A DNA stretch of 64,000 bases from assembly GCA_015272325.1 (NCBI GenBank), contig JACYLU010000002.1, positions 1 to 64,000 on the forward strand. The letters are read 5' to 3'. The notes below the pieces were generated by a model. The model saw only the letters and a list, made by a program, of their open reading frames with translations. It had not been told where the DNA came from and did no database searches. The position numbers were made by a program, and so were the translations under genes. Shown one piece after another: positions 1 to 64,000 of this stretch (its first letter is position 1; every line of letters begins with the position of its first letter). The stretch is from Synechococcales cyanobacterium C42_A2020_086. GTDB taxonomy: Bacteria > Cyanobacteriota > Cyanobacteriia > Elainellales > Elainellaceae.

Positions 1-114
1 GACTCGCAGCAGAAGTTTGTGAATGACTTTGTGGCGGCATGGGACAAGGTGATGAACCTCGATCGCTATGACCTGCGCACCGTCCAAGCACAAAGCGCTG
101 CGCGGGGTTTCTAA
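1..114 (+). CDS. katG: Catalase-peroxidase KatG, C-terminal fragment (5' cut by window edge)
   Basis: Only the last 37 codons are inside the window, ending in TAA at 112-114. The reading frame gives a tail with [20 protein letters not shown], the typical ending of catalase-peroxidases (bifunctional haem enzymes that remove hydrogen peroxide). The active-site region lies upstream and cannot be inspected. A hairpin at 223-257 follows downstream. The family call rests on this short tail alone, so it is good but not certain. Confidence 0.8.
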
Positions 115-222
115 GTGTAACCTCCACCAAATCATCAGGTAATCAAAGGTTGAGGCTATCCAAACGTGCGGAAATCCCGAGCACAAGTGGAAGCTAAAGA
201 CCATCATGAGACGATTAAGCGT

Positions 223-257
223 TTTCAGGTAGGAATGTCCAAAGTTCCTGCCTGAAA
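223..257 (+). terminator. Inverted repeat downstream of katG, possible terminator or mRNA 3' stabiliser
   Basis: The arms TTTCAGG-T-AGGAA (223-235) and TTCCT-G-CCTGAAA (245-257) pair over 13 positions with one G-U wobble, around a 9-base loop. There is no U-tract, so it is not a textbook rho-independent terminator. Its place between katG and the sqr promoter suggests transcript-end formation. Confidence 0.5.
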
Positions 258-305
258 CTGCTGGGCAATGATGCAAGGGGTTGTGTCAATTTATTTGTTT
301 AGCGC

Positions 306-334
306 TTGACGGCAAGTTTATACTACCATATAGT
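306..334 (+). promoter_or_regulatory. Sigma70-type promoter of the sqr operon with AT-rich dyad over the -10 box
   Basis: A -35 box TTGACG (306-311), a 17-base spacer and a -10 box TATAGT (329-334) form a good housekeeping promoter about 140 bases upstream of the sqr start. The -10 box lies in an AT-rich stretch (317-345) with imperfect dyad symmetry (ATACT ... AGTTAT), where ArsR-family repressors often bind. The operon encodes such a repressor, so autoregulation is a reasonable inference. The box match is read directly; the operator role is not shown. Confidence 0.6.
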
Positions 335-480
335 TATACAATATAAAAACGTCAATAAAATATCAATAAAACCTGATTTGCCCTTACTTTGACATTCAAT
401 GAATTCCTATACAGCCCTGCAATCTGAGTGGGATTAAAAGGTTCGGCTGACCGGATTGCAGACTTTTGGAGGCTCCTCAT

Positions 481-1824
481 ATGGCTCACATCGTTGTGAT
501 CGGCGCGGGCTTGGGTGGTCTGCCCACTGCCTACGAACTTCGGCATCGTTTACCTCATCAGCATCAGGTTACGTTGATCTCAGATACACCCCAGTTTACG
601 TTTCTGCCCTCACTGCCCTGGGTGGCATTAGGATTAAAAACTCTGGAATCAATTCAGGTGCAGTTACTCAACCGCCTTGAACCGCGTGGCATTCATTGGG
701 TGCAAGGGCGAGTGGAAGGGATCGATCCAGATACCCGACAGCTGGTGGTGAATCAAGAACCGCTTTCCTACGATTACCTAGTGGTTGCAACCGGCGCAGA
801 ACTCGCTTTAGATGCTGTACCAGGTTTGGGTCCAGATACTGGCTACACCCAATCGGTGTGTAATCCGCACCATGCTCATCTGGCACAGCAAGCATGGCAA
901 CAGTTTTTAGCACAGCCTGGGCCGTTGGTCGTGGGTGCGGTGCCAGGAGCGAGTTGTTTTGGTCCGGCTTACGAGTTTGCACTGTTAGCCGATCACGAAT
1001 TGCGAAAACGGGGCTTGCGCGATCGCGTCCCAATTACCTTTGTGACCCCTGAACCTTATGCCGGTCACTTGGGCATTGGCGGTATGGCTAATTCAGCGAA
1101 GCTAGTAACCACCTTGATGGCAGAACGGGGGATAGAAGTTATCGAGAATGCAGCGGTGACCGCAGTAGAACCTGACCAGATCCGGCTTGCCGATGGGCGC
1201 GCTCTGCCCTTTGCCTACTCGATGCTATTGCCTGCTTTTCGCGGTCCCCGTTTTTTGCAGAATGTTCCAGGACTGACCGATGCAAGAGGCTTTATTCCAG
1301 TCTTGCCCACCTATCAGCACCTTAGCTATCCCTCAATTTATGCTGTGGGTGTAATTGTTCAGCTTCAGCCTCCGGAAGTCACCCCGTTGCCAGTGGGCGT
1401 GCCGAAAACAGGGCAGATGACAGAGGCAATGGGCATAGCAGTGGCCCACAACATTGCCATCGCCCTCCGGGCGGTGCGGAGCACCATTGCCTTCGGTGAA
1501 AGGTCTGCTCAACCCGTTACACCCACCCTGGAAGCCATTTGTTTTGCGGATTTTGGCAATACTGGCATTTTGTTTTTGGCAGATCCGGTGCTGCCCGATC
1601 CGGCAACCGGTAAACGACGACGGGCAATCGCTCTCCAAGGCGCGTGGGTCGGCTGGGCAAAAACCGCATTTGAGCAGTATTTTCTCGCTAAGATGCGATT
1701 AGGCGCAGCCGTTCCCTGGTTTGAGCGGCTTGCCCTTAGAGGCGTTGGTTTATCGCTGGTGGAACCAACAGCTATCTCGTCTATCTCGTCGTCTAGTGAT
1801 TGCTTACGTGGAACGTCTTGTTGA
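481..1824 (+). CDS. sqr: Sulfide:quinone oxidoreductase-like FAD enzyme
   Basis: A 447-residue flavoprotein with an N-terminal dinucleotide-binding motif (GAGLGG near residue 8). All three cysteines typical of sulfide:quinone reductases are placed as in that family: Cys127 (QSVCNPHHA), Cys159 (GASCFGPAYEF) and Cys354 (AICFADFG). SQR oxidises sulfide to polysulfide or sulfur and passes electrons to the quinone pool at the membrane. The start at ATG 481 is preferred over TTG 466 because GGAGG lies at 468-472. An ArsR-type regulator begins 10 bases after the stop, as in sulfide-responsive operons. The SQR subtype cannot be fixed without alignment. The role could be sulfide detoxification or anoxygenic electron donation; the sequence does not decide. 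Confidence 0.85.
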   Translation: MAHIVVIGAGLGGLPTAYELRHRLPHQHQVTLISDTPQFTFLPSLPWVALGLKTLESIQVQLLNRLEPRGIHWVQGRVEGIDPDTRQLVVNQEPLSYDYLVVATGAELALDAVPGLGPDTGYTQSVCNPHHAHLAQQAWQQFLAQPGPLVVGAVPGASCFGPAYEFALLADHELRKRGLRDRVPITFVTPEPYAGHLGIGGMANSAKLVTTLMAERGIEVIENAAVTAVEPDQIRLADGRALPFAYSMLLPAFRGPRFLQNVPGLTDARGFIPVLPTYQHLSYPSIYAVGVIVQLQPPEVTPLPVGVPKTGQMTEAMGIAVAHNIAIALRAVRSTIAFGERSAQPVTPTLEAICFADFGNTGILFLADPVLPDPATGKRRRAIALQGAWVGWAKTAFEQYFLAKMRLGAAVPWFERLALRGVGLSLVEPTAISSISSSSDCLRGTSC

Positions 1825-1834
1825 GGCAGTCGCA

Positions 1835-2233
1835 ATGGATTGGACAACGAACCTCAAGCGATTGGAATACATGGCGGATCGGTTTCGGGTGATGTCTGAC
1901 CCGACTCGTCTGCGCATTCTGGCGGTATTAGGGGAACAGGAATTAAGCGTCCAAGATATTTGCGATCGCACAGGCTACAAACAGTCCAACGTCTCCAAAC
2001 ACCTACGAGTACTGCGCGAAATTGGGGCGATCGCCTGCGAGCAACGCAGCTACTACCACTACTATCGCGTGATCGATCCGCAAATTCTCTGCTGCTGGCG
2101 TTGTACCAAAACCGCTTGCACTCCATCAGGACATGAACCAGGAGAACCCTATGTTGAAGCTGATTCAGAAATCGATACAGAACTCTTACCAGCATGTAAT
2201 CAGTCCTGTATTCAAAGTAGTTATCCCGATTAG
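1835..2233 (+). CDS. ArsR/SmtB-family repressor, probable sulfide or thiol sensor (SqrR-like)
   Basis: A 132-residue winged-helix regulator with a clear ArsR core (RVMSDPTRLRILAVLGE, then the recognition helix SNVSKHLRVLREIGAI). Cysteines sit at 43, 68, 86, 87, 90 and 95. Cys43 occupies the alpha-3 region and the C-terminal cysteines could pair with it, as in reactive-sulfur sensors such as SqrR and BigR, although metal sensing is also possible. Start ATG 1835 has GAGG at 1823-1826. It probably represses the sqr operon from the promoter at 306-334. The 3' end overlaps the next gene by about 83 bases in another frame, and the overlapping tail carries an additional CNQSC motif; the tail may be real or may follow an ancient frameshift. 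Confidence 0.8.
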   Translation: MDWTTNLKRLEYMADRFRVMSDPTRLRILAVLGEQELSVQDICDRTGYKQSNVSKHLRVLREIGAIACEQRSYYHYYRVIDPQILCCWRCTKTACTPSGHEPGEPYVEADSEIDTELLPACNQSCIQSSYPD

Positions 2234-2813
2234 TTTCAGTGTATTGCTGTTCAGTTGGCAACCTGCAACGGCGCTAGCCGCTCCCAACATTCCCAATCCA
2301 GGTGAATTATCCCGCGCAGTTCAGGAAATTGAAAATCTAGATGCCATGCGCTCTGGACTAGCCGCTTCTCTGGAGGGGCGCACAGAAGAACCCACGCTGC
2401 AAACCATGCAGGAAGTCTGTCGTCCGGTGGGAATGCGGGCGATGCAGCTCAGTCAGGAGAATGGTTGGCAGGTAAAACAGATTGCGAAGAAATATCGCAA
2501 CCCTGCCCATGCACCTGATAATTTACAGTCCCGGATCGCTTTAGCAAGGTTTGAACAAAATCCAGAGCTAGTTGGGTTCTGGGATCGAGAGACGATAGAC
2601 GAACAGCTAGGAACTCGCTACTATCGCCGCATCAACGTAGAAGCGACCTGTTTAGTCTGTCATGGAGCAAAAGAGAATCGTCCGCAATTTGTTAAAGATA
2701 ACTATCCCCAAGATTTAGCCTATAACTTTCATGTGGGCGATCTACGCGGCATGTACTCTGTATTCATTCCCGATAATGTGAAGCAATCTATTCAAGATGC
2801 AGTCAATCCCTGA
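2151..2813 (+). CDS. DUF3365 (Tll0287-like) haem-binding protein, exported
   Basis: About 220 residues. A hydrophobic N-terminal segment followed by ATALAA suggests a cleaved signal peptide. The C-terminal half has the haem c motif CLVCH, and the body resembles Tll0287-like/DUF3365 sensor domains, whose best known member from Thermosynechococcus has an unusual haem fold. ATG 2151 is preferred over 2133 because AGGAGA (2140-2145) lies six bases upstream. The overlap with the arsR-like gene implies translational coupling. In the sqr operon it could bind sulfide or report redox state, but that is inference. Confidence 0.75.
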   Translation: MLKLIQKSIQNSYQHVISPVFKVVIPISFSVLLFSWQPATALAAPNIPNPGELSRAVQEIENLDAMRSGLAASLEGRTEEPTLQTMQEVCRPVGMRAMQLSQENGWQVKQIAKKYRNPAHAPDNLQSRIALARFEQNPELVGFWDRETIDEQLGTRYYRRINVEATCLVCHGAKENRPQFVKDNYPQDLAYNFHVGDLRGMYSVFIPDNVKQSIQDAVNP

Positions 2814-2854
2814 TTCCAATAAACGCTGAAGGATCAACAGCGGAATAGTTAACA

Positions 2855-2887
2855 GGCGGACCTCTAAGGAGAAGCTCCGCTAACGCC
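2855..2887. repeat. Small palindromic element (REP-like hairpin)
   Basis: GGCGGA at the left pairs roughly with TCCGCTAACGCC at the right, and GGAG-aag-CTCC forms an inner hairpin. Such GC-rich mini-hairpins with a GGAGCTTCTCC core are dispersed repeats in many cyanobacterial genomes. The rest of the 2814-3127 gap holds a minus-strand open frame of about 60 codons (2889-3080) discussed under findings. Confidence 0.45.
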
Positions 2888-3127
2888 TTCAAACGAGTGC
2901 GATGATGAGTTCGCTGATATAGGCTAAAGTCATGGCGTGCCTAGAGGCTGTGAGTTCTTCAGATTCAGCCTCATCCTCAGGAAGCTTTGCTATCTCTTTG
3001 CTATCTCTTTTCTTTCTGTTGCTGCTCCTGACTACTTTTCCAACATCCTCAAACAATTCTGCCTTTGGGTATAGCCCTTAACTGTCGTTCTAAAGTATTG
3101 TAACGGCAAGCTGTAACTGGAGGTAGG

Positions 3128-3319
3128 ATGATGCTCAATATAACGCTGTATCATATGCTGCTGGCACAAGAAGCAGTGCAGATCGGCTTTCGGCTGAATG
3201 GAGTGATTGCGCTGCTCGCCGGAATTTTGATCCTGGCCGTGCCGCGTCTGCTGAACCTAATTGTAGCAATTTACCTGATTCTGATTGGACTCATCGAAGT
3301 GTTTGGGCTACGGCTTTAA
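3128..3319 (+). CDS. DUF3096 small membrane protein
   Basis: A 63-residue protein made almost wholly of two hydrophobic helices. The core NGVIALLAGILILAVPRLLN followed by IVAIYLILIGL is the hallmark of the DUF3096 family, small inner-membrane proteins of unknown function. ATG 3128 (or the adjacent ATG 3131) has GGAGG at about 3120-3124. A rho-independent terminator follows 22 bases after the stop, so it is probably monocistronic. Confidence 0.8.
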   Translation: MMLNITLYHMLLAQEAVQIGFRLNGVIALLAGILILAVPRLLNLIVAIYLILIGLIEVFGLRL

Positions 3320-3341
3320 AGACTTCAAAGACTTCAAAGAT

Positions 3342-3363
3342 GCCTTTTAATGAAGGCTTTTTT
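3342..3363 (+). terminator. Rho-independent terminator after the DUF3096 gene
   Basis: Stem GCCTT/AAGGC with a TTAATG loop, followed directly by six T. Just before it the unit AGACTTCAA recurs in tandem. Confidence 0.7.
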
Positions 3364-3474
3364 ACAAAACTTTCCGTGAGTTAGAAGAAATACTGCCGTC
3401 AGGGGCTCAATGGGTCTGTTAGCTTGGGTGCAGAGAAGTTTAGATTGTCCTCTCACTCCATGTTCTGATCCCCA

Positions 3475-3954
3475 ATGTTTTATCTAAACTGCCATCCCCA
3501 AGGTTTTGTAGTCAGCATCTTACGGCATCCTACGACACTTATAGCTGCCATGGTCCTCTTGCTCAACGGTTGTAGTACTTCATCACTGAAACCTCCAGAG
3601 GCTGTGTCTCAAGCGTTTGCTGCTCGCTACCCTAATACTGCTGCCACTTGGGAATCAAAGCCCTACGGATATGAGGCGACCTTTCACCACAACGGGATAG
3701 AGTATGAAGCAGAATTCTCTGCCGATGGGCACTGGTTAGAGACCGAGCATGAGGTGAGCGCAGCGGCTTTTTCTCGAACGGTGCTAGAGCGTATTCAGCG
3801 AGAGTATCCAGGTTACACCATTACCAAATACGAGATTGAGCAGACGCCTCAAGGGACATTCTACGAAGTTGAAATCGAGCAAGCGGACTCCGAATACGAG
3901 CTGTATTTTGACGCTAGTGCTACGCCTGCTCTCAATGCCAACGAGGATAGCTAG
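3475..3954 (+). CDS. Lipoprotein with PepSY-like domains
   Basis: 159 residues. The N-terminal hydrophobic stretch ends in LLNGC, a lipobox with Cys33, so it is probably a lipoprotein. The rest contains two PepSY-like units: one around FAARYPNTAATWES with YEATFHHNGIEYEAEF, one around RIQREYPGYTITKYEIEQ with FYEVEIEQADSEYELYFD. This alternating pattern is seen in the putative beta-lactamase-inhibitor-like PepSY family of periplasmic proteins. Function is unknown. It stands alone, with leuC about 400 bases downstream. Confidence 0.7.
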   Translation: MFYLNCHPQGFVVSILRHPTTLIAAMVLLLNGCSTSSLKPPEAVSQAFAARYPNTAATWESKPYGYEATFHHNGIEYEAEFSADGHWLETEHEVSAAAFSRTVLERIQREYPGYTITKYEIEQTPQGTFYEVEIEQADSEYELYFDASATPALNANEDS

Positions 3955-4353
3955 AGCTACAGCGCGACAAACCCGCAGCTTACATGAAGATTGGATATGC
4001 AGAGAAGCTCCAGACCCCCTAACTCTAAATTCTTTAGGTTGAGGCACAGGTGTCTATAAAGCAGCCAATTGATAATCGGAGGCCAGTTCTAATATTTCTG
4101 GCATATTAGTCTCTCAACAAAAATATATTGGACATGATGAATTACCGTCTCCTACTGTAAGAAGCAGTGGATCGGTAGAGGAAAAGGCAGGGCGCAGTAG
4201 AGCCGTAGTTCAAGCCAAGATCCGGCTCGTGGGGGATGCCTTTTCGCTAAAATCAAAGATCTGCGAATGGATCCAGAGCTATATGCTAGCTGGATCGGTT
4301 CACACTATTCTCCATCTTTTCCATCCTTGAGCGTTGAACACTCTTCCGCACCT
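3955..4353. other. Intergenic region between lipoprotein gene and leuC
   Basis: 399 bases without a convincing gene. An in-frame upstream extension of leuC from 4267 is open, but its codons do not resemble LeuC. I see no clear promoter, attenuator or leucine-rich leader peptide. Confidence 0.5.
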
Positions 4354-5757
4354 ATGAGCAAAGGTACTTTATTCGACAAAGTCTGGGATTTGCATACCGT
4401 GGGCACCCTGCCTTCTGGGCAGACGCAGCTCTTTATCGGGCTGCACCTGATTCATGAAGTCACTAGTCCTCAGGCCTTTGCCATGCTGCGGGAGCGGGGA
4501 TTGAAGGTGATGTTCCCCGAGCGGACGGTGGCAACAGTGGATCACATCGTACCGACAACAAATCAGGCGCGTCCTTTCGTTGATAGTCTGGCGGAAGAGA
4601 TGATGCAGGCGCTGGAGCAAAACTGCAAAGACAACGGCATCCGCTTCTATAACATCGGCTCCGGCAACCAGGGCATTGTGCATGTTATTGCCCCCGAACA
4701 GGGCCTGACGCAGCCCGGCATGACGATCGCCTGCGGTGACAGCCACACTTCAACCCACGGCGCTTTTGGTGCTATTGCTTTCGGAATTGGCACCAGCCAA
4801 GTACGAGATGTGCTGGCATCTCAAACTCTGGCGCTTTCAAAGCTGAAGGTGCGCAAGGTCGAGGTGAACGGCACCCTGCCTACAGGTGTCTACGCTAAAG
4901 ACGTGATTCTGCATATCATTCGCAAGCTAGGCGTCACTGGAGGTGTCGGCTTTGCCTATGAATATGCCGGCACTACCTTCGAGCAGATGAGCATGGAAGA
5001 GCGGATGACCGTCTGCAATATGGCGATTGAGGGCGGTGCTCGCTGCGGCTACATCAACCCGGATGCTGTTACCTTCGAGTACCTCAAGGGTCGCGATTTT
5101 GCGCCTAAGGGAGCCGAGTGGGATCAAGCCGTAGCTTGGTGGCAGAGCATTCGCAGCGATGCCGACGCCGAATACGATGATGTGGTCGTGTTTGATGCCG
5201 CCGAGATTCCGCCGACAGTCACCTGGGGAATTACACCCGGTCAAGGCATTGCCGTGGATCAGCAGGTGCCAACGCCGGAGGAACTGCCCGAGAAAGAGCG
5301 AAGCATTGCTGAAGAAGCCTATCGCTATATGGATTTGCAGCCGGGCAAACCGATTAAGGGCACCAAAGTGGATGTCTGCTTTATCGGCAGCTGTACAAAC
5401 GGACGAATCAGCGATCTGCGGGAGGCAGCCAAAATTGCTCAGGGGCGGCAGGTGGCGGCAGGCATCAAGGCGTTTGTGGTGCCGGGGTCCGAGCGGGTTA
5501 AGCAGGAAGCCGAAGCCGAGGGGCTACACGAGATTTTCAAGGCGGCCGGCTTTGAGTGGCGAGAGCCGGGCTGCTCGATGTGCCTGGCGATGAACCCCGA
5601 CAAGCTAGAAGGGCGACAGATCAGTGCCTCGTCGTCGAACCGCAACTTTAAAGGACGGCAGGGTTCGGCTTCCGGACGGACGCTGCTGATGAGTCCGGCC
5701 ATGGTAGCGGCGGCGGCGATTGCCGGCGAGGTGACGGATGTGCGAGAGCTGCTGTAG
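4354..5757 (+). CDS. leuC: 3-isopropylmalate dehydratase, large subunit
   Basis: 467 residues from ATG 4354 ([16 protein letters not shown]), the normal length and N-terminus for LeuC. It is the aconitase-family half that isomerises 2-isopropylmalate to 3-isopropylmalate in leucine synthesis, together with LeuD. The [4Fe-4S] ligands are Cys347 (GSCTNGR), Cys407 and Cys410 (GCSMCLAM), identical in position to the well-known enzymes. The longer frame from 4267 is not supported. leuD lies 494 bases downstream, an unusually wide gap that holds a Tic22-like remnant. Confidence 0.97.
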
Positions 5758-5790
5758 AGTCAGACTGTAGAGCCAGACTGTAGAGTCGGT
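5752..5790 (+). repeat. 13-bp tandem repeat, three copies, overlapping the leuC stop codon
   Basis: Three near-identical units of CTGTAGAGTCAGA run from 5752 to 5790; the first copy contains the last leucine codon and the TAG stop of leuC. It ends about nine bases before the open frame of the Tic22-like remnant. Confidence 0.8.
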
Positions 5791-5798
5791 CAGTCTAA

Positions 5799-6185
5799 GC
5801 TTATGTCCTACGCCATGCGATTGCGGCTGAAGAGGTTTATCAGGACAGTCAGGAGATCATTCCGCTGTTTTTTGAGCGCGAAACCCTGACACCACTGCTG
5901 AACCGCTTGCAGCAATCTCGTCCCAACTTGGCTGCTCAGATCACCATCGAAGTGCTGACCCTAGAGAATCTGATTCAGGTGCTGGAAACAAGCGATAATG
6001 CCAACCTTAACCACATTGTGCTGATTCCACCTGCAGAGAGCGTGGAGGCAGTGCGGTCGTTTGCCAATCGCCCCGAGGGGCAGGGAGGCACTCCGAACCC
6101 AGAGTTCTTACGAGCGCTGGATCGGGCTTTGGGGACCTTGAACAAGCCCTTTAGCGAGGGCGTGCAAAAGCCCTTTGGTAACTAG
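5799..6185 (+). pseudogene. 5'-truncated Tic22-like gene remnant
   Basis: An open frame from the in-frame stop at 5796 to the TAA/TAG region at 6183-6185 reads about 128 codons with no ATG or GTG near its beginning. It contains IPLFFEREPLTPLLNRL, IEVLTLENLIQVLE and NHIVLIPPAESVEAVR, which match the C-terminal half of Tic22-family proteins (periplasmic/thylakoid-lumen proteins tied to outer-membrane biogenesis in cyanobacteria). Full-length members have well over 200 residues and a signal peptide, both missing here. A 92-residue product from TTG 5907 is possible but would lack most of the fold. I read it as a decayed or partial copy placed between leuC and leuD. Confidence 0.65.
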
Positions 6186-6251
6186 ATTCAGCCCTAGAAA
6201 GTTCAACAAAAGTTCAATAAAGTTTACCCGTAGAAAAGAGGTTCATTCACG

Positions 6252-6851
6252 ATGAGTCAGGTCAAAGCAGTTGTAGGTCGGGGAATTCCCTTAGTCGGCA
6301 ACGATATCGATACGGACCGGATTATTCCGGCGCGGTTTTTGCGCTGTGTGACCTTTGACGGGTTGGGGGCGCAGGTGTTTGCCGACGATCGCAGCCAGTC
6401 CCAGGGGCAGCATCCGTTTGATCAGCCGCAGTATCAGGGAGCTGAGCTGCTAGTGGTGAATCGCAACTTTGGCTGTGGTTCTTCGCGGGAACACGCGCCG
6501 CAGGCGATTGCCAAGTGGGGCATCAAAGCATTGGTGGGCGAAAGCTTTGCCGAGATTTTCTTTGGCAACTGTGTGGCAATGGGGATTCCCTGCGTCACGG
6601 CTGCACCAGCAGATGTGCATATGCTGCAAACTTGGCTAGCGGATAACCCTCAATTCCCGATCACGCTTGATCTAGAAGCCCTACAGGTGCGGTTTGGCAA
6701 TCAGGCGATTACCGTTTCGATTGGGGAAGGTTCGCGCAATATGTTCCTCAGCGGCACCTGGGATGCCTGTGGTCAGCTTGTGGCTCAGGCAGCGCTGATC
6801 CAAGAAACGGCGGCGCGGCTGCCCTACATTGCCTGGAGCAAGACTGCATGA
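6252..6851 (+). CDS. leuD: 3-isopropylmalate dehydratase, small subunit
   Basis: 199 residues, the normal LeuD size. It shows [13 protein letters not shown] and the conserved [12 protein letters not shown] loop that closes the active site of the LeuCD heterodimer. ATG 6252 has GAGG (6238-6241) upstream. It completes the leucine-pathway isomerase with leuC, from which it is separated by the Tic22-like remnant; co-transcription is plausible because nothing on the other strand intervenes. Confidence 0.96.
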
Positions 6852-7296
6852 GCGGAATGAGAGGCATGAGTTGGGTGTGATGCTGCTGATCCTGCCACCT
6901 CCCCATACAGTCATGTTTCTACACAGATCTTTCCAGAGGGAAACGTCGATCTGGCGTCAGATCGAGGCATACTGAAGTCAGTCAAATTCACATCCTGTTC
7001 GAGTCACTCTTGGTTCCAATCATCTAAAGAGCATCGTCATAGTTAAAGAGCGAAGTAGAAGGCACCTTGCGGATGAATGGAGTCTTGGCTGGAATGCTGA
7101 TTTTCTGGTTGAGGTCTCGTCTGCGATGGATCTCGAAGATGGAAGATAATGGATCTTGAATGGATCTTGAAAATATCAGGTGTGTTTGCCTGGTTCCTTG
7201 CTTCAAGTGCTACGCTATATCCGTGTCTAGATCGATATGAGTTCAGCCTGCTCTTTGATTCCAACTCTCCTCGTAACGGGTTCTAGAGGCTAAGCC
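6852..7296. other. Intergenic region with one perfect hairpin
   Basis: 445 bases. TCGATCTG-gcgt-CAGATCGA (6946-6965) is a perfect 8-bp hairpin without a T-tract, perhaps the leuD transcript end. ATGGATCTTGA is directly repeated near 7149. The small minus-strand frames here have no protein-like features. Confidence 0.5.
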
Positions 7297-7803
7297 ATGA
7301 TTGAGATGAAAGTCGCTGGAATTGCTTTGGATGCGGTATCTCGCAGTCCAATTGTGCTGCTGAGGGATGCCTCAGAGCGACGCCAGTTACCCATCTACAT
7401 TGGTCAAGATCAGGCACGAGCAATCATCAGCGTTCTGGAGAACCACACGCCGCCTCGCCCCCTCACCCACGACCTGATGGTCAACCTGATGGAGGAGTGG
7501 GACATGACCCTAGAGCGGGTGGTGATTCACTCGTTGCAAGACAATACCTTCTATGCGGTGCTGATGGTGCGCCAGGGTGAAACCCGCAAAGAGATTGACG
7601 CTCGCCCCAGCGACGCTATTGCCATCGCCCTGCGGACGCGCAGCCCCATCTGGGTGATGGAAGAAGTCGTTGCTGATGCCTCGATGCCGGTGGATCGCGA
7701 TGCTGACGAAGCTGAGCGTAAAGCCTTCCGCGACTTCCTTTCCAATCTGCGTCCCGATGACTTCAAGCAGGGCGGGCGATTTAGCAAGCGAGACGAAAGC
7801 TAA
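7297..7803 (+). CDS. Bifunctional nuclease family (BFN/DUF151) protein
   Basis: 168 residues starting MIEMKVAGIALDAVSRSPIV, with the family signatures LPIYIGQDQARAI near residue 31 and IDARPSDAIAIALRT near residue 95. The DUF151/BFN domain is named after plant proteins with nuclease activity; the bacterial role is not settled. The C-terminal 40 residues are charged and variable. The AKR gene starts 8 bases after the stop, so the two are likely one transcript. Confidence 0.9.
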   Translation: MIEMKVAGIALDAVSRSPIVLLRDASERRQLPIYIGQDQARAIISVLENHTPPRPLTHDLMVNLMEEWDMTLERVVIHSLQDNTFYAVLMVRQGETRKEIDARPSDAIAIALRTRSPIWVMEEVVADASMPVDRDADEAERKAFRDFLSNLRPDDFKQGGRFSKRDES

Positions 7804-7811
7804 GGAGTTCT

Positions 7812-8933
7812 GTGCAGTACCGTCGCTTTGGGCAGACCAATCTCTGGCTGTCGGTGTTTAGCTTGGGCACGATGCGCTACCTAGCTTCCGAGGAAAATGC
7901 GATCCAAACTGTGCAGCAGGCAATCGAGCTGGGCATTAACCACATCGAGACGGCACGAGGCTACGGCAATAGCGAAGTTTACTTGAGGCGAGCCTTGACT
8001 GAGCTAGCCCTGCCGCGAGAGCACCTTTACCTCACCAGCAAAATTTCTCCGACCGCTGACGTTGACGGCATGGCGCGAGCAATCGATGAATCGCTGACTC
8101 GCCTAGGTGTTGACTATCTGGACTGCCTGGCAATCCACGGGCTGAATACCGAAGAGCACCTAACCGAACTGGCAGCTGGCGGTCTGCGGGCCGCTCAGCA
8201 AGCCGTCGCTGAGGGCAAGGTGCGTCACTTAGGATTCTCCAGCCACGGATCGCTAGCGCTGATTCATCGGGCAATCAACACCGGCTGGTTTGAGTTCGTG
8301 AATTTGCACTACTACTACTTCAACCAACGCAATGCGGCGGCCGTCGCCTTGGCTCACGCTCGCGATATGGGCGTGTTCATCATCTCGCCTGCCGATAAGG
8401 GAGGCATGCTGCACACACCGCCGCCTCTCCTAGAGGACCTGTGTCGCCCCTTTTCGCCGCTGCAGATCACCTACCGCTTTCTGCTCAGCGATCGCCGCGT
8501 TACCACCCTCAGCGTCGGAGCTGCCCATCCCAGAGAGCTAGATGCCCTGCTGCCGCTCACAGATCGCACCGACCCCCTCCAGCCCGAGGAACAGGCGATC
8601 CTGGAGCAATTGCAGCTACATCAACAGCGGGTTCTAGGCAGTGACCAATGCAGCCAGTGCTACCAGTGCCTACCCTGCCCAGAAGCGATCCACATCCCCG
8701 AGGTGCTGCGGCTGCGCAATTTGGCAGTTGCCTATGATATGACTGCCTTTGGGCAATACCGCTACCGCATGTTTGAAAACGCCGGTCACTGGTTTCCTGG
8801 CACCAAAGCCTCACGCTGCACCGACTGCGGCGACTGTCTGCCCCGCTGCCCCGAACAGCTCGATATTCCCCGCTTGCTGCGCGACACCCACGACCGGCTG
8901 AACGGCGAACCCCGCCGCCGCCTCTGGGGCTGA
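7812..8933 (+). CDS. Aldo/keto reductase with C-terminal ferredoxin domain
   Basis: 373 residues from GTG 7812. Residues 1 to about 265 form an AKR barrel (MQYRRFGQTNLWLSV, catalytic Tyr in ARGYGNSE, Lys in LTSKIS, His in AIHGL). The usual catalytic Asp in the DTA motif is Glu here (IETARGYG). The C-terminus has two cysteine clusters, CSQCYQCLPCPEAI and CTDCGDCLPRCPEQ, typical of 4Fe-4S ferredoxin modules fused to AKRs in cyanobacteria and anaerobes. It is therefore probably a soluble NAD(P)H- or ferredoxin-linked oxidoreductase; the substrate is unknown. Confidence 0.88.
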   Translation: MQYRRFGQTNLWLSVFSLGTMRYLASEENAIQTVQQAIELGINHIETARGYGNSEVYLRRALTELALPREHLYLTSKISPTADVDGMARAIDESLTRLGVDYLDCLAIHGLNTEEHLTELAAGGLRAAQQAVAEGKVRHLGFSSHGSLALIHRAINTGWFEFVNLHYYYFNQRNAAAVALAHARDMGVFIISPADKGGMLHTPPPLLEDLCRPFSPLQITYRFLLSDRRVTTLSVGAAHPRELDALLPLTDRTDPLQPEEQAILEQLQLHQQRVLGSDQCSQCYQCLPCPEAIHIPEVLRLRNLAVAYDMTAFGQYRYRMFENAGHWFPGTKASRCTDCGDCLPRCPEQLDIPRLLRDTHDRLNGEPRRRLWG

Positions 8934-9003
8934 AGGAATCGCAAAAAGGCGGCATAATAGTCCTCTTGCAGAGCTATAGGTGGACAAGATTCGGAGGCAC
9001 CGC

Positions 9004-9603
9004 ATGAAAGTGATTGTGGTCGGCGGCACAGGGACAATTGGCAAAGTAGTCGCCCGCGAACTCCATGCGCGGCATGACGTCATTCCAGTGGGCTATCAAG
9101 GCGGCGAGGTGCAGGTAGATATCACCTCGACCGATTCGATTCGTCAGATGTTTGAGCAAATTGGTTCCTTTGATGCCCTGGTATCCGCCACAGGTAAAGT
9201 CCACTTTGGACCTTTTGCCGAGATGACCGAGAACGACTACTACGTTGGCATTCGCAGCAAGCTAATGGGGCAGATCAACCTCGTGCTCATCGGGCGAGAG
9301 TACATCCAGGATTACGGTTCCTTTACTCTCACTAGCGGCGTGCTCAGTCATGACCCGATCCGGTTTGGTTCTTCAGCCAGTCTGGTAAACGCGGCGATTG
9401 ACGGCTTTGTAACGGGGGCAGCGATCGAAATGCCGCGCGGCATCCGCATCAATGCGGTCAGTCCGGGCATTGTGCAGGAGTCAATGGAGTCCATCGGTGA
9501 ATTTTTCCGAGGACATGAGCCAGTGCCGGTCGCTCGTGTAGCCCTAGCCTACATCAAAAGCGTGGAGGGAGCACTCACAGGTCGGGTGTTTCGCGTGGTC
9601 TAG
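9004..9603 (+). CDS. Short-chain dehydrogenase/reductase lacking the YxxxK pair
   Basis: 199 residues from ATG 9004, chosen over GTG 8980 because GGAGG lies just upstream (about 8994-8998). The N-terminus MKVIVVGGTGTIGKVVA is a Rossmann nucleotide-binding motif, and RGIRINAVSPGIVQES is the usual SDR C-terminal strand. Where classical SDRs have Tyr-x-x-x-Lys this protein reads SSASLVNAAIDGF, so the standard catalytic pair is missing. A compact SDR subfamily with this feature is widespread in bacteria. Substrate unknown. Confidence 0.85.
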   Translation: MKVIVVGGTGTIGKVVARELHARHDVIPVGYQGGEVQVDITSTDSIRQMFEQIGSFDALVSATGKVHFGPFAEMTENDYYVGIRSKLMGQINLVLIGREYIQDYGSFTLTSGVLSHDPIRFGSSASLVNAAIDGFVTGAAIEMPRGIRINAVSPGIVQESMESIGEFFRGHEPVPVARVALAYIKSVEGALTGRVFRVV

Positions 9604-9709
9604 AGGTTCCGTCTTGAGAGTGAGTCAGGGCAGAACCCGAGTGCTTCAGGCTGGAGATAAGGACAACTCAAGTTCCTCTGATGCCGAGGTTCAACACAGG
9701 TTCAACATC

Positions 9710-10345
9710 ATGTATCCCACAATGGAATTGCGCTGGTTTTTGCCCGGCCCCCCACCTGAGTCAATCCAGAATTGGTTTCAGTCCATCGAGGGAGCAGAAA
9801 CAAACGAAGCTAACCGTGAAGACCGCTACCTTAGCCTGCCGCTAGCGACTCTGGGCATCAAGCAACGTCAGGACGCGATTGAGATCAAGCAGCGGATTGC
9901 CAAAGGCAAGGTGCAGCGGCTCACTAAAGGCATAAAAGGGCAAGTCGAACAATGGGTGAAGTGGAGTTTTCCGCTCGATGGGCAGCAATCGCAGCCTAAT
10001 CTGACCCTGCCGCCGGGAACTTGGATCACCATCCAAAAATCGCGGCAGCTCAAGCGCTATGGAGTACTGCCAGATGGCACAGTTACGGCAATGGCGGACT
10101 CGGAAACGGCTGAGCAGAGCTGTACCCTAGAGCTGACCAACCTCTGGCTGGCAGAGCAGCAGTGGTATAGCCTGGGGTTGGAAGCCTCTGGACCCGAGGA
10201 CCACCTCGGCGAAACCCTAATGCAGGTGACGCAGGCGGTGTTCAGCGGCTCAGATGCGCCGTTGCTGAAAGGTAAAGACTCCTATGGCTACCCAAAGTGG
10301 CTGACTCGCCTACTCAAGGAATTCAAGTCGCGCTTGTCCGTTTAA
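9710..10345 (+). CDS. Conserved hypothetical protein (possible CYTH-like fold)
   Basis: 211 residues from ATG 9710 (or ATG 9722, MELRWFLPG); the longer frame from 9614 is low-complexity upstream sequence. It opens with a strand MELRWFLPG, has a basic middle (IKQRIAKGKVQR), PPGTWITIQKSRQLKRY and a C-terminal KDSYGYPKWLTRLL. The alternation of charged strands is reminiscent of triphosphate-tunnel (CYTH) proteins, but I do not see the diagnostic ExExK start, so the name is only a suggestion. It lies between the SDR and the flavoprotein genes, all on the plus strand. Confidence 0.6.
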   Translation: MYPTMELRWFLPGPPPESIQNWFQSIEGAETNEANREDRYLSLPLATLGIKQRQDAIEIKQRIAKGKVQRLTKGIKGQVEQWVKWSFPLDGQQSQPNLTLPPGTWITIQKSRQLKRYGVLPDGTVTAMADSETAEQSCTLELTNLWLAEQQWYSLGLEASGPEDHLGETLMQVTQAVFSGSDAPLLKGKDSYGYPKWLTRLLKEFKSRLSV

Positions 10346-10469
10346 CTGGTTCAACCGGCAGCAGCCGCAATTTCGCTCGATTTCTAAAGAACTTCCTCGG
10401 TTTCTGCCCTGCGCTTTGGCATCTGCGTCAGGATAGAAAGCAGAGCAGAACACTAGGTATGTAAAACGC

Positions 10470-12197
10470 ATGATTGAGCATGATGTGGTCATTGTGGGTG
10501 GAGGACTAGCAGGATCGCGTGCCGCCGTCGAAATTGCCCGTACCGATCCTCGGTTGAGCGTCGCGGTTGTCGCCAAGACCCATCCCATTCGCTCGCATTC
10601 GGTGGCCGCTCAGGGCGGCATTGCAGCCACGCTAAAAAACGTTGACGACCAAGACACCTGGGAAGCCCACGCCTTCGATACGGTGAAAGGCTCTGACTAT
10701 CTGGCGGATCAGGACGCCGTGGAAATCCTTACCCGAGAAGCACCGGATGTGGTGATTGACTTAGAGCACATGGGGGTGCTGTTCTCGCGTTTGCCGGATG
10801 GCCGCATTGCTCAGCGGGCCTTTGGCGGTCATTCGCATAAGCGCACCTGCTACGCGGCCGACAAAACCGGCCACGCGATTCTGCACGAGCTGGTAAATAA
10901 TCTGCGCCGCTATGGGGTCGAGATTTACGACGAATGGTATGTGATGCGGCTGATCCTAGAAGACGGACAGGCAAAGGGCATTGTCATGTATCGCATCCGG
11001 GATGCTCGGATTGAGGTGGTGCGGGCTAAGGCAGTGATGTTTGCCACCGGCGGCTACGGGCGTGTCTTCAACACCACCTCAAACGACTATGCCTCCACCG
11101 GCGACGGCTTGGCGATGACGGCGGTGGCCGGCTTGCCCCTAGAAGACATGGAATTCGTGCAGTTTCACCCGACGGGTCTCTATCCGGTGGGCGTGCTGAT
11201 CTCGGAGGCGGTGCGTGGCGAAGGTGCTTACCTAATCAACAGCGACGGCGAGCGCTTCATGGAACGCTATGCCCCAAGCCGCATGGAACTGGCTCCTCGC
11301 GATATTACCTCCCGCGCCATCTCCAGAGAAATCCGCGCCGGACGAGGGATTCATCCCGATGGCAGTGCTGGTGGTCCCTTTGTCTATCTCGATTTGCGGC
11401 ACATGGGGCAAGAGAAAATCATGAGCCGCGTTCCTTTCTGCTGGGAGGAGGCGCATCGGCTGGTTGGCGTAGACGCGGTGCATCAGCCGATTCCGGTACG
11501 CCCTACGGTGCATTACTCGATGGGCGGTATTCCGACCAATATTGATGGTCAGGTGCGGAGCAGCCCCGATGGTCTGGTGGAAGGATTTTTTGCGGCGGGA
11601 GAAACGGCCTGCGTTTCGGTGCATGGGGCCAACCGCTTGGGCAGCAACTCACTGCTGGAGTGCGTGGTTTACGGGCGTCGCACTGGAGCTACGATAGCTG
11701 AATATGTCCAAAAGCGCCGCCTGCCTGAGGTAGATGAGCAGCGCTATCGCCAAGAAGCCGAACAGCAGCTGCAGGCGTTGCTAGACCAGCCAGGGCAGTA
11801 CCGCATTGCCCAAGTGCGCCAAGCCTTTCAGGATTGCATGACCGAGTATTGCGGCGTCTTTCGCAGCGAGAGCTTGATGCAGCAGGGGCTGGAAAAGCTG
11901 CAAATGATCCGGCAACAGGCGCAGCAGATCTACCTCGACGATAAGGAGCGCCTCTGGAACAGCGAGCTGGTGGAAGCGCTGGAGCTGCAAAGCCTACTGG
12001 TAGTCGGCGAAATTATCCTCACCGGGGCGCTGAACCGCCAGGAAAGTCGGGGTGCTCATGCGCGGGAAGACTTCCCCGATCGTGACGATGTTCACTTCCT
12101 GAAGCACACCATGGCTTACTACTCGCCTGCAGGCATCGAGCTGCGCTACCGCCCGGTGACGATTACGCTGTTTCAGCCGCAGGAGCGCAAGTACTGA
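10470..12197 (+). CDS. sdhA: Succinate dehydrogenase/fumarate reductase flavoprotein subunit
   Basis: 575 residues. The FAD-binding start is VVIVGGGLAGSRAA; His43 in RSHSVAAQGG is the residue that carries covalent FAD in this family. GANRLGSNSLLECVVYGRR and the catalytic-loop region with FHPTGLYPVG and RYAPS are present. It oxidises succinate, feeding the plastoquinone pool in cyanobacteria, where SdhA and SdhB are often unlinked. No SdhB-like iron-sulfur gene or membrane anchor is in this window. Very confident in the family; physiological direction is from general knowledge. Confidence 0.95.
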   Translation: MIEHDVVIVGGGLAGSRAAVEIARTDPRLSVAVVAKTHPIRSHSVAAQGGIAATLKNVDDQDTWEAHAFDTVKGSDYLADQDAVEILTREAPDVVIDLEHMGVLFSRLPDGRIAQRAFGGHSHKRTCYAADKTGHAILHELVNNLRRYGVEIYDEWYVMRLILEDGQAKGIVMYRIRDARIEVVRAKAVMFATGGYGRVFNTTSNDYASTGDGLAMTAVAGLPLEDMEFVQFHPTGLYPVGVLISEAVRGEGAYLINSDGERFMERYAPSRMELAPRDITSRAISREIRAGRGIHPDGSAGGPFVYLDLRHMGQEKIMSRVPFCWEEAHRLVGVDAVHQPIPVRPTVHYSMGGIPTNIDGQVRSSPDGLVEGFFAAGETACVSVHGANRLGSNSLLECVVYGRRTGATIAEYVQKRRLPEVDEQRYRQEAEQQLQALLDQPGQYRIAQVRQAFQDCMTEYCGVFRSESLMQQGLEKLQMIRQQAQQIYLDDKERLWNSELVEALELQSLLVVGEIILTGALNRQESRGAHAREDFPDRDDVHFLKHTMAYYSPAGIELRYRPVTITLFQPQERKY

Positions 12198-12258
12198 CGC
12201 AGTTGGATTTCTGGCGAAACCTGCATTCAGGCATTTCTTCTGGTTCTTTCCGACCGAC

Positions 12259-12759
12259 ATGAGAAGCGGCAGCAAATATCAACCCCTGCAAGACTACCTG
12301 CGGCGCAGCGATCAGCAGGTCATTACGCTTTCCTTTGCCGAGATCGAAGCGCTAATGCAGGAGCCGCTGCCTACTTCAGCCCGCCAGCAAAAAGCCTGGT
12401 GGAGCAATCGCAGCAGCGGAGGGTTGCAGTCCAAAGCCTGGATGCAGGCGGATTACCTGGTGAAGTCCGTTGATCTGGCGAACGAGCAGGTCACCTTTAG
12501 CAAGCCGCCTAGACTCTACCACGTCGAGCAGCGAGGCGACACGGTGTTCTGGAATGGCGAGCTAATTAAAGCCTTTCGCAAGCACCTCAAGTTGTCGCAA
12601 ACTGAGTTTGCCGAGCTGCTGGGGGTGAATCAAGCCACAGTCAGCCAGTGGGAGAACAATGTCTACCAGCCGACACGAGCCACCTCCAAATATCTGAGTC
12701 GGGTTGCTGAGGGTTGCGGATTTCCCTACGGGCAGGCAGATGGTGCTTCCCAGCAATAA
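12259..12759 (+). CDS. Xre-type HTH regulator with N-terminal DUF7662-like domain
   Basis: 166 residues. The N-terminal part (KYQPLQDYLRRSDQQ, LSFAEIEALM, LPTSARQQKAWWSN) matches a small domain seen alone or fused to HTH modules. The C-terminal part (KAFRKHLKLSQTEFAELLGV then QATVSQWENN) is a clear cro/C1-type helix-turn-helix. Two bases after its stop a near-consensus promoter starts, with a palindrome over the transcription start, so it may control the next gene or its own locus. Ligand and targets unknown. Confidence 0.82.
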   Translation: MRSGSKYQPLQDYLRRSDQQVITLSFAEIEALMQEPLPTSARQQKAWWSNRSSGGLQSKAWMQADYLVKSVDLANEQVTFSKPPRLYHVEQRGDTVFWNGELIKAFRKHLKLSQTEFAELLGVNQATVSQWENNVYQPTRATSKYLSRVAEGCGFPYGQADGASQQ

Positions 12760-12760
12760 A

Positions 12761-12789
12761 TTGACAAATTATTAGCTAGACAATATTAT
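12761..12789 (+). promoter_or_regulatory. Near-consensus sigma70 promoter
   Basis: Perfect -35 TTGACA (12761-12766), 17-base spacer, -10 TATTAT (12784-12789), directly after the Xre-type gene and about 48 bases before the start of the following small gene. It is the best promoter match I found in the window. Confidence 0.75.
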
Positions 12790-12816
12790 GTCAGTAGTAT
12801 TTTAGTATTACTGACA
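12789..12816. promoter_or_regulatory. Palindromic operator candidate at the transcription start
   Basis: TGTCAGTA (12789-12796) and TACTGACA (12809-12816) are perfect inverted 8-mers separated by 12 AT-rich bases, and the inner bases continue the symmetry with one mismatch. The dyad begins at the last base of the -10 box and covers the expected start site, a place where a bound repressor blocks transcription. The neighbouring Xre-type protein is the natural candidate to bind it. Confidence 0.6.
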
Positions 12817-12836
12817 AGAGGAACGCATTTGCCACC

Positions 12837-13079
12837 ATGCCGCCAGAATTTTTGCCTGATGTTGCTACCAATGCGCTACCCCCTGGTTCGCCACCTGCCG
12901 TTCCAGATCGGGAACCTATTCGCCATCTGTTGTTTGGCTCTCCCACTGCCGTGCGCCGCACCATCCTGCACTTGCATCAGCTCGGCTATGCCGATCCCGG
13001 ATCTTGGAGCCGTTTCCAGCCAACCAACACGCCAGGTCAGGTGATGAGCGTACTAGTGCGCTATTTGCGGAGCGAATAA
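12837..13079 (+). CDS. Conserved cyanobacterial hypothetical protein, 80 residues
   Basis: Reads REPIRHLLFGSPTAVRRTI, LHQLGYADPGSWSRF and NTPGQVMSVLVRYL, a pattern I recognise from small uncharacterised cyanobacterial proteins. The N-terminus is proline-rich. Start ATG 12837 follows the promoter and palindrome above; AAGAGGA at about 12816-12822 can act as ribosome site. A second frame (12829-13044) is a shadow. Function unknown; it may be the controlled target of the upstream Xre-type regulator. Confidence 0.7.
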   Translation: MPPEFLPDVATNALPPGSPPAVPDREPIRHLLFGSPTAVRRTILHLHQLGYADPGSWSRFQPTNTPGQVMSVLVRYLRSE

Positions 13080-13096
13080 CCCAGCACCGCTGCCCG

Positions 13097-14305
13097 CTAT
13101 CGCAGAACAATCATTGCGGTTCCAAGGGCAATTGTTAGCAGGGTCAGGGGGAAGCCAAATCGGAAGTGCTCCCAGAAAGTTAAGGAGTATCCTTGGCTTT
13201 TGGCCGCTTCCACCACGATTAAATTAGCGACTGCCCCAAACAACGTTAAATTGCCTGCCAGCGTTGAACTCATGGCTAGCAGCAGCCAGGATTGGGTATC
13301 TTCGGGCTGAATTAGCGGCCCCAACAGCAGCACCGCGGGTACATTTGAGATCACGTTCGCGAGGAGGGTGGTGACGCCGACCAAGCCCAGCGAGCTACTC
13401 ACCCATCCGCCAACCAGCTCCAGCAAATTCAGCGTTTGGGTGCAGCGCGTCAAAATGAATAGCCCTGAAAACATCACCAGCAGATCCCACTCCACATATC
13501 GCAACACGCGCTCGGGTTTGATCCGGCGGGTAATCAGCAACAGGGCAGCCGCTACAAACGCAGACTCTGCCAGCGGTAGCCCGATCACAAACGCCGCGAA
13601 TAGAGCCACCGTTACGGTAACGGATTTCAAGAAGAGGGGTCTGTAGATACGCGGCTGTGGAATCATGTCTGCTGTTCCAGCCACGGGCTTCCAGGAGCGC
13701 ACCTCTGGATACAGCCAGAGCAGCAGCCCAATTTGCATCATCAGACTCAGTACCGCAACCGGAGTCAGAGCCGCTGCAAAGTTGAGGTAAGACATCTGCG
13801 AGAAAGAGCCGATCAAAATATTCTGGGGATTGCCGTTGATCGTGGCGACAGAGCCAATGTTCGTCGCGGCGGCCAAAGTCAACAGATAGGGAATCGGATT
13901 GAGTTGCAGCGAGAGCGCCAGTTTCAGCACCAGGGGTGTAAACACAATCGCAATCGTATCGTTGAGGAGAAATGCAGAAAGTAAACCGCTGCCTAGGGTT
14001 AGCACGATCAGCAGCCCCAATGGACTCTTCGTGCGTCGCAGCAGTTGAGCCAGCATCAGCTCAAAAAAGCCCGCGTAAGCCAGGTTAGCATTCACGACCA
14101 TCATGCTAAGCAGGAACACAATGGTTTCGGCGTCGATGGCCTGCCAGGCTTCTTCAAGCGTTAGCACCCCCAAGCCAATTAGCAATGCCGACCCCACCAG
14201 CGCAATCGTAGCCCGGTTCATGCGCAGTCCGGGCAAATAGCCGAGGGCCAGCCCACCATAGCTGATCATCAAAACCGTGTATTGAGCGAAGGTCAGCAGG
14301 GACAT
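13097..14305 (-). CDS. SLC13/ArsB-type (NADC/CitM superfamily) anion transporter
   Basis: About 402 residues from ATG at 14305; the open frame extends to 14350 but that part overlaps the petH terminator. The protein has 10 to 12 hydrophobic helices, with the ion-transporter-superfamily features AFLLNDTIAIVFTPLVL and TNIGSVATINGNPQNILIG in the first half and NVISNVPAVLLLGPLI with AGNLTLFGAVANLIVVE in the second, two inverted copies of the substrate-binding motif. It is an inner-membrane anion (dicarboxylate, sulfate or arsenite-like) carrier; substrate not readable. It lies downstream of petH on the same strand. Confidence 0.85.
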   Translation of the reverse strand: MSLLTFAQYTVLMISYGGLALGYLPGLRMNRATIALVGSALLIGLGVLTLEEAWQAIDAETIVFLLSMMVVNANLAYAGFFELMLAQLLRRTKSPLGLLIVLTLGSGLLSAFLLNDTIAIVFTPLVLKLALSLQLNPIPYLLTLAAATNIGSVATINGNPQNILIGSFSQMSYLNFAAALTPVAVLSLMMQIGLLLWLYPEVRSWKPVAGTADMIPQPRIYRPLFLKSVTVTVALFAAFVIGLPLAESAFVAAALLLITRRIKPERVLRYVEWDLLVMFSGLFILTRCTQTLNLLELVGGWVSSSLGLVGVTTLLANVISNVPAVLLLGPLIQPEDTQSWLLLAMSSTLAGNLTLFGAVANLIVVEAAKSQGYSLTFWEHFRFGFPLTLLTIALGTAMIVLR

Positions 14306-14331
14306 GACAAGACTTGAGAAGCCGCAACAGC

Positions 14332-14364
14332 AAAAAAACCAGGAGAACAAATCGACTCCTGGTT
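14332..14364 (-). terminator. Rho-independent terminator of petH
   Basis: On the minus strand AACCAGGAG pairs perfectly with CTCCTGGTT around a 10-base loop and is followed by seven T. It separates petH from the anion-transporter gene. Confidence 0.85.
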
Positions 14365-14439
14365 CATTTCAAACAAATACGCCATTAGGCTGCAATTAGC
14401 AGTCAAGAAGGAAACATGGCCCTCTACCTCGCCAGGGTT

Positions 14440-16611
<2,172 letters not shown>

Positions 16612-17625
16612 ATGACCAGTAAGCCAGACCGTGTGGTTTTAATCGGTGTTGCCGGAGACTCCGGATGCGGTAAATCAACGTTTCTGCGTCGCCTGAAGGA
16701 TCTGTTTGGCGAAGAGTTGATGACGGTGATCTGCCTGGATGATTACCACAGTCTGGACCGCAAGCAGCGCAAGGAGCTAGGTATCACCGCGCTTAACCCC
16801 AAGGCCAACAACTTTGATCTGATGGCTGAGCAGATCAAGGCGCTGAAAGAGGGCAAAGAGATTATGAAGCCGATCTATAACCACGAGACCGGCATGATTG
16901 ATCCCCCCGAGCGCATCGTGCCGACGCCGATTGTGGTGATCGAAGGGTTGCACCCCATGTACGACGAGCGAGTGCGCGCTTTGCTCGACTTTAGTGTCTA
17001 TCTCGACATTGACGACGAAGTCAAGATTGCCTGGAAGATCCAGCGCGACATGGCAGAGCGAGGACACACCTATGAAGATGTGCTGGCGCAGATCAACTCT
17101 CGCCGCCCAGACTTCGAGGCATACATCGACCCGCAAAAGCAGTACGCCGATGCTCTGATTCAAGTGCTGCCCACGAAGCTGATCCCCAACGACACTGAGC
17201 GGAAAGTGCTGCGGGTGCGGCTAGTGCAAAAGGATGGCGTCGAGGGCTTTGATCCAGTTTATCTGTTCGACGAAGGCTCTACGATTGAGTGGATCCCCTG
17301 TGGCCGCAAGCTCACCTGTTCCTATCCCGGCATCCGCATGTTCTACGGTCCCGATACTTACTATGGCAACAGCGTTTCGGTGCTGGAAGTCGATGGGCAG
17401 TTTGACCGCCTCGAGGAGGTAATCTACCTGGAAAGCCACCTCAGCAACACCTCGACTAAGTTCTACGGCGAAATGACCGAACTGCTGCTGCAACATCGGG
17501 AATATCCGGGTTCGACGAATGGAACCGGTCTGTTTCAGGTGCTAGTCGGTCTCAAGATGCGGGCTACCTATGAGCGGCTCGTGGGCGGTGAGGCGAAGCT
17601 AGCGGCTAAGGCCGTTCGTAACTAG
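16612..17625 (+). CDS. prk: Phosphoribulokinase
   Basis: 337 residues; start ATG 16612 with AGAGGAAA upstream. It phosphorylates ribulose 5-phosphate to ribulose 1,5-bisphosphate in the Calvin cycle. The P-loop GDSGCGKS includes Cys19, and Cys41 (VICLDDYHS) is its redox partner; together they allow thioredoxin and CP12/GAPDH control in the dark. The rest (NNFDLMAEQIKALKEG, VVIEGLHPMYDERVR) is typical. No other Calvin-cycle gene adjoins it here. Confidence 0.98.
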   Translation: MTSKPDRVVLIGVAGDSGCGKSTFLRRLKDLFGEELMTVICLDDYHSLDRKQRKELGITALNPKANNFDLMAEQIKALKEGKEIMKPIYNHETGMIDPPERIVPTPIVVIEGLHPMYDERVRALLDFSVYLDIDDEVKIAWKIQRDMAERGHTYEDVLAQINSRRPDFEAYIDPQKQYADALIQVLPTKLIPNDTERKVLRVRLVQKDGVEGFDPVYLFDEGSTIEWIPCGRKLTCSYPGIRMFYGPDTYYGNSVSVLEVDGQFDRLEEVIYLESHLSNTSTKFYGEMTELLLQHREYPGSTNGTGLFQVLVGLKMRATYERLVGGEAKLAAKAVRN

Positions 17626-17813
17626 TGACAAAGCGCATAGCCTGTAAGCCCGATCTGTAAGCCCGAATGGTCAGGTTTGATAGTCTTTAATTTGCTAGTC
17701 TTTAGAGATAATTTGGGGTGTTGCCGAGCAATGCCCCTTGTTCTTATAAAAATACTTTTGGGTTTCAAGGTGGGTTTCAGGGGTCCTGTTAGGTCTTCTT
17801 GGAGGTTAAATTT

Positions 17814-18470
17814 ATGGGTGAGGCAAGTGCTGAACACCCGGTTCAAAAGTCACTGGCGGCGGAACTGTGGCAGGCGAATCAGGATCTTGCCCTTGCCTGT
17901 CGCAATCACCCGTTTGTGCTGGGACTGGAAGACGGAACGTTACCCAAGGCAACCTTTGCCCATTATGTAGGTCAAGACGCCTTTTTCCTGGAGTCTTTTG
18001 CCCGCGCCTACAGTGTAGCTGCTGCGAAAGCCCCCGATTGGCAAGGGTTTGCGGTATTCCATGAGCTAGCTGGAGGAGTGTTGCAGGAACTCAGACTACA
18101 CCAGCATTACGCGGTTGCTTGGCAGGTCGATCTGCGGCAGGTTCATCCCAGTGCTGCTACCCGGCGCTATACTGATTTTCTACTAGCAACTGCCTGGAGC
18201 CAGGATGTGGGAGTGACGACAGCCGCAATGCTGCCCTGCATGAAGCTCTATGCCTTCCTAGGGCAATCTTTGGCAGTCAATGGCATTCCAGAACATACCT
18301 ATAGCGACTGGATTCGCACCTATAGCAGCGACGAATTTGCGCCTTTGGTTCAGCAGTTGGCTGATCTGGCAGACCGCTACGCGACCGCTTCACCCCTGGT
18401 GCAGTCTACCTATCGTTATGCCATGCAGTGCGAGCTAGATTTTTTTCAGTCTGCCTGGGAAATGGTCTAA
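17814..18470 (+). CDS. tenA: TenA-family protein (thiamin salvage-like)
   Basis: 218 residues from ATG 17814, supported by GGAGG at 17801-17805; TTG 17799 is an alternative. The all-helical TenA features are present: FVLGLEDGTLPKATFAHYVGQD near the N-terminus, SWxxY-like spacing, LPCMKLYAFLG, and the C-terminal CELDFFQSAWEM helix with a conserved Glu. TenA proteins hydrolyse thiamin or its degraded pyrimidine; some members act elsewhere, so the substrate is not certain. The PAP2 gene follows 15 bases later, implying one transcript. No TPP riboswitch is visible upstream. Confidence 0.85.
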   Translation: MGEASAEHPVQKSLAAELWQANQDLALACRNHPFVLGLEDGTLPKATFAHYVGQDAFFLESFARAYSVAAAKAPDWQGFAVFHELAGGVLQELRLHQHYAVAWQVDLRQVHPSAATRRYTDFLLATAWSQDVGVTTAAMLPCMKLYAFLGQSLAVNGIPEHTYSDWIRTYSSDEFAPLVQQLADLADRYATASPLVQSTYRYAMQCELDFFQSAWEMV

Positions 18471-18485
18471 AAAAGGGCAACGCCT

Positions 18486-19250
18486 ATGCAGCAGTTCATA
18501 GAACGGGTTAAAACTGGAGGCGCAAAATCTCTGAGGTTTGCTTGGACGCATCGCAGCAGTTTGACCTTGCTGCTATTGGGGGTATTGCTGCCGCTCTATG
18601 GATTTGGCGAACTGGCTGAAGACATCTGGGAAAAAGAGGATGGATTTAGCTGGGATAAGCCGCTTCTGCTGTTTATCCATGCCTATGCTCGACCACAGCT
18701 TGATGCTCTAGCCTCTGCTCTAACGCGGCTCGGCGGCTTTTGGGGCGTGACATTGATGGCAACGCTGATTGCTCTGGGGCTGCTGATGGGGCGGCGATGG
18801 CGGCGGTTGACCTTTTTCCTGATTGCCCTGATTGGTAATGGCTTGATTAATCGTGTTACTAAAGGTTTGCTGCAACGGGTTCGTCCGCAGCTTTGGGAAT
18901 CCCCTGCACCTGAGTTTGACTACGGCTTTCCTAGCGGTCATGCCATGGCTAGTATGGGGCTAGTGGCAGCGCTGGTAGTTTTGAGCTGGCAGAGTCGCTG
19001 GCGCTGGTGGGTAGTGGCGGTGGGTGGTTTGTTTGTGAGTACGGTGGCCTGGACGCGGCTGTATCTCGGGGTTCACTATCCCAGTGATATTGCCGCAGGC
19101 TGGATGGCATCCGTTGCTTGGGTCATCGGCGTGTGGCTAGTGACCAGACCAACTGCCAGACATCCGGCAGAGGGAACCGAACGAGGGGTTTTGCCAGACC
19201 AGCCCTTGCCGAACCAGCAACAGAAATGCGCTGTATCGCAGGATAGGTAA
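18486..19250 (+). CDS. PAP2-family membrane phosphatase
   Basis: 254 residues with about six hydrophobic segments. The three PAP2 motifs are complete: KGLLQRVRP (K-x6-RP), FPSGHAMAS (PSGH) and RLYLGVHYPSDIAAGW (SR-x5-H-x3-D type). Such enzymes dephosphorylate lipids such as phosphatidate or undecaprenyl pyrophosphate at the membrane. Start ATG 18486 lies in the tenA operon. The last 35 residues are hydrophilic and variable. Confidence 0.88.
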   Translation: MQQFIERVKTGGAKSLRFAWTHRSSLTLLLLGVLLPLYGFGELAEDIWEKEDGFSWDKPLLLFIHAYARPQLDALASALTRLGGFWGVTLMATLIALGLLMGRRWRRLTFFLIALIGNGLINRVTKGLLQRVRPQLWESPAPEFDYGFPSGHAMASMGLVAALVVLSWQSRWRWWVVAVGGLFVSTVAWTRLYLGVHYPSDIAAGWMASVAWVIGVWLVTRPTARHPAEGTERGVLPDQPLPNQQQKCAVSQDR

Positions 19251-19267
19251 GACTCTGCCGCAATTCT

Positions 19268-19328
19268 ATCAGCAGTCAGAAAGACCTTTCTGACTTGGGG
19301 AGGGTCAGAACTCCCAATGAGAGCTGAT
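19268..19328. ncRNA. Three-way-junction inverted-repeat structure, possible small RNA or 3' element
   Basis: The outer stem ATCAGC (19268-19273)/GCTGAT (19323-19328) encloses two perfect hairpins: AGTCAGAAA-gacc-TTTCTGACT (19274-19295) and GGGAG/CTCCC (19298-19315). Such nesting is unlikely to be random. It begins 18 bases after the PAP2 stop, so it may be the 3' end of that transcript or the beginning of an independent RNA. No known RNA family was recognised. Confidence 0.4.
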
Positions 19329-19841
19329 ACAGTGAACTCATAGAAAAACGCACTGGTAAGGACGTTATACCGCAGTGGTCCCTTGCTGAGTCTCGAAGGA
19401 GAGCGACGTCAGAGATTCAGACAGTGCTTATAAATACCGACTCAAACGGCGTGGAGTTTTTGTCGCTTCCTCCACCTTGTTACAACCAACGGGAGGCTAA
19501 ACCCTCCACCAGAGCGGTCAGAGGTTGTAGACGTTTGTGGAATGCAGCTGCTTGGCATGCCATTGTTTTTAGCGCAAGTCTCTAGATGTGAACGCCTCGC
19601 TAAGCGGGACCCTCATATCTGGAGGCTTGTTCTCATCCGTAGATGCGGATAGATCCGTAGATGCGGATAGATAGCAACAGCTCAAGATTTCAAGACTAAC
19701 TTCAAGACGAGTCTCAATCCAAATTCGTTTTTTCGGCTAGCATTGCTTGCTCAGGCGGTCGTTCCAGTGAAGACAACATTCTCCTGGTCAGCCGAGCAAT
19801 TTTGAGTTATTGAGACAAGACCTTTATTGAGACAGGACATT
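19329..19841. other. Convergent intergenic region rich in inverted repeats; candidate structured RNA
   Basis: Paired arms: CACTGGTA (19351)/TACC-CAGTG (19368-19377); GTGGAG (19451)/CTCCAC (19470-19475); TACAACC (19481-19487)/GGTTGTA (19523-19529) enclosing GGAGG (19492)/CCTCC (19503-19507); CTCTAGATGTG (19580-19590)/CATATCTGGAG (19614-19624) with an inner hairpin. No protein frame fits. The two flanking genes converge, so no promoter function is needed here. I could not match it to RNase P, tmRNA, SRP or 6S RNA. Confidence 0.4.
19635..19668. repeat. Tandem pair of 16-bp hairpin units
   Basis: ATCCGTAGATGCGGAT occurs at 19635-19650 and again at 19653-19668, separated by AG. Each copy is itself an ATCCG/CGGAT hairpin. 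Confidence 0.85.
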
Positions 19842-21101
19842 CTAGAGCGCACCACTCCCCTGCACAATATGCTTGACGGTCGTTAGGGTTTCCAGGCTAA
19901 TCAATCCACGACGATAGCCTTTCTGGTTGCACATTCCCAGCACAATGGGGCTGCCCGGTCTGGGATTGCGGGAGAAGCGCGGCGAAGCATTGATGTAAGT
20001 CATGGCGCTGTTAACGCCAAGGGCAAATTGACGGCTCTCCTGATAGGACTCGGTCGCCAGACAGTCTGCATGCCCACTGCTGTAGTGGTTGATCCAGTTA
20101 ATCGCAGTCTCCAAACTTTCAACAACCTTGAAGGCAATGGTGTTATTGAGGTAGGCTTGGCTCCACTCGGCAGTGTCTGCAACTACCGAAAACAGCTCTG
20201 GAAATTCTGCCGCTAGCTCCCTATCTCCTCGCAGATGGAAGCCTTTCTCCTTCAGGCTGCTCCAGAGCATCGTTAGAGCCGTAGAGCTGTGATGGCGATG
20301 GATCAATACTTTCTCAATGGCGTTAACCGGGTCTGGCTCGCTCTGGTGGCTATCGAGAATCATCCAGCGAGCAATATCAAGGCTTCCTGAGGGCGACCAA
20401 TAGAGATAGCAGTTGCCGATGGCAGTCCGCAGAACGGGAGCTGTTGCCTGTCGCACCACTTGCTGCACTAGACTAGAACGACCGTAGGGAATGACCAAGT
20501 TCACATACTGATCCAGCGTGACCAGCTCGCGAATTAAATCGCCCTGATCCGAGGGCAATAGCTGCAAGCAATGGTCAGGCAATCCGGCATCTTCGATGGC
20601 TAAAATTAACGTCTCCGCAATGGCTTGGTTGGAGTGGCTGGCTTCGGTGCTGCCCCGTAAGATCAAGCTATTGCCCGAGCGGATGCACAGCCCGGCCGCA
20701 ATGGCAGCTAGCTCAGGGAAAGCCTCATAAACAAAGGCAATCACCCCTAACGGCATCAACTGGTAGTAGGTTTGGCACTGATCGACCTGAAACGAGGGAA
20801 TATTCAGCACCGGCTGGATGGGATCCGACAGTTCAGCCAGACGCTGCAAAATCTGTCCTGCGGTTTGTAGCCGCTCGGGCGTGAGTTTCAGCCAATCCAC
20901 GACCAGTTCGGGAACGGCCATTTCGCGGCTTACTTCTAAATCTAGGGTATTGGCTTCTAGGATGTCGTCCTGTCGCTCCAGTAAAGCCTCTGCCATGGTA
21001 TGGAGGGCACGACTGCGCTCACTCCCCTTAAGGGCAGCCAACCTCAGGGCAGACTGCTGAGCACGGAGAGCAATAGAAGTGAGAGCGGGAAAAGCGTTCA
21101 A
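19842..21101 (-). CDS. ProA-like gamma-glutamyl phosphate reductase homologue lacking the catalytic Cys
   Basis: 419 residues, aligned throughout with glutamate-5-semialdehyde dehydrogenase (proline synthesis): LAAIAAGLCIRSGNSLILRG, HCLQLLPSDQGDLIRELV, VNLVIPYGRSSLVQQVV. Where ProA enzymes read VCNAMET with the catalytic cysteine, this protein reads PVNAIEK, so Val259 (codon 20325-20327) replaces Cys. Without that thiol the normal acyl-enzyme chemistry should fail. The fold is otherwise intact, which suggests a second, altered ProA copy with a changed or regulatory role rather than a pseudogene. Start ATG 21101; the gene converges with the PAP2 gene. Confidence 0.85.
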   Translation of the reverse strand: MNAFPALTSIALRAQQSALRLAALKGSERSRALHTMAEALLERQDDILEANTLDLEVSREMAVPELVVDWLKLTPERLQTAGQILQRLAELSDPIQPVLNIPSFQVDQCQTYYQLMPLGVIAFVYEAFPELAAIAAGLCIRSGNSLILRGSTEASHSNQAIAETLILAIEDAGLPDHCLQLLPSDQGDLIRELVTLDQYVNLVIPYGRSSLVQQVVRQATAPVLRTAIGNCYLYWSPSGSLDIARWMILDSHQSEPDPVNAIEKVLIHRHHSSTALTMLWSSLKEKGFHLRGDRELAAEFPELFSVVADTAEWSQAYLNNTIAFKVVESLETAINWINHYSSGHADCLATESYQESRQFALGVNSAMTYINASPRFSRNPRPGSPIVLGMCNQKGYRRGLISLETLTTVKHIVQGSGAL

Positions 21102-21118
21102 GGAAGTCTCTGCCCTGA

Positions 21119-21526
21119 CTAACGTCTACAAGCCAGCCATAGCATTAAGACTAGCATCATCGACAGCACCAAGGCCGCAATGACCCGGAAGGTTACACTA
21201 GCGCTCAAAGGCGATTGCAGTGTTGTTAGCAGCAGTAAAAACACAAGCCCGAAAATGATCACCAACGTCAGCGGGAAATAGCCCCGCGTTAAGGTGGAGT
21301 GGGCAATGTTCCATTGATGCCCCGTCCAGCGCCAAGCCCGCTTGTAGGGGTAGGTTGTGGAAAGCTGTTCAATCACATAGCCGTTTTCTTGCACCACGAA
21401 AATTTGCTGGCAGCGATTGCAGCCAAACGCTTCCGTAAGCGCGATCGGGGTCAGTCGGCCTCGGCGGCGACAGGGACAGGGATACTCGCTATTTAAATCG
21501 ATTTTTTGAACTTTTTGAGAGTGCAC
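21119..21526 (-). CDS. Conserved hypothetical membrane protein with N-terminal Cys cluster
   Basis: About 135 residues from GTG 21526 (or TTG 21535); no ATG is available. The N-terminus has CPCRRRGRLTPIALTEAFGC followed by NRCQQIF, four cysteines that could bind zinc, then YPYKRAWRWTGHQW. Two hydrophobic helices form the C-terminal half. It resembles uncharacterised cyanobacterial proteins. It lies 17 bases upstream of the proA-like gene on the same strand, so the two are probably co-transcribed. Function unknown. Confidence 0.7.
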   Translation of the reverse strand: MHSQKVQKIDLNSEYPCPCRRRGRLTPIALTEAFGCNRCQQIFVVQENGYVIEQLSTTYPYKRAWRWTGHQWNIAHSTLTRGYFPLTLVIIFGLVFLLLLTTLQSPLSASVTFRVIAALVLSMMLVLMLWLACRR

Positions 21527-21535
21527 AGGCAGCAA

Positions 21536-21990
21536 TGAGAGATGAATGAACCGTCCGTAGAAGCCGTTGAACTCAATGTTGACGCTATCACATCAACGCA
21601 ATCGGAGATGAGCAGGATCAGAGCCGTGGAGTCTGCTCGCTTTGCTAGTCTGAATCGACCGACGCGGCGTTCCAGAGAGTTGAGAAGCTGGACAATCTTC
21701 AGCTTGCCGACAGCAGCGATATAGCCTCCGGGTTCTCTGTCCCGATAGTAACACTCTTCAATTTAGCTCAACCCTACACTGCATCAGCGATTATTAACAC
21801 TCTTTTCAAAGTGAAGCCACTGCATTGTCGATAAGGGGAGTATCTGCTGTCTTGCTGCTTAATCGGGGTTGTTGGGAACCAGGACAGGCATTGACCTGGA
21901 TTGTATTCTGTGTCTCTCCCCAGGCTCTTACCTGTGCACTCGCTCAGTCAGACGAACCCGTCAGGCAAACCCGTCAGGTGCACTAATGCA
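21536..21990. other. Intergenic region
   Basis: 455 bases between the Cys-cluster gene and the 3' end of the antiporter gene. AACCCGTCAGG is repeated twice near 21955-21977, and GTGCA-ctaa-TGCAC is a small hairpin at about 21978-21991. The frame at 21542-21724 has no protein-like character. Confidence 0.5.
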
Positions 21991-23463
21991 CTAAGATTTT
22001 TCGGTTTCAAGCAGTTCGGGCTGCAGTATGGCTTCGGTCATCGTCGCGGATGCCTCACGGACCGACGGCGACAGCGAGAAAGCCCAGCGCAACAGCGGCG
22101 GAGCCAGAAATGTGGTTAAGATCACCATGACAATAATGGCAGCGTTGAGCGAGTCACTCAGTACCCCTGTTGCCGCCCCAATTGCTGCAAAGACCAGCCC
22201 CACCTCGCCACGGGGAATCATGCCGATGCCAATCGCTATCCGATTGATGCCCGGTTGCCCAAATACGCCGAGACCGGTGGCCAATTTGCCACAAATTGCA
22301 ATCACGATCAAAAACGCCGCGATGATCAGCCCTTCCCAATTTGCCGGTTCAAATGGATTGAGCACGCTGACATCGGTTCGCGCCCCAACCACAATAAAGA
22401 AGATCGGCACGACCACATCGGCAATCGGCGCAATTTGAGCCTGCAACTCCTGGCGTTTTTCGGTTTCTGCCAGGACTAGACCGGCAGCGAAGGCCCCTAG
22501 AATCGCCTCCAGATGAATCACGCTGGATACATACGACAAAATCAGCGCAAAGAAGAGAGCCGACAACAGCACCTGCCCCCGCGTCTGCATTTGATCCACC
22601 AACTGCACAAAGAAGGGGTTGAGGAGGCGTCCTACCCCAATCGCACCGATAAAAAAGGCAGCAGCACTAAAAATTAAATAGAGAACATCTTTGATTTCGA
22701 CCTGTCCATCGCGCGCCAGACCGGCTACCACAGCCAGGACGATGATCCCCAGCACATCGTCAATTACAGCAGCACCCACGATAATTTGCCCCTCGCGAGT
22801 ATTTAACCGCCCAATTTCGGTCAATACCTTGGCCGTAATACCGATACTAGTTGCCGTCAGTGCAGCTCCTGCAAAAATGGCTGGAATGGCGGGCACGTGA
22901 AACAGCAGCATCAGCCCAACTGTACCCAGAACGAAGGGCGTCACGACACCAAGCACCGCCACCACCGTAGACTGTAGTCCCACGCGCAGCAGCTCATTTA
23001 GATCCGACTCTAGACCAATTTCAAACAGCAGCACCACAACACCAATCTCGGCCAGGACCGAAATCACCTCGCTCTGGGACTCAAATACCCGCGACAAAGT
23101 GCCCAAGCTCATCGGTTCACTGAACTGCAGCACGTCCATAATCACCGAACGACTGACCGGTTCACCGGCTTCCGGAAACACCAGCAAGTGCAGCGCCGAC
23201 ACCCCTACTAGCACACCGCCCAACAGTTCTCCCAGCACCGGAGGCAGATCAACTCGGCTGCAAACCTCACCCCCGAGTTTGCTTGCCAAATAGACGACGG
23301 CTAAGCTGAGCATCACCCCTGCCAACACCAACGATTCACTGCCTGCGTCTGCCGTGGCTAGCAGTGGCTGGTTGAGTAAAGGGGGCCAGCCCAATAACGG
23401 GGCATGGCATCCTGAAACCTGGAAGCCGTCCAAGAGCACTTCCGAAGAATTAACGCTAAACAT
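21991..23463 (-). CDS. CPA2-family Na+(K+)/H+ antiporter
   Basis: 490 residues with 12 to 13 hydrophobic helices after an N-terminal leader of about 45 residues. KefB/NapA-type features are clear: LPPVLGELLGGVLVG, ATSIGITAKVLTEIGRLNTREG, AAVIDDVLGIIVLA (the conserved double-Asp helix) and RGEVGLVFAAIGAATG. It exchanges monovalent cations for protons across the plasma or thylakoid membrane. It resembles cyanobacterial NhaS3-type proteins but the exact orthologue cannot be told. There is no C-terminal TrkA domain. It is divergent from the permease gene. Confidence 0.9.
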   Translation of the reverse strand: MFSVNSSEVLLDGFQVSGCHAPLLGWPPLLNQPLLATADAGSESLVLAGVMLSLAVVYLASKLGGEVCSRVDLPPVLGELLGGVLVGVSALHLLVFPEAGEPVSRSVIMDVLQFSEPMSLGTLSRVFESQSEVISVLAEIGVVVLLFEIGLESDLNELLRVGLQSTVVAVLGVVTPFVLGTVGLMLLFHVPAIPAIFAGAALTATSIGITAKVLTEIGRLNTREGQIIVGAAVIDDVLGIIVLAVVAGLARDGQVEIKDVLYLIFSAAAFFIGAIGVGRLLNPFFVQLVDQMQTRGQVLLSALFFALILSYVSSVIHLEAILGAFAAGLVLAETEKRQELQAQIAPIADVVVPIFFIVVGARTDVSVLNPFEPANWEGLIIAAFLIVIAICGKLATGLGVFGQPGINRIAIGIGMIPRGEVGLVFAAIGAATGVLSDSLNAAIIVMVILTTFLAPPLLRWAFSLSPSVREASATMTEAILQPELLETEKS

Positions 23464-23541
23464 GTTATTTCACCCAATTAGGTCTCTGCAGAAGCCTATG
23501 TCCTAGTGCATCCGAGTCTTTGATCAAGGCAGTTGCTGCGT

Positions 23542-23582
23542 CTTCATTCGGTCTGCTTCATTCGGTCTGCTTCATTCGGTCT
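23542..23582. repeat. 14-bp tandem repeat, three copies
   Basis: The unit CTTCATTCGGTCTG occurs at 23542 and 23556, with a third copy of 13 bases at 23570; a further CATTCGGTA follows at 23591. It lies about 80 bases upstream of the antiporter start. Confidence 0.85.
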
Positions 23583-24029
23583 ATTGTATCCATTCGGTAG
23601 GCGTCCCCGTTGCCTAGACCATTGAGGATGAACCGAGGATGAATCGGATAATTGAGATGGCAGCAGTAGGATTGGATCTATGCAACCACAGGCGCTTAGA
23701 GAAGAGTGTGATTGGGTTTACAACGGCCGTTAGTTGCTATGATTCAGCTTGGGGTGGCAGCCGCTGTTCCCTCAGCCCTCCCGCTTCACCCCGGATCTTG
23801 ATCACAGAATCTAGAATATCTCAACCTAGACATATCCAAACCTAGAGCCATACGTGGATTCATCAAAAATTTGTGCCCTACAACACAGTTTCTCGGGGCC
23901 AGATCCAGCAGGATAACGAAAGGATTTTTGCATACTGTATACGATAAATCGAAGCCGCAACTGCTGAACGGTGCTTCTACTGAGGTGTCGTCTGCTTGCA
24001 GGTTGAATGAGATACAGGTTCTGTCATCT

Positions 24030-24050
24030 GCACACTGTGATACAGTGCGC
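24030..24050. promoter_or_regulatory. Palindromic operator candidate upstream of the xanthine/uracil permease
   Basis: GCACACTGT-gat-ACAGTGCGC is an inverted repeat with 8 of 9 positions matched and a 3-base centre, 59 bases before the start codon. Its size suits a dimeric regulator site. No regulator gene adjoins. Confidence 0.5.
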
Positions 24051-24108
24051 CCGACGGTTTCTTGATAGTTTGAGCAGCATAATTTTATTCAGACTTGAAT
24101 CCACCCCC

Positions 24109-25548
24109 ATGTCACAAGCCAACCAAGAAATATTTGATAGCTCTCAGCAACTTGAATCCACCGAGCAACCTCGTGTGGCGGCAGATCTGATCTATGGTCT
24201 AAACGATCGTCCGCCTGTTGCTGAGTCGCTGATTGTGGCGCTGCAGCATGTCCTCGCTGCCTTTGTCGGTATCATCACGCCGCCGCTAATTATTTGTAAT
24301 GCGCTACAGCTACCTGCAACAGATACTAGCTATATCGTCAGCATGTCACTCTTCATCTCGGGAGTATCTACGTTTATTCAGGTCAAACGACTTGGCCCGA
24401 TTGGATCAGGACTCCTAAGCTTGCAGGGGACGAGCTTCTCCTTTCTGCCTTCGATTATTGGCGTAGGCACGGCAGCCGTGCAGGCAGGGCGCACACCCAC
24501 TGAAGCTCTAGCACTGATCTTTGGTGTGTGTTTCTTTGGTGCCTTCGTCGAGATTTTCCTCAGCCGGTTTCTGCATCTAGCCCAAAAGATCATTACTCCA
24601 GTCGTTTCGGGAACTGTAGTGATGATCATCGGCTTGAGCCTGATCAAAACCGGCATTACGAGCATGGCGGGTGGTGTCGCCGCTAAGCAAAACGGTACCT
24701 TTGGCAGCCCGCTCAACCTAGGACTGAGCCTGATGGTATTGGTCATTATCATTATTCTCAGCATGTCGCGGAATCGCTTCTTGCGTATGGGGGCGATTGC
24801 CATTGGCTTAGCTGTGGGTTACGTTGTTTCGGCAATGTTGGGGCTGGTTAATTTCGGCGTTTTAAGTGAATTGCCGCTCGTCAGCGTTCCTATTCCCTTC
24901 CGCTATGGCATGAGTTTTGATTTCGCGGCTTTCATTCCGTTTATCCTGCTCTACCTGCTAACGGCTATCGAAACCGTGGGTGACTTAACGGCAACCTCTG
25001 CGGTTTCCAAAGAGCCGGTTCGAGGTCCGGTATATATGCGACGCATCAAAGGTGGGGTGCTCGGTGATGGAGTGAATTCACTGCTGGCAGCAGTCTTTAA
25101 TACTTTTCCTAATACCACCTTCAGCCAAAACAATGGCGTCATTCAGATGACAGGTGTGGGAAGCCGCTATGTAGGATTTTATATTGCTGGAATTTTCGCT
25201 CTTCTGGGGTTAATGCCAGTTGTTGGCGGTATTTTTCAAGCATTGCCTCAGCCGGTTCTTGGCGGTGCCACTATTGTTATGTTTGGCGCAATTGCCGTCG
25301 CTGGTATCAACATCGTCTCTTCGGTCGATTTGGACCGCCGCTCTTTGATTATTATCGGGGTTTCGCTGGCTTTAGGGCTAGGCGTAGTCTACGTGCCGGA
25401 AATTCTCGACAACATGCCAACCGTTATCAAAAATGTATTCTCGTCGGGCATCTCAACCGGTGGTTTGACTGCGCTGCTGTTGAACTGGTTGCTGCCTCAC
25501 AATGTGGGCACCCAATCGCGACCGGCAACAGAACTGGAAGAAGCTTAA
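24109..25548 (+). CDS. Xanthine/uracil permease (NCS2 family)
   Basis: 479 residues from ATG 24109; upstream frame to 24007 would run through the palindrome and is not used. About 14 hydrophobic helices. NCS2 signatures: LQHVLAAFVGIITPPLIIC near the N-terminus, the central FLLYLLTAIETVGDLTATS with the conserved Glu, and NTFPNTTFSQNNGVIQMTGV, matching the xanthine/uric acid subgroup. It imports a purine base with protons or sodium. A terminator follows. Substrate between xanthine and uracil is uncertain. Confidence 0.92.
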   Translation: MSQANQEIFDSSQQLESTEQPRVAADLIYGLNDRPPVAESLIVALQHVLAAFVGIITPPLIICNALQLPATDTSYIVSMSLFISGVSTFIQVKRLGPIGSGLLSLQGTSFSFLPSIIGVGTAAVQAGRTPTEALALIFGVCFFGAFVEIFLSRFLHLAQKIITPVVSGTVVMIIGLSLIKTGITSMAGGVAAKQNGTFGSPLNLGLSLMVLVIIIILSMSRNRFLRMGAIAIGLAVGYVVSAMLGLVNFGVLSELPLVSVPIPFRYGMSFDFAAFIPFILLYLLTAIETVGDLTATSAVSKEPVRGPVYMRRIKGGVLGDGVNSLLAAVFNTFPNTTFSQNNGVIQMTGVGSRYVGFYIAGIFALLGLMPVVGGIFQALPQPVLGGATIVMFGAIAVAGINIVSSVDLDRRSLIIIGVSLALGLGVVYVPEILDNMPTVIKNVFSSGISTGGLTALLLNWLLPHNVGTQSRPATELEEA

Positions 25549-25693
25549 TGTTGATATTCCCTCTTCCCCGCTTTGAACGGTTGGCAGAGCTAGGTTGATC
25601 TCTGTTGATCTTTTTAGGTCCTCACTCCAGCATTAGGATTCTACCGACAGGTTCACTGAAAAATTGAGATAATTCAGATCTGGAGGTGCTGAT

Positions 25694-25716
25694 AGCCTGC
25701 TTGAAGCAGGCTTTTT
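25694..25716 (+). terminator. Rho-independent terminator of the permease gene
   Basis: AGCCTGCTT pairs with the following AAGCAGGCT around a 0-2 base turn and is followed by five T. Confidence 0.85.
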
Positions 25717-25903
25717 CAGTTTCAATGGAGTTTAGCTGTGCTGATAACTTTTCTGATTTATTCTGACATTCTTTCTGGCAGGTGTTTGTTCAAAACATGG
25801 GCAAAAACGTAAGCAAGTCGATAAAATTTCGGTGTAATAGTTTTATTAAATTAATTCAATTTACTGTTCTTTTTATCTTGACATTAATGTATTGTTCTTT
25901 GCA

Positions 25904-25933
25904 TTACAAAAATCATGAGAATTTTAGTATAAT
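25904..25933 (+). promoter_or_regulatory. Candidate promoter of the SLH porin gene
   Basis: TTACAA (25904-25909) and a perfect TATAAT (25928-25933) with an 18-base spacer, about 70 bases upstream of the start. The surrounding 25740-26000 stretch is distinctly AT-rich compared with the rest of the window. A loose match to half an iron-box (ATTATCATT) lies just after it; I do not rely on it. Confidence 0.5.
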
Positions 25934-26004
25934 TTTTCTTTCAAGATTATCATTTGTCTTTCTTTATTAATTACCAGACTTTTTAGTGGCAAGAGTGTGA
26001 GGAA

Positions 26005-27882
26005 ATGAACGATTTCATGCTGTGGCGGACCGGGTTGGCAATACCGTCTGCGTTAACGCTGGTATTAACATTTGTTGCTCCATCTTCGAGCGCTGAAGCA
26101 ATTTCTGCCTCTAGGGGTTCTGTTACTCCCCCAGAACAGCTTGTCGCTGCTTCTACAGAAGCAGTGGATTCAAACCCATCTTCAACGTCACAAGCGTCGC
26201 TACAGCCTGCTCTCGATGCAGGTGTCTCTATCATGTCTGCCGAGAATGTGGCTGAGCAGAACGCTGCAACTAACAGCTCAACTATTGACACAAATCGTGA
26301 TGGAGATTCCAGAGAGATCGCTGCTGATCCTGATTTTGATCTTGATTCTGATCTCGATGCCGATAGCCTGACGAGTGCAGAGATGCTGCAACAGGTGCAG
26401 CAATACACCCGTGACGATCAAAGCCTGAGTCAAGTCACGTCCATTACGCAGCTCTCGGATGTGCAGCCTACGGATTGGGCTTATCAGGCGTTGCAATCAC
26501 TAGTCGAGCGCTATGGCTGTATCGTCGGCTATCCAGACGGTACCTATCGAGGCAATCGAGCATTGACGCGGTTCGAGTTTGCGGCAGGCTTAAACGCTTG
26601 TCTCGACCGCATCAGCGAACTGCTGGCAGCCAGCACAGCCGATTTGGCGACCAGAGAAGATCTGGCCGCACTGCAGCGACTACAAGAAGAGTTTGCGGCG
26701 GAGTTGGCCGCACTGCGAGAGCAGGTGGATTCGCTGGATGGGCGCATTGCCGAGATGGAGGCCAACCAGTTTTCAACCACTACGAAGCTGGCGGGTGAAA
26801 CGCTATTTTTTGTTAGCGATGTGTTTGGTGATGAGATCGGCGAAGACAACGTCACAAACTTTCAATACCGCGTCCGCCTAAACTTCGACACAAGCTTCAA
26901 CGGTCGAGATCAACTGCGGGCACGTTTGCAAGCCGGGACGCTGCAGCCCTTTACTCAACCAGGATTTGACTTGGGGTATGGAGCCTTCGCCAATACCAGC
27001 AGCAATGTTGTGATGGATAACGTTAGCTATATTTTTCCCCTGGACGACATCGCTACCGTAGGCATCTACGCCAATGCTACTGGTTTAGATGACATCACCT
27101 TCGGCAATACGATCAATCCACTCGATAACCCAGCTCGCAGCGCCATTTCTCGCTTCGGTCAGCGAAACGCAGTCTACCGCACGGCAAACACCTCTGCCGG
27201 TGCAGCGGTCAATCTGTTCCTCACCGAAGGATTAAGCTTGCAAGTTGGCTATCTCGCTGGGGAGGCTTCGGACCCTAATCCCGGTAGCGGCTTATTTAAC
27301 GGCAACTATGGACTGCTCGGACAATTAACAGCTCGCAACATCTTTGATGTACTAGATATTGCCTTGACCTATGTCAATGCTTACACGGGCACCTCGGTCA
27401 CCTCTACAGGAATTACGGCCGGCGTTCCCTTTGGCGTTGGGAGCCGTAATGCTCGGGTAGATGTCGATCGACCGGTCATTGCCAACTCCTATGGCGTTAC
27501 AGCCAATCTGAGGCTGTTCCCCGGCTTTCAGCTCGGCGGTTGGGTCGGTCTTTCTGATATTCGAGCCATCGGTGTAGGCGATGCTGATGTCTGGAACTAT
27601 GCCGTCACGCTGGCCTTTCCCGACTTGGGCGGGCAGGGCAATCTCGGCGGCATCATCGTGGGAATGCAGCCGCGCTTGACGGGCACAAGCCCTAATTTGG
27701 GCGAACGAATTGGGCGTCGCTCGGATCCTGACGTTGGCGTCCACATCGAAGCCTTCTACCGGATCATGCTCAACGATCGCATTGATATTACGCCAGGCAT
27801 CATCTGGCTGACTGCCCCCAACCACGACAACAGCAACGATGATGCGATTCAAGGGGTACTGCGCACCACTTTCCGCTTCTAA
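26005..27882 (+). CDS. SLH-domain porin (OprB-type, iron-uptake-porin-like)
   Basis: 625 residues. Signal peptide (LALTLV-type core ending SSSAEA) at about 8-33, then an acidic low-complexity linker, then one SLH domain at about 150-205 (LSDVQPTDWAYQALQSLVER, GYPDGTYRGNRALTRFEFA) that anchors to peptidoglycan. A coiled coil (LAALREQVDSLDGRIAEME) at about 215-250 leads into a beta-barrel of carbohydrate-selective OprB type ending in FRF. This is the main outer-membrane porin type of cyanobacteria, several of which pass inorganic ions including iron. GAGGAAATG provides the ribosome site. Confidence 0.92.
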   Translation: MNDFMLWRTGLAIPSALTLVLTFVAPSSSAEAISASRGSVTPPEQLVAASTEAVDSNPSSTSQASLQPALDAGVSIMSAENVAEQNAATNSSTIDTNRDGDSREIAADPDFDLDSDLDADSLTSAEMLQQVQQYTRDDQSLSQVTSITQLSDVQPTDWAYQALQSLVERYGCIVGYPDGTYRGNRALTRFEFAAGLNACLDRISELLAASTADLATREDLAALQRLQEEFAAELAALREQVDSLDGRIAEMEANQFSTTTKLAGETLFFVSDVFGDEIGEDNVTNFQYRVRLNFDTSFNGRDQLRARLQAGTLQPFTQPGFDLGYGAFANTSSNVVMDNVSYIFPLDDIATVGIYANATGLDDITFGNTINPLDNPARSAISRFGQRNAVYRTANTSAGAAVNLFLTEGLSLQVGYLAGEASDPNPGSGLFNGNYGLLGQLTARNIFDVLDIALTYVNAYTGTSVTSTGITAGVPFGVGSRNARVDVDRPVIANSYGVTANLRLFPGFQLGGWVGLSDIRAIGVGDADVWNYAVTLAFPDLGGQGNLGGIIVGMQPRLTGTSPNLGERIGRRSDPDVGVHIEAFYRIMLNDRIDITPGIIWLTAPNHDNSNDDAIQGVLRTTFRF

Positions 27883-27913
27883 TCACCGCTAACGTAAACT
27901 ATCCTCACACCGC

Positions 27914-27940
27914 AGGGGCATCGAAGCGTGCCCCTCTTTT
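27914..27940 (+). terminator. Rho-independent terminator of the SLH porin gene
   Basis: AGGGGCA (27914-27920) pairs with TGCCCCT (27929-27935) and is followed by CTTTT. Confidence 0.75.
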
Positions 27941-28033
27941 CTGCAGCTTGTCTTTCGCTTTTTTGCTTTCTGTTCTAGTGTTTTGTGGTGTTTCTGTTTT
28001 GATGCCTTTACTTCAAAGTCGAGGGCGCTGCGA

Positions 28034-28321
28034 TTAGCTAATCAGCGTCCATAGAGTATTTAGTGGCAAACCAACTAGTGGTTGCGACAGCCTACCCAGT
28101 TCATCGCGCAACCAGCAGCGCTCCAGATGCTCTAAGGGGTGATGTGTCTGCCGTTGTGTTCTCCGCTCATCCAGCCAGCGCTGCCACAGTGGTCGCAGCC
28201 CCAGCAAAAACCGAACATCTGCATCTGGGGTTGAGTCCGATAGCAGCTCCAGCTTTTTGTAAAAAGACCAATTACGATAATGGTTCGGATCGCTCCCTAA
28301 TGGATGGATTGAGTCTGTCAT
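28034..28321 (-). CDS. Hypothetical protein, 95 residues
   Basis: Soluble, with many Trp, Arg and Leu (NHYRNWSFYKKLELLSD, FLLGLRPLWQRWLDERR, LEHLERCWLRDELGRL). I prefer this strand over the overlapping plus-strand frame because the ATG at 28321 has a GGGAGG ribosome site at the right distance and the composition looks protein-like. Not recognised as a named family. It stands alone, convergent with the porin gene. Confidence 0.6.
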   Translation of the reverse strand: MTDSIHPLGSDPNHYRNWSFYKKLELLSDSTPDADVRFLLGLRPLWQRWLDERRTQRQTHHPLEHLERCWLRDELGRLSQPLVGLPLNTLWTLIS

Positions 28322-28579
28322 TGTGAACCTCCCTCGTTAACACGGTTTAGGAGGCACCTTAAAACCTGTCACCACACTGCCTTACTCGCCAAAGCAAGGG
28401 TATGTCCGAATCTTTTTCCGTGCCTTATGCAACTATTTTATCAAAATTTTCAATGACCTCCAGCTCCAGTATGTCTCTCTTAGGGAGGGTTTGTTCGGTC
28501 GGGATCTGTCTAGCTTTGTTATGGAAATACGGACGTGAATGAACTGTGCTCACCCGGAATCCACAGTTGTCCAGACCTC

Positions 28580-30088
28580 TCACACTTTCTCGACCTCTTC
28601 GGCTGCCTCTGCTTCAGGCAGTGTGTCTACCGGAGTGGGCTGCTCCAGGGTAGGGGCAACCCCGGAAACTTCAGTTTCCTTTTCACTCGTAGAGATGTCG
28701 GCTGCCAAGAGTTCCGCATCTGCGTCTTCAGTCCCGTCCTCATCGCCGGCAGGAGCAGCCGCTTCGTTATTCTCTCCCTCCTCTTCATCATTTGCGGTGA
28801 CTGCTATCAGGATTTTATCGTCGTCCTCTTCATCTGCGGCAACCGCTACCACGTCCTCGGCTTCTTCAGCCTCTTCTTTACCATCTAAAGAATCGGCTTC
28901 TAGGATTTCTGCATCACTATTGTCTTCGCTGTCTTCGCTCTCATCTTGATTGCTATCTTCATCAGCTAAGGACATGGCCTTTGGTACTTCCACCTGACCA
29001 GTCTCTTCATCGTTCCCATTCTCATCCTCGGCGACAGGTGATGTCTCAATTGCTGATATTTCTTCGTCTTCTATGCCCACCGTGATCTCTGCAGGGATGA
29101 CTTCCTCTTCATCAACTGAAGATGTGAGGATGTCCGCTTCATCAGCTTTCTCTTCATCTAACACGACTGCGACGGCATCCTCGCCAAGATCTTCCTCGGC
29201 TTCGTCCTTTACTTCTTCAAGGTTCTCATCTTCCTCGATTTCTTCAATGGCTATAACTAGTTCTTCCTCATCTTCATCTTCATCTTCTTCAGTTTCAATG
29301 TCCTCATCTTCTTCGATTTCTTCATCCGCGACAGCTAGTTCGTTGTTTTCCTCAATTTCTTCAACAATCTCGCTTTCCTCAATTTCGTCTTCTTCGAACT
29401 CTTCGATTTCTTCAACTTCTTTAGCTACTACGGCTAGTTCTTCGTCTGCTTCCGTTTGTTCAAGATCATTCTCTTCAGTTACTACAGCGGCTTCTTCCGC
29501 AGCTCTCCCTTCTGTAGCTTCGTCTTCTTCATCTGCAGTGGCTTCTTCTAGAGGCAAAGGCGCGGTTGCAGATGTCGAAGGGCTAGATGCCGAAGAAACT
29601 ACTGACGCTGCCTCAATCTCCTTGGTTGACTTAATCGCAGTTGATTCAGTCGCAGCCGTTTCACTCATCTCATCTCCCGAAGCAGGTGCGTCGGGCAATG
29701 GCTCAATTGTCGGCCTTTTCGCAACCGATGGAGCAACTGCTGTGCTGGTCTGAGGAACCGATTTCACAGGAGGTGCAATTTCAACTGACACTTCAGAGAT
29801 GTCGGGAATCTGTTTACGCAGCACCAGCTGCTGAATCACACCCTGATCGAGATTGGGGCGGTTCATTTGCTGCGAAAGTGACACAATACGTCGTCCCAAT
29901 GCCTCGCCAAACTGCGTAGCGGCCGCCATACTGCTGAAGGGCTGATTGGCAAGGCGCTTGATCAAGTGACTCAATTCTTTGTTGCCTTTGCGCGTCGAAG
30001 GATGGATCTCACTTTCGGCAATCACTTTTTTGACGCCTTTCTCGATTGCCTTCTCTACCTGTTTGGGGTTCACGGGAGCTTGGGACAT
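28580..30088 (-). CDS. Highly acidic low-complexity protein of unknown function
   Basis: 502 residues. Residues 1 to about 90 form an ordered, basic-to-neutral region (PKQVEKAIEKGVKKVIAESE, SHLIKRLANQPFSSMAAATQ, EALGRRIVSLSQQ). Residues 95-180 are Pro/Ala/Thr/Ser-rich. From about 180 onward the chain is dominated by Glu and Asp with Ala and Val (runs such as EEIEEDEDIETEEDEDEDEE), so the protein is extremely acidic and probably disordered. There is no signal peptide or membrane helix. GAA/GAT-rich DNA invites replication slippage. The minus strand is right: the opposing serine-rich frames are its reflections. Function unknown; nucleic-acid mimicry, cation binding or a binding scaffold are possibilities, none shown. 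Confidence 0.75.
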   Translation of the reverse strand: MSQAPVNPKQVEKAIEKGVKKVIAESEIHPSTRKGNKELSHLIKRLANQPFSSMAAATQFGEALGRRIVSLSQQMNRPNLDQGVIQQLVLRKQIPDISEVSVEIAPPVKSVPQTSTAVAPSVAKRPTIEPLPDAPASGDEMSETAATESTAIKSTKEIEAASVVSSASSPSTSATAPLPLEEATADEEDEATEGRAAEEAAVVTEENDLEQTEADEELAVVAKEVEEIEEFEEDEIEESEIVEEIEENNELAVADEEIEEDEDIETEEDEDEDEEELVIAIEEIEEDENLEEVKDEAEEDLGEDAVAVVLDEEKADEADILTSSVDEEEVIPAEITVGIEDEEISAIETSPVAEDENGNDEETGQVEVPKAMSLADEDSNQDESEDSEDNSDAEILEADSLDGKEEAEEAEDVVAVAADEEDDDKILIAVTANDEEEGENNEAAAPAGDEDGTEDADAELLAADISTSEKETEVSGVAPTLEQPTPVDTLPEAEAAEEVEKV

Positions 30089-30461
30089 CCGCTCTAGTTC
30101 CTCCTAGCATCTGAACAATTTGACCATGATGACCAAGGGGCAATCTTAATCAATAGGCAGCGCAACTACTGCCCCAAATTTGCAAGGGCACTGCTCAAGT
30201 CTTAAGAAAACACAAAGTCTATCCCTAGCCTATAGCAGGTCTTGCCAATGCGAATGCTGTCTCAAATACATCTAGACACGACTTTCAGCGGAACGTCAGC
30301 CGAACTTTGCCGTTTCAGATCCTCGTCAATCTCGCTGTAGAGTAAATACGGTCTCGCCTCTATTCGCCATTCCCCCATGACCTCTAGAGTCGCCAAAGTG
30401 GCTAAGATTGGCACCTTTTCTAGCGCTTTTTGGCTTACTTTTTCTTAGCTTATCGCTGGGA
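30089..30461. other. Intergenic region between acidic-protein gene and tRNA-Asp
   Basis: 373 bases. I see no gene; a minus-strand frame at 30326-30520 runs through the tRNA and is a shadow. The acidic protein's promoter should lie here but no boxes stand out. Confidence 0.5.
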
Positions 30462-30535
30462 CGGGACCGACGGGGCTCGAACCCGCAACTTCCGCCGTGA
30501 CAGGGCGGTGCTCTAACCAATTGAACTACGGTCCC
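30462..30535 (-). tRNA. tRNA-Asp (anticodon GTC)
   Basis: The acceptor stem GGGACCG (5' end at 30535) pairs with CGGTCCC, discriminator G at 30462. The D-arm TAGTTCAATTGGTTAGAGCA, anticodon loop CTGTCAC and T-arm GGGTTCGAGCCC are all standard. CCA is not encoded. Confidence 0.97.
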
Positions 30536-30602
30536 TCAGTTCGCCCCCTGCAAAAGGCGCGATCTCTATTATGCCTACCCTAGGAAGATCTGTCAATTTT
30601 TT

Positions 30603-30640
30603 CTGGCGGGGCGTAGGCTCAGCGTCGAGACGCCCTCTCG
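30603..30640. repeat. Small GC-rich palindrome
   Basis: GGCGT ... ACGCC at roughly 30610-30634 encloses a GCTCAGCGTCGAG core, similar in style to dispersed cyanobacterial mini-palindromes. Confidence 0.4.
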
Positions 30641-30648
30641 ATGGTGGC

Positions 30649-30706
30649 TTACTGGGGCTAATATTACTGGGCTAATATTACTGGGCTAATATTACTGGGC
30701 TAATAT
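30649..30706. repeat. 14-bp tandem repeat, four copies
   Basis: The unit ATTACTGGGCTAAT is repeated four times head to tail, the first copy with an additional G. It ends about 36 bases before the decarboxylase start and could affect its promoter or leader. Confidence 0.9.
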
Positions 30707-30741
30707 CGGTCAACAGCATACTGCCAACCTTCTGCCACAAT

Positions 30742-32214
30742 GTGACTCCTGCCCATCCCACCTTGAACCAGACCCAAGCGCCCCTGCTCGATACCTTGCG
30801 TGCCGTTGCTCTACGGTCACGGGCTGCCTTTCATACTCCTGGGCATAAGCAAGGGCAAAGCGCCCCTGTTGCTCTGCGTGAGCTACTGGGAGCTGAGGTA
30901 TTCCGTGCCGATTTGCCGGAACTGCCTGAGCTAGACACATTGTTTGCTCCAGAGGGCGTCATTCAACAGGCGCAGGAACTCGCTGCTGCGGCCTTTGGTG
31001 CTGAGCAAACTTGGTTCTTAGCCAACGGCTCCACCTGCGGCATCGAGGCGGCCGTCCTTGCTACCTGCAATCCTGGCGACAAGCTCATTCTGCCGCGCAA
31101 TGCCCACCAGTCTGCAATAGCAGCGCTGATTTTGTCGGGGGCTGTGCCGATCGTCGTAGAACCGGTGTACGACGCCACTTGGGACATGGCCCACGGCATT
31201 ACGCCAGACGCTTTAAAGACCGCCTTGAGCGAACATGCTGATGCCAAAGCCGTGTTGATTGTCTCTCCCACTTACTACGGCGTCGGCAGTGATATTGCGA
31301 CGCTTGCTCGGCTCACCCATGAGCACCACCTGCCGCTGCTCGTCGATGAAGCCCATGGATCCCATTTTGCGTTTCATCCTGGGTTTCCCGAATCGGCATT
31401 GGCAGCAGGAGCCGATCTGGCGGTGCAGTCAATTCATAAGACGTTGTCGGCCCTCACTCAGGCGGCGATGCTGCATGTCCAGGGATCCCGAATCAACCGC
31501 CAGCGCCTCAGCAAAGCCCTGCAGCTCGTGCAGTCTACTAGCCCTAGTTATCTGTTGCTGGCGTCTCTCGATGCGGCGCGGCAGCAAATGGCCCTTACAG
31601 GTCAGGAGTGCCTTAGCCAAACGCTGGCATTAGCAGCTTATGCCCGTCATGAAATTCACCAGATTAGCGGGCTAGCTCTATTCGAGTTGAGCAACGCTGG
31701 CTCTGCCACAGCAGGCTTTACTCTTGATCCTACCCGCCTCACCCTCGATTTTACCCAGCTGGGACTAACCGGCTTCGAGGCAGACACAATCCTGCACCAA
31801 ACCCTGAACGTCACGGCGGAACTGCCCTGCCGCACCCACCTTACCTTTGTCCTGAGCCTCGGCAATACCGCAGCCGATATCGAGACCCTGATCCAGACTT
31901 GTCGCACCTTGGCCGCTCGACCGCTGTCTCCTCTGCCTCCCTGCCCGATTGCGCCCCCTCCCCGCCCGATCACGGCGCTCACACCCCGAGATGCCTTCTT
32001 CGCTCCTGCTCAGGCAGTCCCGATCGCCCAAGCCATTGGACAGGTCAGCGCCGAGCTAATTTGTCCCTATCCTCCTGGAATTCCGCTGCTGTTTCCCGGG
32101 GAAGTGATTACCGCCGAAGCAGTAGCCTATCTCCAGCAGGTGCGAGCCTTAGGAGGCAACATCACCGGCTGTGCTGACGCCACTCTGGAATTCTTCAGGG
32201 TCATTACAGCTTAA
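30742..32214 (+). CDS. Orn/Lys/Arg decarboxylase-family PLP enzyme
   Basis: 490 residues from GTG 30742 (TTG 30763 is an alternative). Group III-fold decarboxylase features: AFHTPGHKQGQS near the N-terminus, FLANGSTCGIEA, LVDEAHGSHFAFH, and the PLP-binding lysine in SIHKTLSALTQ. Members act on arginine, lysine or ornithine for polyamine synthesis; this short form (no wing domain) is common in cyanobacteria and Gram-positives. The C-terminus ends LGGNITGCADATLEFFRVI. Substrate not decided. The CbiT-like gene follows 137 bases later. Confidence 0.88.
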   Translation: MTPAHPTLNQTQAPLLDTLRAVALRSRAAFHTPGHKQGQSAPVALRELLGAEVFRADLPELPELDTLFAPEGVIQQAQELAAAAFGAEQTWFLANGSTCGIEAAVLATCNPGDKLILPRNAHQSAIAALILSGAVPIVVEPVYDATWDMAHGITPDALKTALSEHADAKAVLIVSPTYYGVGSDIATLARLTHEHHLPLLVDEAHGSHFAFHPGFPESALAAGADLAVQSIHKTLSALTQAAMLHVQGSRINRQRLSKALQLVQSTSPSYLLLASLDAARQQMALTGQECLSQTLALAAYARHEIHQISGLALFELSNAGSATAGFTLDPTRLTLDFTQLGLTGFEADTILHQTLNVTAELPCRTHLTFVLSLGNTAADIETLIQTCRTLAARPLSPLPPCPIAPPPRPITALTPRDAFFAPAQAVPIAQAIGQVSAELICPYPPGIPLLFPGEVITAEAVAYLQQVRALGGNITGCADATLEFFRVITA

Positions 32215-32351
32215 TCTCAGACGAACTGCAGCCTTGCCCCCGCAGAAGAGCGACGGTCCTGAGGATGGTTCCGCGGCTCAAACTTCGTTAGCATTACCGA
32301 GAGAGCCTGATACTTGCTTGGTTCGAATTTTCCTTCCTGAGTTGCCCTGCT

Positions 32352-32954
32352 ATGTCTTCTTCGCTATGGCCATACGTGACGCCCGGCATCCCTGATCACC
32401 TGTTCGAGCGACTGCCTGGCATTCCCCTCAGCAAACGTGAGGTGCGAATTCTACTGCTCTCTCATCTGCGTTTGAAATCCAACTCAACCCTATGGGATAT
32501 TGGGGCTGGCACGGGCACCATTCCCGTCGAAGCAGGGTTACTCTGCCCGCAGGGACGAGTAATTGCTATTGAGCGTGATGAAGAGGTGGCCAGCCTGATT
32601 CGCCGCAACTGTGAGCGTTTTGGCGTACAAAATGTAGACATCATCGAAGGGAGCGCCCCGGACTGCTTAAAGGATCTGGCAGACACTCCCGACTGTGTTT
32701 GTCTGGAAGGGGGCCGTCCGATTAAAGCAATTCTGCAGACGGTGTGGCAACGCTTGCAGCCGGGAGGGCGGATTGTGGCCACGGCAACCAATTTCGAGAG
32801 TTTGTATGCCATTTCGGAAGGGTTGGCAGAACTGCAAGCCCGCAATGTCGATGTCGTGCAGTCCGCGGTGAATCGACTAGAAACCCGGGGCAACCATCAG
32901 GTTTTTGCAGCGGTGGATCCCATTTTTGTCCTCAGTGGTGAAAAGATGGATTAA
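32352..32954 (+). CDS. cbiT: CbiT-like cobalt-precorrin (C15) methyltransferase
   Basis: 200 residues from ATG 32352. The N-terminus WPYVTPGIPDHLFERLPG and PLSKREVRILLLSHLRLK are typical of CbiT, followed by the SAM motif LWDIGAGTGTIPVEAGLL and the acidic loop VIAIERDEE. CbiT methylates and decarboxylates precorrin in corrinoid synthesis. No other cobalamin gene adjoins it, which is common in cyanobacteria. The cdsA gene begins 39 bases downstream. Confidence 0.85.
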   Translation: MSSSLWPYVTPGIPDHLFERLPGIPLSKREVRILLLSHLRLKSNSTLWDIGAGTGTIPVEAGLLCPQGRVIAIERDEEVASLIRRNCERFGVQNVDIIEGSAPDCLKDLADTPDCVCLEGGRPIKAILQTVWQRLQPGGRIVATATNFESLYAISEGLAELQARNVDVVQSAVNRLETRGNHQVFAAVDPIFVLSGEKMD

Positions 32955-32993
32955 CTGCATTCTGCACGCCTTCAGTACTACCCGGTTTGACCT

Positions 32994-33863
32994 ATGCCGC
33001 TGCCTCGTATCCTCAGTGCTATCGTTGCAATTCTCCTAGCCTTGGGGATGATTGTCCTCGGCGGGTGGTACTTTACTGTCTGCTTTGGCGTCATTGTTTA
33101 TCTGGGGCTGCAAGAATATTTTGGACTGGTGCGAGCCACGGGTATTGCCCCCGCTGCCAAAACTACAATTGTGGTCAGCTTGGTGCTGCTGGTGACGGCA
33201 AACCTCTCGCCATCGCTGGTCGATGCCGTTATGCCGGTAGCTGGCACCCTAATCTGTTTCTACCTCTTGTTTCAGCCAAAGCTAGCAACCATTGCCGACA
33301 TTTCCTCATCCATCTTGGGACTGTTTTACGGCGGCTATTTGCCAAGCTACTGGGTGCGGCTACGATCGCTGGATGCCGAAGTCAGCAATTTGCCCCTGGG
33401 AGGCTACCTGCCCGACTGGCCGCTACCCGAGTTATCAACCCTGCCCCAGGGGTTAACGGTGACGCTGCTGGCTTTTGCCTGCATTTGGGCGGCGGATATT
33501 GGGGCTTACATTGTCGGCAAACTGTTTGGCAAAACGCGCCTCACCGATATTAGCCCTAAGAAAACGGTGGAAGGAGCCGTGTTTGGCGTATTGGGCAGCG
33601 TTGCCGTGGCTACTGTAGGCTCCTGGTATCTGGACTGGGCAGGCTCGCCCCTGAGCGGCATGGCGCTGGGGCTGCTAATCGGCATTGCCAGTCTGCTGGG
33701 CGACCTCACAGAGTCCATGATGAAGCGCGACGCTGGCGTCAAAGACTCGGGACAGCTCATTCCCGGTCACGGCGGCATTCTCGACCGCACCGATAGTTAC
33801 GTGTTTATTGCGCCGCTGGTGTACTACTTTGTAACGCTGCTGCTGCCGCTGCTGCCGTCCTAG
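32994..33863 (+). CDS. cdsA: Phosphatidate cytidylyltransferase (CDP-diglyceride synthase)
   Basis: 289 residues with about seven hydrophobic helices. The family signature is complete at the C-terminal end: LGDLTESMMKRDAGVKDSG and IPGHGGILDRTDSY. An earlier DIGAYIVGKLFGKTRL motif is also typical. It makes CDP-diacylglycerol from phosphatidate and CTP in the membrane. Stop lies only 15 bases from the convergent hemH stop. Confidence 0.93.
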   Translation: MPLPRILSAIVAILLALGMIVLGGWYFTVCFGVIVYLGLQEYFGLVRATGIAPAAKTTIVVSLVLLVTANLSPSLVDAVMPVAGTLICFYLLFQPKLATIADISSSILGLFYGGYLPSYWVRLRSLDAEVSNLPLGGYLPDWPLPELSTLPQGLTVTLLAFACIWAADIGAYIVGKLFGKTRLTDISPKKTVEGAVFGVLGSVAVATVGSWYLDWAGSPLSGMALGLLIGIASLLGDLTESMMKRDAGVKDSGQLIPGHGGILDRTDSYVFIAPLVYYFVTLLLPLLPS

Positions 33864-33878
33864 GTTACTCGGGCAATT

Positions 33879-35042
33879 TCAAAGCAAACCCACAAAGTGC
33901 AACGGTCCTCGGCCGCTGATTAGTTCTAGCAGCAGTGCCAGAAAACCAATCATAGCAATGCGACCGTTCCAAACCTCAGCAGAGGTGGTCAAGCCCCACT
34001 CCCAGCTTTCTTGCGGATACATTTTGACCTGCTTGCGCATTTGCGTTACTTCGGCCAGGTTCAGGCTAGGGGAGTGCATAGCGCTAATCACTAGCTCGGC
34101 CAGGTCGTCAATGAAGACCGGATGCGTGTTCAGTGCCGGCACTCGCTGGAAGTGATGAATTCCGGCTGCTTCTGCCAACTCCCGGTACTCTACATCAATC
34201 TCTTGCAGCGTTTCGATATGCTCTGAAACGAAGCTAATCGGCACTACCAGCAAATCCTGAACGCCTTGAGCTGCCAACTTGGGAATTGCTTCTTCGGTAT
34301 AGGGCTTCAGCCATTCCACCGGCCCTACCCGGCTTTGGTAGGCTAGCGTGTGCGCATTTGGACGGTTGAGGGTGCGCATAATCAGCTCAGTGCATTCTTC
34401 GATTTCCTGCTGATAGGGATCGCCAGCTTCTTCGACATAGCTAACCGGCACACCGTGAGCACTAAAGAAAATATGCACCTGGTCGGGATCGGCAAACTGG
34501 TCGAGTTCGTTAGCGATTAGTTGAGCCATTGCCTTCAGGTAGCCGGGGCGCTTGTACCAGGAAGGAATCACCGTATAGTCAATCGAGTGCAGCGACGGGT
34601 CTTCCTGCCACAGCTTTTCCAGCAGCCGAAAGCTAGAGCCGCTGGTGCTAATCGAGAACTGCGGATAGAGGGGTAGAATCACCAGTTTCTCGATGCCGTC
34701 GCGCTTGATGCGGGCCATGGCCTCCTCGGTGAAGGGGTGCCAGTAGCGCATGCCAATATAGACCTGGGCATCTTCGCCTTTCCGACGCAGCGAGTCTTGT
34801 AGAGCTTGAGCCTGCTCTTCGGTGATCCGTCGCAGCGGTGAGCCGCCTCCGATAACCTTGTAGTTTTCCTGAGATTTACGAGCGCGCGTGGTCGAAATTA
34901 GCCAGGCCAGCGGCTTTTGCAGCCACGCAAAGGGCAGGCGGATAATTTCTGGGTCAGAAAATAAATTAAACAGGAACGGACGGACATCCTCTAACTGGTC
35001 TGGCCCGCCTAAATTTAGCAATAAGACACCAACACGACCCAT
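33879..35042 (-). CDS. hemH: Ferrochelatase with C-terminal chlorophyll-binding-like helix
   Basis: 387 residues. The ferrochelatase body shows [28 protein letters not shown] and the catalytic-His motif [19 protein letters not shown]; it inserts iron into protoporphyrin IX. The last 40 residues carry the cyanobacterial LHC/CAB-like extension ([20 protein letters not shown]), known in Synechocystis to bind chlorophyll and aid regulation or dimerisation. Converges with cdsA. Confidence 0.97.
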
Positions 35043-35443
35043 GATTCCTACAGTTCCTTGCCCTTCATATTTGTTACCGATTTTAACAATAAAGTTTTTC
35101 CTATTTCCGCTTTTATTGGAATTTGACTTAATCTACCTTAACGAAATAAAGCGGGTTCTTCCTTTCACTAGAGATTAAACTAGAGCTGAACTCAAGGATT
35201 TGCCTGTTAGTCAGAAGACTCAAGCATCGCTTCTAGTTGCTAAATATTAGCAATACTGCAGTCACTCGAATTCAGAACAGCATCGCTCTCCAGCGCAGCC
35301 GTTCGCCCACTTCACTGAGCGTCTGTCACTGAACATCTGTGAGTTTTCATCAGAGTCTTCATTTAGAGTAAGGATGACCCTCGTTTCTGTCCATCCATCT
35401 ATTGAGTCAAAATTTGAGTCAAGATTGTGAGTCAGGATTGACC
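35043..35443. other. Divergent intergenic region between hemH and the recombinase gene
   Basis: 401 bases, AT-rich near 35070-35170. GAGTCAA-type units recur just before the recombinase start. No gene or clear promoter was recognised. Confidence 0.5.
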
Positions 35444-36649
35444 ATGCAAACTCCCTCCTCTACCGATGTGGATGCCTTCGCGGCTCACCTTGCCCAAGTC
35501 AATCAACGCTTAAAAGCAGCTCAGCTCGGATTTCAGATTGAGCAACGCGGTCGGAAGCTCAGCTTGCGCGGCACGTTACCGCCTCGCCCAGGTAGCCCCC
35601 GTTTGCGCTCTCATCAGCAGCGGATTAGCCTCAACCTGCCGGCCACCCTAGCCGGACTGAAGCAAGCTGAGCAGGAAGCCAAAATCATCGCAGCTCAGTT
35701 GATTCAAAACACCTTCGATTGGCGTCCTTACCTACCTGTCGCCGGGGGTGGGCGGCTGCATCAGATGGACTTGTCACAAAAGCTCCACGCTTTTCAACTG
35801 CACTTCTTTGCTGAAGCTAGCAAAACCCGTTCTCTAGCCTCGGTGCGCACTACGTGGGATGCTGCCTACGAACCCTATTTGCGCAAGCTGACCCGCGTCG
35901 CTCAATCCCGTGGGCAACTTAGCCTAGCAGAAGCCATCTATGCCACGGTACAGTCGTTTCCCGCAGATTCCCGCAGCCGCCAGATTTGCTGTACCACGCT
36001 GAAGGCACTGGCCGAATTTCTGCACCTCGATCTGCCCATCGACCTCAAAACCTTTTGGGGCACCTATAGCCCCAGCAAAACTCAGTTTCGGGAACTGCCT
36101 TCCGATCAGGAAATTGTGGCAGTGTATGAGCAAATTCCTAATCCAGCCTGGCGCTTTGTCTATGGCATGATGGCCACCTATGGCTTGCGCAACCACGAAG
36201 TCTTTTTTGTGGACTACCGCCAGCTAGAGCAAGGCGACCCAGACGCGATGATTGAGGTGCTGGATACCACGAAAACGGGTGCTCATCAGGTGTGGCCGTT
36301 CTACCCAGAATGGGTTGAGCACTTCCAGTTACGCCATCCTCAGTTGCCGCCAATCACAACCGACCTCACCCGCACGACACTACGGCAGATCGGGCAACAG
36401 GTCACCCGTCAATTTCGTCGCTACCAGGTGCCTTTCTCGCCCTATGGTCTTCGCCATGCTTGGGCAGTGCGTACAATTCACTTTGGGTTACCCGATGCCG
36501 TCGCTGCCCGCATGATGGGGCACTCTGTCACCATCCACACGCGCACCTACCACCGCTGGCTAACCCGCCGTGATCAGCAGCAGGCGGTGCAATCAGCCCT
36601 TAGCCGCAATCCCCTTAAAGCTCCTGCCGCCGCTTTTGAAAATCCTTGA
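35444..36649 (+). CDS. Tyrosine-type site-specific recombinase/integrase
   Basis: About 401 residues from ATG 35444; the frame opens at TTG 35402 but that part is repetitive. The N-terminal 220 residues are helical SAM-like. Catalytic pattern: Arg249 in YGLRNHEVFF, Arg337 in YGLRHAWAVR, His360 in MMGHS and nucleophile Tyr369 in RTYHRWL. The usual His of HxLR is Tyr334. No att sites, terminal repeats or phage genes adjoin, so it looks like a resident chromosomal recombinase common in cyanobacteria. Active role unknown. Confidence 0.82.
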   Translation: MQTPSSTDVDAFAAHLAQVNQRLKAAQLGFQIEQRGRKLSLRGTLPPRPGSPRLRSHQQRISLNLPATLAGLKQAEQEAKIIAAQLIQNTFDWRPYLPVAGGGRLHQMDLSQKLHAFQLHFFAEASKTRSLASVRTTWDAAYEPYLRKLTRVAQSRGQLSLAEAIYATVQSFPADSRSRQICCTTLKALAEFLHLDLPIDLKTFWGTYSPSKTQFRELPSDQEIVAVYEQIPNPAWRFVYGMMATYGLRNHEVFFVDYRQLEQGDPDAMIEVLDTTKTGAHQVWPFYPEWVEHFQLRHPQLPPITTDLTRTTLRQIGQQVTRQFRRYQVPFSPYGLRHAWAVRTIHFGLPDAVAARMMGHSVTIHTRTYHRWLTRRDQQQAVQSALSRNPLKAPAAAFENP

Positions 36650-36736
36650 ATAAACGGAACTCATAGAACAGTCTCACCACTCAATTAGATGCTTAAATTG
36701 GGTAAATGGGCCTGTTGATGTTGAGGCATTTCAGCC

Positions 36737-37369
36737 GTGGCAACAATTTTGAGGGAATGGAGCTACCGTTATCCCTGGTTCTATAATGCTATTTCGTGGT
36801 TGGCCGCTCTCAGCGTTGGTGGTGAGCAACGTTTTCGCCAGCTTGCCCTGACGGACATCGAAATGACCTCAGATATGGAAGTGTTGGACCTGTGCTGCGG
36901 TAATGGACAAGCTACCCGATATCTAGTGCAACACTCCTCCAAAGTGACTGGGCTAGATGCATCTCCGCTGGCCATTTCCCGCGCTCAGCAGGTGGCCCCC
37001 GACGCTAAATACATTGAAGGTTGGGCAGAATCAATGCCGTTTCCCGAGCAACGGTTTGATGTCGTCCATGCCAGTGTAGCGCTACACGAGTTGCAGCCTG
37101 TTCAGCTCTGGCGAACCTTGCAAGAGGTGCATCGAGTGCTGAAGCCAGGCGGTGTGTTCACCTTTGTTGATTTTCATCCCCCTTTCCATCCGCTGTTCAA
37201 TGTTAGCTTGGGATTGTTCATTCTACTGTTTGAAACCGAAACAGCTCGGCAGTTCCTAAAAACCGATGTTGCCGATCTCCTCGTTCGAGTCGGGTTTCGG
37301 CAAACGAGACGCCTGCTTTATGCTGGTGGTAGTTTGCAGGTGATTCAAACCTATAAGGTGGAACCTTGA
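36737..37369 (+). CDS. Class I SAM-dependent methyltransferase
   Basis: 210 residues from GTG 36737. SAM motif I VLDLCCGNGQATRYL, acidic loop GLDASPLAISRAQQ, motif II FDVVHASVALHEL and VLKPGGVFTFVDFHPP. The LHP-like C-terminus has a hydrophobic patch (FNVSLGLFILLF). It is similar to UbiE/MPBQ-type enzymes, but the substrate cannot be inferred. The stop overlaps the ATG of the next gene (TGATG), implying coupling. Confidence 0.85.
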   Translation: MATILREWSYRYPWFYNAISWLAALSVGGEQRFRQLALTDIEMTSDMEVLDLCCGNGQATRYLVQHSSKVTGLDASPLAISRAQQVAPDAKYIEGWAESMPFPEQRFDVVHASVALHELQPVQLWRTLQEVHRVLKPGGVFTFVDFHPPFHPLFNVSLGLFILLFETETARQFLKTDVADLLVRVGFRQTRRLLYAGGSLQVIQTYKVEP

Positions 37370-37557
37370 TGCAAACCACAGCCGAGTATATTTGCGCTTA
37401 TTGCGGGGAGTCCAATTTGACCTTTGTGGACTTCAGTGCTGGGGAACAGCAGTCCTATGTTGAAGATTGTCAAGTCTGCTGCCGACCCAATTTGCTGTGG
37501 CTTCATATCGATGTAGACACCTTAACTGTGGAAATCACCAGTGAATATGAAGGATGA
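37369..37557 (+). CDS. CPXCG-motif small zinc-ribbon protein
   Basis: 62 residues from ATG 37369, which overlaps the stop of the methyltransferase. It contains YICAYCGESN and DCQVCCRPN, a four-cysteine zinc-binding layout typical of the CPXCG family, then an acidic beta tail. Function unknown. It forms an operon with the methyltransferase and the small membrane protein that follows 6 bases later. Confidence 0.85.
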   Translation: MQTTAEYICAYCGESNLTFVDFSAGEQQSYVEDCQVCCRPNLLWLHIDVDTLTVEITSEYEG

Positions 37558-37563
37558 TTTCTG

Positions 37564-37722
37564 ATGTCTACCATACTTGCGGTAATCATTCTTACGCTTT
37601 GTTTGTTCATTACCCTTGGGGTAATTATTCCTGTTGATATTTTGCTGTCGCTGCGTCTTCCTCACTGGTTGATGCTGCTAACTGTTCTAGGTCTTGCATC
37701 CTGGTTGATGAGTGATCCTTAA
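37564..37722 (+). CDS. Small two-helix membrane protein, 52 residues
   Basis: ATG 37564 to TAA 37722. The product starts MSTILAVIILTLCLFITLGV and has a second hydrophobic segment around LMLLTVLGLASWLM, ending SDP. GGATGA upstream gives a weak ribosome site. It starts 6 bases after the CPXCG gene. Not recognised as a known family; the even hydrophobic pattern and operon position support that it is real. Confidence 0.6.
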   Translation: MSTILAVIILTLCLFITLGVIIPVDILLSLRLPHWLMLLTVLGLASWLMSDP

Positions 37723-37940
37723 ATGCCTTCTTTCAAGTCAATCCACCAGCGATCACCTGCGGTTTAGTAGTTGGGTCATTAAGATACTTGTGAGTTGTAT
37801 TTCTGGTGTCGCAAGCTATCTAGCTGCGTTTGCCAAGAAGTATTATTCGGGAGTACTAGAATTTCGTTGGTAGTAGAGTGCATCCAGGGAACTCTAAGAA
37901 AACACGCATTTGTGGCTAGAATGGTTTCATAGTAGGGTTT

Positions 37941-38822
37941 ATGAAGATTGAACGACCGCAGCCCATAGGCGATCACACTGGAGATCAAGGGTTGGTGACT
38001 GCACAAGAGCCGTTAGATTTGAAAATTCTCATCGTTGAAGACAACTTGACGAATCAGAACGTGATTCTCAAGCAGTTACAAACGCTGGGATATTCTGCCG
38101 ACTTAGCTGCCGATGGGCAGGCGGCGTTGCATGCCATCGAGCAGTCACCCTACGATATTGTCTTCATGGACTGCCGGCTGCCAGTCCTCGACGGTTTTAG
38201 CGCCACTCAGCTGATTCGTCAGCGTGAGCAGTATACAGCGCCCCACAAGAAACTAATTATCATTGCAATGACCGCTAGCGATCTGCCTCAAGATCAAGCT
38301 AAGGCAATGGCAGTTGGGATGGATGATTACCTTCACAAGCCTGTGCGCCGAGAAATGCTAGCCGCCACCCTACAGCGCTGGAGCCAGAATCTAGCAGTTG
38401 AGCACTCTTTCAATCCACCCCGCAACAAGTTCCTAGACAGCCAGAACCCTGTACTGCTGCGGGCATCAGATGCCGACTCGCTTTTACCTGCCGACGGCTT
38501 AGAACTCCATCTCGATCTAGAGCATCTCCATCTGCTTTCAGATAACAATCCTGAGTTTGAGTTGGAACTGCTAGCCTTGTTTATGGACGATACTCGCCGC
38601 CACCTCGAGAAACTGCGCCAGGCCATTGCATCTGCCGATGCCTCCGCTGCAGAACAGATTGCTCATCACATCAAGGGGGCAAGCGCCAGTATAGGAGCTT
38701 ACCTCATTCAACAAATCGCTGAAGAGATTGAGCAAATTGCTCATGTCCATCAACTTCAGGATACAAGCAGTTTTGTAGCCCAGTTAGATCGAGCGCTGCA
38801 CCATATCCAAGCTTTCCTATAA
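37941..38822 (+). CDS. REC-Hpt phosphotransfer protein (no kinase domain)
   Basis: 293 residues. Receiver domain at about 26-145 with IVEDN, phospho-acceptor Asp77 in VFMDCRLPVLDG and Lys133 in LHKPV. A linker leads to an Hpt domain at about 195-290 with His242 in IAHHIKGASASIGA. Both partners of a phosphorelay are in one chain, resembling the C-terminal end of hybrid kinases without the kinase. It precedes the partner-switching genes and may feed them, but that is inference. Its cognate histidine kinase is not in the window. Confidence 0.92.
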   Translation: MKIERPQPIGDHTGDQGLVTAQEPLDLKILIVEDNLTNQNVILKQLQTLGYSADLAADGQAALHAIEQSPYDIVFMDCRLPVLDGFSATQLIRQREQYTAPHKKLIIIAMTASDLPQDQAKAMAVGMDDYLHKPVRREMLAATLQRWSQNLAVEHSFNPPRNKFLDSQNPVLLRASDADSLLPADGLELHLDLEHLHLLSDNNPEFELELLALFMDDTRRHLEKLRQAIASADASAAEQIAHHIKGASASIGAYLIQQIAEEIEQIAHVHQLQDTSSFVAQLDRALHHIQAFL

Positions 38823-38878
38823 AGCTTGACTGTAAGACTATCTAAACCATCAAACTCTGCAACATATCAGCCTATCCT

Positions 38879-38916
38879 GAACCTAGACACTTTACTCATG
38901 TCGGAGACTTAGGTTC
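38879..38916. terminator. Inverted repeat in convergent gap, possible bidirectional transcript end
   Basis: GAACCTA (38879-38885) and TAGGTTC (38910-38916) are perfect 7-bp arms with a 24-base centre between the REC-Hpt and RsbW-like genes. No T-tract. Confidence 0.35.
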
Positions 38917-38943
38917 AGTCCATTCAAGCCCGTGGGGAAGCGT

Positions 38944-39381
38944 TCACCTACCGTACGTTTTAATCATCAGCAGGCAGTTCCGCTGCTGCTCAACCGGAAT
39001 ATAGTGAAACACATCGGCGGTTTGGGCAATGATTTTGAGACCTCGCCCGCCTGCTTCCAGTTCATTGGGCCAGGGCAAAGCCTGTAAGGATTTTTCTAAG
39101 TCAAAGCCGGCTCCATAATCCCAGATACGCAGCTCAATCGCCTGATCATACAGAGTCAGTTCGATCTCAATCGGCGTTTCAACGGGCAAATTATGGTGGG
39201 CATGACGAACCGCATTGGTAAACCCCTCTGCCAAGGCAAGTTCGCACTGAAGCCAGATAAAGCGGGGAACAGCAGCGTGATCAATCTGATTAAACCAGGC
39301 AAGGACTTGCGCTAACTGGCTCAGATCGGTGTTGACTTGAGTGCGGATGGTTTGAGAGCGTTTAGTATGCCAGGAAACCAC
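38944..39381 (-). CDS. RsbW-type anti-sigma factor serine kinase
   Basis: 145 residues from GTG 39381. It is a GHKL ATPase: N-box ALAEGFTNAVRHAHHN (Glu52, Asn56), G1 WDYGAGFD (Asp88), G2 LEAGGRGLKII. This small stand-alone type phosphorylates STAS-domain anti-anti-sigma proteins and sequesters a sigma factor or another output. It is next to a SpoIIE phosphatase and a STAS gene, the full partner-switching set. No sigma factor is adjacent. Confidence 0.9.
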   Translation of the reverse strand: MVSWHTKRSQTIRTQVNTDLSQLAQVLAWFNQIDHAAVPRFIWLQCELALAEGFTNAVRHAHHNLPVETPIEIELTLYDQAIELRIWDYGAGFDLEKSLQALPWPNELEAGGRGLKIIAQTADVFHYIPVEQQRNCLLMIKTYGR

Positions 39382-39644
39382 TCACTACTGAGACCTAATG
39401 TATAGTGCGGCTTTACTTCAGTTTACTAAAAATTTAATATCGCGATTAATGCTGCAATCCGGGATAACGCTGGTTTTGCACTTGCGGCAGCCGAGGCAAA
39501 GATGTCGTGAAACTCGTGAAACACGTAAAACAACAGAGGTAGGAGTAATTCCTTCTAAGATGGGCGGAAACATGCCGAGTACCCGATGAGGAGGCAGCCC
39601 CCTGCCCTCAGCGTTATCCTGGACTGAATGAAGCTAAGTGACGT

Positions 39645-40787
39645 ATGTCTAGAATTGTGGTGATTGATGATGACCCAGCCATTCGCACGGTGATTCAGCG
39701 AGCCTTGCAGCATCAGGGGCATGAGGTGGCGCTGGCCAGCGATGGAGAGGAAGGACTAGAGCAAATCGCCCAAATTCAACCCGCCTTGATCATTTGTGAT
39801 TGGATGATGCCTGGCGTAGACGGGCTAGAGGTCTGTCGGCGTGTGCGCGCTGATCCGAACCTATCCACGACCTTCTTTGTGCTGCTCACCTCCCGGGTCG
39901 GGGTAGATGATCGCATTCAGGGGCTGAATACCGGAGCAGACGATTTCCTGTCCAAACCGATTGAAGTTGCGGAACTGCAGGCTCGGGTGCGGGCAGGGCT
40001 GCGGCTGCATCAGCTCAGTCGAGATCTGCAGGTCCAAAAGCAGCTGCTTGAAGCAGAACTAGCGGAGGCGGCTGCCTATGTACAGGCACTCTTACCCCAG
40101 CCGCTACGGGGAGAGGTCAGCATTGACGCTCGATTTGTCCCGTCTCGGCAGCTCGGCGGCGATTGCTTCGACTATTTCTGGCTCGATCCAGACTATCTCG
40201 TGCTCCACCTGCTCGATGTCTCTGGTCATGGACTCGGAGCTGCCTTGCCCTCAATTCTCGTGCTGAATCTGCTACGCTCCCACTCGCTGCCCAATATTAA
40301 TTTCTATCAGCCAAACGACGTGCTGCAGGGACTGAATGATACCTTTCAAATGAGCAACCAGAATGAAAAGTACTTCACGATCTGGTATGGTGTCTATAAT
40401 CGCGTGAAACGGCAGCTAACCTATGCTACAGCCGGGCATCCTCCTGCTGTGTTGATTGAACCGCCGTGCCTCGCTGCATCCCCATCCGTGCAACGGTTGC
40501 GTACTCCCAGCTTGCCCATTGGTATGCTACCCGAGGTGACCTTCACAAGCGACCGATGCTACATTCCTGAAAACAGCACGCTCTATATTTTTAGCGACGG
40601 CATCTATGAGCTCAATCCGGCCCTGAAGACCAGTTGGGGACTAGATGCATTTATTGAAACCTTGACCCAGTCTGAGGCAGCCTATGGCGATAAGGCACTC
40701 GATCACATGCTGGAGCGGGTGCAGGGCTGCAACGGCGCGGCTGCTTTCAACGACGACGTGTCGCTCTTGCGGGTTCACTTTAGCTGA
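39645..40787 (+). CDS. Response-regulator-controlled PP2C (SpoIIE/RsbU-type) phosphatase
   Basis: 380 residues. Receiver domain at 1-120 (VVIDDD, Asp52 in CDWMMPG, Lys in LSKPI), short coiled linker (LQVQKQLLEAELAEAAAYVQ), then a SpoIIE phosphatase with GGDCFDYFWL, LDVSGHGLGAAL, FSDGIYEL and NDDVSLL, the metal-binding aspartates. It should dephosphorylate the STAS partner when its receiver is phosphorylated, as in other cyanobacterial REC-PP2C systems. It lies between the RsbW-like and STAS genes. Confidence 0.93.
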   Translation: MSRIVVIDDDPAIRTVIQRALQHQGHEVALASDGEEGLEQIAQIQPALIICDWMMPGVDGLEVCRRVRADPNLSTTFFVLLTSRVGVDDRIQGLNTGADDFLSKPIEVAELQARVRAGLRLHQLSRDLQVQKQLLEAELAEAAAYVQALLPQPLRGEVSIDARFVPSRQLGGDCFDYFWLDPDYLVLHLLDVSGHGLGAALPSILVLNLLRSHSLPNINFYQPNDVLQGLNDTFQMSNQNEKYFTIWYGVYNRVKRQLTYATAGHPPAVLIEPPCLAASPSVQRLRTPSLPIGMLPEVTFTSDRCYIPENSTLYIFSDGIYELNPALKTSWGLDAFIETLTQSEAAYGDKALDHMLERVQGCNGAAAFNDDVSLLRVHFS

Positions 40788-40899
40788 GCCTGCAGCTTAG
40801 TACTCCACTGGTGATCCAGCAGAGAGGTGCAGAAGAGGTCGCTGAGTTGCGCGGCTGCCCTAAAGCCACCCTTAGCTCATGATGCAGCTGGATACCCTA

Positions 40900-41259
40900 C
40901 TAGACGTGGCTATACACAGGTTCCTCGAAATCGCTCTCTGTACGGCGGCACTGGTCCAGAAACGCTTCACAGTCTGGGAAAATATCAAAGACTCGATCCA
41001 TACTGGTGAGTTCAAACAAAATCTTGACCTGCTCATTAATTGAGCAAACGCAGAGTTGCCCTCCGGCAGCCCGCACTGCTTTCAGCGCCGTCACCAACGC
41101 TCCTAATCCAGAGCTATCCATGAATGTGACTTGCTTGAGATCAACCAAAATCAGAGTAGCACCATGCTCGACCGCTTCAGTAATGCACCGACGTAACTCA
41201 TGGGTTTGAGTGCTGTCCAGGATTCCACTGGGTTGGATGACTTTGATGTTAGAGTGCAT
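40900..41259 (-). CDS. STAS-domain anti-anti-sigma factor (RsbV-type)
   Basis: 119 residues from ATG 41259; the longer frame to 41460 is not needed. Strand/helix pattern VIQPSGILDSTQTHELRRCI and the switch motif FMDSSGLGALVTAL, with phosphorylatable Ser49, are typical. Unphosphorylated it would bind the RsbW-type kinase and release its partner. The tail FEEPVYSHV is unconserved. It forms the switching trio with the genes at 38944 and 39645. Confidence 0.92.
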   Translation of the reverse strand: MHSNIKVIQPSGILDSTQTHELRRCITEAVEHGATLILVDLKQVTFMDSSGLGALVTALKAVRAAGGQLCVCSINEQVKILFELTSMDRVFDIFPDCEAFLDQCRRTESDFEEPVYSHV

Positions 41260-41623
41260 AGTTAACCGAAGAAGAGAATTAGCTGGGAAAGGATGGATGA
41301 AACCCCAACGCCGACTACAGCGAACCAAGACCAACGTACGCTTAAACAACGCAGTAGCACCCTCGGGGTAGCGACTTTGAGGCAAGGATGAACTGCAAGC
41401 CGTATGGCGTACCCTACTAGACTGGAACGACCAAAAACGCGCCTGATTTAGCCTTCCCAAAGGGAACCAGTTCGATTATAGGCAAAATTATTTCAAGCTC
41501 CCGTAAATATCTTTCGGGGTTTTTGATTAATTTATCGAGGAACACACTTTTTTATAATTCCCAGGTTGCTACAGAGGACAGGCATTGAGAACTCCCCACA
41601 AGATAGATCTGCTGAGTCACCCT
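41260..41623. other. Intergenic region upstream of the STAS gene
   Basis: 364 bases. CCCG-taaatatcttt-CGGG followed by GTTTTT near 41500-41524 is a weak terminator-like hairpin on the plus strand. Otherwise no gene was recognised. Confidence 0.4.
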
Positions 41624-44440
41624 TCAGAAGAAACCACTGGTCAGTTCGGTTGCCTTACGAGGGGATTGTCGTACCGGCGGACTAACTGCAATGGGGAGCA
41701 TCAAACGGCTCAGAACCCGTCCGTCCTCCAGGAAACAAAACGTGCATTCCCCGCCAAGGTGCTGCATCAAGGACTGACAGATGGCTAAATGTAGCCCTGG
41801 AGGATGATCCAGCACTGAAGGAGCCAGCAGATCGCCCGAGCGCCCCGTTTCCAGTGCTTCCATAAGCTGCGGCTCGATAACTCCATTGTCGGTAATAGAC
41901 AACTCCAGCCACCGTGCATCCATCTGGCGGCACCAGATATCTAAGCGTGCCCCCACAGGCGAGCGCTGACAAGCCGCCATCAGGATCTCATACAGAATAA
42001 ACTCAATTTTGACGACATCCCCGCCGATGCAGACGTTGGCATCATTATGCACTTGGGACCAAAGTTGCCGTTGCTTAATCAGCCCATCGAGGCGCTCCAA
42101 CCCTCGCTTCAACAGGCTGGCTAAAGAGATTGTTTCATACTCGCTTTGCAACTGCCATTGCTCCTGCTTTAAAGTTGAGGCACCGCTGCTCAGAGTGCTG
42201 CTTAGATGACGGAGCACCTGATGGCAGCGTAAGGTGGAGAAGGCATCTTTTTGATGGCTCAGTTCATTGAGACGCCGCACACCTCCACTCAGGATGCGAT
42301 AGGACTCCTCTAAATGACGCTGCTTATACCAGTTGAGCTGTTCTAGCTGAGTGCGCTGTTCTAGGAGCGTATCGCGGGTCATGAGGTAGCGACGACTCCA
42401 GGATAGTTGCTGAATCAACATGCCGAGGGTGTTGAGCTGCTGCTCGCTCCAGACTCGTTCAGCGTGATCGGCCGCCAATACTATGCCCGTCGGCTCGTGC
42501 TCGGGAGCAGTATGCAGTGGAAAAACCAGCACTTGTCCAATTTCAGAACCAGTAAGCCATTGCCGTGTTTCGGGAGTGAGCTGCTCGCTTCGTACTATCA
42601 GCAGCCCATCGTGGTGCAGCGCTTCCTGCAGCAGCGGATCGGCAAACAGTGAAATGTCTACATCAGTGGCTACCGCAAACGTCGACTTCGCTACTACCGG
42701 TGCAGTAATCTGGGCGACCGTCTGACCTGCCCGCCACGTCAACAGCGCCACGAGTGGTGCCTGCAGGAGATGGGCAATCTGCTGCGTCGAGGTGCGTTCT
42801 AGTGGCTCTAGCTGCTGAATCTGCCGTAGAGTAGTCAACCCCCACTGTAGCGATTGGTAATTCGTTTGCAGATGGGCAGTTTGCAGTTGCAGTTGCAGTT
42901 GATGCAGCAGTAAGCCGATTTGCTGACTTACTACCTTGAGTAGCTCCCGTTCGGCACGGCTCCAGCTCCGGGTTGCCTCATGGCCTACCACTAGCAATCC
43001 CTCTAGGGGCTTGCCAATTGATGTGCTGCAGACCAGCAGCGAGCGCAGTTCCAGATCCAGGAAAACCGACCGCCACGCCATCAGTTTTAAATCATCTTGC
43101 AAATTTTCAATACCAACAGCTTCGGTGCTCCGCTCTAACATCTGCCAATCGACCGGATTGAGTGGGTCTAACGCTGCCGCGACAGGACGACGTTGCCCTA
43201 CCTGATGCTGGTAGTAGATTGTGAATGTCTTCTGGTTAGGATTGTGGAGCAGCACCAGAAATCGTTCAGCCTTGAACCGCTGCAACACCTGCTCCGCACA
43301 GCGTCTCAGGGTAGTTCGCCAGTCGTCTTCGCTGTATAAAGCGTGGGTTACCTCGGCTGTCAGTGCTTGATCGCCTCTCACCTGCTGAATCGTTGTTTCT
43401 AGAACCTCAAGAGGAGCCGTTAGGGCAATTAGCTGAGCCGCACCGCGCACATAGTTTTTTTCTTCTTCTAGCCAGATGCGAGCTTCATTGCCTTCCACGG
43501 TGAGAAAGCCTAGGAGTTCTCCTTGATACAGAATCGGCGCAGCAATTAGGGACCGCGCTTGAATTTGCTGCATCAGCCGCTCGGTGACATCGGCCTTTAA
43601 GGAACTGCGGGCTTCGCCAATCGCAACGAGCTGATCGGCGCTCAACGCCTGATAAAATCCGCCTACCTCCTGCATCCAAATGCTGTTCTCGTCGGCTTCG
43701 GCTGAGTGGGCTGTTTTGTCGCGATGGCCAACCCGCCGCCAGAAGTAGCGCTGTTCCGGTTCGTACCAGTAGACGTTTGTGCGGTGGGGCGCAATAAAGT
43801 GGTGGGTTTCTTCTACGACTGCCTCTAGCCGCTTGGATAGAGAAGGTAAGGCACGCAGCTTATGCAACAAGCTGAGCAGTGGCTGATCGGGACGTTTGGC
43901 TTGCTGCCGCTGCTGCTCGGTCTCTAGCTGATAAAGGGTCTCTGCCAGCGTGCCTAAAATCATTGACAAGCGTGCTTTTTCTTCCGCATGGGGTGAAGTG
44001 CCCCATAGCAATGACCCAAGCAGCACGACGCCAAAGCAGCGATCTTTGTAGCGGATTGGAAACAGCACTGCCCCTTGTATATTGTGCTTTTGAGCGACTC
44101 GTCGCCAGTCCCCGGCTCGGGGTTCGTCACGCAGATCGGGGATGCCTAGCGGCCGCTGCTGAATCACGACCTGCTCGAGCAAATCACCCGGATTGAGACT
44201 GATGCGCTGCTTCAATAGCGATGCGTCGCCTTGGGGACAAACACCTCCTTTACCCATGAGGCGATGTTCGACGCGATCATACAACCCCAGCCAAATGAGG
44301 GCATAGTCAAACTCTGCTTGCAGGTAATCTAAGGTAGCCTTGACCACTGCATCGGCGGTCTTCTCTTCGCGTAGAGCTTGAAGAGCACGTCCCAGGGCAA
44401 CTAATTGTCGTTCATAATTCGACGGCTCTTTTTGCAACAT
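41624..44440 (-). CDS. Multi-GAF protein with degenerate histidine-kinase C-terminus
   Basis: 938 residues from ATG 44440; the frame upstream to 44542 is Arg-rich and unlikely. At least three, probably four GAF-like domains follow one another (about 20-170, 190-350, 370-535, 560-700), the first with ALIWLGLYDRVEHRLMGKG and VLFPIRYKDRCFGVVLLGS. The C-terminal 210 residues resemble a HisKA/HATPase but the N-box reads YEILMAACQRSP without asparagines and the D-box reads ITDNGVIEP, so ATP binding is doubtful. It may be a sensor or scaffold for the switching genes next to it. No chromophore cysteine was identified. Confidence 0.8.
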   Translation of the reverse strand: MLQKEPSNYERQLVALGRALQALREEKTADAVVKATLDYLQAEFDYALIWLGLYDRVEHRLMGKGGVCPQGDASLLKQRISLNPGDLLEQVVIQQRPLGIPDLRDEPRAGDWRRVAQKHNIQGAVLFPIRYKDRCFGVVLLGSLLWGTSPHAEEKARLSMILGTLAETLYQLETEQQRQQAKRPDQPLLSLLHKLRALPSLSKRLEAVVEETHHFIAPHRTNVYWYEPEQRYFWRRVGHRDKTAHSAEADENSIWMQEVGGFYQALSADQLVAIGEARSSLKADVTERLMQQIQARSLIAAPILYQGELLGFLTVEGNEARIWLEEEKNYVRGAAQLIALTAPLEVLETTIQQVRGDQALTAEVTHALYSEDDWRTTLRRCAEQVLQRFKAERFLVLLHNPNQKTFTIYYQHQVGQRRPVAAALDPLNPVDWQMLERSTEAVGIENLQDDLKLMAWRSVFLDLELRSLLVCSTSIGKPLEGLLVVGHEATRSWSRAERELLKVVSQQIGLLLHQLQLQLQTAHLQTNYQSLQWGLTTLRQIQQLEPLERTSTQQIAHLLQAPLVALLTWRAGQTVAQITAPVVAKSTFAVATDVDISLFADPLLQEALHHDGLLIVRSEQLTPETRQWLTGSEIGQVLVFPLHTAPEHEPTGIVLAADHAERVWSEQQLNTLGMLIQQLSWSRRYLMTRDTLLEQRTQLEQLNWYKQRHLEESYRILSGGVRRLNELSHQKDAFSTLRCHQVLRHLSSTLSSGASTLKQEQWQLQSEYETISLASLLKRGLERLDGLIKQRQLWSQVHNDANVCIGGDVVKIEFILYEILMAACQRSPVGARLDIWCRQMDARWLELSITDNGVIEPQLMEALETGRSGDLLAPSVLDHPPGLHLAICQSLMQHLGGECTFCFLEDGRVLSRLMLPIAVSPPVRQSPRKATELTSGFF

Positions 44441-44808
44441 GCCAATTGAACTCCTGCGTCCACAGGCGGCTGACGATGCGGATACGCGGTTCAGGACAGC
44501 CCGACCTCTACCCATACCAACAACGCGGCGGCGTAGGGTCATCCCCCTCGTGCCCCTCTAGAGTTCCCCAAGAATCGGAGTCTGCTATCGAAGCGGCTAC
44601 TTAACTCTCCAGGGAATTCTTAGTGAATCTGGACAGATGTCCCAATGGCGCGGATCAATTCGCTTCTATTAGCTTCTATTGTTTTCTGTCTTTTCCTGCT
44701 CCGTCGTTGTGTGTCCTCCAAGCTTTTGCTGAACCGGATTACGCCTAAAAACCACTGCTAAAAAAACCATTGCTAGAATAGACGCGCTGCTCTCTTCATG
44801 ATGCCCCC
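44441..44808. other. Divergent intergenic region between multi-GAF gene and pyrD
   Basis: 368 bases. AACCACTGCTAAAAAA / AACCATTGCTAG is a short direct repeat near 44750-44776. No promoter boxes were convincing. Confidence 0.4.
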
Positions 44809-45960
44809 TTGGACATTTATCGGTCTGCTATTCGCCCGCTGTTGTTCTCTGGACTCAAGGTTGATCCAGAATTTGCTCATCGTCAAAGTCTAGATTTGCT
44901 AAACTGGCTGTCTGAAGATCAAAAGATTAGCCCTTGGCTGCGGCAGCAGATTCATCGGTCGTGCTGTTTCTCCCATCCAGCGTTATCTCAATTGCTCTGG
45001 GATTTGCCCTTTTCCAATCCGTTGGGCTTGGCTGCCGGTTTTGATAAAGACGGTGTGGCATTGGGGGTTTGGTCCGATCTAGGCTTTGGTTTCACCGAGG
45101 TGGGTACGGTGACGCTGCATCCTCAGCCTGGCAACCCCGCACCGCGACTGTTTAGGCTAGTTCCCGATCAGGCCGTGCTCAACCGCATGGGGTTTAATAA
45201 CCAGGGGGCAGCAGCTCTAGCCGCGCGGCTTAAAGCCCAACGAGCTTCCTCACCTGGGGCAGTCGCGGGTTCAGCTTTCCCGATCCCAATAGGGGTCAAC
45301 CTGGGTAAGTCGAAGCTGACGCCTCTAGACGAGGCCGCCGCTGACTATCTAGGCAGCTTTCGCCTGCTTAAGGAATGGGGAGACTTTTTTGTGATCAATG
45401 TCTCTTCGCCTAATACCCCTGGACTGCGCTCCTTGCAAGCCTCTGAACAGCTCGCGCCTATCCTAGAGACCCTGCAGCAAGAAAACGCAGCCCGGAAACC
45501 CCTGCTGATCAAGATTGCTCCTGATCTGGAATGGGATGAGATTGCAGCAATTCTGGAGCTAGCCACAACCTACCATCTGGCTGGTATCATCGCCACCAAT
45601 ACAACTATTCGTCGCGATCAACTCAAGACTCAACGGATTACTGCCACCGGAAACTTGGTCAGCGAGGAAGCGGGCGGCATCAGCGGCGCACCGCTGCGAC
45701 AGCGTTCCACCGAAGTCGTTCGGTTCATCTATCGTCAGACCCACGGCCGTCTGCCCATTATTGGCGTAGGGGGCATTTTTACCCCAGAGGATGCCTGGGA
45801 AAAGATTACCGCCGGAGCCAGCTTGCTGCAGGTCTACACCGGCTGGATCTACGAAGGTCCCTGGATGGTGCGACGAATTTTGCAGGGCTTGGTGCAGCGG
45901 TTGGAGTCTCGCGGGCTAACCACGATTGCGCAGGCCGTTGGGCTAGACCACACTGCATAA
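44809..45960 (+). CDS. pyrD: Quinone-dependent dihydroorotate dehydrogenase (class 2)
   Basis: 383 residues. The TTG at 44809 gives [20 protein letters not shown], the expected amphipathic N-terminus; the ATGs at 44798 and 44801 are in another frame. The FMN enzyme oxidises dihydroorotate and reduces quinone in pyrimidine synthesis. Class 2 signs: the catalytic Ser in [27 protein letters not shown] and [19 protein letters not shown]. The DUF3531 gene follows 19 bases later. Confidence 0.96.
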
Positions 45961-45979
45961 GCAGCACAAGGAGAAAGAC

Positions 45980-46435
45980 ATGAAAGTAGAATTTCGCGAG
46001 TGCGATTTTTTTGATCTCTGGATCTGGCTGGAATTCTCGACTCCACCCGTCGATATGGAGCGGCAATACGTCGAAGAGGTATTCAGCTCTTGGTTTCTCC
46101 TAGGCAAGCTGGGCGGCTTTAACGCTGAAAACATTCAGGTGCAAGAGACCGGGCTAGACATTAGCTATCTAGAATACGATCACGAGGCTGCCAGCAACAG
46201 TTTCATGGCATTGATGCACAATATGAGCGAGTTTGATTATCAGGGCAACTGGGCACGCTGCTGGTTTGACTTAGGCACCACCGACGCCATTGCCCTAGAT
46301 GTGCTGATCAATGCGTTAGAGCAGCTCAGCAAAGATTACGTCACGATCGAGCGGCTGATCATCGGCGGTGAAAACGCAGACTGGAAGATTCCGCGAAGTA
46401 AACGTGCTAGCGCGACAGAAAACGGTAGTCAGTAA
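45980..46435 (+). CDS. DUF3531-family protein
   Basis: 151 residues from ATG 45980, with AAGGAGAAAG upstream as ribosome site. It reads MKVEFRECDFFDLWIWLEF, VEEVFSSWFLLGKLGGFN and WARCWFDLGTTDAIALDVLI, a conserved family shared by cyanobacteria and plastids without known function. Co-transcribed with pyrD by spacing. Confidence 0.88.
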   Translation: MKVEFRECDFFDLWIWLEFSTPPVDMERQYVEEVFSSWFLLGKLGGFNAENIQVQETGLDISYLEYDHEAASNSFMALMHNMSEFDYQGNWARCWFDLGTTDAIALDVLINALEQLSKDYVTIERLIIGGENADWKIPRSKRASATENGSQ

Positions 46436-46588
46436 GCTACGGTAAGCTACAACGTTGAACCCTAGCCAACCGCAACTGACGCAAAAGCACACTCCTGCTC
46501 TGTCACTTCCTGGATTGACATCCAGCGGTTTAAGACAGGCAAGCTGCCCTGAGACCACCCTCGCACCAGAACTATCTTCTAGCCTCTG

Positions 46589-46954
46589 CTAAAATTCATC
46601 GTTCGCATACGCCATCTCGCTGGCGGCGTCGTTATCTCGCTTAGAGCCGAGTAGGTCTAGCCGATCCACTCGAATGATCGGCCGCGAGCGATTTGCTCCA
46701 GTGTTGCGATCCTGCCAATGATCGAACTTTAAGGCGCCGCTGATGCCAATCAAGCTACCCTTGCGGACATAGTTAGCAGCCGTTTCGGCAGGTTTGCCCC
46801 ATAGCTCTAGATTGAACCAATCTGGCTCGTCGCTGTTGCGGCTCAGGCGCTTAACTGCCAGAGTGAGACTACATTTGACAGCACCCGACTCAAAATACTT
46901 GACATCTGGATCGCCCCCGACTCGTCCTACCAACGTGACAACATTCAGACTCAT
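46589..46954 (-). CDS. ssb: Single-stranded DNA-binding protein
   Basis: 121 residues with an OB-fold: MSLNVVTLVGRVGGDPDVKY, LAVKRLSRNSDEPDWFNLELWGKPAE, YVRKGSLIGISGALKFDHW. The C-terminal tip is EMAYANDEF, short and weakly acidic rather than the usual DDDIPF, and there is hardly any linker. It may be a second or minimal SSB of the cyanobacterial type. Start ATG 46954. Confidence 0.9.
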   Translation of the reverse strand: MSLNVVTLVGRVGGDPDVKYFESGAVKCSLTLAVKRLSRNSDEPDWFNLELWGKPAETAANYVRKGSLIGISGALKFDHWQDRNTGANRSRPIIRVDRLDLLGSKRDNDAASEMAYANDEF

Positions 46955-47835
46955 TACTTTATTTGCCTCCCAAACGACAGCACCACTATCACCGATAGCC
47001 AGTATCAGTAGATAGATAGAAACTTAGGCCAAAGACATAATAGTACAAGGGTACTTCATTCTCTGGATTTCTGCCATTTTATAGCGTCTTTTCCTTTCTA
47101 AACCGTTTCCTAAACTGTTCTGTATCGCCTTAGCTCCACGAGTGGATGACGCAAATAGATGACGCAACATCAAGACGCAGCATTAATGTATGGCGTAACT
47201 ATCGTGTGGTGTGAGGTCGTTTTCTCAGGTTTTTAACGCAATCCGGATCTGCCCTGCCGAGTTTTGCCCCAATTGCTACGGAGACGCAGTAGTTTGATTT
47301 TTGTACTTGCACAAGAATTTCGGCTCTGCTAGCTGCACCTCAACGGCATCAATCAAATGAGAGACTCTTAATATCCTGTTATCAAATGTCTCATTCTGGG
47401 TCTTTTCTTGCTAGCAACCGAGCAACTTCTGGTAGTTTTCGCGATCTAGAGAAAACTTTAGGACATGCTGAGGTCAGGATTGGCCAATTCAGCCTAAGAT
47501 TGGATAGGCAAATCTATACTTGTCTGAAGTCTGGCTGAATCGTATTATTAGCACCAGTGCCAAGGAACAGTGAGGCGGTGGAATGGGGCGATGTTTCATG
47601 CCAAGCCTAGAACTAAACGTTCCTCCACCAAAGGCCTGAGCCAAAGACAAGCGACTAGAGTGAACTACCAACGCCGGTTCAAAATAGGTTCAGAGTGTGT
47701 TCAGAGACGGTTCATTGTTGGGTCTAATCAGACGACTGGACTCTGTGTTGAAAACGTAATAGAATCCACCATGTAATTTGGTCGTCATGCGGTGACAAAT
47801 TAAGCGCATCTAAAATTTGGGGGCTTAGAACGTTA
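46955..47835. other. Long divergent intergenic region between ssb and mreB
   Basis: 881 bases. ATGACGCAA is directly repeated at 47146-47168; ATTGGCCAAT is a perfect palindrome at 47479-47488, with another GATTGG about 20 bases on. The frames at 47489 and 47570 show no protein character. mreB's long untranslated leader probably lies at its right end. No RNA family was recognised. Confidence 0.4.
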
Positions 47836-48882
47836 GTGGGTTTCTTCAATCGCTTCTCATTCTCACGGGACATGGGTATCGACCTAGGTACCGCCAATAC
47901 GCTGGTATATGTCTCTGGTAAAGGAATTGTGCTACAGGAACCGTCTGTAGTAGCCATCGATCAGGAAGACAAGGTACCCCTAGCTGTCGGAGAAGATGCT
48001 AAGAAAATGCTGGGGCGAACTCCAGGCAATGTTGTGGCGTTGCGTCCCCTGCGAGACGGCGTGATTGCAGACTTCGACACAGCAGAACTGATGCTGAAGC
48101 ACTTCATTCAGCGGGTTCATGAAGGTCGCTCCGGGTTGATCGCTCCTCGAATTGTGATCGGCATTCCTAGCGGTGTTACTGGAGTTGAGCGGCGAGCCGT
48201 CATGGAAGCAGCATCACAGGCAGGTGCTCGGGATGTCTATCTAATCGACGAACCTGTGGCGGCTGCGATTGGTGCAGGTCTGCCCGTGGCTGAGCCAACC
48301 GGCAACATGATTATTGACATTGGTGGGGGCACGACCGAAGTAGCCGTCCTCAGCCTGCAGGGTACCGTGCTGAGTGAATCGGTGCGGGTGGCAGGCGATG
48401 AGCTGAGCGAAGCCATCATGCAGTACATGAAGAAAGTGCACAACCTGGTGATTGGGGAACGCACGGCTGAAGAGATCAAAATCACGATTGGCTCTGCCTA
48501 TCCCATGAACGATGAGGATGAGCCGCTGATGGATGTACGGGGCTTGCACTTGCTGTCGGGGCTGCCTCGGACGGTAACGGTTAAAGGTCCGGAAATTCGC
48601 GAGGCAATGTCTGAACCGCTTTCGGTGATTATTGAGGCTGTGAAGCGAACCTTGGAGCGCACGCCGCCAGAACTGGCTGCCGACATCATCGATCGCGGCA
48701 TTATGCTGGCAGGAGGGGGTGCCCTGCTGCACGGGCTGGATACGCTCATCAGCCACGAAACCGGCATTGTAGTGCATGTCGCGGCAGATCCCCTTAGTTG
48801 CGTCGTGTTGGGAACTGGTCGTGTACTGGAAAACTTTAAACAGTTGGAGCGCGTCTTTAGCGGTCGTTCTCGTAACCTATAA
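47836..48882 (+). CDS. mreB: Rod-shape-determining actin homologue MreB
   Basis: 348 residues from GTG 47836 ([20 protein letters not shown]). Actin-fold nucleotide motifs: [28 protein letters not shown] and [12 protein letters not shown]. MreB filaments position elongating cell-wall synthesis under the membrane. It heads a typical mreBCD cluster, with mreC 255 bases downstream. TAAGTCGAGACTGG is duplicated right after the stop (48881-48908). Confidence 0.98.
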
Positions 48883-49137
48883 GTCGAGACTGGTAAGTCG
48901 AGACTGGGTTATAGAGTTTACTCAGTTCTACATTTTGCAGCGAATTGGACTCAGCTTAAACTAAGCTAGGGAAATTGCTGCGGTGGTGAAATCTGGGCTG
49001 AACTGGGAGTAGGATAGCCGTTAGAGCAGACGTCGCGAGACTTGGCGGCTCTTATCGCCATATGGTCTGGTAAACAATTGGATAGTTAGCGGTTAGTTAG
49101 TGGTTAGATAGCTAGGTAAACAGACGCATAGGACTAG

Positions 49138-49971
49138 ATGTACGCACTACGTCGTTGGTGGGATCGCAATGGGATTCGCCTCGGTTTAATTGCCCTGGCT
49201 TTGGGGAGTGCTTGGGTGGTCCGAGAAACTCAGGGGGCAGCCGTGTATGAGATATACCGTTTTCTGACTCGCCCATTTGTCGGATCTCCAGTGGAGCCTG
49301 CTGAACCTGCCCCAGACCCGCGAGTGCGAGAGCTAGAACAGCGTCTAGTAGAACTCGAAAGCCAAAATCGCCAGTTACAAGAACTATTAGGGTATGTGCA
49401 GGACCGTCCCAGCCAGGGTGTGGTTGCACCGGTGATTGGTCGCAGTGCTGATCACTGGTGGCAGCAGGTAATTTTGGGGCGAGGCAGCCACGATGGAATC
49501 CAGGTGGGTGCCATTGTGTCGGGCGATGGCGGAATCGTAGGACGAGTAACCCATGTGACTAGCAATACCAGTCGTGTGCTGCTGATTAGTGACCCCACCA
49601 GCCAAGTCGGCGTAACCATTAGCCGCTCTCGTAATATGGGCTACATTCGAGGTCAGGCGGCCAACCGGGTTATTATGGAATTCTTTGATAAGGTGCCAGA
49701 TGTGCGCCCAGGGGATGTTGTTGCTACCTCATCCTATAGTCGGCTGTTTCCGCCTGGCTTGCCGGTGGGCACGGTGGAGTCCGTGAATTTGAACAAAAGT
49801 CCGGCTCCAGAAGCGGTCATTGCTCTGTCTGCACCAATCAGCCACCTAGAATGGGTTATTGTTACGCCCAACCCGAAAGCAGATGCGGCGCTGCTGCCTA
49901 GCCAATCTGCTAATGCGGCGCTACCTCTAGATGAAGCAACAACAGACTCAGCAACAGGAGACGCTCCGTAA
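49138..49971 (+). CDS. mreC: Rod shape-determining protein MreC
   Basis: 277 residues. One N-terminal transmembrane helix (IRLGLIALALGSAWVV), a coiled coil (VRELEQRLVELESQNRQLQELL) and the periplasmic beta-domain with GRVTHVTSNTSRVLLISDP and FFDKVPDVRPGDVVATSSYS. It links MreB to the wall-synthesis complex. The TAATG junction with mreD implies coupled translation. Confidence 0.95.
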   Translation: MYALRRWWDRNGIRLGLIALALGSAWVVRETQGAAVYEIYRFLTRPFVGSPVEPAEPAPDPRVRELEQRLVELESQNRQLQELLGYVQDRPSQGVVAPVIGRSADHWWQQVILGRGSHDGIQVGAIVSGDGGIVGRVTHVTSNTSRVLLISDPTSQVGVTISRSRNMGYIRGQAANRVIMEFFDKVPDVRPGDVVATSSYSRLFPPGLPVGTVESVNLNKSPAPEAVIALSAPISHLEWVIVTPNPKADAALLPSQSANAALPLDEATTDSATGDAP

Positions 49972-50540
49972 TGTGGGATTTGGCGGACTGGCATCCTTAC
50001 ACGAGGCAAGCCTTGAACTGGGCAGTGATTGCCGGTTCAGTGCTGCTCTGTCTGTTGATTTTGCCAACTCGTCTGCCAGGTATGGAGCTACTCAACACTG
50101 GCCCTAATTGGCTGTTGATTTGGGTCGTGGCGTGGAGCGTCAAACGAACAGTATTTCAAGGGGCAATCGCTGGTTTGGCGTTGGGTTTGATTCAGGATGG
50201 CATGACGGCCCCCGATCCATCCCATGCCCTTAGTTTAGTCGTTGTGGGAGTAATGACGGCCCGGTTGCAGAAACAGCGATACATCAAAGAAGATTTTATT
50301 TCGATCGCCCTGATTGTCTTTGGGATGGCGGTTGTAGCAGAAACCATCATGGCACTGCAATTTAGCTGGCAGAGTCTCAGTGATAATTCTGCCTCACGGG
50401 AATTGGGCAGCATTTGGCTCTACCACCAGCAAGTCGCGCTGTGCTCAGCCATTCTCAGCAGTTTGTGGGCACCTGTGCTCTACTATCCCTTAAATCGCTG
50501 GTGGGAACAGCTGCAAGATATTGAACAGCCCCAACTTTAG
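49971..50540 (+). CDS. mreD: Rod shape-determining protein MreD
   Basis: 189 residues, five hydrophobic helices (SVLLCLLILPTRLPG, NWLLIWVVAWSVKRTVFQGA, LGLIQDGM). The N-terminal part, conserved in cyanobacterial MreD, and the position after mreC with a 1-base overlap identify it. It is the membrane partner of MreC. The gene converges with the HAD phosphatase gene. Confidence 0.9.
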   Translation: MWDLADWHPYTRQALNWAVIAGSVLLCLLILPTRLPGMELLNTGPNWLLIWVVAWSVKRTVFQGAIAGLALGLIQDGMTAPDPSHALSLVVVGVMTARLQKQRYIKEDFISIALIVFGMAVVAETIMALQFSWQSLSDNSASRELGSIWLYHQQVALCSAILSSLWAPVLYYPLNRWWEQLQDIEQPQL

Positions 50541-50610
50541 GATAGTTAGGACAGCACTAGAAACGAGGGCTACTGGTCGTCAAGCGGTTCCAACGCTGAA
50601 CGGCTAGTGT

Positions 50611-51387
50611 CTAGCAAGCGAGAGCAGGCTGAGAGTTCACCAAGTCATGGGCAGCCGACAACAAATCCGTCTTGATGTAGGTTGGAGCATATCTTTGCAG
50701 GTAGGATTGGCTGCGAATACCGCAGGTAAGGGCAATCGTGGGAACGCCAAGGGTTTGTCCTGCTAGAATATCTGCCTCGGTATCACCAATCATCCACGCC
50801 GCTTGGAGATGCGAACCACAGGCTGCCACTGCATCACTTAGCAACTGCGTTTTGTGATCGACGTGGTTGGCATAGGCAGCGTGACAATCACTCGCTCCCC
50901 AAACTTGACTAAACAGATTAGCAAGATTGTAGTGTTGCAGAATCTGAACTGCTTGAGCTTGACAGCGCAGTGTTACTAGCACAAGTCGAGCACCTTGCGC
51001 ATGCAGCAGCGCCAACGCCCAGCAAACGCCCGGTTGCAACCGATCGTACTGCAGCAGTACTGGCTGGTTCACAATTTCGCTGACGCGCTCCAGAAACAAA
51101 TCGATCTGGTCGCCCTGCAATCCAGACCGCATAGCAATTTCGGGATCCGGTGTGCGCTCTTGCTTCATTTGCCAGAACTGCGCTTTGCTGAGGCAGTGCA
51201 GTGGTAGATTGATTCCCTGCGTTTTATAGGTCGCTTGCACTTCAGCCAGTCCCAGTTGGTAGGTACTGTAGTATCGCTCCGACACATCGACAATGGGCCC
51301 GTCGAAATCACAGAAGATCGTCAGGGCAGCAGCTGAAGAGGTCGGACGTGGACACGATAAGGAAACTACGCCGAGCGCGGCATCCAT
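50611..51387 (-). CDS. HAD-superfamily phosphatase
   Basis: 258 residues. HAD motif I FCDFDGPIVDVSERYY, motif II LVTLRCQA and motif III/IV MIGDTEADILAGQTLGVPTIA are present, with a helical cap between. It resembles phosphoglycolate phosphatase-like enzymes, but the substrate is open. Motif I has DFDGP, as in a Pro-containing subgroup. Confidence 0.88.
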   Translation of the reverse strand: MDAALGVVSLSCPRPTSSAAALTIFCDFDGPIVDVSERYYSTYQLGLAEVQATYKTQGINLPLHCLSKAQFWQMKQERTPDPEIAMRSGLQGDQIDLFLERVSEIVNQPVLLQYDRLQPGVCWALALLHAQGARLVLVTLRCQAQAVQILQHYNLANLFSQVWGASDCHAAYANHVDHKTQLLSDAVAACGSHLQAAWMIGDTEADILAGQTLGVPTIALTCGIRSQSYLQRYAPTYIKTDLLSAAHDLVNSQPALAC

Positions 51388-51557
51388 AAAAATTTACTTA
51401 AGATTTGCAGAGTGAAATGTTTATTAACATTAACAACCAGAGCGATAAGTCGTCAACGCTCAAAAGAAAGCTCAGTATCAGAAATTTTTATGCAAAGAAT
51501 ATCGGACTCGACCCCAGAGACGAGCGCAAGGGTACTGCATACCATTTGCTGCTAAGT

Positions 51558-52001
51558 TTACCCACGCTCCAGCACCATGGTTACAGGTCCATCGTTTTCA
51601 ATCATCACCTGCATCATGGCACCAAATCGACCTGTTTCTACCTTGAGACCACTATGCCGAAGTTTGGCGACAAACTGCTCGTAGCGCTGCTCTGCCATCG
51701 CTGGAGCCGCCGCCCGGTCAAAGGAAGGACGCCGCCCCTTACGGCAGTCGCCATAGAGCGTGAATTGGCTGATGACCAACAGCTCGCCGCCAATCTCCTG
51801 CACCGAGCGGTCAAACCGGTCACCCGTCTCGCCTGGAAATAACCGCAGTTCCAGGCATTTTTTGGCCATCCAGTCCAGCTCAGCTTCGGTATCGGTTTCG
51901 GCAATGCCTACCAGCAGATTTAAGCCGCGGCCAATTGCACCCACCACCTCTCCCGCAACCGTCACTTGCGACGACCGAACTCGTTGCAGCACAACACGCA
52001 T
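51558..52001 (-). CDS. dtd: D-aminoacyl-tRNA deacylase
   Basis: 147 residues, normal Dtd length. [20 protein letters not shown], the active-site motif [17 protein letters not shown] and the Gly-cisPro motif [10 protein letters not shown] are complete. It hydrolyses D-amino acids from mischarged tRNAs. Confidence 0.96.
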
Positions 52002-52037
52002 AGAAGGGGAACACTAGCTGAACAGAGAGGTAACCGG

Positions 52038-53195
52038 CTACTTGCCAAAGCCCTTACCGCGATTCGTGGATGGAAGGCAGAGGCAGGCTTCGAGCTGCCG
52101 CTTCAAGGTATCGTGGTCTAGATTTTGCCCGATCAGCACCAGTTGATTTTTGGGCTGCCCTTTCCACTCCTCATCGTCGAGGGAGAAGCGTTTGCCGCTG
52201 AGGTGAAAAACATGCCGCTTAGGGCTTTCATCGAACCAGAGGATACCCTTAGCCCGAAATACCGATTCGGGAAGCAGGTTGTCTAGAAAGTGCTGGAAGC
52301 GCTTGATCGCAAAGGGGCGCTCACTCTGGAAGGAGACAGACGTGAAGCCATCCATCTCAAGATGATTTGAGTGGTGGTGATGTGCATGAGCGTGGTCATG
52401 ATCGTGCAAGCAGTGCCCATGATCGTGGTCGCAGGCGGAATGATCGGGATGATCGTGCTCATGATCGTGGTGCGTATGGTCATGATGATCGTGGTGATGC
52501 GCGTGCCCGTGGGATTCTTCGGGATTAAAATACTGGTCCGACTCGAACAAGCCAACGCTCAGGATCAGCGGCAGAGGAACCTGCGATTGCTGGGTACGCA
52601 AAATCCGCGCTCCTTCTTTGACTTCGCGGATCTTGGCTTCAAGTTCATCGGCGCGAGCCGGGGAGACGAGGTCGGTTTTGTTCAGCAGGATGATATCGCC
52701 GTAGAGGATCTGGTTATAGGCGGCTTGACTGTTAAACAGATCGAGGCTGTAGTTTTCCGCGTCGACCAGCGTCACAATCGAGTCGAGGCGGGTCATGTCG
52801 CGCAGTTCTGTGCCCAGAAAAGTTAGGGCAATCGGCAGCGGATCGGCCAATCCAGTCGTTTCTACCACAAGATAATCGATTTGATCTTGCCGCTCCAACA
52901 CGCGATAGACAGCCTCTACCAAATCGTTATTGATCGTGCAGCAAATGCAGCCGTTACTCAATTCGACCATCGTATCGTCCGAGCCTTCGACCGTCACCAG
53001 CAGATCATTGTCGATGCCGATCTCGCCAAACTCATTCACCAATACGGCGGTTTTCAGGCCCTCTTGATTAGTAAGGATGTGATTCAGAAGAGTTGTTTTG
53101 CCGCTGCCCAAGAAGCCGGTAATGATGGTGACGGGAAGCCCATGCTTGGCATCATCCATTCGGGAGGGCGAGGTGGAAGTCACTGCTGAGGTCAT
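52038..53195 (-). CDS. COG0523/CobW-type metal-chaperone GTPase with His-rich loop
   Basis: 385 residues. Walker A GFLGSGKTTLLNHIL (about 27-41), CICC motif at 83-86 (NGCICC), NKTDL for GTP, and a CobW C-terminal domain. Residues 229-278 are an extreme His/Asp-rich loop (HHHDHHDHTHHDHEHDH-like) that should bind zinc or another divalent metal. Members of this group deliver zinc to client enzymes. The divergent neighbour is cysS, a zinc enzyme. No Zur-box palindrome was found in the 366-base gap. Confidence 0.92.
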   Translation of the reverse strand: MTSAVTSTSPSRMDDAKHGLPVTIITGFLGSGKTTLLNHILTNQEGLKTAVLVNEFGEIGIDNDLLVTVEGSDDTMVELSNGCICCTINNDLVEAVYRVLERQDQIDYLVVETTGLADPLPIALTFLGTELRDMTRLDSIVTLVDAENYSLDLFNSQAAYNQILYGDIILLNKTDLVSPARADELEAKIREVKEGARILRTQQSQVPLPLILSVGLFESDQYFNPEESHGHAHHHDHHDHTHHDHEHDHPDHSACDHDHGHCLHDHDHAHAHHHHSNHLEMDGFTSVSFQSERPFAIKRFQHFLDNLLPESVFRAKGILWFDESPKRHVFHLSGKRFSLDDEEWKGQPKNQLVLIGQNLDHDTLKRQLEACLCLPSTNRGKGFGK

Positions 53196-53561
53196 AGTCC
53201 GCTACTTAACGCTGCAAAATATCGTACTGTAGAGGAACAGCGGCAGAGTTGCTCTGAAATAGGCGAATTTACCGCTGTAGGTTCTTCCTAATTATTGCGT
53301 ATCTGCTTCTGGGTTGCGCGTTCGTTGCTTGAGGACCCGTTGACGAGAACCCATCGACAAAACCCTATTGACAAAGCGCCCAAAGCCGCCATGCTGATGC
53401 ACTCCACTCGCTTCATTTGCTCTAGACAAGGGCATGCTGCTCAATGGCAGCGATGTCGCTGAGATATTCTGGAAAAGACCAACACCCGGTCGCTTCCTTT
53501 CCAGCTTTATGTTTTGAGCGTTGATGTGCAGGCAGATTTCTAGTTTTGAGCGCCATAGGCT
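53196..53561. other. Divergent gap between the COG0523 GTPase and cysS
   Basis: 366 bases. No clear metal-regulator box or promoter was recognised; the minus-strand frame that covers 53292-54197 is a shadow of cysS. Confidence 0.5.
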
Positions 53562-55046
53562 ATGACACTGACTTTCTATAACACGCTGACTCGTCGTAAA
53601 CAGCCCTTTGAACCCTTGGAACCCGGTAAGGTGGCGATGTACTGCTGCGGCGTGACAGTGTACGACTACTGCCACTTGGGTCATGCTCGCTCCTACATTG
53701 TCTGGGACACGGTGCGGCGCTATTTGATGTGGCTCGGCTATCAGGTGCGCTACATCCAGAACTTTACCGATATCGACGATAAGATTCTCAACCGAGCCAA
53801 CGCTGAAGGCAGCACGATGACCGAAGTTGCCGAGCGCAACATTGCCGCATACTTTGAAGACATGCGCCGCCTCAACGTTCTGGATGCGGTCGAATATCCC
53901 CGCGCCACCGAGCACATCGACGAGATCCAGCAGATCATCAAAACGCTGATTGAACTCGACTATGCCTATCCAGCAGGCGGCGATGTTTATTACCGAGTGC
54001 AGCGATTTCCTTCTTACGGCAAGCTTTCCGGGCGACAGCTCGACCAAATGCAGGCAGGAGCTAGTGGACGGGTTGATGCCAGCGATCCAGAGAGCAGCCG
54101 CAAGCAGCATCCCTTTGACTTTGCCCTCTGGAAAGCCGCCAAACCCGGCGAACCAGCGTGGGAGTCTCCTTGGGGTCCAGGACGCCCCGGCTGGCACATC
54201 GAATGCTCGGCCATGATTCGGGCGCGGCTAGGAGACACAATTGATATCCATACGGGCGGCGGCGATCTGGTGTTTCCGCATCACGAGAATGAGATCGCCC
54301 AATCGGAAGCGGCAACCCGCAAACCCCTAGCCAACTACTGGCTGCACAACGGCATGGTTAACGTAGGTGGCGAGAAGATGTCCAAATCGCTGGGCAACTT
54401 CACCACCATCCGGCAGCTTTTGAACGCTCCCAATGCCCCGCACCCGATGGCCCTACGACTGTTTGTGCTGCAAGCCCACTACCGCAAGCCGATCGACTTT
54501 ACGGCTGAAGCGATGGCATCGGCAGAACAGAGCTGGGAGACGCTGAAGGACGGGCTGCTGTTTGGCTATAAGTTCGGCAATGTGCTGGGCTGGACGGATA
54601 CCGCCGATGCCTCCTTTGGGCAGCCGGATTCGATGCGGATCCCTGACGAGAGCGAGGCGGTGCAGAAGTTTCGGACGGCAATGGATGACGATATCAACAC
54701 CCCAGCCGCTCTAGCCGTCCTGTTCGAGCTAGCCAAGGATCTGCGGCGAGAAGGCAACATCCTTACCCATGAAGGCAAGACGACTACCGATTCGCAGCTA
54801 CTCCGTGAGCAGTGGCAAACGCTAGTGGTGCTGGCACAGGTTCTAGGGCTGGAAACCCAACCCGAAACCGAGACGCCGATCAGTGGACTGAGCGAGGCCG
54901 AGATTGAGGCGAAAATCAACCAGCGCCGCGAGGCCAAAGCGGCTAAAAACTTTGCTGAAGCAGACCGGATTCGTGAGGAACTGAAGGGGCAGGGCGTGAT
55001 ATTGGTCGATAAGCCTGGTGGTATCACGGAATGGCATCGCGGATAG
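53562..55046 (+). CDS. cysS: Cysteinyl-tRNA synthetase
   Basis: 494 residues. Class I signatures HLGH (38-41) and KMSKS (272-276), with Cys28/Cys29 (MYCCGVTVYD) and the catalytic-zinc region GWHIECSAM. It charges tRNA-Cys. Length and order are typical. Confidence 0.97.
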   Translation: MTLTFYNTLTRRKQPFEPLEPGKVAMYCCGVTVYDYCHLGHARSYIVWDTVRRYLMWLGYQVRYIQNFTDIDDKILNRANAEGSTMTEVAERNIAAYFEDMRRLNVLDAVEYPRATEHIDEIQQIIKTLIELDYAYPAGGDVYYRVQRFPSYGKLSGRQLDQMQAGASGRVDASDPESSRKQHPFDFALWKAAKPGEPAWESPWGPGRPGWHIECSAMIRARLGDTIDIHTGGGDLVFPHHENEIAQSEAATRKPLANYWLHNGMVNVGGEKMSKSLGNFTTIRQLLNAPNAPHPMALRLFVLQAHYRKPIDFTAEAMASAEQSWETLKDGLLFGYKFGNVLGWTDTADASFGQPDSMRIPDESEAVQKFRTAMDDDINTPAALAVLFELAKDLRREGNILTHEGKTTTDSQLLREQWQTLVVLAQVLGLETQPETETPISGLSEAEIEAKINQRREAKAAKNFAEADRIREELKGQGVILVDKPGGITEWHRG

Positions 55047-55163
55047 AAGCGGTAGGGAAAGAGAAGCTGCATTACTCAATCAAAACAGGATCAAATCCGC
55101 CGTGCTGCAATGCAGGTCGGTGTCCTGACGAATAGCTCACCGCCACTTCACATCACCGCCACT

Positions 55164-55931
55164 TCACAAGGTGCGCTGCTGCAGTGCTCGCAGGATAGGG
55201 ATAGTTTGAATCTGTTCGGGACGGAGGGTTGTCCAGTCAAGTCCGGTTGGTCGGGGATAGCGCGTCTGGGTCTCGATGACGCCCTCAGGCGTTACAATCC
55301 AGTCCAACGGCCAATCGTGAGACTGCATTGGTAAGCGCTGATCGGCTACAAGCTGCAGCGGATGCACCGTTGTCACAATCGGCGTTTGCGGCTGCACCAG
55401 TTCAAATTCTCGCAGCATCGCCAGCTCCAGATCGGCAAAGCCTGCTCCCTTGCCGGTGCGACCCCCATCACTCGCTGCCGCTACACAGCCCACCACCACC
55501 AGATCGATTGGCTGCATCTCTTCAAAACTGACTAACCGCCCGTGGATCAGGGCCTGCCGCATCGTGGCTGCGACTTCTAGCGGAATCTGCTGCTGTTCTA
55601 AGTCAGCCGCCGTTAACTCCACAAAGCAACGACGGCGCGACAAACGCGGCACTGCCATATACAGCCGTTTACCGTCTTGCAAGGCCCGCAGCCGCACTGC
55701 CGCCTGTGGAGCATCGGGGTTGCACTTGATTACCTGAGCCTGCTGCCAGATGGGCAACGCCGCCAACTGCTCTGCCGCCTCAGCCGCCCCGAGAAAATGG
55801 GGAATATGCCCGACCGGGTCTCTCAGGACAACCCGCTGCTGCTTCAGCCGAGACCACACCTCCGCCCGCACGGCATCTTTGGCTGCATGGCGTCCGCTCC
55901 ATTCGGTTTTCTGTTGCTGGGGGTGCTCCAT
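55164..55931 (-). CDS. 5-formyltetrahydrofolate cyclo-ligase family protein
   Basis: 255 residues. N-terminal AKDAVRAEVWSRLKQQRVV (basic substrate helix), VIKCNPDAPQ, LYMAVPRLS and the C-terminal loop GKGAGFADLELAML, all characteristic of the MTHFS family that converts 5-formyl-THF to methenyl-THF. The protein is longer than classical MTHFS (about 190 aa), resembling the MTHFSD-like subgroup. Its stop lies 90 bases beyond cysS on the opposite strand. Confidence 0.85.
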   Translation of the reverse strand: MEHPQQQKTEWSGRHAAKDAVRAEVWSRLKQQRVVLRDPVGHIPHFLGAAEAAEQLAALPIWQQAQVIKCNPDAPQAAVRLRALQDGKRLYMAVPRLSRRRCFVELTAADLEQQQIPLEVAATMRQALIHGRLVSFEEMQPIDLVVVGCVAAASDGGRTGKGAGFADLELAMLREFELVQPQTPIVTTVHPLQLVADQRLPMQSHDWPLDWIVTPEGVIETQTRYPRPTGLDWTTLRPEQIQTIPILRALQQRTL

Positions 55932-55946
55932 CTGCCAGTCAGGACG

Positions 55947-56483
55947 TTAGAAGGAATACCGATTAAATTCTGCCGTGTTGCCCTGCTGATCAAACGAAAG
56001 AACCGCAAAATCGTCTTGCCGGTCACCCATTTCCATCCCCGGCGTACCCACCGGCATTCCTGGCACTGTGATTCCTTGGATGCGGGAACGTTCGCTGAGC
56101 AATCGCTGGATATCGCTGGCGGGCACATGCCCTTCAATCACATAGCCGTTGACGAAAGCCGTGTGACAAGAAGATAGCGATTGCGGCACGCCATACTGCT
56201 GCTTGATCGCATCGATATCTGGCGTAGAGAGCATCTGGGGCTGAAAGCCTTGGGACGTCAAATGCTCCATCCAGCCTTCGCAGCAGCGGCAGTTTGGATC
56301 GCGATACACCGTGATTGGCGTCAGTAGAAATACCTGAGCGATTTGAGCAGATGGCATCGTCATAGGTAAGGCAGCCGCGCTCCTGACTCCTCCCAGAACA
56401 ACGCCAACGCTAACCACCAACCCCACTATCCAACTTGCCAGCAGCCGGATGGCTCGTAGCCCTCGAAATTCTGCCTGGTTCAC
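55947..56483 (-). CDS. DUF411-family periplasmic protein
   Basis: About 178 residues from GTG 56483, preferred over TTG 56507 because GAGGAAAG lies just upstream. A signal or anchor helix (WIVGLVVSVGVVLGGV) is followed by VYRDPNCRCCEGWMEHL with a CxCC cluster, SLSSCHTAFVNGYVIEGHVP and MPVGTPGMEMG, the DUF411 pattern. Many members are linked to copper or heavy-metal handling, but this is only a family hint. It ends 15 bases before the cyclo-ligase gene on the same strand. Confidence 0.88.
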   Translation of the reverse strand: MNQAEFRGLRAIRLLASWIVGLVVSVGVVLGGVRSAAALPMTMPSAQIAQVFLLTPITVYRDPNCRCCEGWMEHLTSQGFQPQMLSTPDIDAIKQQYGVPQSLSSCHTAFVNGYVIEGHVPASDIQRLLSERSRIQGITVPGMPVGTPGMEMGDRQDDFAVLSFDQQGNTAEFNRYSF

Positions 56484-56574
56484 GATCTTTCCTCTAGCGC
56501 GTATCAACTCTTTTCATCCTATCCAAGCTGTCGGAATACCAACCAAGCCACGTGCTTGGGGAAATGAGGGCAAC

Positions 56575-57426
56575 TCAATCCAAATTCCTGCCGGTTAGCT
56601 CCACAAAAATATCTTCCAGGTTCGCTGGGCGCACCATCATGCCGGTCTTATCTGACTGGTGATCCAGAAACGATTTGGCTTCTTCTAGAGACGGGAAGAA
56701 CTTGTACTCCCAGCGGTCGCCATCCTGAACCATCAGCAACCCCTCCCCATGGCGTCGTCGCAGTTCCTCTAGCGTGCCCAGCTCGATTAATTTGCCGCTA
56801 TCCATGATGCCGATGCGGTTGCACAGATATTCAGCTTCTTCCATGTAGTGGGTCGTCAGCAGAATCGTCATCCCCTGCTGATTCAGTCCTTTGATGATTT
56901 CCCAGAGGCGGCGGCGTGTTTGGGGATCAAGCCCAACCGTGGGTTCATCAAGGAACAGAATTTGCGGCTGATGCAGCAGGGCACGGGCAATCTGCAGACG
57001 GCGCTTCATGCCACCCGAGAGGGTTTTGACGAGATCATTGCGGCGATCGCTCAGCTCCACATAATTCAGCCAGCGGTCAATTTCTTGCTGCCGCCGTCGA
57101 TTGGGAATGTGGTGCATTCGCCCATGGAATTCCATGTTTTCCCAGACGGTCAGATCCATATCAACGCTGGTTTGCTGCAACACAACGCCGATCTGGGTTT
57201 TGACGCCAAAGGGTTGCCGGATCACGTCGTAACCTGCCACCACGATATCGCCTTGGGTGGGTCTAGTCAGGGTTGTCAGCATCCGAATCGTCGTCGATTT
57301 CCCAGCCCCGTTGGGACCTAGCAAGCCAAAAATTTCTCCAGGCTCAATGGTTAGGGACAAGTCATCCACCACCGAGACATTGTTGTAAACCTTGTGAACA
57401 TTTTGCAGGCAGACTGCAGCAGGCAT
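56575..57426 (-). CDS. ABC transporter ATP-binding protein (DrrA-type), permease not adjacent
   Basis: 283 residues. Walker A GPNGAGKST, signature LSGGMKRRLQIARAL, Walker B ILFLDEPTVGLDP and H-loop LLTTHYMEEAE are intact, so it should hydrolyse ATP. The C-terminal 60 residues are a DrrA/CcmA-type extension ending in NLEDIFVELTGRNLD. Such ATPases normally pair with an ABC-2 membrane permease, but none adjoins here. Start ATG 57426. Confidence 0.92.
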   Translation of the reverse strand: MPAAVCLQNVHKVYNNVSVVDDLSLTIEPGEIFGLLGPNGAGKSTTIRMLTTLTRPTQGDIVVAGYDVIRQPFGVKTQIGVVLQQTSVDMDLTVWENMEFHGRMHHIPNRRRQQEIDRWLNYVELSDRRNDLVKTLSGGMKRRLQIARALLHQPQILFLDEPTVGLDPQTRRRLWEIIKGLNQQGMTILLTTHYMEEAEYLCNRIGIMDSGKLIELGTLEELRRRHGEGLLMVQDGDRWEYKFFPSLEEAKSFLDHQSDKTGMMVRPANLEDIFVELTGRNLD

Positions 57427-57525
57427 AGCGTCAATAGCATCTGGCTAAATTCTCATGCAGATTCTAGTCTACGGTACTGCGGACGAATCTCTACCGATTG
57501 CTCAGGGTGCGGCTGAGCCGGTGTC

Positions 57526-58737
57526 CTAAAGGGCAGGAGCACGGTAGCGCATCGCTGGAGCGTAGAACAGGGCTTGAAATCCGGCTTGCCGTTCTGCGGG
57601 CGGTTCAGGGGCATAGTCCCACAGGCTCTCGTAGTAAAAGAAGGTAACGCCTAAGCCCCGCATCTGCGCGGCCCGCACCTGCGCCTGAATTAGCGCCATT
57701 GTCACTGGGTTGTTGCGCAAGCCGGTCAGAACACCCACACCCGTGGGAATCTTCTGCTGCACTTCCTGGATCTCCGGGCGGCTAATCTGCTCCACAAAGC
57801 TTTGCAGATTCGGACGATATACCTGCACAGTCAGCTCATCGACAATGTTCTGCCGTACCCAGCCTAGCCAATCCTGCAAATGCAGCCGGTAGGCAAAATC
57901 ATAGTAGTTTGGGGAGACCGAGAAGATAGCTCCCGGTTTGCGGGCTTTGACGGCGCGATTGAGCTGAGCCATGAATGCCGTGATTTTGTTGGCTCGCCAG
58001 CGCACCCAGTCAGCATCGGCTGGATCGGCGGGCGGTGTTTTCTTGGTTTCCTGGGTGTAGAGAGCCTTCGTGTAGCGGTCGTAGCCAAATTCGCGGGGCA
58101 GGCTCATGTGGTCATCAAACTGGATCCCGTCTACGTCATACTGAGTGACGATTTCCAGCACTAGATCGGTAATAAACTGCTGTACCTGCGGATGAAACGG
58201 ATTCAGCCAGACGACCTCACCCGCTGCGCTGATTGAGGTTTGTCCGCCGTCTTGCTTAGTCGTCAGCCAGTCCGGATGCTTGAGGGCTAGTTCCGACGTG
58301 GGAGGAGCCATGAAGCCAAACTCAAACCAAGGAATCACCAGCAGTCCTTGATAATGGGCTTGAGCCGCCAGATCCGCCAAGATATCTTGTCCCTCTAGCC
58401 CGCGATACACAAAGGACTGAATTCCACTGCGCTGAGCCACGGCACTCGGGTAGAATGTATAACCTGCGTTCCAGACAACCGGATAGATCGTGTTGAAGTT
58501 GAGCAGCTTGAGCTGAGCGACGGCATCCTGCACCTTCAGCCGATCCCGCAAAATATCGGCGTCATTGGTGGTCAACCAAACACCGCGAATTTCCGAGCGC
58601 GACTGTGGCAAGACAGGCTCCATTTGACCTAGCCATGTGCCTGTCAGCGATAGCACAAATAGTAGCGGCAGCAGCAACCGCAGCAATCGCCGTCTGCTTA
58701 CCCATCTCACTATCCACTTCAATTCAGTGTTCCTCAT
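57526..58737 (-). CDS. GHL10-type glycoside hydrolase (DUF187)
   Basis: About 403 residues from ATG 58737 (MRNTELKWIVRWV), the upstream frame to 58797 being unsupported. N-terminal signal anchor (LLRLLLPLLFVLSLTG), then the YngK/GHL10 body: EIRGVWLTTNDADILRDR, LNFNTIYPVVWNAGYTFYPS, VIPWFEFGF, WLNPFHPQVQQFITDLVLEI and YDVDGIQFDDHMSLP. The family cleaves glycans, probably denuded peptidoglycan; exact substrate uncertain. Exported to the periplasm. Confidence 0.88.
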   Translation of the reverse strand: MRNTELKWIVRWVSRRRLLRLLLPLLFVLSLTGTWLGQMEPVLPQSRSEIRGVWLTTNDADILRDRLKVQDAVAQLKLLNFNTIYPVVWNAGYTFYPSAVAQRSGIQSFVYRGLEGQDILADLAAQAHYQGLLVIPWFEFGFMAPPTSELALKHPDWLTTKQDGGQTSISAAGEVVWLNPFHPQVQQFITDLVLEIVTQYDVDGIQFDDHMSLPREFGYDRYTKALYTQETKKTPPADPADADWVRWRANKITAFMAQLNRAVKARKPGAIFSVSPNYYDFAYRLHLQDWLGWVRQNIVDELTVQVYRPNLQSFVEQISRPEIQEVQQKIPTGVGVLTGLRNNPVTMALIQAQVRAAQMRGLGVTFFYYESLWDYAPEPPAERQAGFQALFYAPAMRYRAPAL

Positions 58738-59000
58738 CCCCACGAACCGGATTCCAGTATTCAAGACGTGCCTGTTCCCAGAGTTCTGGACTGGCATCGA
58801 CTAGCCCCATAGTCTATCGGGATTCCCGCAAACAAAACATAAGAATTATTGATGTTTCTGCTGACGCCCACACCGGGTAAAACGTTCCGAATCAACGACC
58901 AACTGGTGCTACAGAGCCTTAATCCCAGGCGATGCTGCGATCTCAGTCGTCGGTTCAACTTGCATTTTTGTTGAGTTTATGTCATGCCCTACCAAGAACG

Positions 59001-60200
59001 TCATTGGGTTAACCCTGGTGTCAGCAATATTAACTGCTGTGTTACCAATGCTCGCAGGTCAGACAAATCCAGCTCCACCTCCTGCAAAATCTCTGCCACG
59101 GTTCGGGTCTGATTGCCGTCTGCAGCTTTTAAGAATTGCCATTCCGACTCCCTGAGGTTGATGATCTGATAGTCGTAGTTGAATAGGGTGCGGCTGTCCC
59201 AGCCATCCATACAGGGGCTACGATCTGGAATGGCTGCCAGTAGGGCCGCATCATCCGACCAGTCCGCTTTGGGTAGGGGCGGTCGAGCGAGGAAAAATTC
59301 GTAGTGGGTGATTGTCTCTGGGTCGAGTAGTTCAATCAAGCGATAGCGCTGGCGATCGGTTAGTTTAGCAGCCCGTTCTAGGAGGTCGGGGGCTTTGCTC
59401 AGCAGCCGCTCCAATTGCCAGACCTGCGGATTCGAGAAACCAACAAACTCTAGACCCGAGGCGTCAATGAGTTCGAAGAGCGTGTCAATGGTGTAGTCAA
59501 TTTCCTGAGGATGGACATACATATCTGCAAAGCACTCGTCCCGATGATTCTCAATCGACCAGCGCTCTCGCTCCCGCTTCACCAGTCGGTTATTCTCGGG
59601 CAATGCCGCAAAGATCTGCCGCCCAATGGAAACGCCATCGCAGTAGTCACCTCGTTTTTCTCCTTGCAGCAACGCAATGGCTTGCTGCATCAGCTTAATC
59701 TCCCAACGCCCAAGCTCGCTATAGACAAAGATGTGCAAAAGACCACCGGGCGCTAGCTTTTGAGCCAATGCCTGAAGTCCGCGAATGGGGTCGGGGGTGT
59801 GGTGCAACACGCCTACGCAGTTAATTAAATCAAACTCACCAGCTAAGCGATCGACATCGTAGAGTGAGAGGTGATGAAACTCGACGCGATTCGCTCCCGA
59901 GCGCTGGCACCGTTCTCTGGCAACAGCTAGCGTTCCAGCACTCAAATCAATGCCAACAACCTGCGCCTGAGGATTTAAGTGAACTAGATACTCGGTGCCC
60001 ACTCCCGAGCCACAGCCAGCATCCAGAATTCGAATGTCCTGCCGTGGTGGTTTGCGTCCGGTACAGAAAGCGTAGGCTGCGGGCCAGTTCCAGCGCCAGT
60101 TGTAACCGGGTGGTGGTTCATCCAACAGTGGCTCGGGTGGAAAGGGATAGGTGTCATACAGTTGAGCAACAGCCGCGCTAATGCGTTGAGCGTCAGACAT
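59001..60200 (-). CDS. Class I SAM-dependent methyltransferase
   Basis: 399 residues. N-terminal YDTYPFPPEPLLDEPPPGYN, SAM motif RILDAGCGSGVGTEYLV, acidic loop VVGIDLSAGTLAVARERC, INCVGVLHHTPDPIRGLQAL and LAPGGLLHIFVYSELGRWE. The C-terminal 170 residues carry further conserved helices (WSIENHRDECFADMYVHP). It is related to cyanobacterial UbiE/COQ-like proteins with a helical extension. Substrate unknown. Confidence 0.85.
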   Translation of the reverse strand: MSDAQRISAAVAQLYDTYPFPPEPLLDEPPPGYNWRWNWPAAYAFCTGRKPPRQDIRILDAGCGSGVGTEYLVHLNPQAQVVGIDLSAGTLAVARERCQRSGANRVEFHHLSLYDVDRLAGEFDLINCVGVLHHTPDPIRGLQALAQKLAPGGLLHIFVYSELGRWEIKLMQQAIALLQGEKRGDYCDGVSIGRQIFAALPENNRLVKRERERWSIENHRDECFADMYVHPQEIDYTIDTLFELIDASGLEFVGFSNPQVWQLERLLSKAPDLLERAAKLTDRQRYRLIELLDPETITHYEFFLARPPLPKADWSDDAALLAAIPDRSPCMDGWDSRTLFNYDYQIINLRESEWQFLKAADGNQTRTVAEILQEVELDLSDLRALVTQQLILLTPGLTQ

Positions 60201-60375
60201 AGGAGTACAGCAATGCCATCAAGCGTCGCAAGGGTTTTCTCATGTTTTACCAAGCTCTCAGCACTATCTCATAAAAGCGTCAGCCGCTGTTCAGGATGGC
60301 TGTTCATTTTGAGAGCATCTGCTTAAGAGTGCTTAAGAGACAGTGCCCCTTCGCTAGATCTCACAGGAGAAGACC

Positions 60376-60864
60376 ATGAAACACCTGGTAGCAAGCAGTT
60401 TTGTGATTTTGCTGCTCACAACAGGATGTGCAGTTCGTTCACCCCGTTCTGGACCTTCCCCATCGAGTGTGGAGACCCAGACTCCAACCCAGGAGTTGAG
60501 TCAGGGCTTCCAGGTGGTTGCTTCGGGTAGCTTCGTTTCAGGAGAGCATCCGACCCAAGGCAGCGTGCGAATTCTCGAGGAAAACGGACAACGCTACATT
60601 GAGCTAGGCAACGATTTTCAAACCAATCGTGGACCCGATCTGTTCGTCATTCTGCACCGCTCGCCAGACGTGATCGGCACAACCGTCGCCCCTACCCACA
60701 GCATCAACGAGGGAGAGTATGTCACGATTGCCCCCCTAGAATCTGTGAATGGTCAGCAGCGCTACCCCATTCCCATCGAAGTGAATCTAGCGGATTACCA
60801 GTCCGTTGCTATTTGGTGTCGTCAATTCAATGCGACCTTCGGCGCAGCAAGCTTGCAAAGCTAA
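60376..60864 (+). CDS. DM13-domain lipoprotein
   Basis: 162 residues. Signal with lipobox LLLTTGC (Cys19), then a Ser/Pro/Thr linker, then a DM13 domain (FQVVASGSFVSGEHPTQGSV, RYIELGNDFQTNRGPDLFVIL, VAIWCRQFNATFGAASL) with a single conserved Cys. DM13 is an electron-transfer-associated domain in animals and bacteria whose role is open. Ribosome site AGGAGA at about 60364. Confidence 0.9.
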   Translation: MKHLVASSFVILLLTTGCAVRSPRSGPSPSSVETQTPTQELSQGFQVVASGSFVSGEHPTQGSVRILEENGQRYIELGNDFQTNRGPDLFVILHRSPDVIGTTVAPTHSINEGEYVTIAPLESVNGQQRYPIPIEVNLADYQSVAIWCRQFNATFGAASLQS

Positions 60865-61014
60865 GCGATCTGGATTGGATGCAGCAGCGAGGGTGAAGCA
60901 ACTTTAGAATTTACAAGCCCGAGAGAATTTACAAGCCTGAGGATTTTGTGTAATATTTTGTAACAATAGAAAGGCAAAGACATCAAAAGCTGCGGTTGTT
61001 TCAGGAGTTAGATT

Positions 61015-61971
61015 TTGGGTACTGGGGATGTAACGAATCGGCTGATTCAAACAGAACGATACTGTTTGATTGGGCACCTTGTTTCCATGGCGTTTGGGCT
61101 AGCAGGACTGCTGCTAGTTATGCCTCATCCGGAATTTTTGGCCTATGTGCCAGCAGGGCAGACGCTCTTCCGGTGGAGCATGGCCGGAGGAGGAGTTGTT
61201 TACATTGTGCTGGGCGCTACTGCGGTAGCGATCCACGCCTATCGTGTGCTGGGCTGGCGTGCTTGGCTAGCCTTCATGCTACCGGCAGTCTTGATTTCCC
61301 TAAGCAGCGAATTGCTGGGCACCAGCACGGGTTTTCCATTTGGACATTACAGCTATCTGAGCGGTTTGGGCTACAAAATTGCGGGTTTAGTCCCGTTCAC
61401 CATCCCCCTGTCCTGGTTCTATCTAGGGCTATCCTCCTACGAGCTAGCGAAAGCGGGCTTATCGACTCTGGCTGCTCAGCGAGGTCAGTCGTTGGGCTGG
61501 TTAGGGCAGGTTGGAGCCGTTGGTCTAGGCGCTTTACTACTCACCTCGTGGGACTTTGTGCTCGATCCGGCTATGAGCCAGACCGCGATGCCCTTTTGGT
61601 ATTGGCATCAGCCCGGAGCATTCTTTGGGATGCCCTACCAAAACTTTGTTGGCTGGTTGGGTACGGGTGCAACCTTCATGACGGTAGCGGCTCTGCTTTG
61701 GGGCAAGCGGGTACCGGTGCTCCAAGCGGCGCAGCTTAACTTGCCTTTTGTGGTGTATTTGGGGAACTTTGCCTTTGCTGCAGTGATGAGTATTGCTGCT
61801 GGCTTTTGGGTGCCCTTGCTACTGGGTTTGTTGCTGGGCGTGGCACCTGCCGTGACCTGCTGGCGACTTGGGCAGTCTGGAGTGGTGACCTCTTCGCGTC
61901 TCGTCTCTGAGGTGGACGGCGTTGAAGCGACTGCTGCGGTAGATGATGTCATTAAACAGATTGCCGCCTAG
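61015..61971 (+). CDS. cruF: Carotenoid 1',2'-hydratase CruF
   Basis: 318 residues from TTG 61015 (AGGAG at 61003-61007). Eight or so hydrophobic helices with SSELLGTSTGFPFGHYSYLS, IPLSWFYLGLSS and WDFVLDPAMSQT, the CruF pattern. CruF adds water to gamma-carotene's psi end on the route to myxol-type glycosides. cruG follows 143 bases later, the usual cyanobacterial order. Confidence 0.9.
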   Translation: MGTGDVTNRLIQTERYCLIGHLVSMAFGLAGLLLVMPHPEFLAYVPAGQTLFRWSMAGGGVVYIVLGATAVAIHAYRVLGWRAWLAFMLPAVLISLSSELLGTSTGFPFGHYSYLSGLGYKIAGLVPFTIPLSWFYLGLSSYELAKAGLSTLAAQRGQSLGWLGQVGAVGLGALLLTSWDFVLDPAMSQTAMPFWYWHQPGAFFGMPYQNFVGWLGTGATFMTVAALLWGKRVPVLQAAQLNLPFVVYLGNFAFAAVMSIAAGFWVPLLLGLLLGVAPAVTCWRLGQSGVVTSSRLVSEVDGVEATAAVDDVIKQIAA

Positions 61972-62012
61972 ATCTCTGTAGTTTCTGGTCTAATTTTTTT
62001 GACTTAATGCAG

Positions 62013-62052
62013 TTGCCCCCAACGCTGGTTGATCGCGGCAAGTCGGGGGCAA
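62013..62052 (+). repeat. Inverted repeat between cruF and cruG
   Basis: TTGCCCCC (62013-62020) and GGGGGCAA (62045-62052) are perfect 8-bp arms with a 24-base loop. GTGTTATGGGTTA is duplicated just after it (62053-62079). It could attenuate or stabilise the operon transcript. Confidence 0.6.
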
Positions 62053-62114
62053 TGTGTTATGGGTTAGTGTTATGGGTTAGAAGTTACTAGGCACAGTTCC
62101 TGGCTATCAACGCT

Positions 62115-63374
62115 TTGCTGAATTGTTTACTCGCTCTTGTGCAACAGCCACTCACGATTGCGACCGTTGCCTCTCCTTCAGTAATCTGTACCGGTTTTGC
62201 AGCCTTGGCGCTGCTACTGCTGTTGGTGCAACTGCCAGCTGCAGCGATTCTGCTATCTCGCTTGCTGCAAGGACCGCGTCGCCACCCACCCCTGATTCCC
62301 GAATTGGCTACACCCGATTTATTGGGTAAAGTCAGCGTGGTCGTACCAACCCTCAACGAAGCTGCCCGGATTGCGCCCTGTCTGGAAGGGCTAAGCCGTC
62401 AAGGCTATGAACTGCGGCAAGCAATTGTAGTCGATAGTCGCTCTACCGATGGCACTGTCGAGCTTGTGAAAGCTGCCCAGAACCGCGACCCGCGCCTGCA
62501 ATTAATCATCGATGACCCCTTACCTCCTGGCTGGGTAGGACGCCCTTGGGCTTTACACACCGGATTTCTACATAGCTCTGAGGAGAGTGAGTGGATCTTG
62601 GGCATCGATGCCGACACTCATCCACAGCCCGGTCTCATTGCTAGCTTAGTTAAAACGGCGGAGCAACAGGGCTACGATTTGGTGTCGCTGTCACCGCAGT
62701 TTATCCTGCGAGATCTAGGGGAGTTTTGGTTGCAACCGGCTTTGCTCATTACCCTCGTGTATCGCTTTGGTCCGGCGGGTGGCAGTGCTGCTGGAGCGGA
62801 GCGGGTCATGGCTAATGGTCAGTGCTTCCTCTGTCGCCGATCGCTGCTGGCTGAGCTAGGTGGATATAGCAGTGCTCGCAAGTCCTTTTGTGACGATGTA
62901 ACCCTGGCTCGTAATGCGGCTCGGATGGGAGCAAAGGTTGGCTTTCTCGATGGTGCTCGGGTGCTGAAGGTCCGGATGTACGAGGGAATGCTGGAAACCT
63001 GGCGCGAGTGGGGGCGCTCCCTAGACCTGAAAGACGCCTCTTCAGCTCCTCAAACATGGGGCGATCTTGGCTTTTTGATTGCTGTGCAAGGGCTGCCCTT
63101 GTTTGCCACATTACTCTTCCTAGGCAGTATAATCAGCGGCTGCACTGCGCTGCCCATAGAAGTGGCGCTAGGGCTTAATCTGGGACTTCTGGGCATACGG
63201 ATTGCCCTGCTGTGGGCTATTGCCCCTTCCTACGACTTTACTCAGGCCCAGGCTGCCTGGAGCTTTTGGCTGTCGCCACTTGCCGATCCCCTGGCTGTAT
63301 ATCGAATTTTTCTGTCGTCCTGGCACACTCCAACTCAGTGGCGCGGGCGTCGCTACGAGGATCTCATGCATTGA
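62115..63374 (+). CDS. cruG: Carotenoid 2'-O-glycosyltransferase CruG
   Basis: 419 residues from TTG 62115; a stop at 62088 excludes a longer start. N-terminal membrane helix, GT2 domain with VSVVVPTLNEAARI, VVDSRSTDGTVELV, GIDADTHPQPG and the acceptor motif KSFCDDVTLARNA, then two or three C-terminal helices. It attaches a sugar to the 2'-hydroxyl of myxol-like carotenoids made after CruF. Confidence 0.9.
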   Translation: MLNCLLALVQQPLTIATVASPSVICTGFAALALLLLLVQLPAAAILLSRLLQGPRRHPPLIPELATPDLLGKVSVVVPTLNEAARIAPCLEGLSRQGYELRQAIVVDSRSTDGTVELVKAAQNRDPRLQLIIDDPLPPGWVGRPWALHTGFLHSSEESEWILGIDADTHPQPGLIASLVKTAEQQGYDLVSLSPQFILRDLGEFWLQPALLITLVYRFGPAGGSAAGAERVMANGQCFLCRRSLLAELGGYSSARKSFCDDVTLARNAARMGAKVGFLDGARVLKVRMYEGMLETWREWGRSLDLKDASSAPQTWGDLGFLIAVQGLPLFATLLFLGSIISGCTALPIEVALGLNLGLLGIRIALLWAIAPSYDFTQAQAAWSFWLSPLADPLAVYRIFLSSWHTPTQWRGRRYEDLMH

Positions 63375-63439
63375 AACAAATGAACTGAAGCAAAAACTTA
63401 AACCATAAAAAAACATAAAAAACTTAAACAGCAAAGAGA

Positions 63440-63459
63440 GGTGCAGTCTCACTTGCACC
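63440..63459 (-). terminator. Hairpin in the cruG/ybaB convergent gap
   Basis: GGTGCA (63440-63445) and TGCACC (63454-63459) pair around an 8-base loop; on the minus strand it is followed by TCTCTTT. It likely ends the ybaB transcript. Confidence 0.5.
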
Positions 63460-63489
63460 CCCTGGTTCAACTGGAAACAGATCAACCGC

Positions 63490-63840
63490 TTAAAGTCCGG
63501 GCAGATTCAGCCCCTCGGTCAACTCTTCCATGCGTTGCCGCATTGTGGCGGTTGATTTGTTGTAAGCGTCTTTCATAGCTGCGGTGACCAGATCCGACAA
63601 CACGTCAGCCCCTTCGCCTATTGCATCCGCTGAAATTTCGACTCGACGAGGTTCTTGGTTGCCACTGAGGACAACCTTCACGAGTCCGCCTCCAGACTCG
63701 CCCTCGATTTCCATGACTTCCAGTTCTTCTTGCAGCCGCTTAGCACCTTCTTGAACCTGCTGGGCTTTCTTAAAAGCTTCGGTCAGTTCCTTCATTTTGC
63801 CCAAACCGAAGCCGAAGCCTTGACCTTGACCTTTTGACAT
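63490..63840 (-). CDS. ybaB: YbaB/EbfC-family nucleoid-associated protein
   Basis: 116 residues. A Gly-rich tract [40 protein letters not shown] and [20 protein letters not shown] are the family hallmarks. It binds DNA as a dimer and is thought to influence nucleoid structure. It follows murB on the minus strand. Confidence 0.95.
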
Positions 63841-63957
63841 AATGTTTTTATCGAGTGTGGGTCGAATGCTATCTTAACAACGATCGCTGCTATCCGATGC
63901 GGATATTACCGATTGCCTTCCCCGATCTGCCCCGGCAAAATGACACCTAGAGCGGAT

Positions 63958-64000
63958 TCACGCGCCCTGAAATTCGCCCAGCATCTTCACCTCGGGTTCT
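63958..64000 (-). CDS. murB: UDP-N-acetylmuramate dehydrogenase MurB, C-terminal end (5' part beyond window)
   Basis: The last 13 codons before TGA (63958-63960) read EPEVKMLGEFQGA, the normal MurB C-terminus in cyanobacteria, which often precede ybaB. Only this tail is visible, so the call is moderate. MurB reduces the enolpyruvyl group in peptidoglycan precursor synthesis. Confidence 0.6.
   Translation of the reverse strand, partial: EPEVKMLGEFQGA

Follow-up and report, generated by a model that had tools for sequence, protein, structure and literature searches.

The cyanobacterial CyVA-1 RNA: a second domain, interlocking loops and a candidate membrane protein partner

What does a strongly folding gap between two convergent cyanobacterial genes contain? 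The window, by which we mean the whole stretch of 64,000 nucleotides analyzed here, comes from Synechococcales cyanobacterium C42_A2020_086 (contig JACYLU010000002.1). In it a gap of about 591 bases separates the end of a PAP2-phosphatase gene (19250) from the end of proA on the minus strand (19842). The first-pass annotation, which was made from the letters alone, placed one unassigned, highly structured region at 19268-19668 in this gap of some 590 bases. The gap and its structure are real. The plus strand of this region folds at -147.6 kcal/mol compared with -122.5 kcal/mol (sd 6.4) for shuffled sequences (z -3.9); none of 100 shuffles was as low, and a noncoding RNA lies inside the gap.

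The region is neither unassigned nor a single unit, however. A search of 4227 Rfam families returned one family in the gap, CyVA-1 (RF02965), which covers the first 78 bases of the RNA with model positions 1-77 (Table 1); the first-pass annotation had itself named a match to a known family as what would refute its view. The same search gave no match to the OLE RNA family, and CyVA-1 alone matched even at E values up to 5. The housekeeping RNAs 6S, tmRNA, SRP and RNase P RNA are alike in being structured bacterial noncoding RNAs; none of them matched inside the gap and they are ruled out, in keeping with the first-pass annotation, which could not assign the region to any of the four. Two unrelated things had been merged into one region: the CyVA-1 RNA, and single-copy hairpins at 19574-19670 that lie outside it. 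The most extreme folding of the gap is found in the latter and not in the RNA.

The name of the CyVA-1 family presumably points to Verrucomicrobia and Acidobacteria. The passages naming the family in the literature found (PMC7002113) report it at low abundance in the cyanobacteria of a halite metatranscriptome; these passages state no function and name no partner protein.

Table 1. Features of the gap and its flanks, in positions of the window. Percentages are alignment cells in which the two positions can pair.
Feature	Position	Strand	Partner or content	Evidence
PAP2-phosphatase gene	18486-19250	+	left flank of gap	
Whole conserved two-domain RNA	19350-19537	+	188 nt	model R1, match 1-188, 189.1 bits, E 5.3e-45 for own genome (window sequence in the training set)
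Domain 1	19350-19427	+	Rfam RF02965, CyVA-1	cmscan 74.9 bits, gathering threshold 41.4
P1, 5' side	19350-19355	+	pairs with 19422-19427	Rfam structure; covariation of 19351-19354 with 19423-19426; 68.5% paired, with misalignment of two of the six pairs in this count
Hairpin P2	19360-19381	+	19360-19363 with 19378-19381	Rfam structure; 82.5% paired
Hairpin P3	19386-19420	+	19386-19394 with 19412-19420; conserved GAAGGAGAGCGA in loop	both-sided changes in 9/9 pairs; 93.3% paired
Domain 2	19443-19537	+	second three-way junction, outside the Rfam model	model R2, 105.6 bits (window sequence in the training set); covariation
P4, 5' side	19443-19448	+	pairs with 19532-19537; closes domain 2	71.1% paired; both-sided changes in 6/6 pairs
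Hairpin P5	19451-19475	+	19451-19456 with 19470-19475; loop TTTTTGTCGCTTC	99.2% paired
Hairpin P6	19481-19529	+	19481-19487 with 19523-19529; inner 19492-19496 with 19503-19507	93.0% and 98.7% paired
Loop-loop helix PK-B	19369-19374	+	19513-19518	95.8% paired; both-sided changes in 5/6 pairs
Loop-loop helix PK-A	19402-19407	+	19462-19467	97.1% paired; both-sided changes in 4/6 pairs, other two invariant
Long single-copy hairpin	19574-19630		3' of the RNA, outside the conserved RNA	folded as 19572-19632, z -6.9
Two tandem 18-nt repeats	19635-19670		can form short hairpins; outside the conserved RNA	folded as 19630-19680, z -5.1
proA	19842-21101	-	right flank of gap	

Two domains locked by loop-loop helices

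Domain 1 of the window copy is a full-length, high-scoring member of CyVA-1 with the same three-way junction and conserved loop. The Rfam model, which has 77 positions, ends before the rest of the RNA. Fourteen related loci, two of which overlap, were compared with the gap, and in 13 the similarity continued beyond the end of the Rfam model. The genome of the window holds a second copy of the RNA at C10:250939, and this is followed directly by a weak second CyVA-1 match of 32 bits. The aligned copies share one layout, in which a linker whose length varies connects the 78-base domain 1 with a second three-way junction. The junction with two inner hairpins that had been noticed in the window is real, and there are actually two, both backed by covariation. 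A model restricted to domain 2 found 79 copies with at least 62 bits in 76 of 81 sources, plus three degenerate remains; the 79 include one copy from which part of domain 2 is missing (L086). This model (R2) was built from 58 of 71 domain-2 sequences, and since many of the matches trained it its scores characterize the family without testing it independently.

Single-sequence folding of domains 1 and 2 is unremarkable (z -1.7 and -1.1); the evidence for both domains is covariation. From 92 RF02965 matches 84 were used; five second matches that fall on domain 2 and the matches of G067, G123 and G249 were left out. Of these 84 copies 81 were aligned, while L094, L116 and L117 were dropped on account of a poor domain-2 anchor. 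Dereplication at 90% left 74 copies, and removal of L086, L102 and L109, in which domain 2 is degenerate, left 71. The 63 copies with a length of 225 nt or shorter were used for the pair count and for the full-length model R1.

Covariation was ranked over 19110 column pairs in the 74 dereplicated copies. Pairs between the two domains were among the best, beside those of ordinary helices. The pair 19371-19516 of PK-B occupies rank 8 (C-G in 52 copies, T-A in 14, G-C in 4) and the pair 19407-19462 of PK-A rank 14 (C-G in 37, T-A in 30). Some lower high-scoring column pairs are non-complementary and reflect two lineages; these were set aside. Over the 55 named pairs in 63 copies 89.6% of 3377 cells are paired, compared with 42-45% after a shift of the partners by one to three columns, in a set where the removal of degenerate copies favors the structure. 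Both-sided changes occur in 50 of the 55 pairs, and in 9 of the 12 pairs of PK-A and PK-B together. Covariation in homologous copies, which the first-pass annotation had proposed as a check, is thus present and extends to both loop-loop helices. Chance secondary structure is ruled out by the covariation and the slide controls, and the covariation makes a coding function of the RNA region unlikely. Support is weak for P4, which is absent from the RNAalifold consensus. At 19374-19513, the last pair of PK-B, the copy in the window has A-A.

The geometry of the two helices is reciprocal: each loop of domain 1 pairs with the hairpin of opposite rank in domain 2, the first with the second and the second with the first. 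In the Rfam structure both hairpin loops are drawn unpaired, whereas here both pair with domain 2. These data show that covariation supports the two-domain fold together with both loop-loop helices. The Rfam CyVA-1 model is only the 5' half of the RNA and omits the partner sides of both helices. The stretch AAGGAGA at 19396-19402, in the conserved loop of domain 1, resembles a ribosome-binding site.

The two halves are also alike. At E values up to 1e-3 per genome the RF02965 model matches domain 2 in five copies, with 41.3, 34.0, 32.2, 30.6 and 29.3 bits (genomes G228, G157, G000, G190 and G149). In the opposite direction the domain-2 model was run over 0.9 million bases with E values up to 10 and gave 92 matches: 79 on domain 2, three on degenerate copies, nine on domain 1 and one elsewhere. 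That nine of the ten matches outside domain 2 fall on domain 1 has a chance of about 5e-19, even though these matches are individually weak (best E 0.041). The likeness is less clear to a sequence-only HMM than to the structural models; 2 of 71 domain-1 sequences reached at least 5 bits compared with none of 710 shuffled ones. The comparison suggests that the halves arose by internal duplication. If an ancestral domain once dimerized with itself and was then duplicated within one chain, this would explain both the likeness of the halves and their swapped loops.

Neighboring repeated copies of the RNA hint at local duplication; the distance between their starts is 208 bases in L053 and 726 bases in L040. 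Two pattern matches each were seen in L130, L149, L155 and L182.

A membrane protein that accompanies the RNA

The distribution of the RNA was determined in 388 genomes of the cyanobacterial class. RF02965 detects it in 71 of them and the full-length model R1 in 74, in some as remnants only. A scan of genome contigs for the exact pattern yielded 72 stretches, 70 of which are titled as cyanobacteria; strains from culture collections such as Chlorogloeopsis fritschii PCC 6912, Leptolyngbya sp. PCC 7375 and Fischerella sp. PCC 9431 are among the carriers of the RNA. A stretch from a Terriglobia MAG (L144) falls within a coding frame and has the look of a chance match. Another, labelled Candidatus Gracilibacteria (L176), carries the RNA and a gene that reads as cyanobacterial rpoC1; this contig is probably mis-binned.

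The open reading frames near 81 loci were clustered; the 30 largest clusters were inspected by eye and two were searched against families. The commonest neighbor is a conserved membrane protein, present at 28 loci with a median distance of 178 bases to the RNA. In 26 of the 28 its gene shares the strand of the RNA and lies just 5' of it. A SnoaL-like gene is near the RNA in 16 of the 81 loci (for example L083:5843-6334 and L104:5024-5641) and in 13 of these it lies just 3' on the same strand. The membrane protein is likewise encoded at 14 of the 16, which makes a three-part cluster possible.

The membrane protein has no Pfam family at E 0.001, only insignificant NCBIfam matches, and no relative of solved structure by sequence. 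AlphaFold models it with good confidence (pLDDT 88.6) as a bundle of five long helices, of which one could cross the membrane twice by its length; a beta hairpin at the N-terminus and a C-terminal helix (212-226) complete the model. A fold search with this model gave nothing significant; the best hit was the acetate channel SatP with E 0.32. The protein occurs in two forms, which differ behind the last membrane helix. The tail was read in all of the 52 strong-form genomes except G089 and in 23 rows of the weak form. All 51 strong rows have a tail with the consensus QWDMRxP...LTxEQxxFNxxQxxLR (short in G132), while in all 23 weak rows the sequence ends, diverges or is cut short a little way past QWD.

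The strong, tailed form was defined as a profile match of at least 270 bits, a cut that was chosen after the scores had been seen and that lies in a narrow gap between 271.7 and 268.2 bits. By this definition 52 of the 388 genomes encode the tailed form, and 51 of the 52 carry the RNA. In the other 336 genomes the RNA was found in 20 by RF02965 and in 23 by the full-length model. The 23 are made up of 11 of the 64 genomes with only a weaker homologue or a remnant and 12 of the 272 with no match. The link is one-sided, since the tailed protein is present in only 51 of the 74 RNA-bearing genomes. Counted by genus, the RNA occurs in 35 of 36 genera with the tailed form versus 19 of 124 others; in the window's own family the numbers are 7 of 7 versus 2 of 29. 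Fisher tests ignore shared descent and are too optimistic for such counts. The 51 genomes with both RNA and tailed protein represent 35 genera in 18 families. In 29 of them the gene lies no more than 4 kb from the RNA, and in 22 (13 genera, 8 families) the two are apart. The genome of the window is among the latter; its gene, at G000:C33:28095-28778, is not beside the RNA copy of the window.

The one genome with a tailed protein but not the RNA is G141, whose assembly is 93% complete and 8% contaminated and in which the gene is on a 5.6-kb contig. Here neither the model search nor a motif search by eye on the gene contig gave an RNA.

The exact-pattern scan provided a further set of 71 named loci. 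The gene was within the fetched stretch in 18 and not in 53. Searches of the genomes for 36 of these 53 revealed the gene with at least 300 bits in 25, a weaker homologue in three, a remnant in one and nothing in seven; the 25 include G389, which is matched only to position 211 of 230. In five of the 36 genomes fewer than 600 bases upstream were covered, so that the gene could adjoin the RNA, and at least Adonisia turfae is also among the 388.

The genomes that have the RNA but lack the tailed protein were inspected as well. A best RNA score below 97 bits, a cut again chosen after the scores had been seen, occurs in none of the 51 genomes with the tailed protein and in 7 of the 23 others. The remaining 16 have a well-scoring RNA (G012, G071, G104, G152, G190, G228, G229, G251, G259, G262, G266, G268, G307, G312, G371 and G374). 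There are partial excuses for some: the assemblies of G262, G266 and G268 are less than 86% complete, G374 has a broken gene beside the RNA, and G228 is without part of domain 2. The rest of the 16 are real exceptions to the link between RNA and protein. In G374 the pieces of the membrane-protein gene lie just upstream of an intact RNA (C3:4352594-4353148). In G159 the start of a membrane-protein gene overlaps the last part of the RNA match (C1:427706-427877).

In a tree constructed from the membrane part of the protein only, the presence of the tail requires four changes. Three of these are forced by well-supported branches; the direction of change depends on the root. The tailless lineage of G295 and G350 has no RNA, while its tailed neighbors in the tree, G377 and G213, have it. 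A clade of 19 tailless rows includes 12 genomes without the RNA, two with degenerate copies only (G055, G073) and one with two good copies (G259); G001, G084, G280 and G380, which also belong to this clade, have a tailed copy of their own and the RNA. Two more tailless cases are G123, which has a weak RNA (76 bits), and G251, which has a good RNA and an unsure position in the tree. Overall, and with some exceptions, lineages without the tail are for the most part also without a good RNA.

Possible roles of the RNA and the membrane protein

Because nearly every sampled genome with the tailed protein carries the RNA, we think that the two probably work together. The reading that we prefer, tentatively and at a little under an even chance, is that of a stand-alone, duplicated two-domain RNA that acts in trans in a membrane complex with the tailed protein. 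The RNA of about 190 nt would consist of two three-way-junction domains derived from a duplication and locked by reciprocal loop pairing. It would bind the conserved membrane protein and be the RNA component of the complex that the two form at the membrane. The C-terminal tail, if it faces the cytoplasm and is used in this way, would be the likely docking site; it bears no Pfam mark of RNA binding. This reading also presumes that the RNA is transcribed in this organism, is located at the membrane and has a physiological role. We favor the membrane complex because the RNA is heavily structured, shows no dependence on the orientation of the downstream gene, has terminator-like stems and travels with one membrane protein.

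There is a precedent for such an arrangement. According to PMC12265935 and PMC12286853, the membrane localization of OLE RNA depends on a neighboring membrane protein, OapA, and the RNA forms dimers. The former source describes a dimer held through conserved contacts and predicts four helices for OapA; OLE RNA has about 600 nt (PMC9723947). The likeness is that of a structured bacterial noncoding RNA which is often beside the gene of a multi-helix membrane protein, and which this protein accompanies across species (here neighbors in 29 of 51 genomes, with the RNA in 51 of 52 genomes that have the protein and the protein in 51 of 74 that have the RNA). Furthermore, where OLE, as described in those sources, dimerizes, two alike domains in one chain would do something similar here. 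The differences are equally clear. CyVA-1 RNA has about 190 nt compared with about 600 for OLE, occurs in Cyanobacteria and not in Bacillota, and has no OLE match in Rfam. Its candidate partner has no Pfam match and five modelled long helices, one of them two-pass, compared with the four predicted in OapA. Protein binding has been shown for OLE, whereas it is proposed here from co-occurrence. By analogy we propose that CyVA-1 RNA and the tailed protein work like OLE RNA and OapA; we do not count them as members of that system because size, structure and phylum differ and Rfam gives no OLE match. A bolder version, in which CyVA-1 is half of a fused RNA dimer with partner-swapping loops and the membrane RNP is a second, independent class beside OLE, is conceivable but doubtful. 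RNA-RNA contacts that include kissing loops and are conserved by covariation are also described for GOLLD and ROOL (PMC12286853); those RNAs are large homo-oligomers, while in CyVA-1 both halves are in one chain.

Joint occurrence can of course have other causes. The RNA and the tailed protein could share a history and not a function, as old loci that are often neighbors and are kept or lost by descent or genome reduction. Their proximity in 29 of 51 genomes is in line with this, as are the 16 well-scoring RNAs without a tailed protein and the inflation of the counts by common descent. Yet the two are apart in 22 of the 51 genomes from 13 genera and 8 families, and the gene turned up in 25 of the 36 searched genomes of the named loci even though none had been seen near the RNA. 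Tailless homologues mostly lack the RNA (it is present in 11 of 64), so that the link follows the tail and not the gene family, and the presence of the tail has changed at least three times. Together, these results make a merely shared history rather unlikely. A mobile or selfish RNA element, such as a transposon guide RNA or a ribozyme-like element scattering through genomes, would account for the patchy presence, the differing neighbors and the adjacent repeated copies in L040 and L053. Against it stand the low numbers, since no genome has more than four matches to RF02965 or more than three to R1, and the location behind prk-tenA that G000, G022 and G035 have in common. The exact pattern found nothing in viral contigs and blastn nothing in phage or plasmid records; these searches speak against a phage, plasmid or viral element, and the mobile RNA is the least probable of all the explanations considered.

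The remaining explanations assign the RNA to the control of genes. It might be a small regulatory RNA that acts in trans by pairing its conserved loops with mRNAs, that of the membrane protein being one target. The conserved purine loop AAGGAGA has the look of a ribosome-binding site, and a terminator-like stem with a T-run is found within 110 nt of 22 of 81 copies compared with 121 of 1620 mononucleotide shuffles. The conserved loop stretches are occupied, however, by the two covarying loop-loop helices, and in 49 genomes the pairing of the RNA with its cognate mRNA was no better than with non-cognate ones (t -0.66 and -0.79 for the two mRNA stretches compared). The structural constraint is also heavier than expected for RNAs of this type, and we regard regulation by pairing as improbable. 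The RNA might also act in cis on a neighboring gene, as its riboswitch, its terminator or a structure in its 3' UTR. This would agree with the frequent position of the RNA directly behind the membrane-protein gene (26 of 28) and, on the same strand, ahead of the SnoaL-like gene (13 of 16). Of the nearest upstream genes, 56 of 79 share the strand of the RNA (p 2.6e-4), as do 30 of 49 (30 versus 19) outside these two gene associations; read-through from upstream is therefore possible. In the window, by contrast, both neighbors converge on the RNA. The orientation of the downstream gene is even, with 45 on the same and 36 on the opposite strand (p 0.37), or 28 and 24 outside the two associations, and the RNA has many different neighbors. 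This leaves a role in cis very improbable.

With the second domain, the interlocking loop helices and a candidate partner with a definable tail, CyVA-1 becomes open to experimental tests. The membrane complex that we prefer, if it exists, would be a compact cyanobacterial membrane RNA-protein particle with an RNA of about one third of the size of OLE, available in cultured cyanobacteria. If the proposed history is true, the RNA would be an example of one made pseudo-symmetric by duplication. The Rfam CyVA-1 model should be extended in any case.

Transcription signals and the rest of the gap

Within the gap no promoter was found by consensus. At positions -30 to -25 of 74 copies seven TATAAT-like hexamers were observed compared with 3.95 expected (sd 1.8), and further upstream there were fewer than expected; this signal is unconvincing. 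Several copies, for example L051, L058 and L061, have an AGATAGG-like stretch some 50 bases upstream of P1, which may be a promoter element or additional RNA structure. Downstream of the window copy no T-run terminator was found. The long hairpin at 19574-19630 begins after 36 bases beyond the end of the RNA, and it is a guess that it serves as the transcription stop of the RNA without a T-run.

For the part of the gap that follows the RNA (19540-19842) no convincing other copy was present in its own genome. The first-pass annotation had recorded two tandem 16-bp hairpins here. A tandem pair that is able to fold does exist, but it is an 18-nt sequence present twice, and each copy can adopt a 16-nt hairpin with a short stem. 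The minimum-energy fold of the pair is a single hairpin with 7+6 base pairs and a short outer stem. The exact 14-base core of the repeat is found nowhere else in the genome. An imperfect 17-nt tandem repeat (19807-19840), the second copy of which is 88% alike, lies just beyond the stop codon of the minus-strand gene proA.
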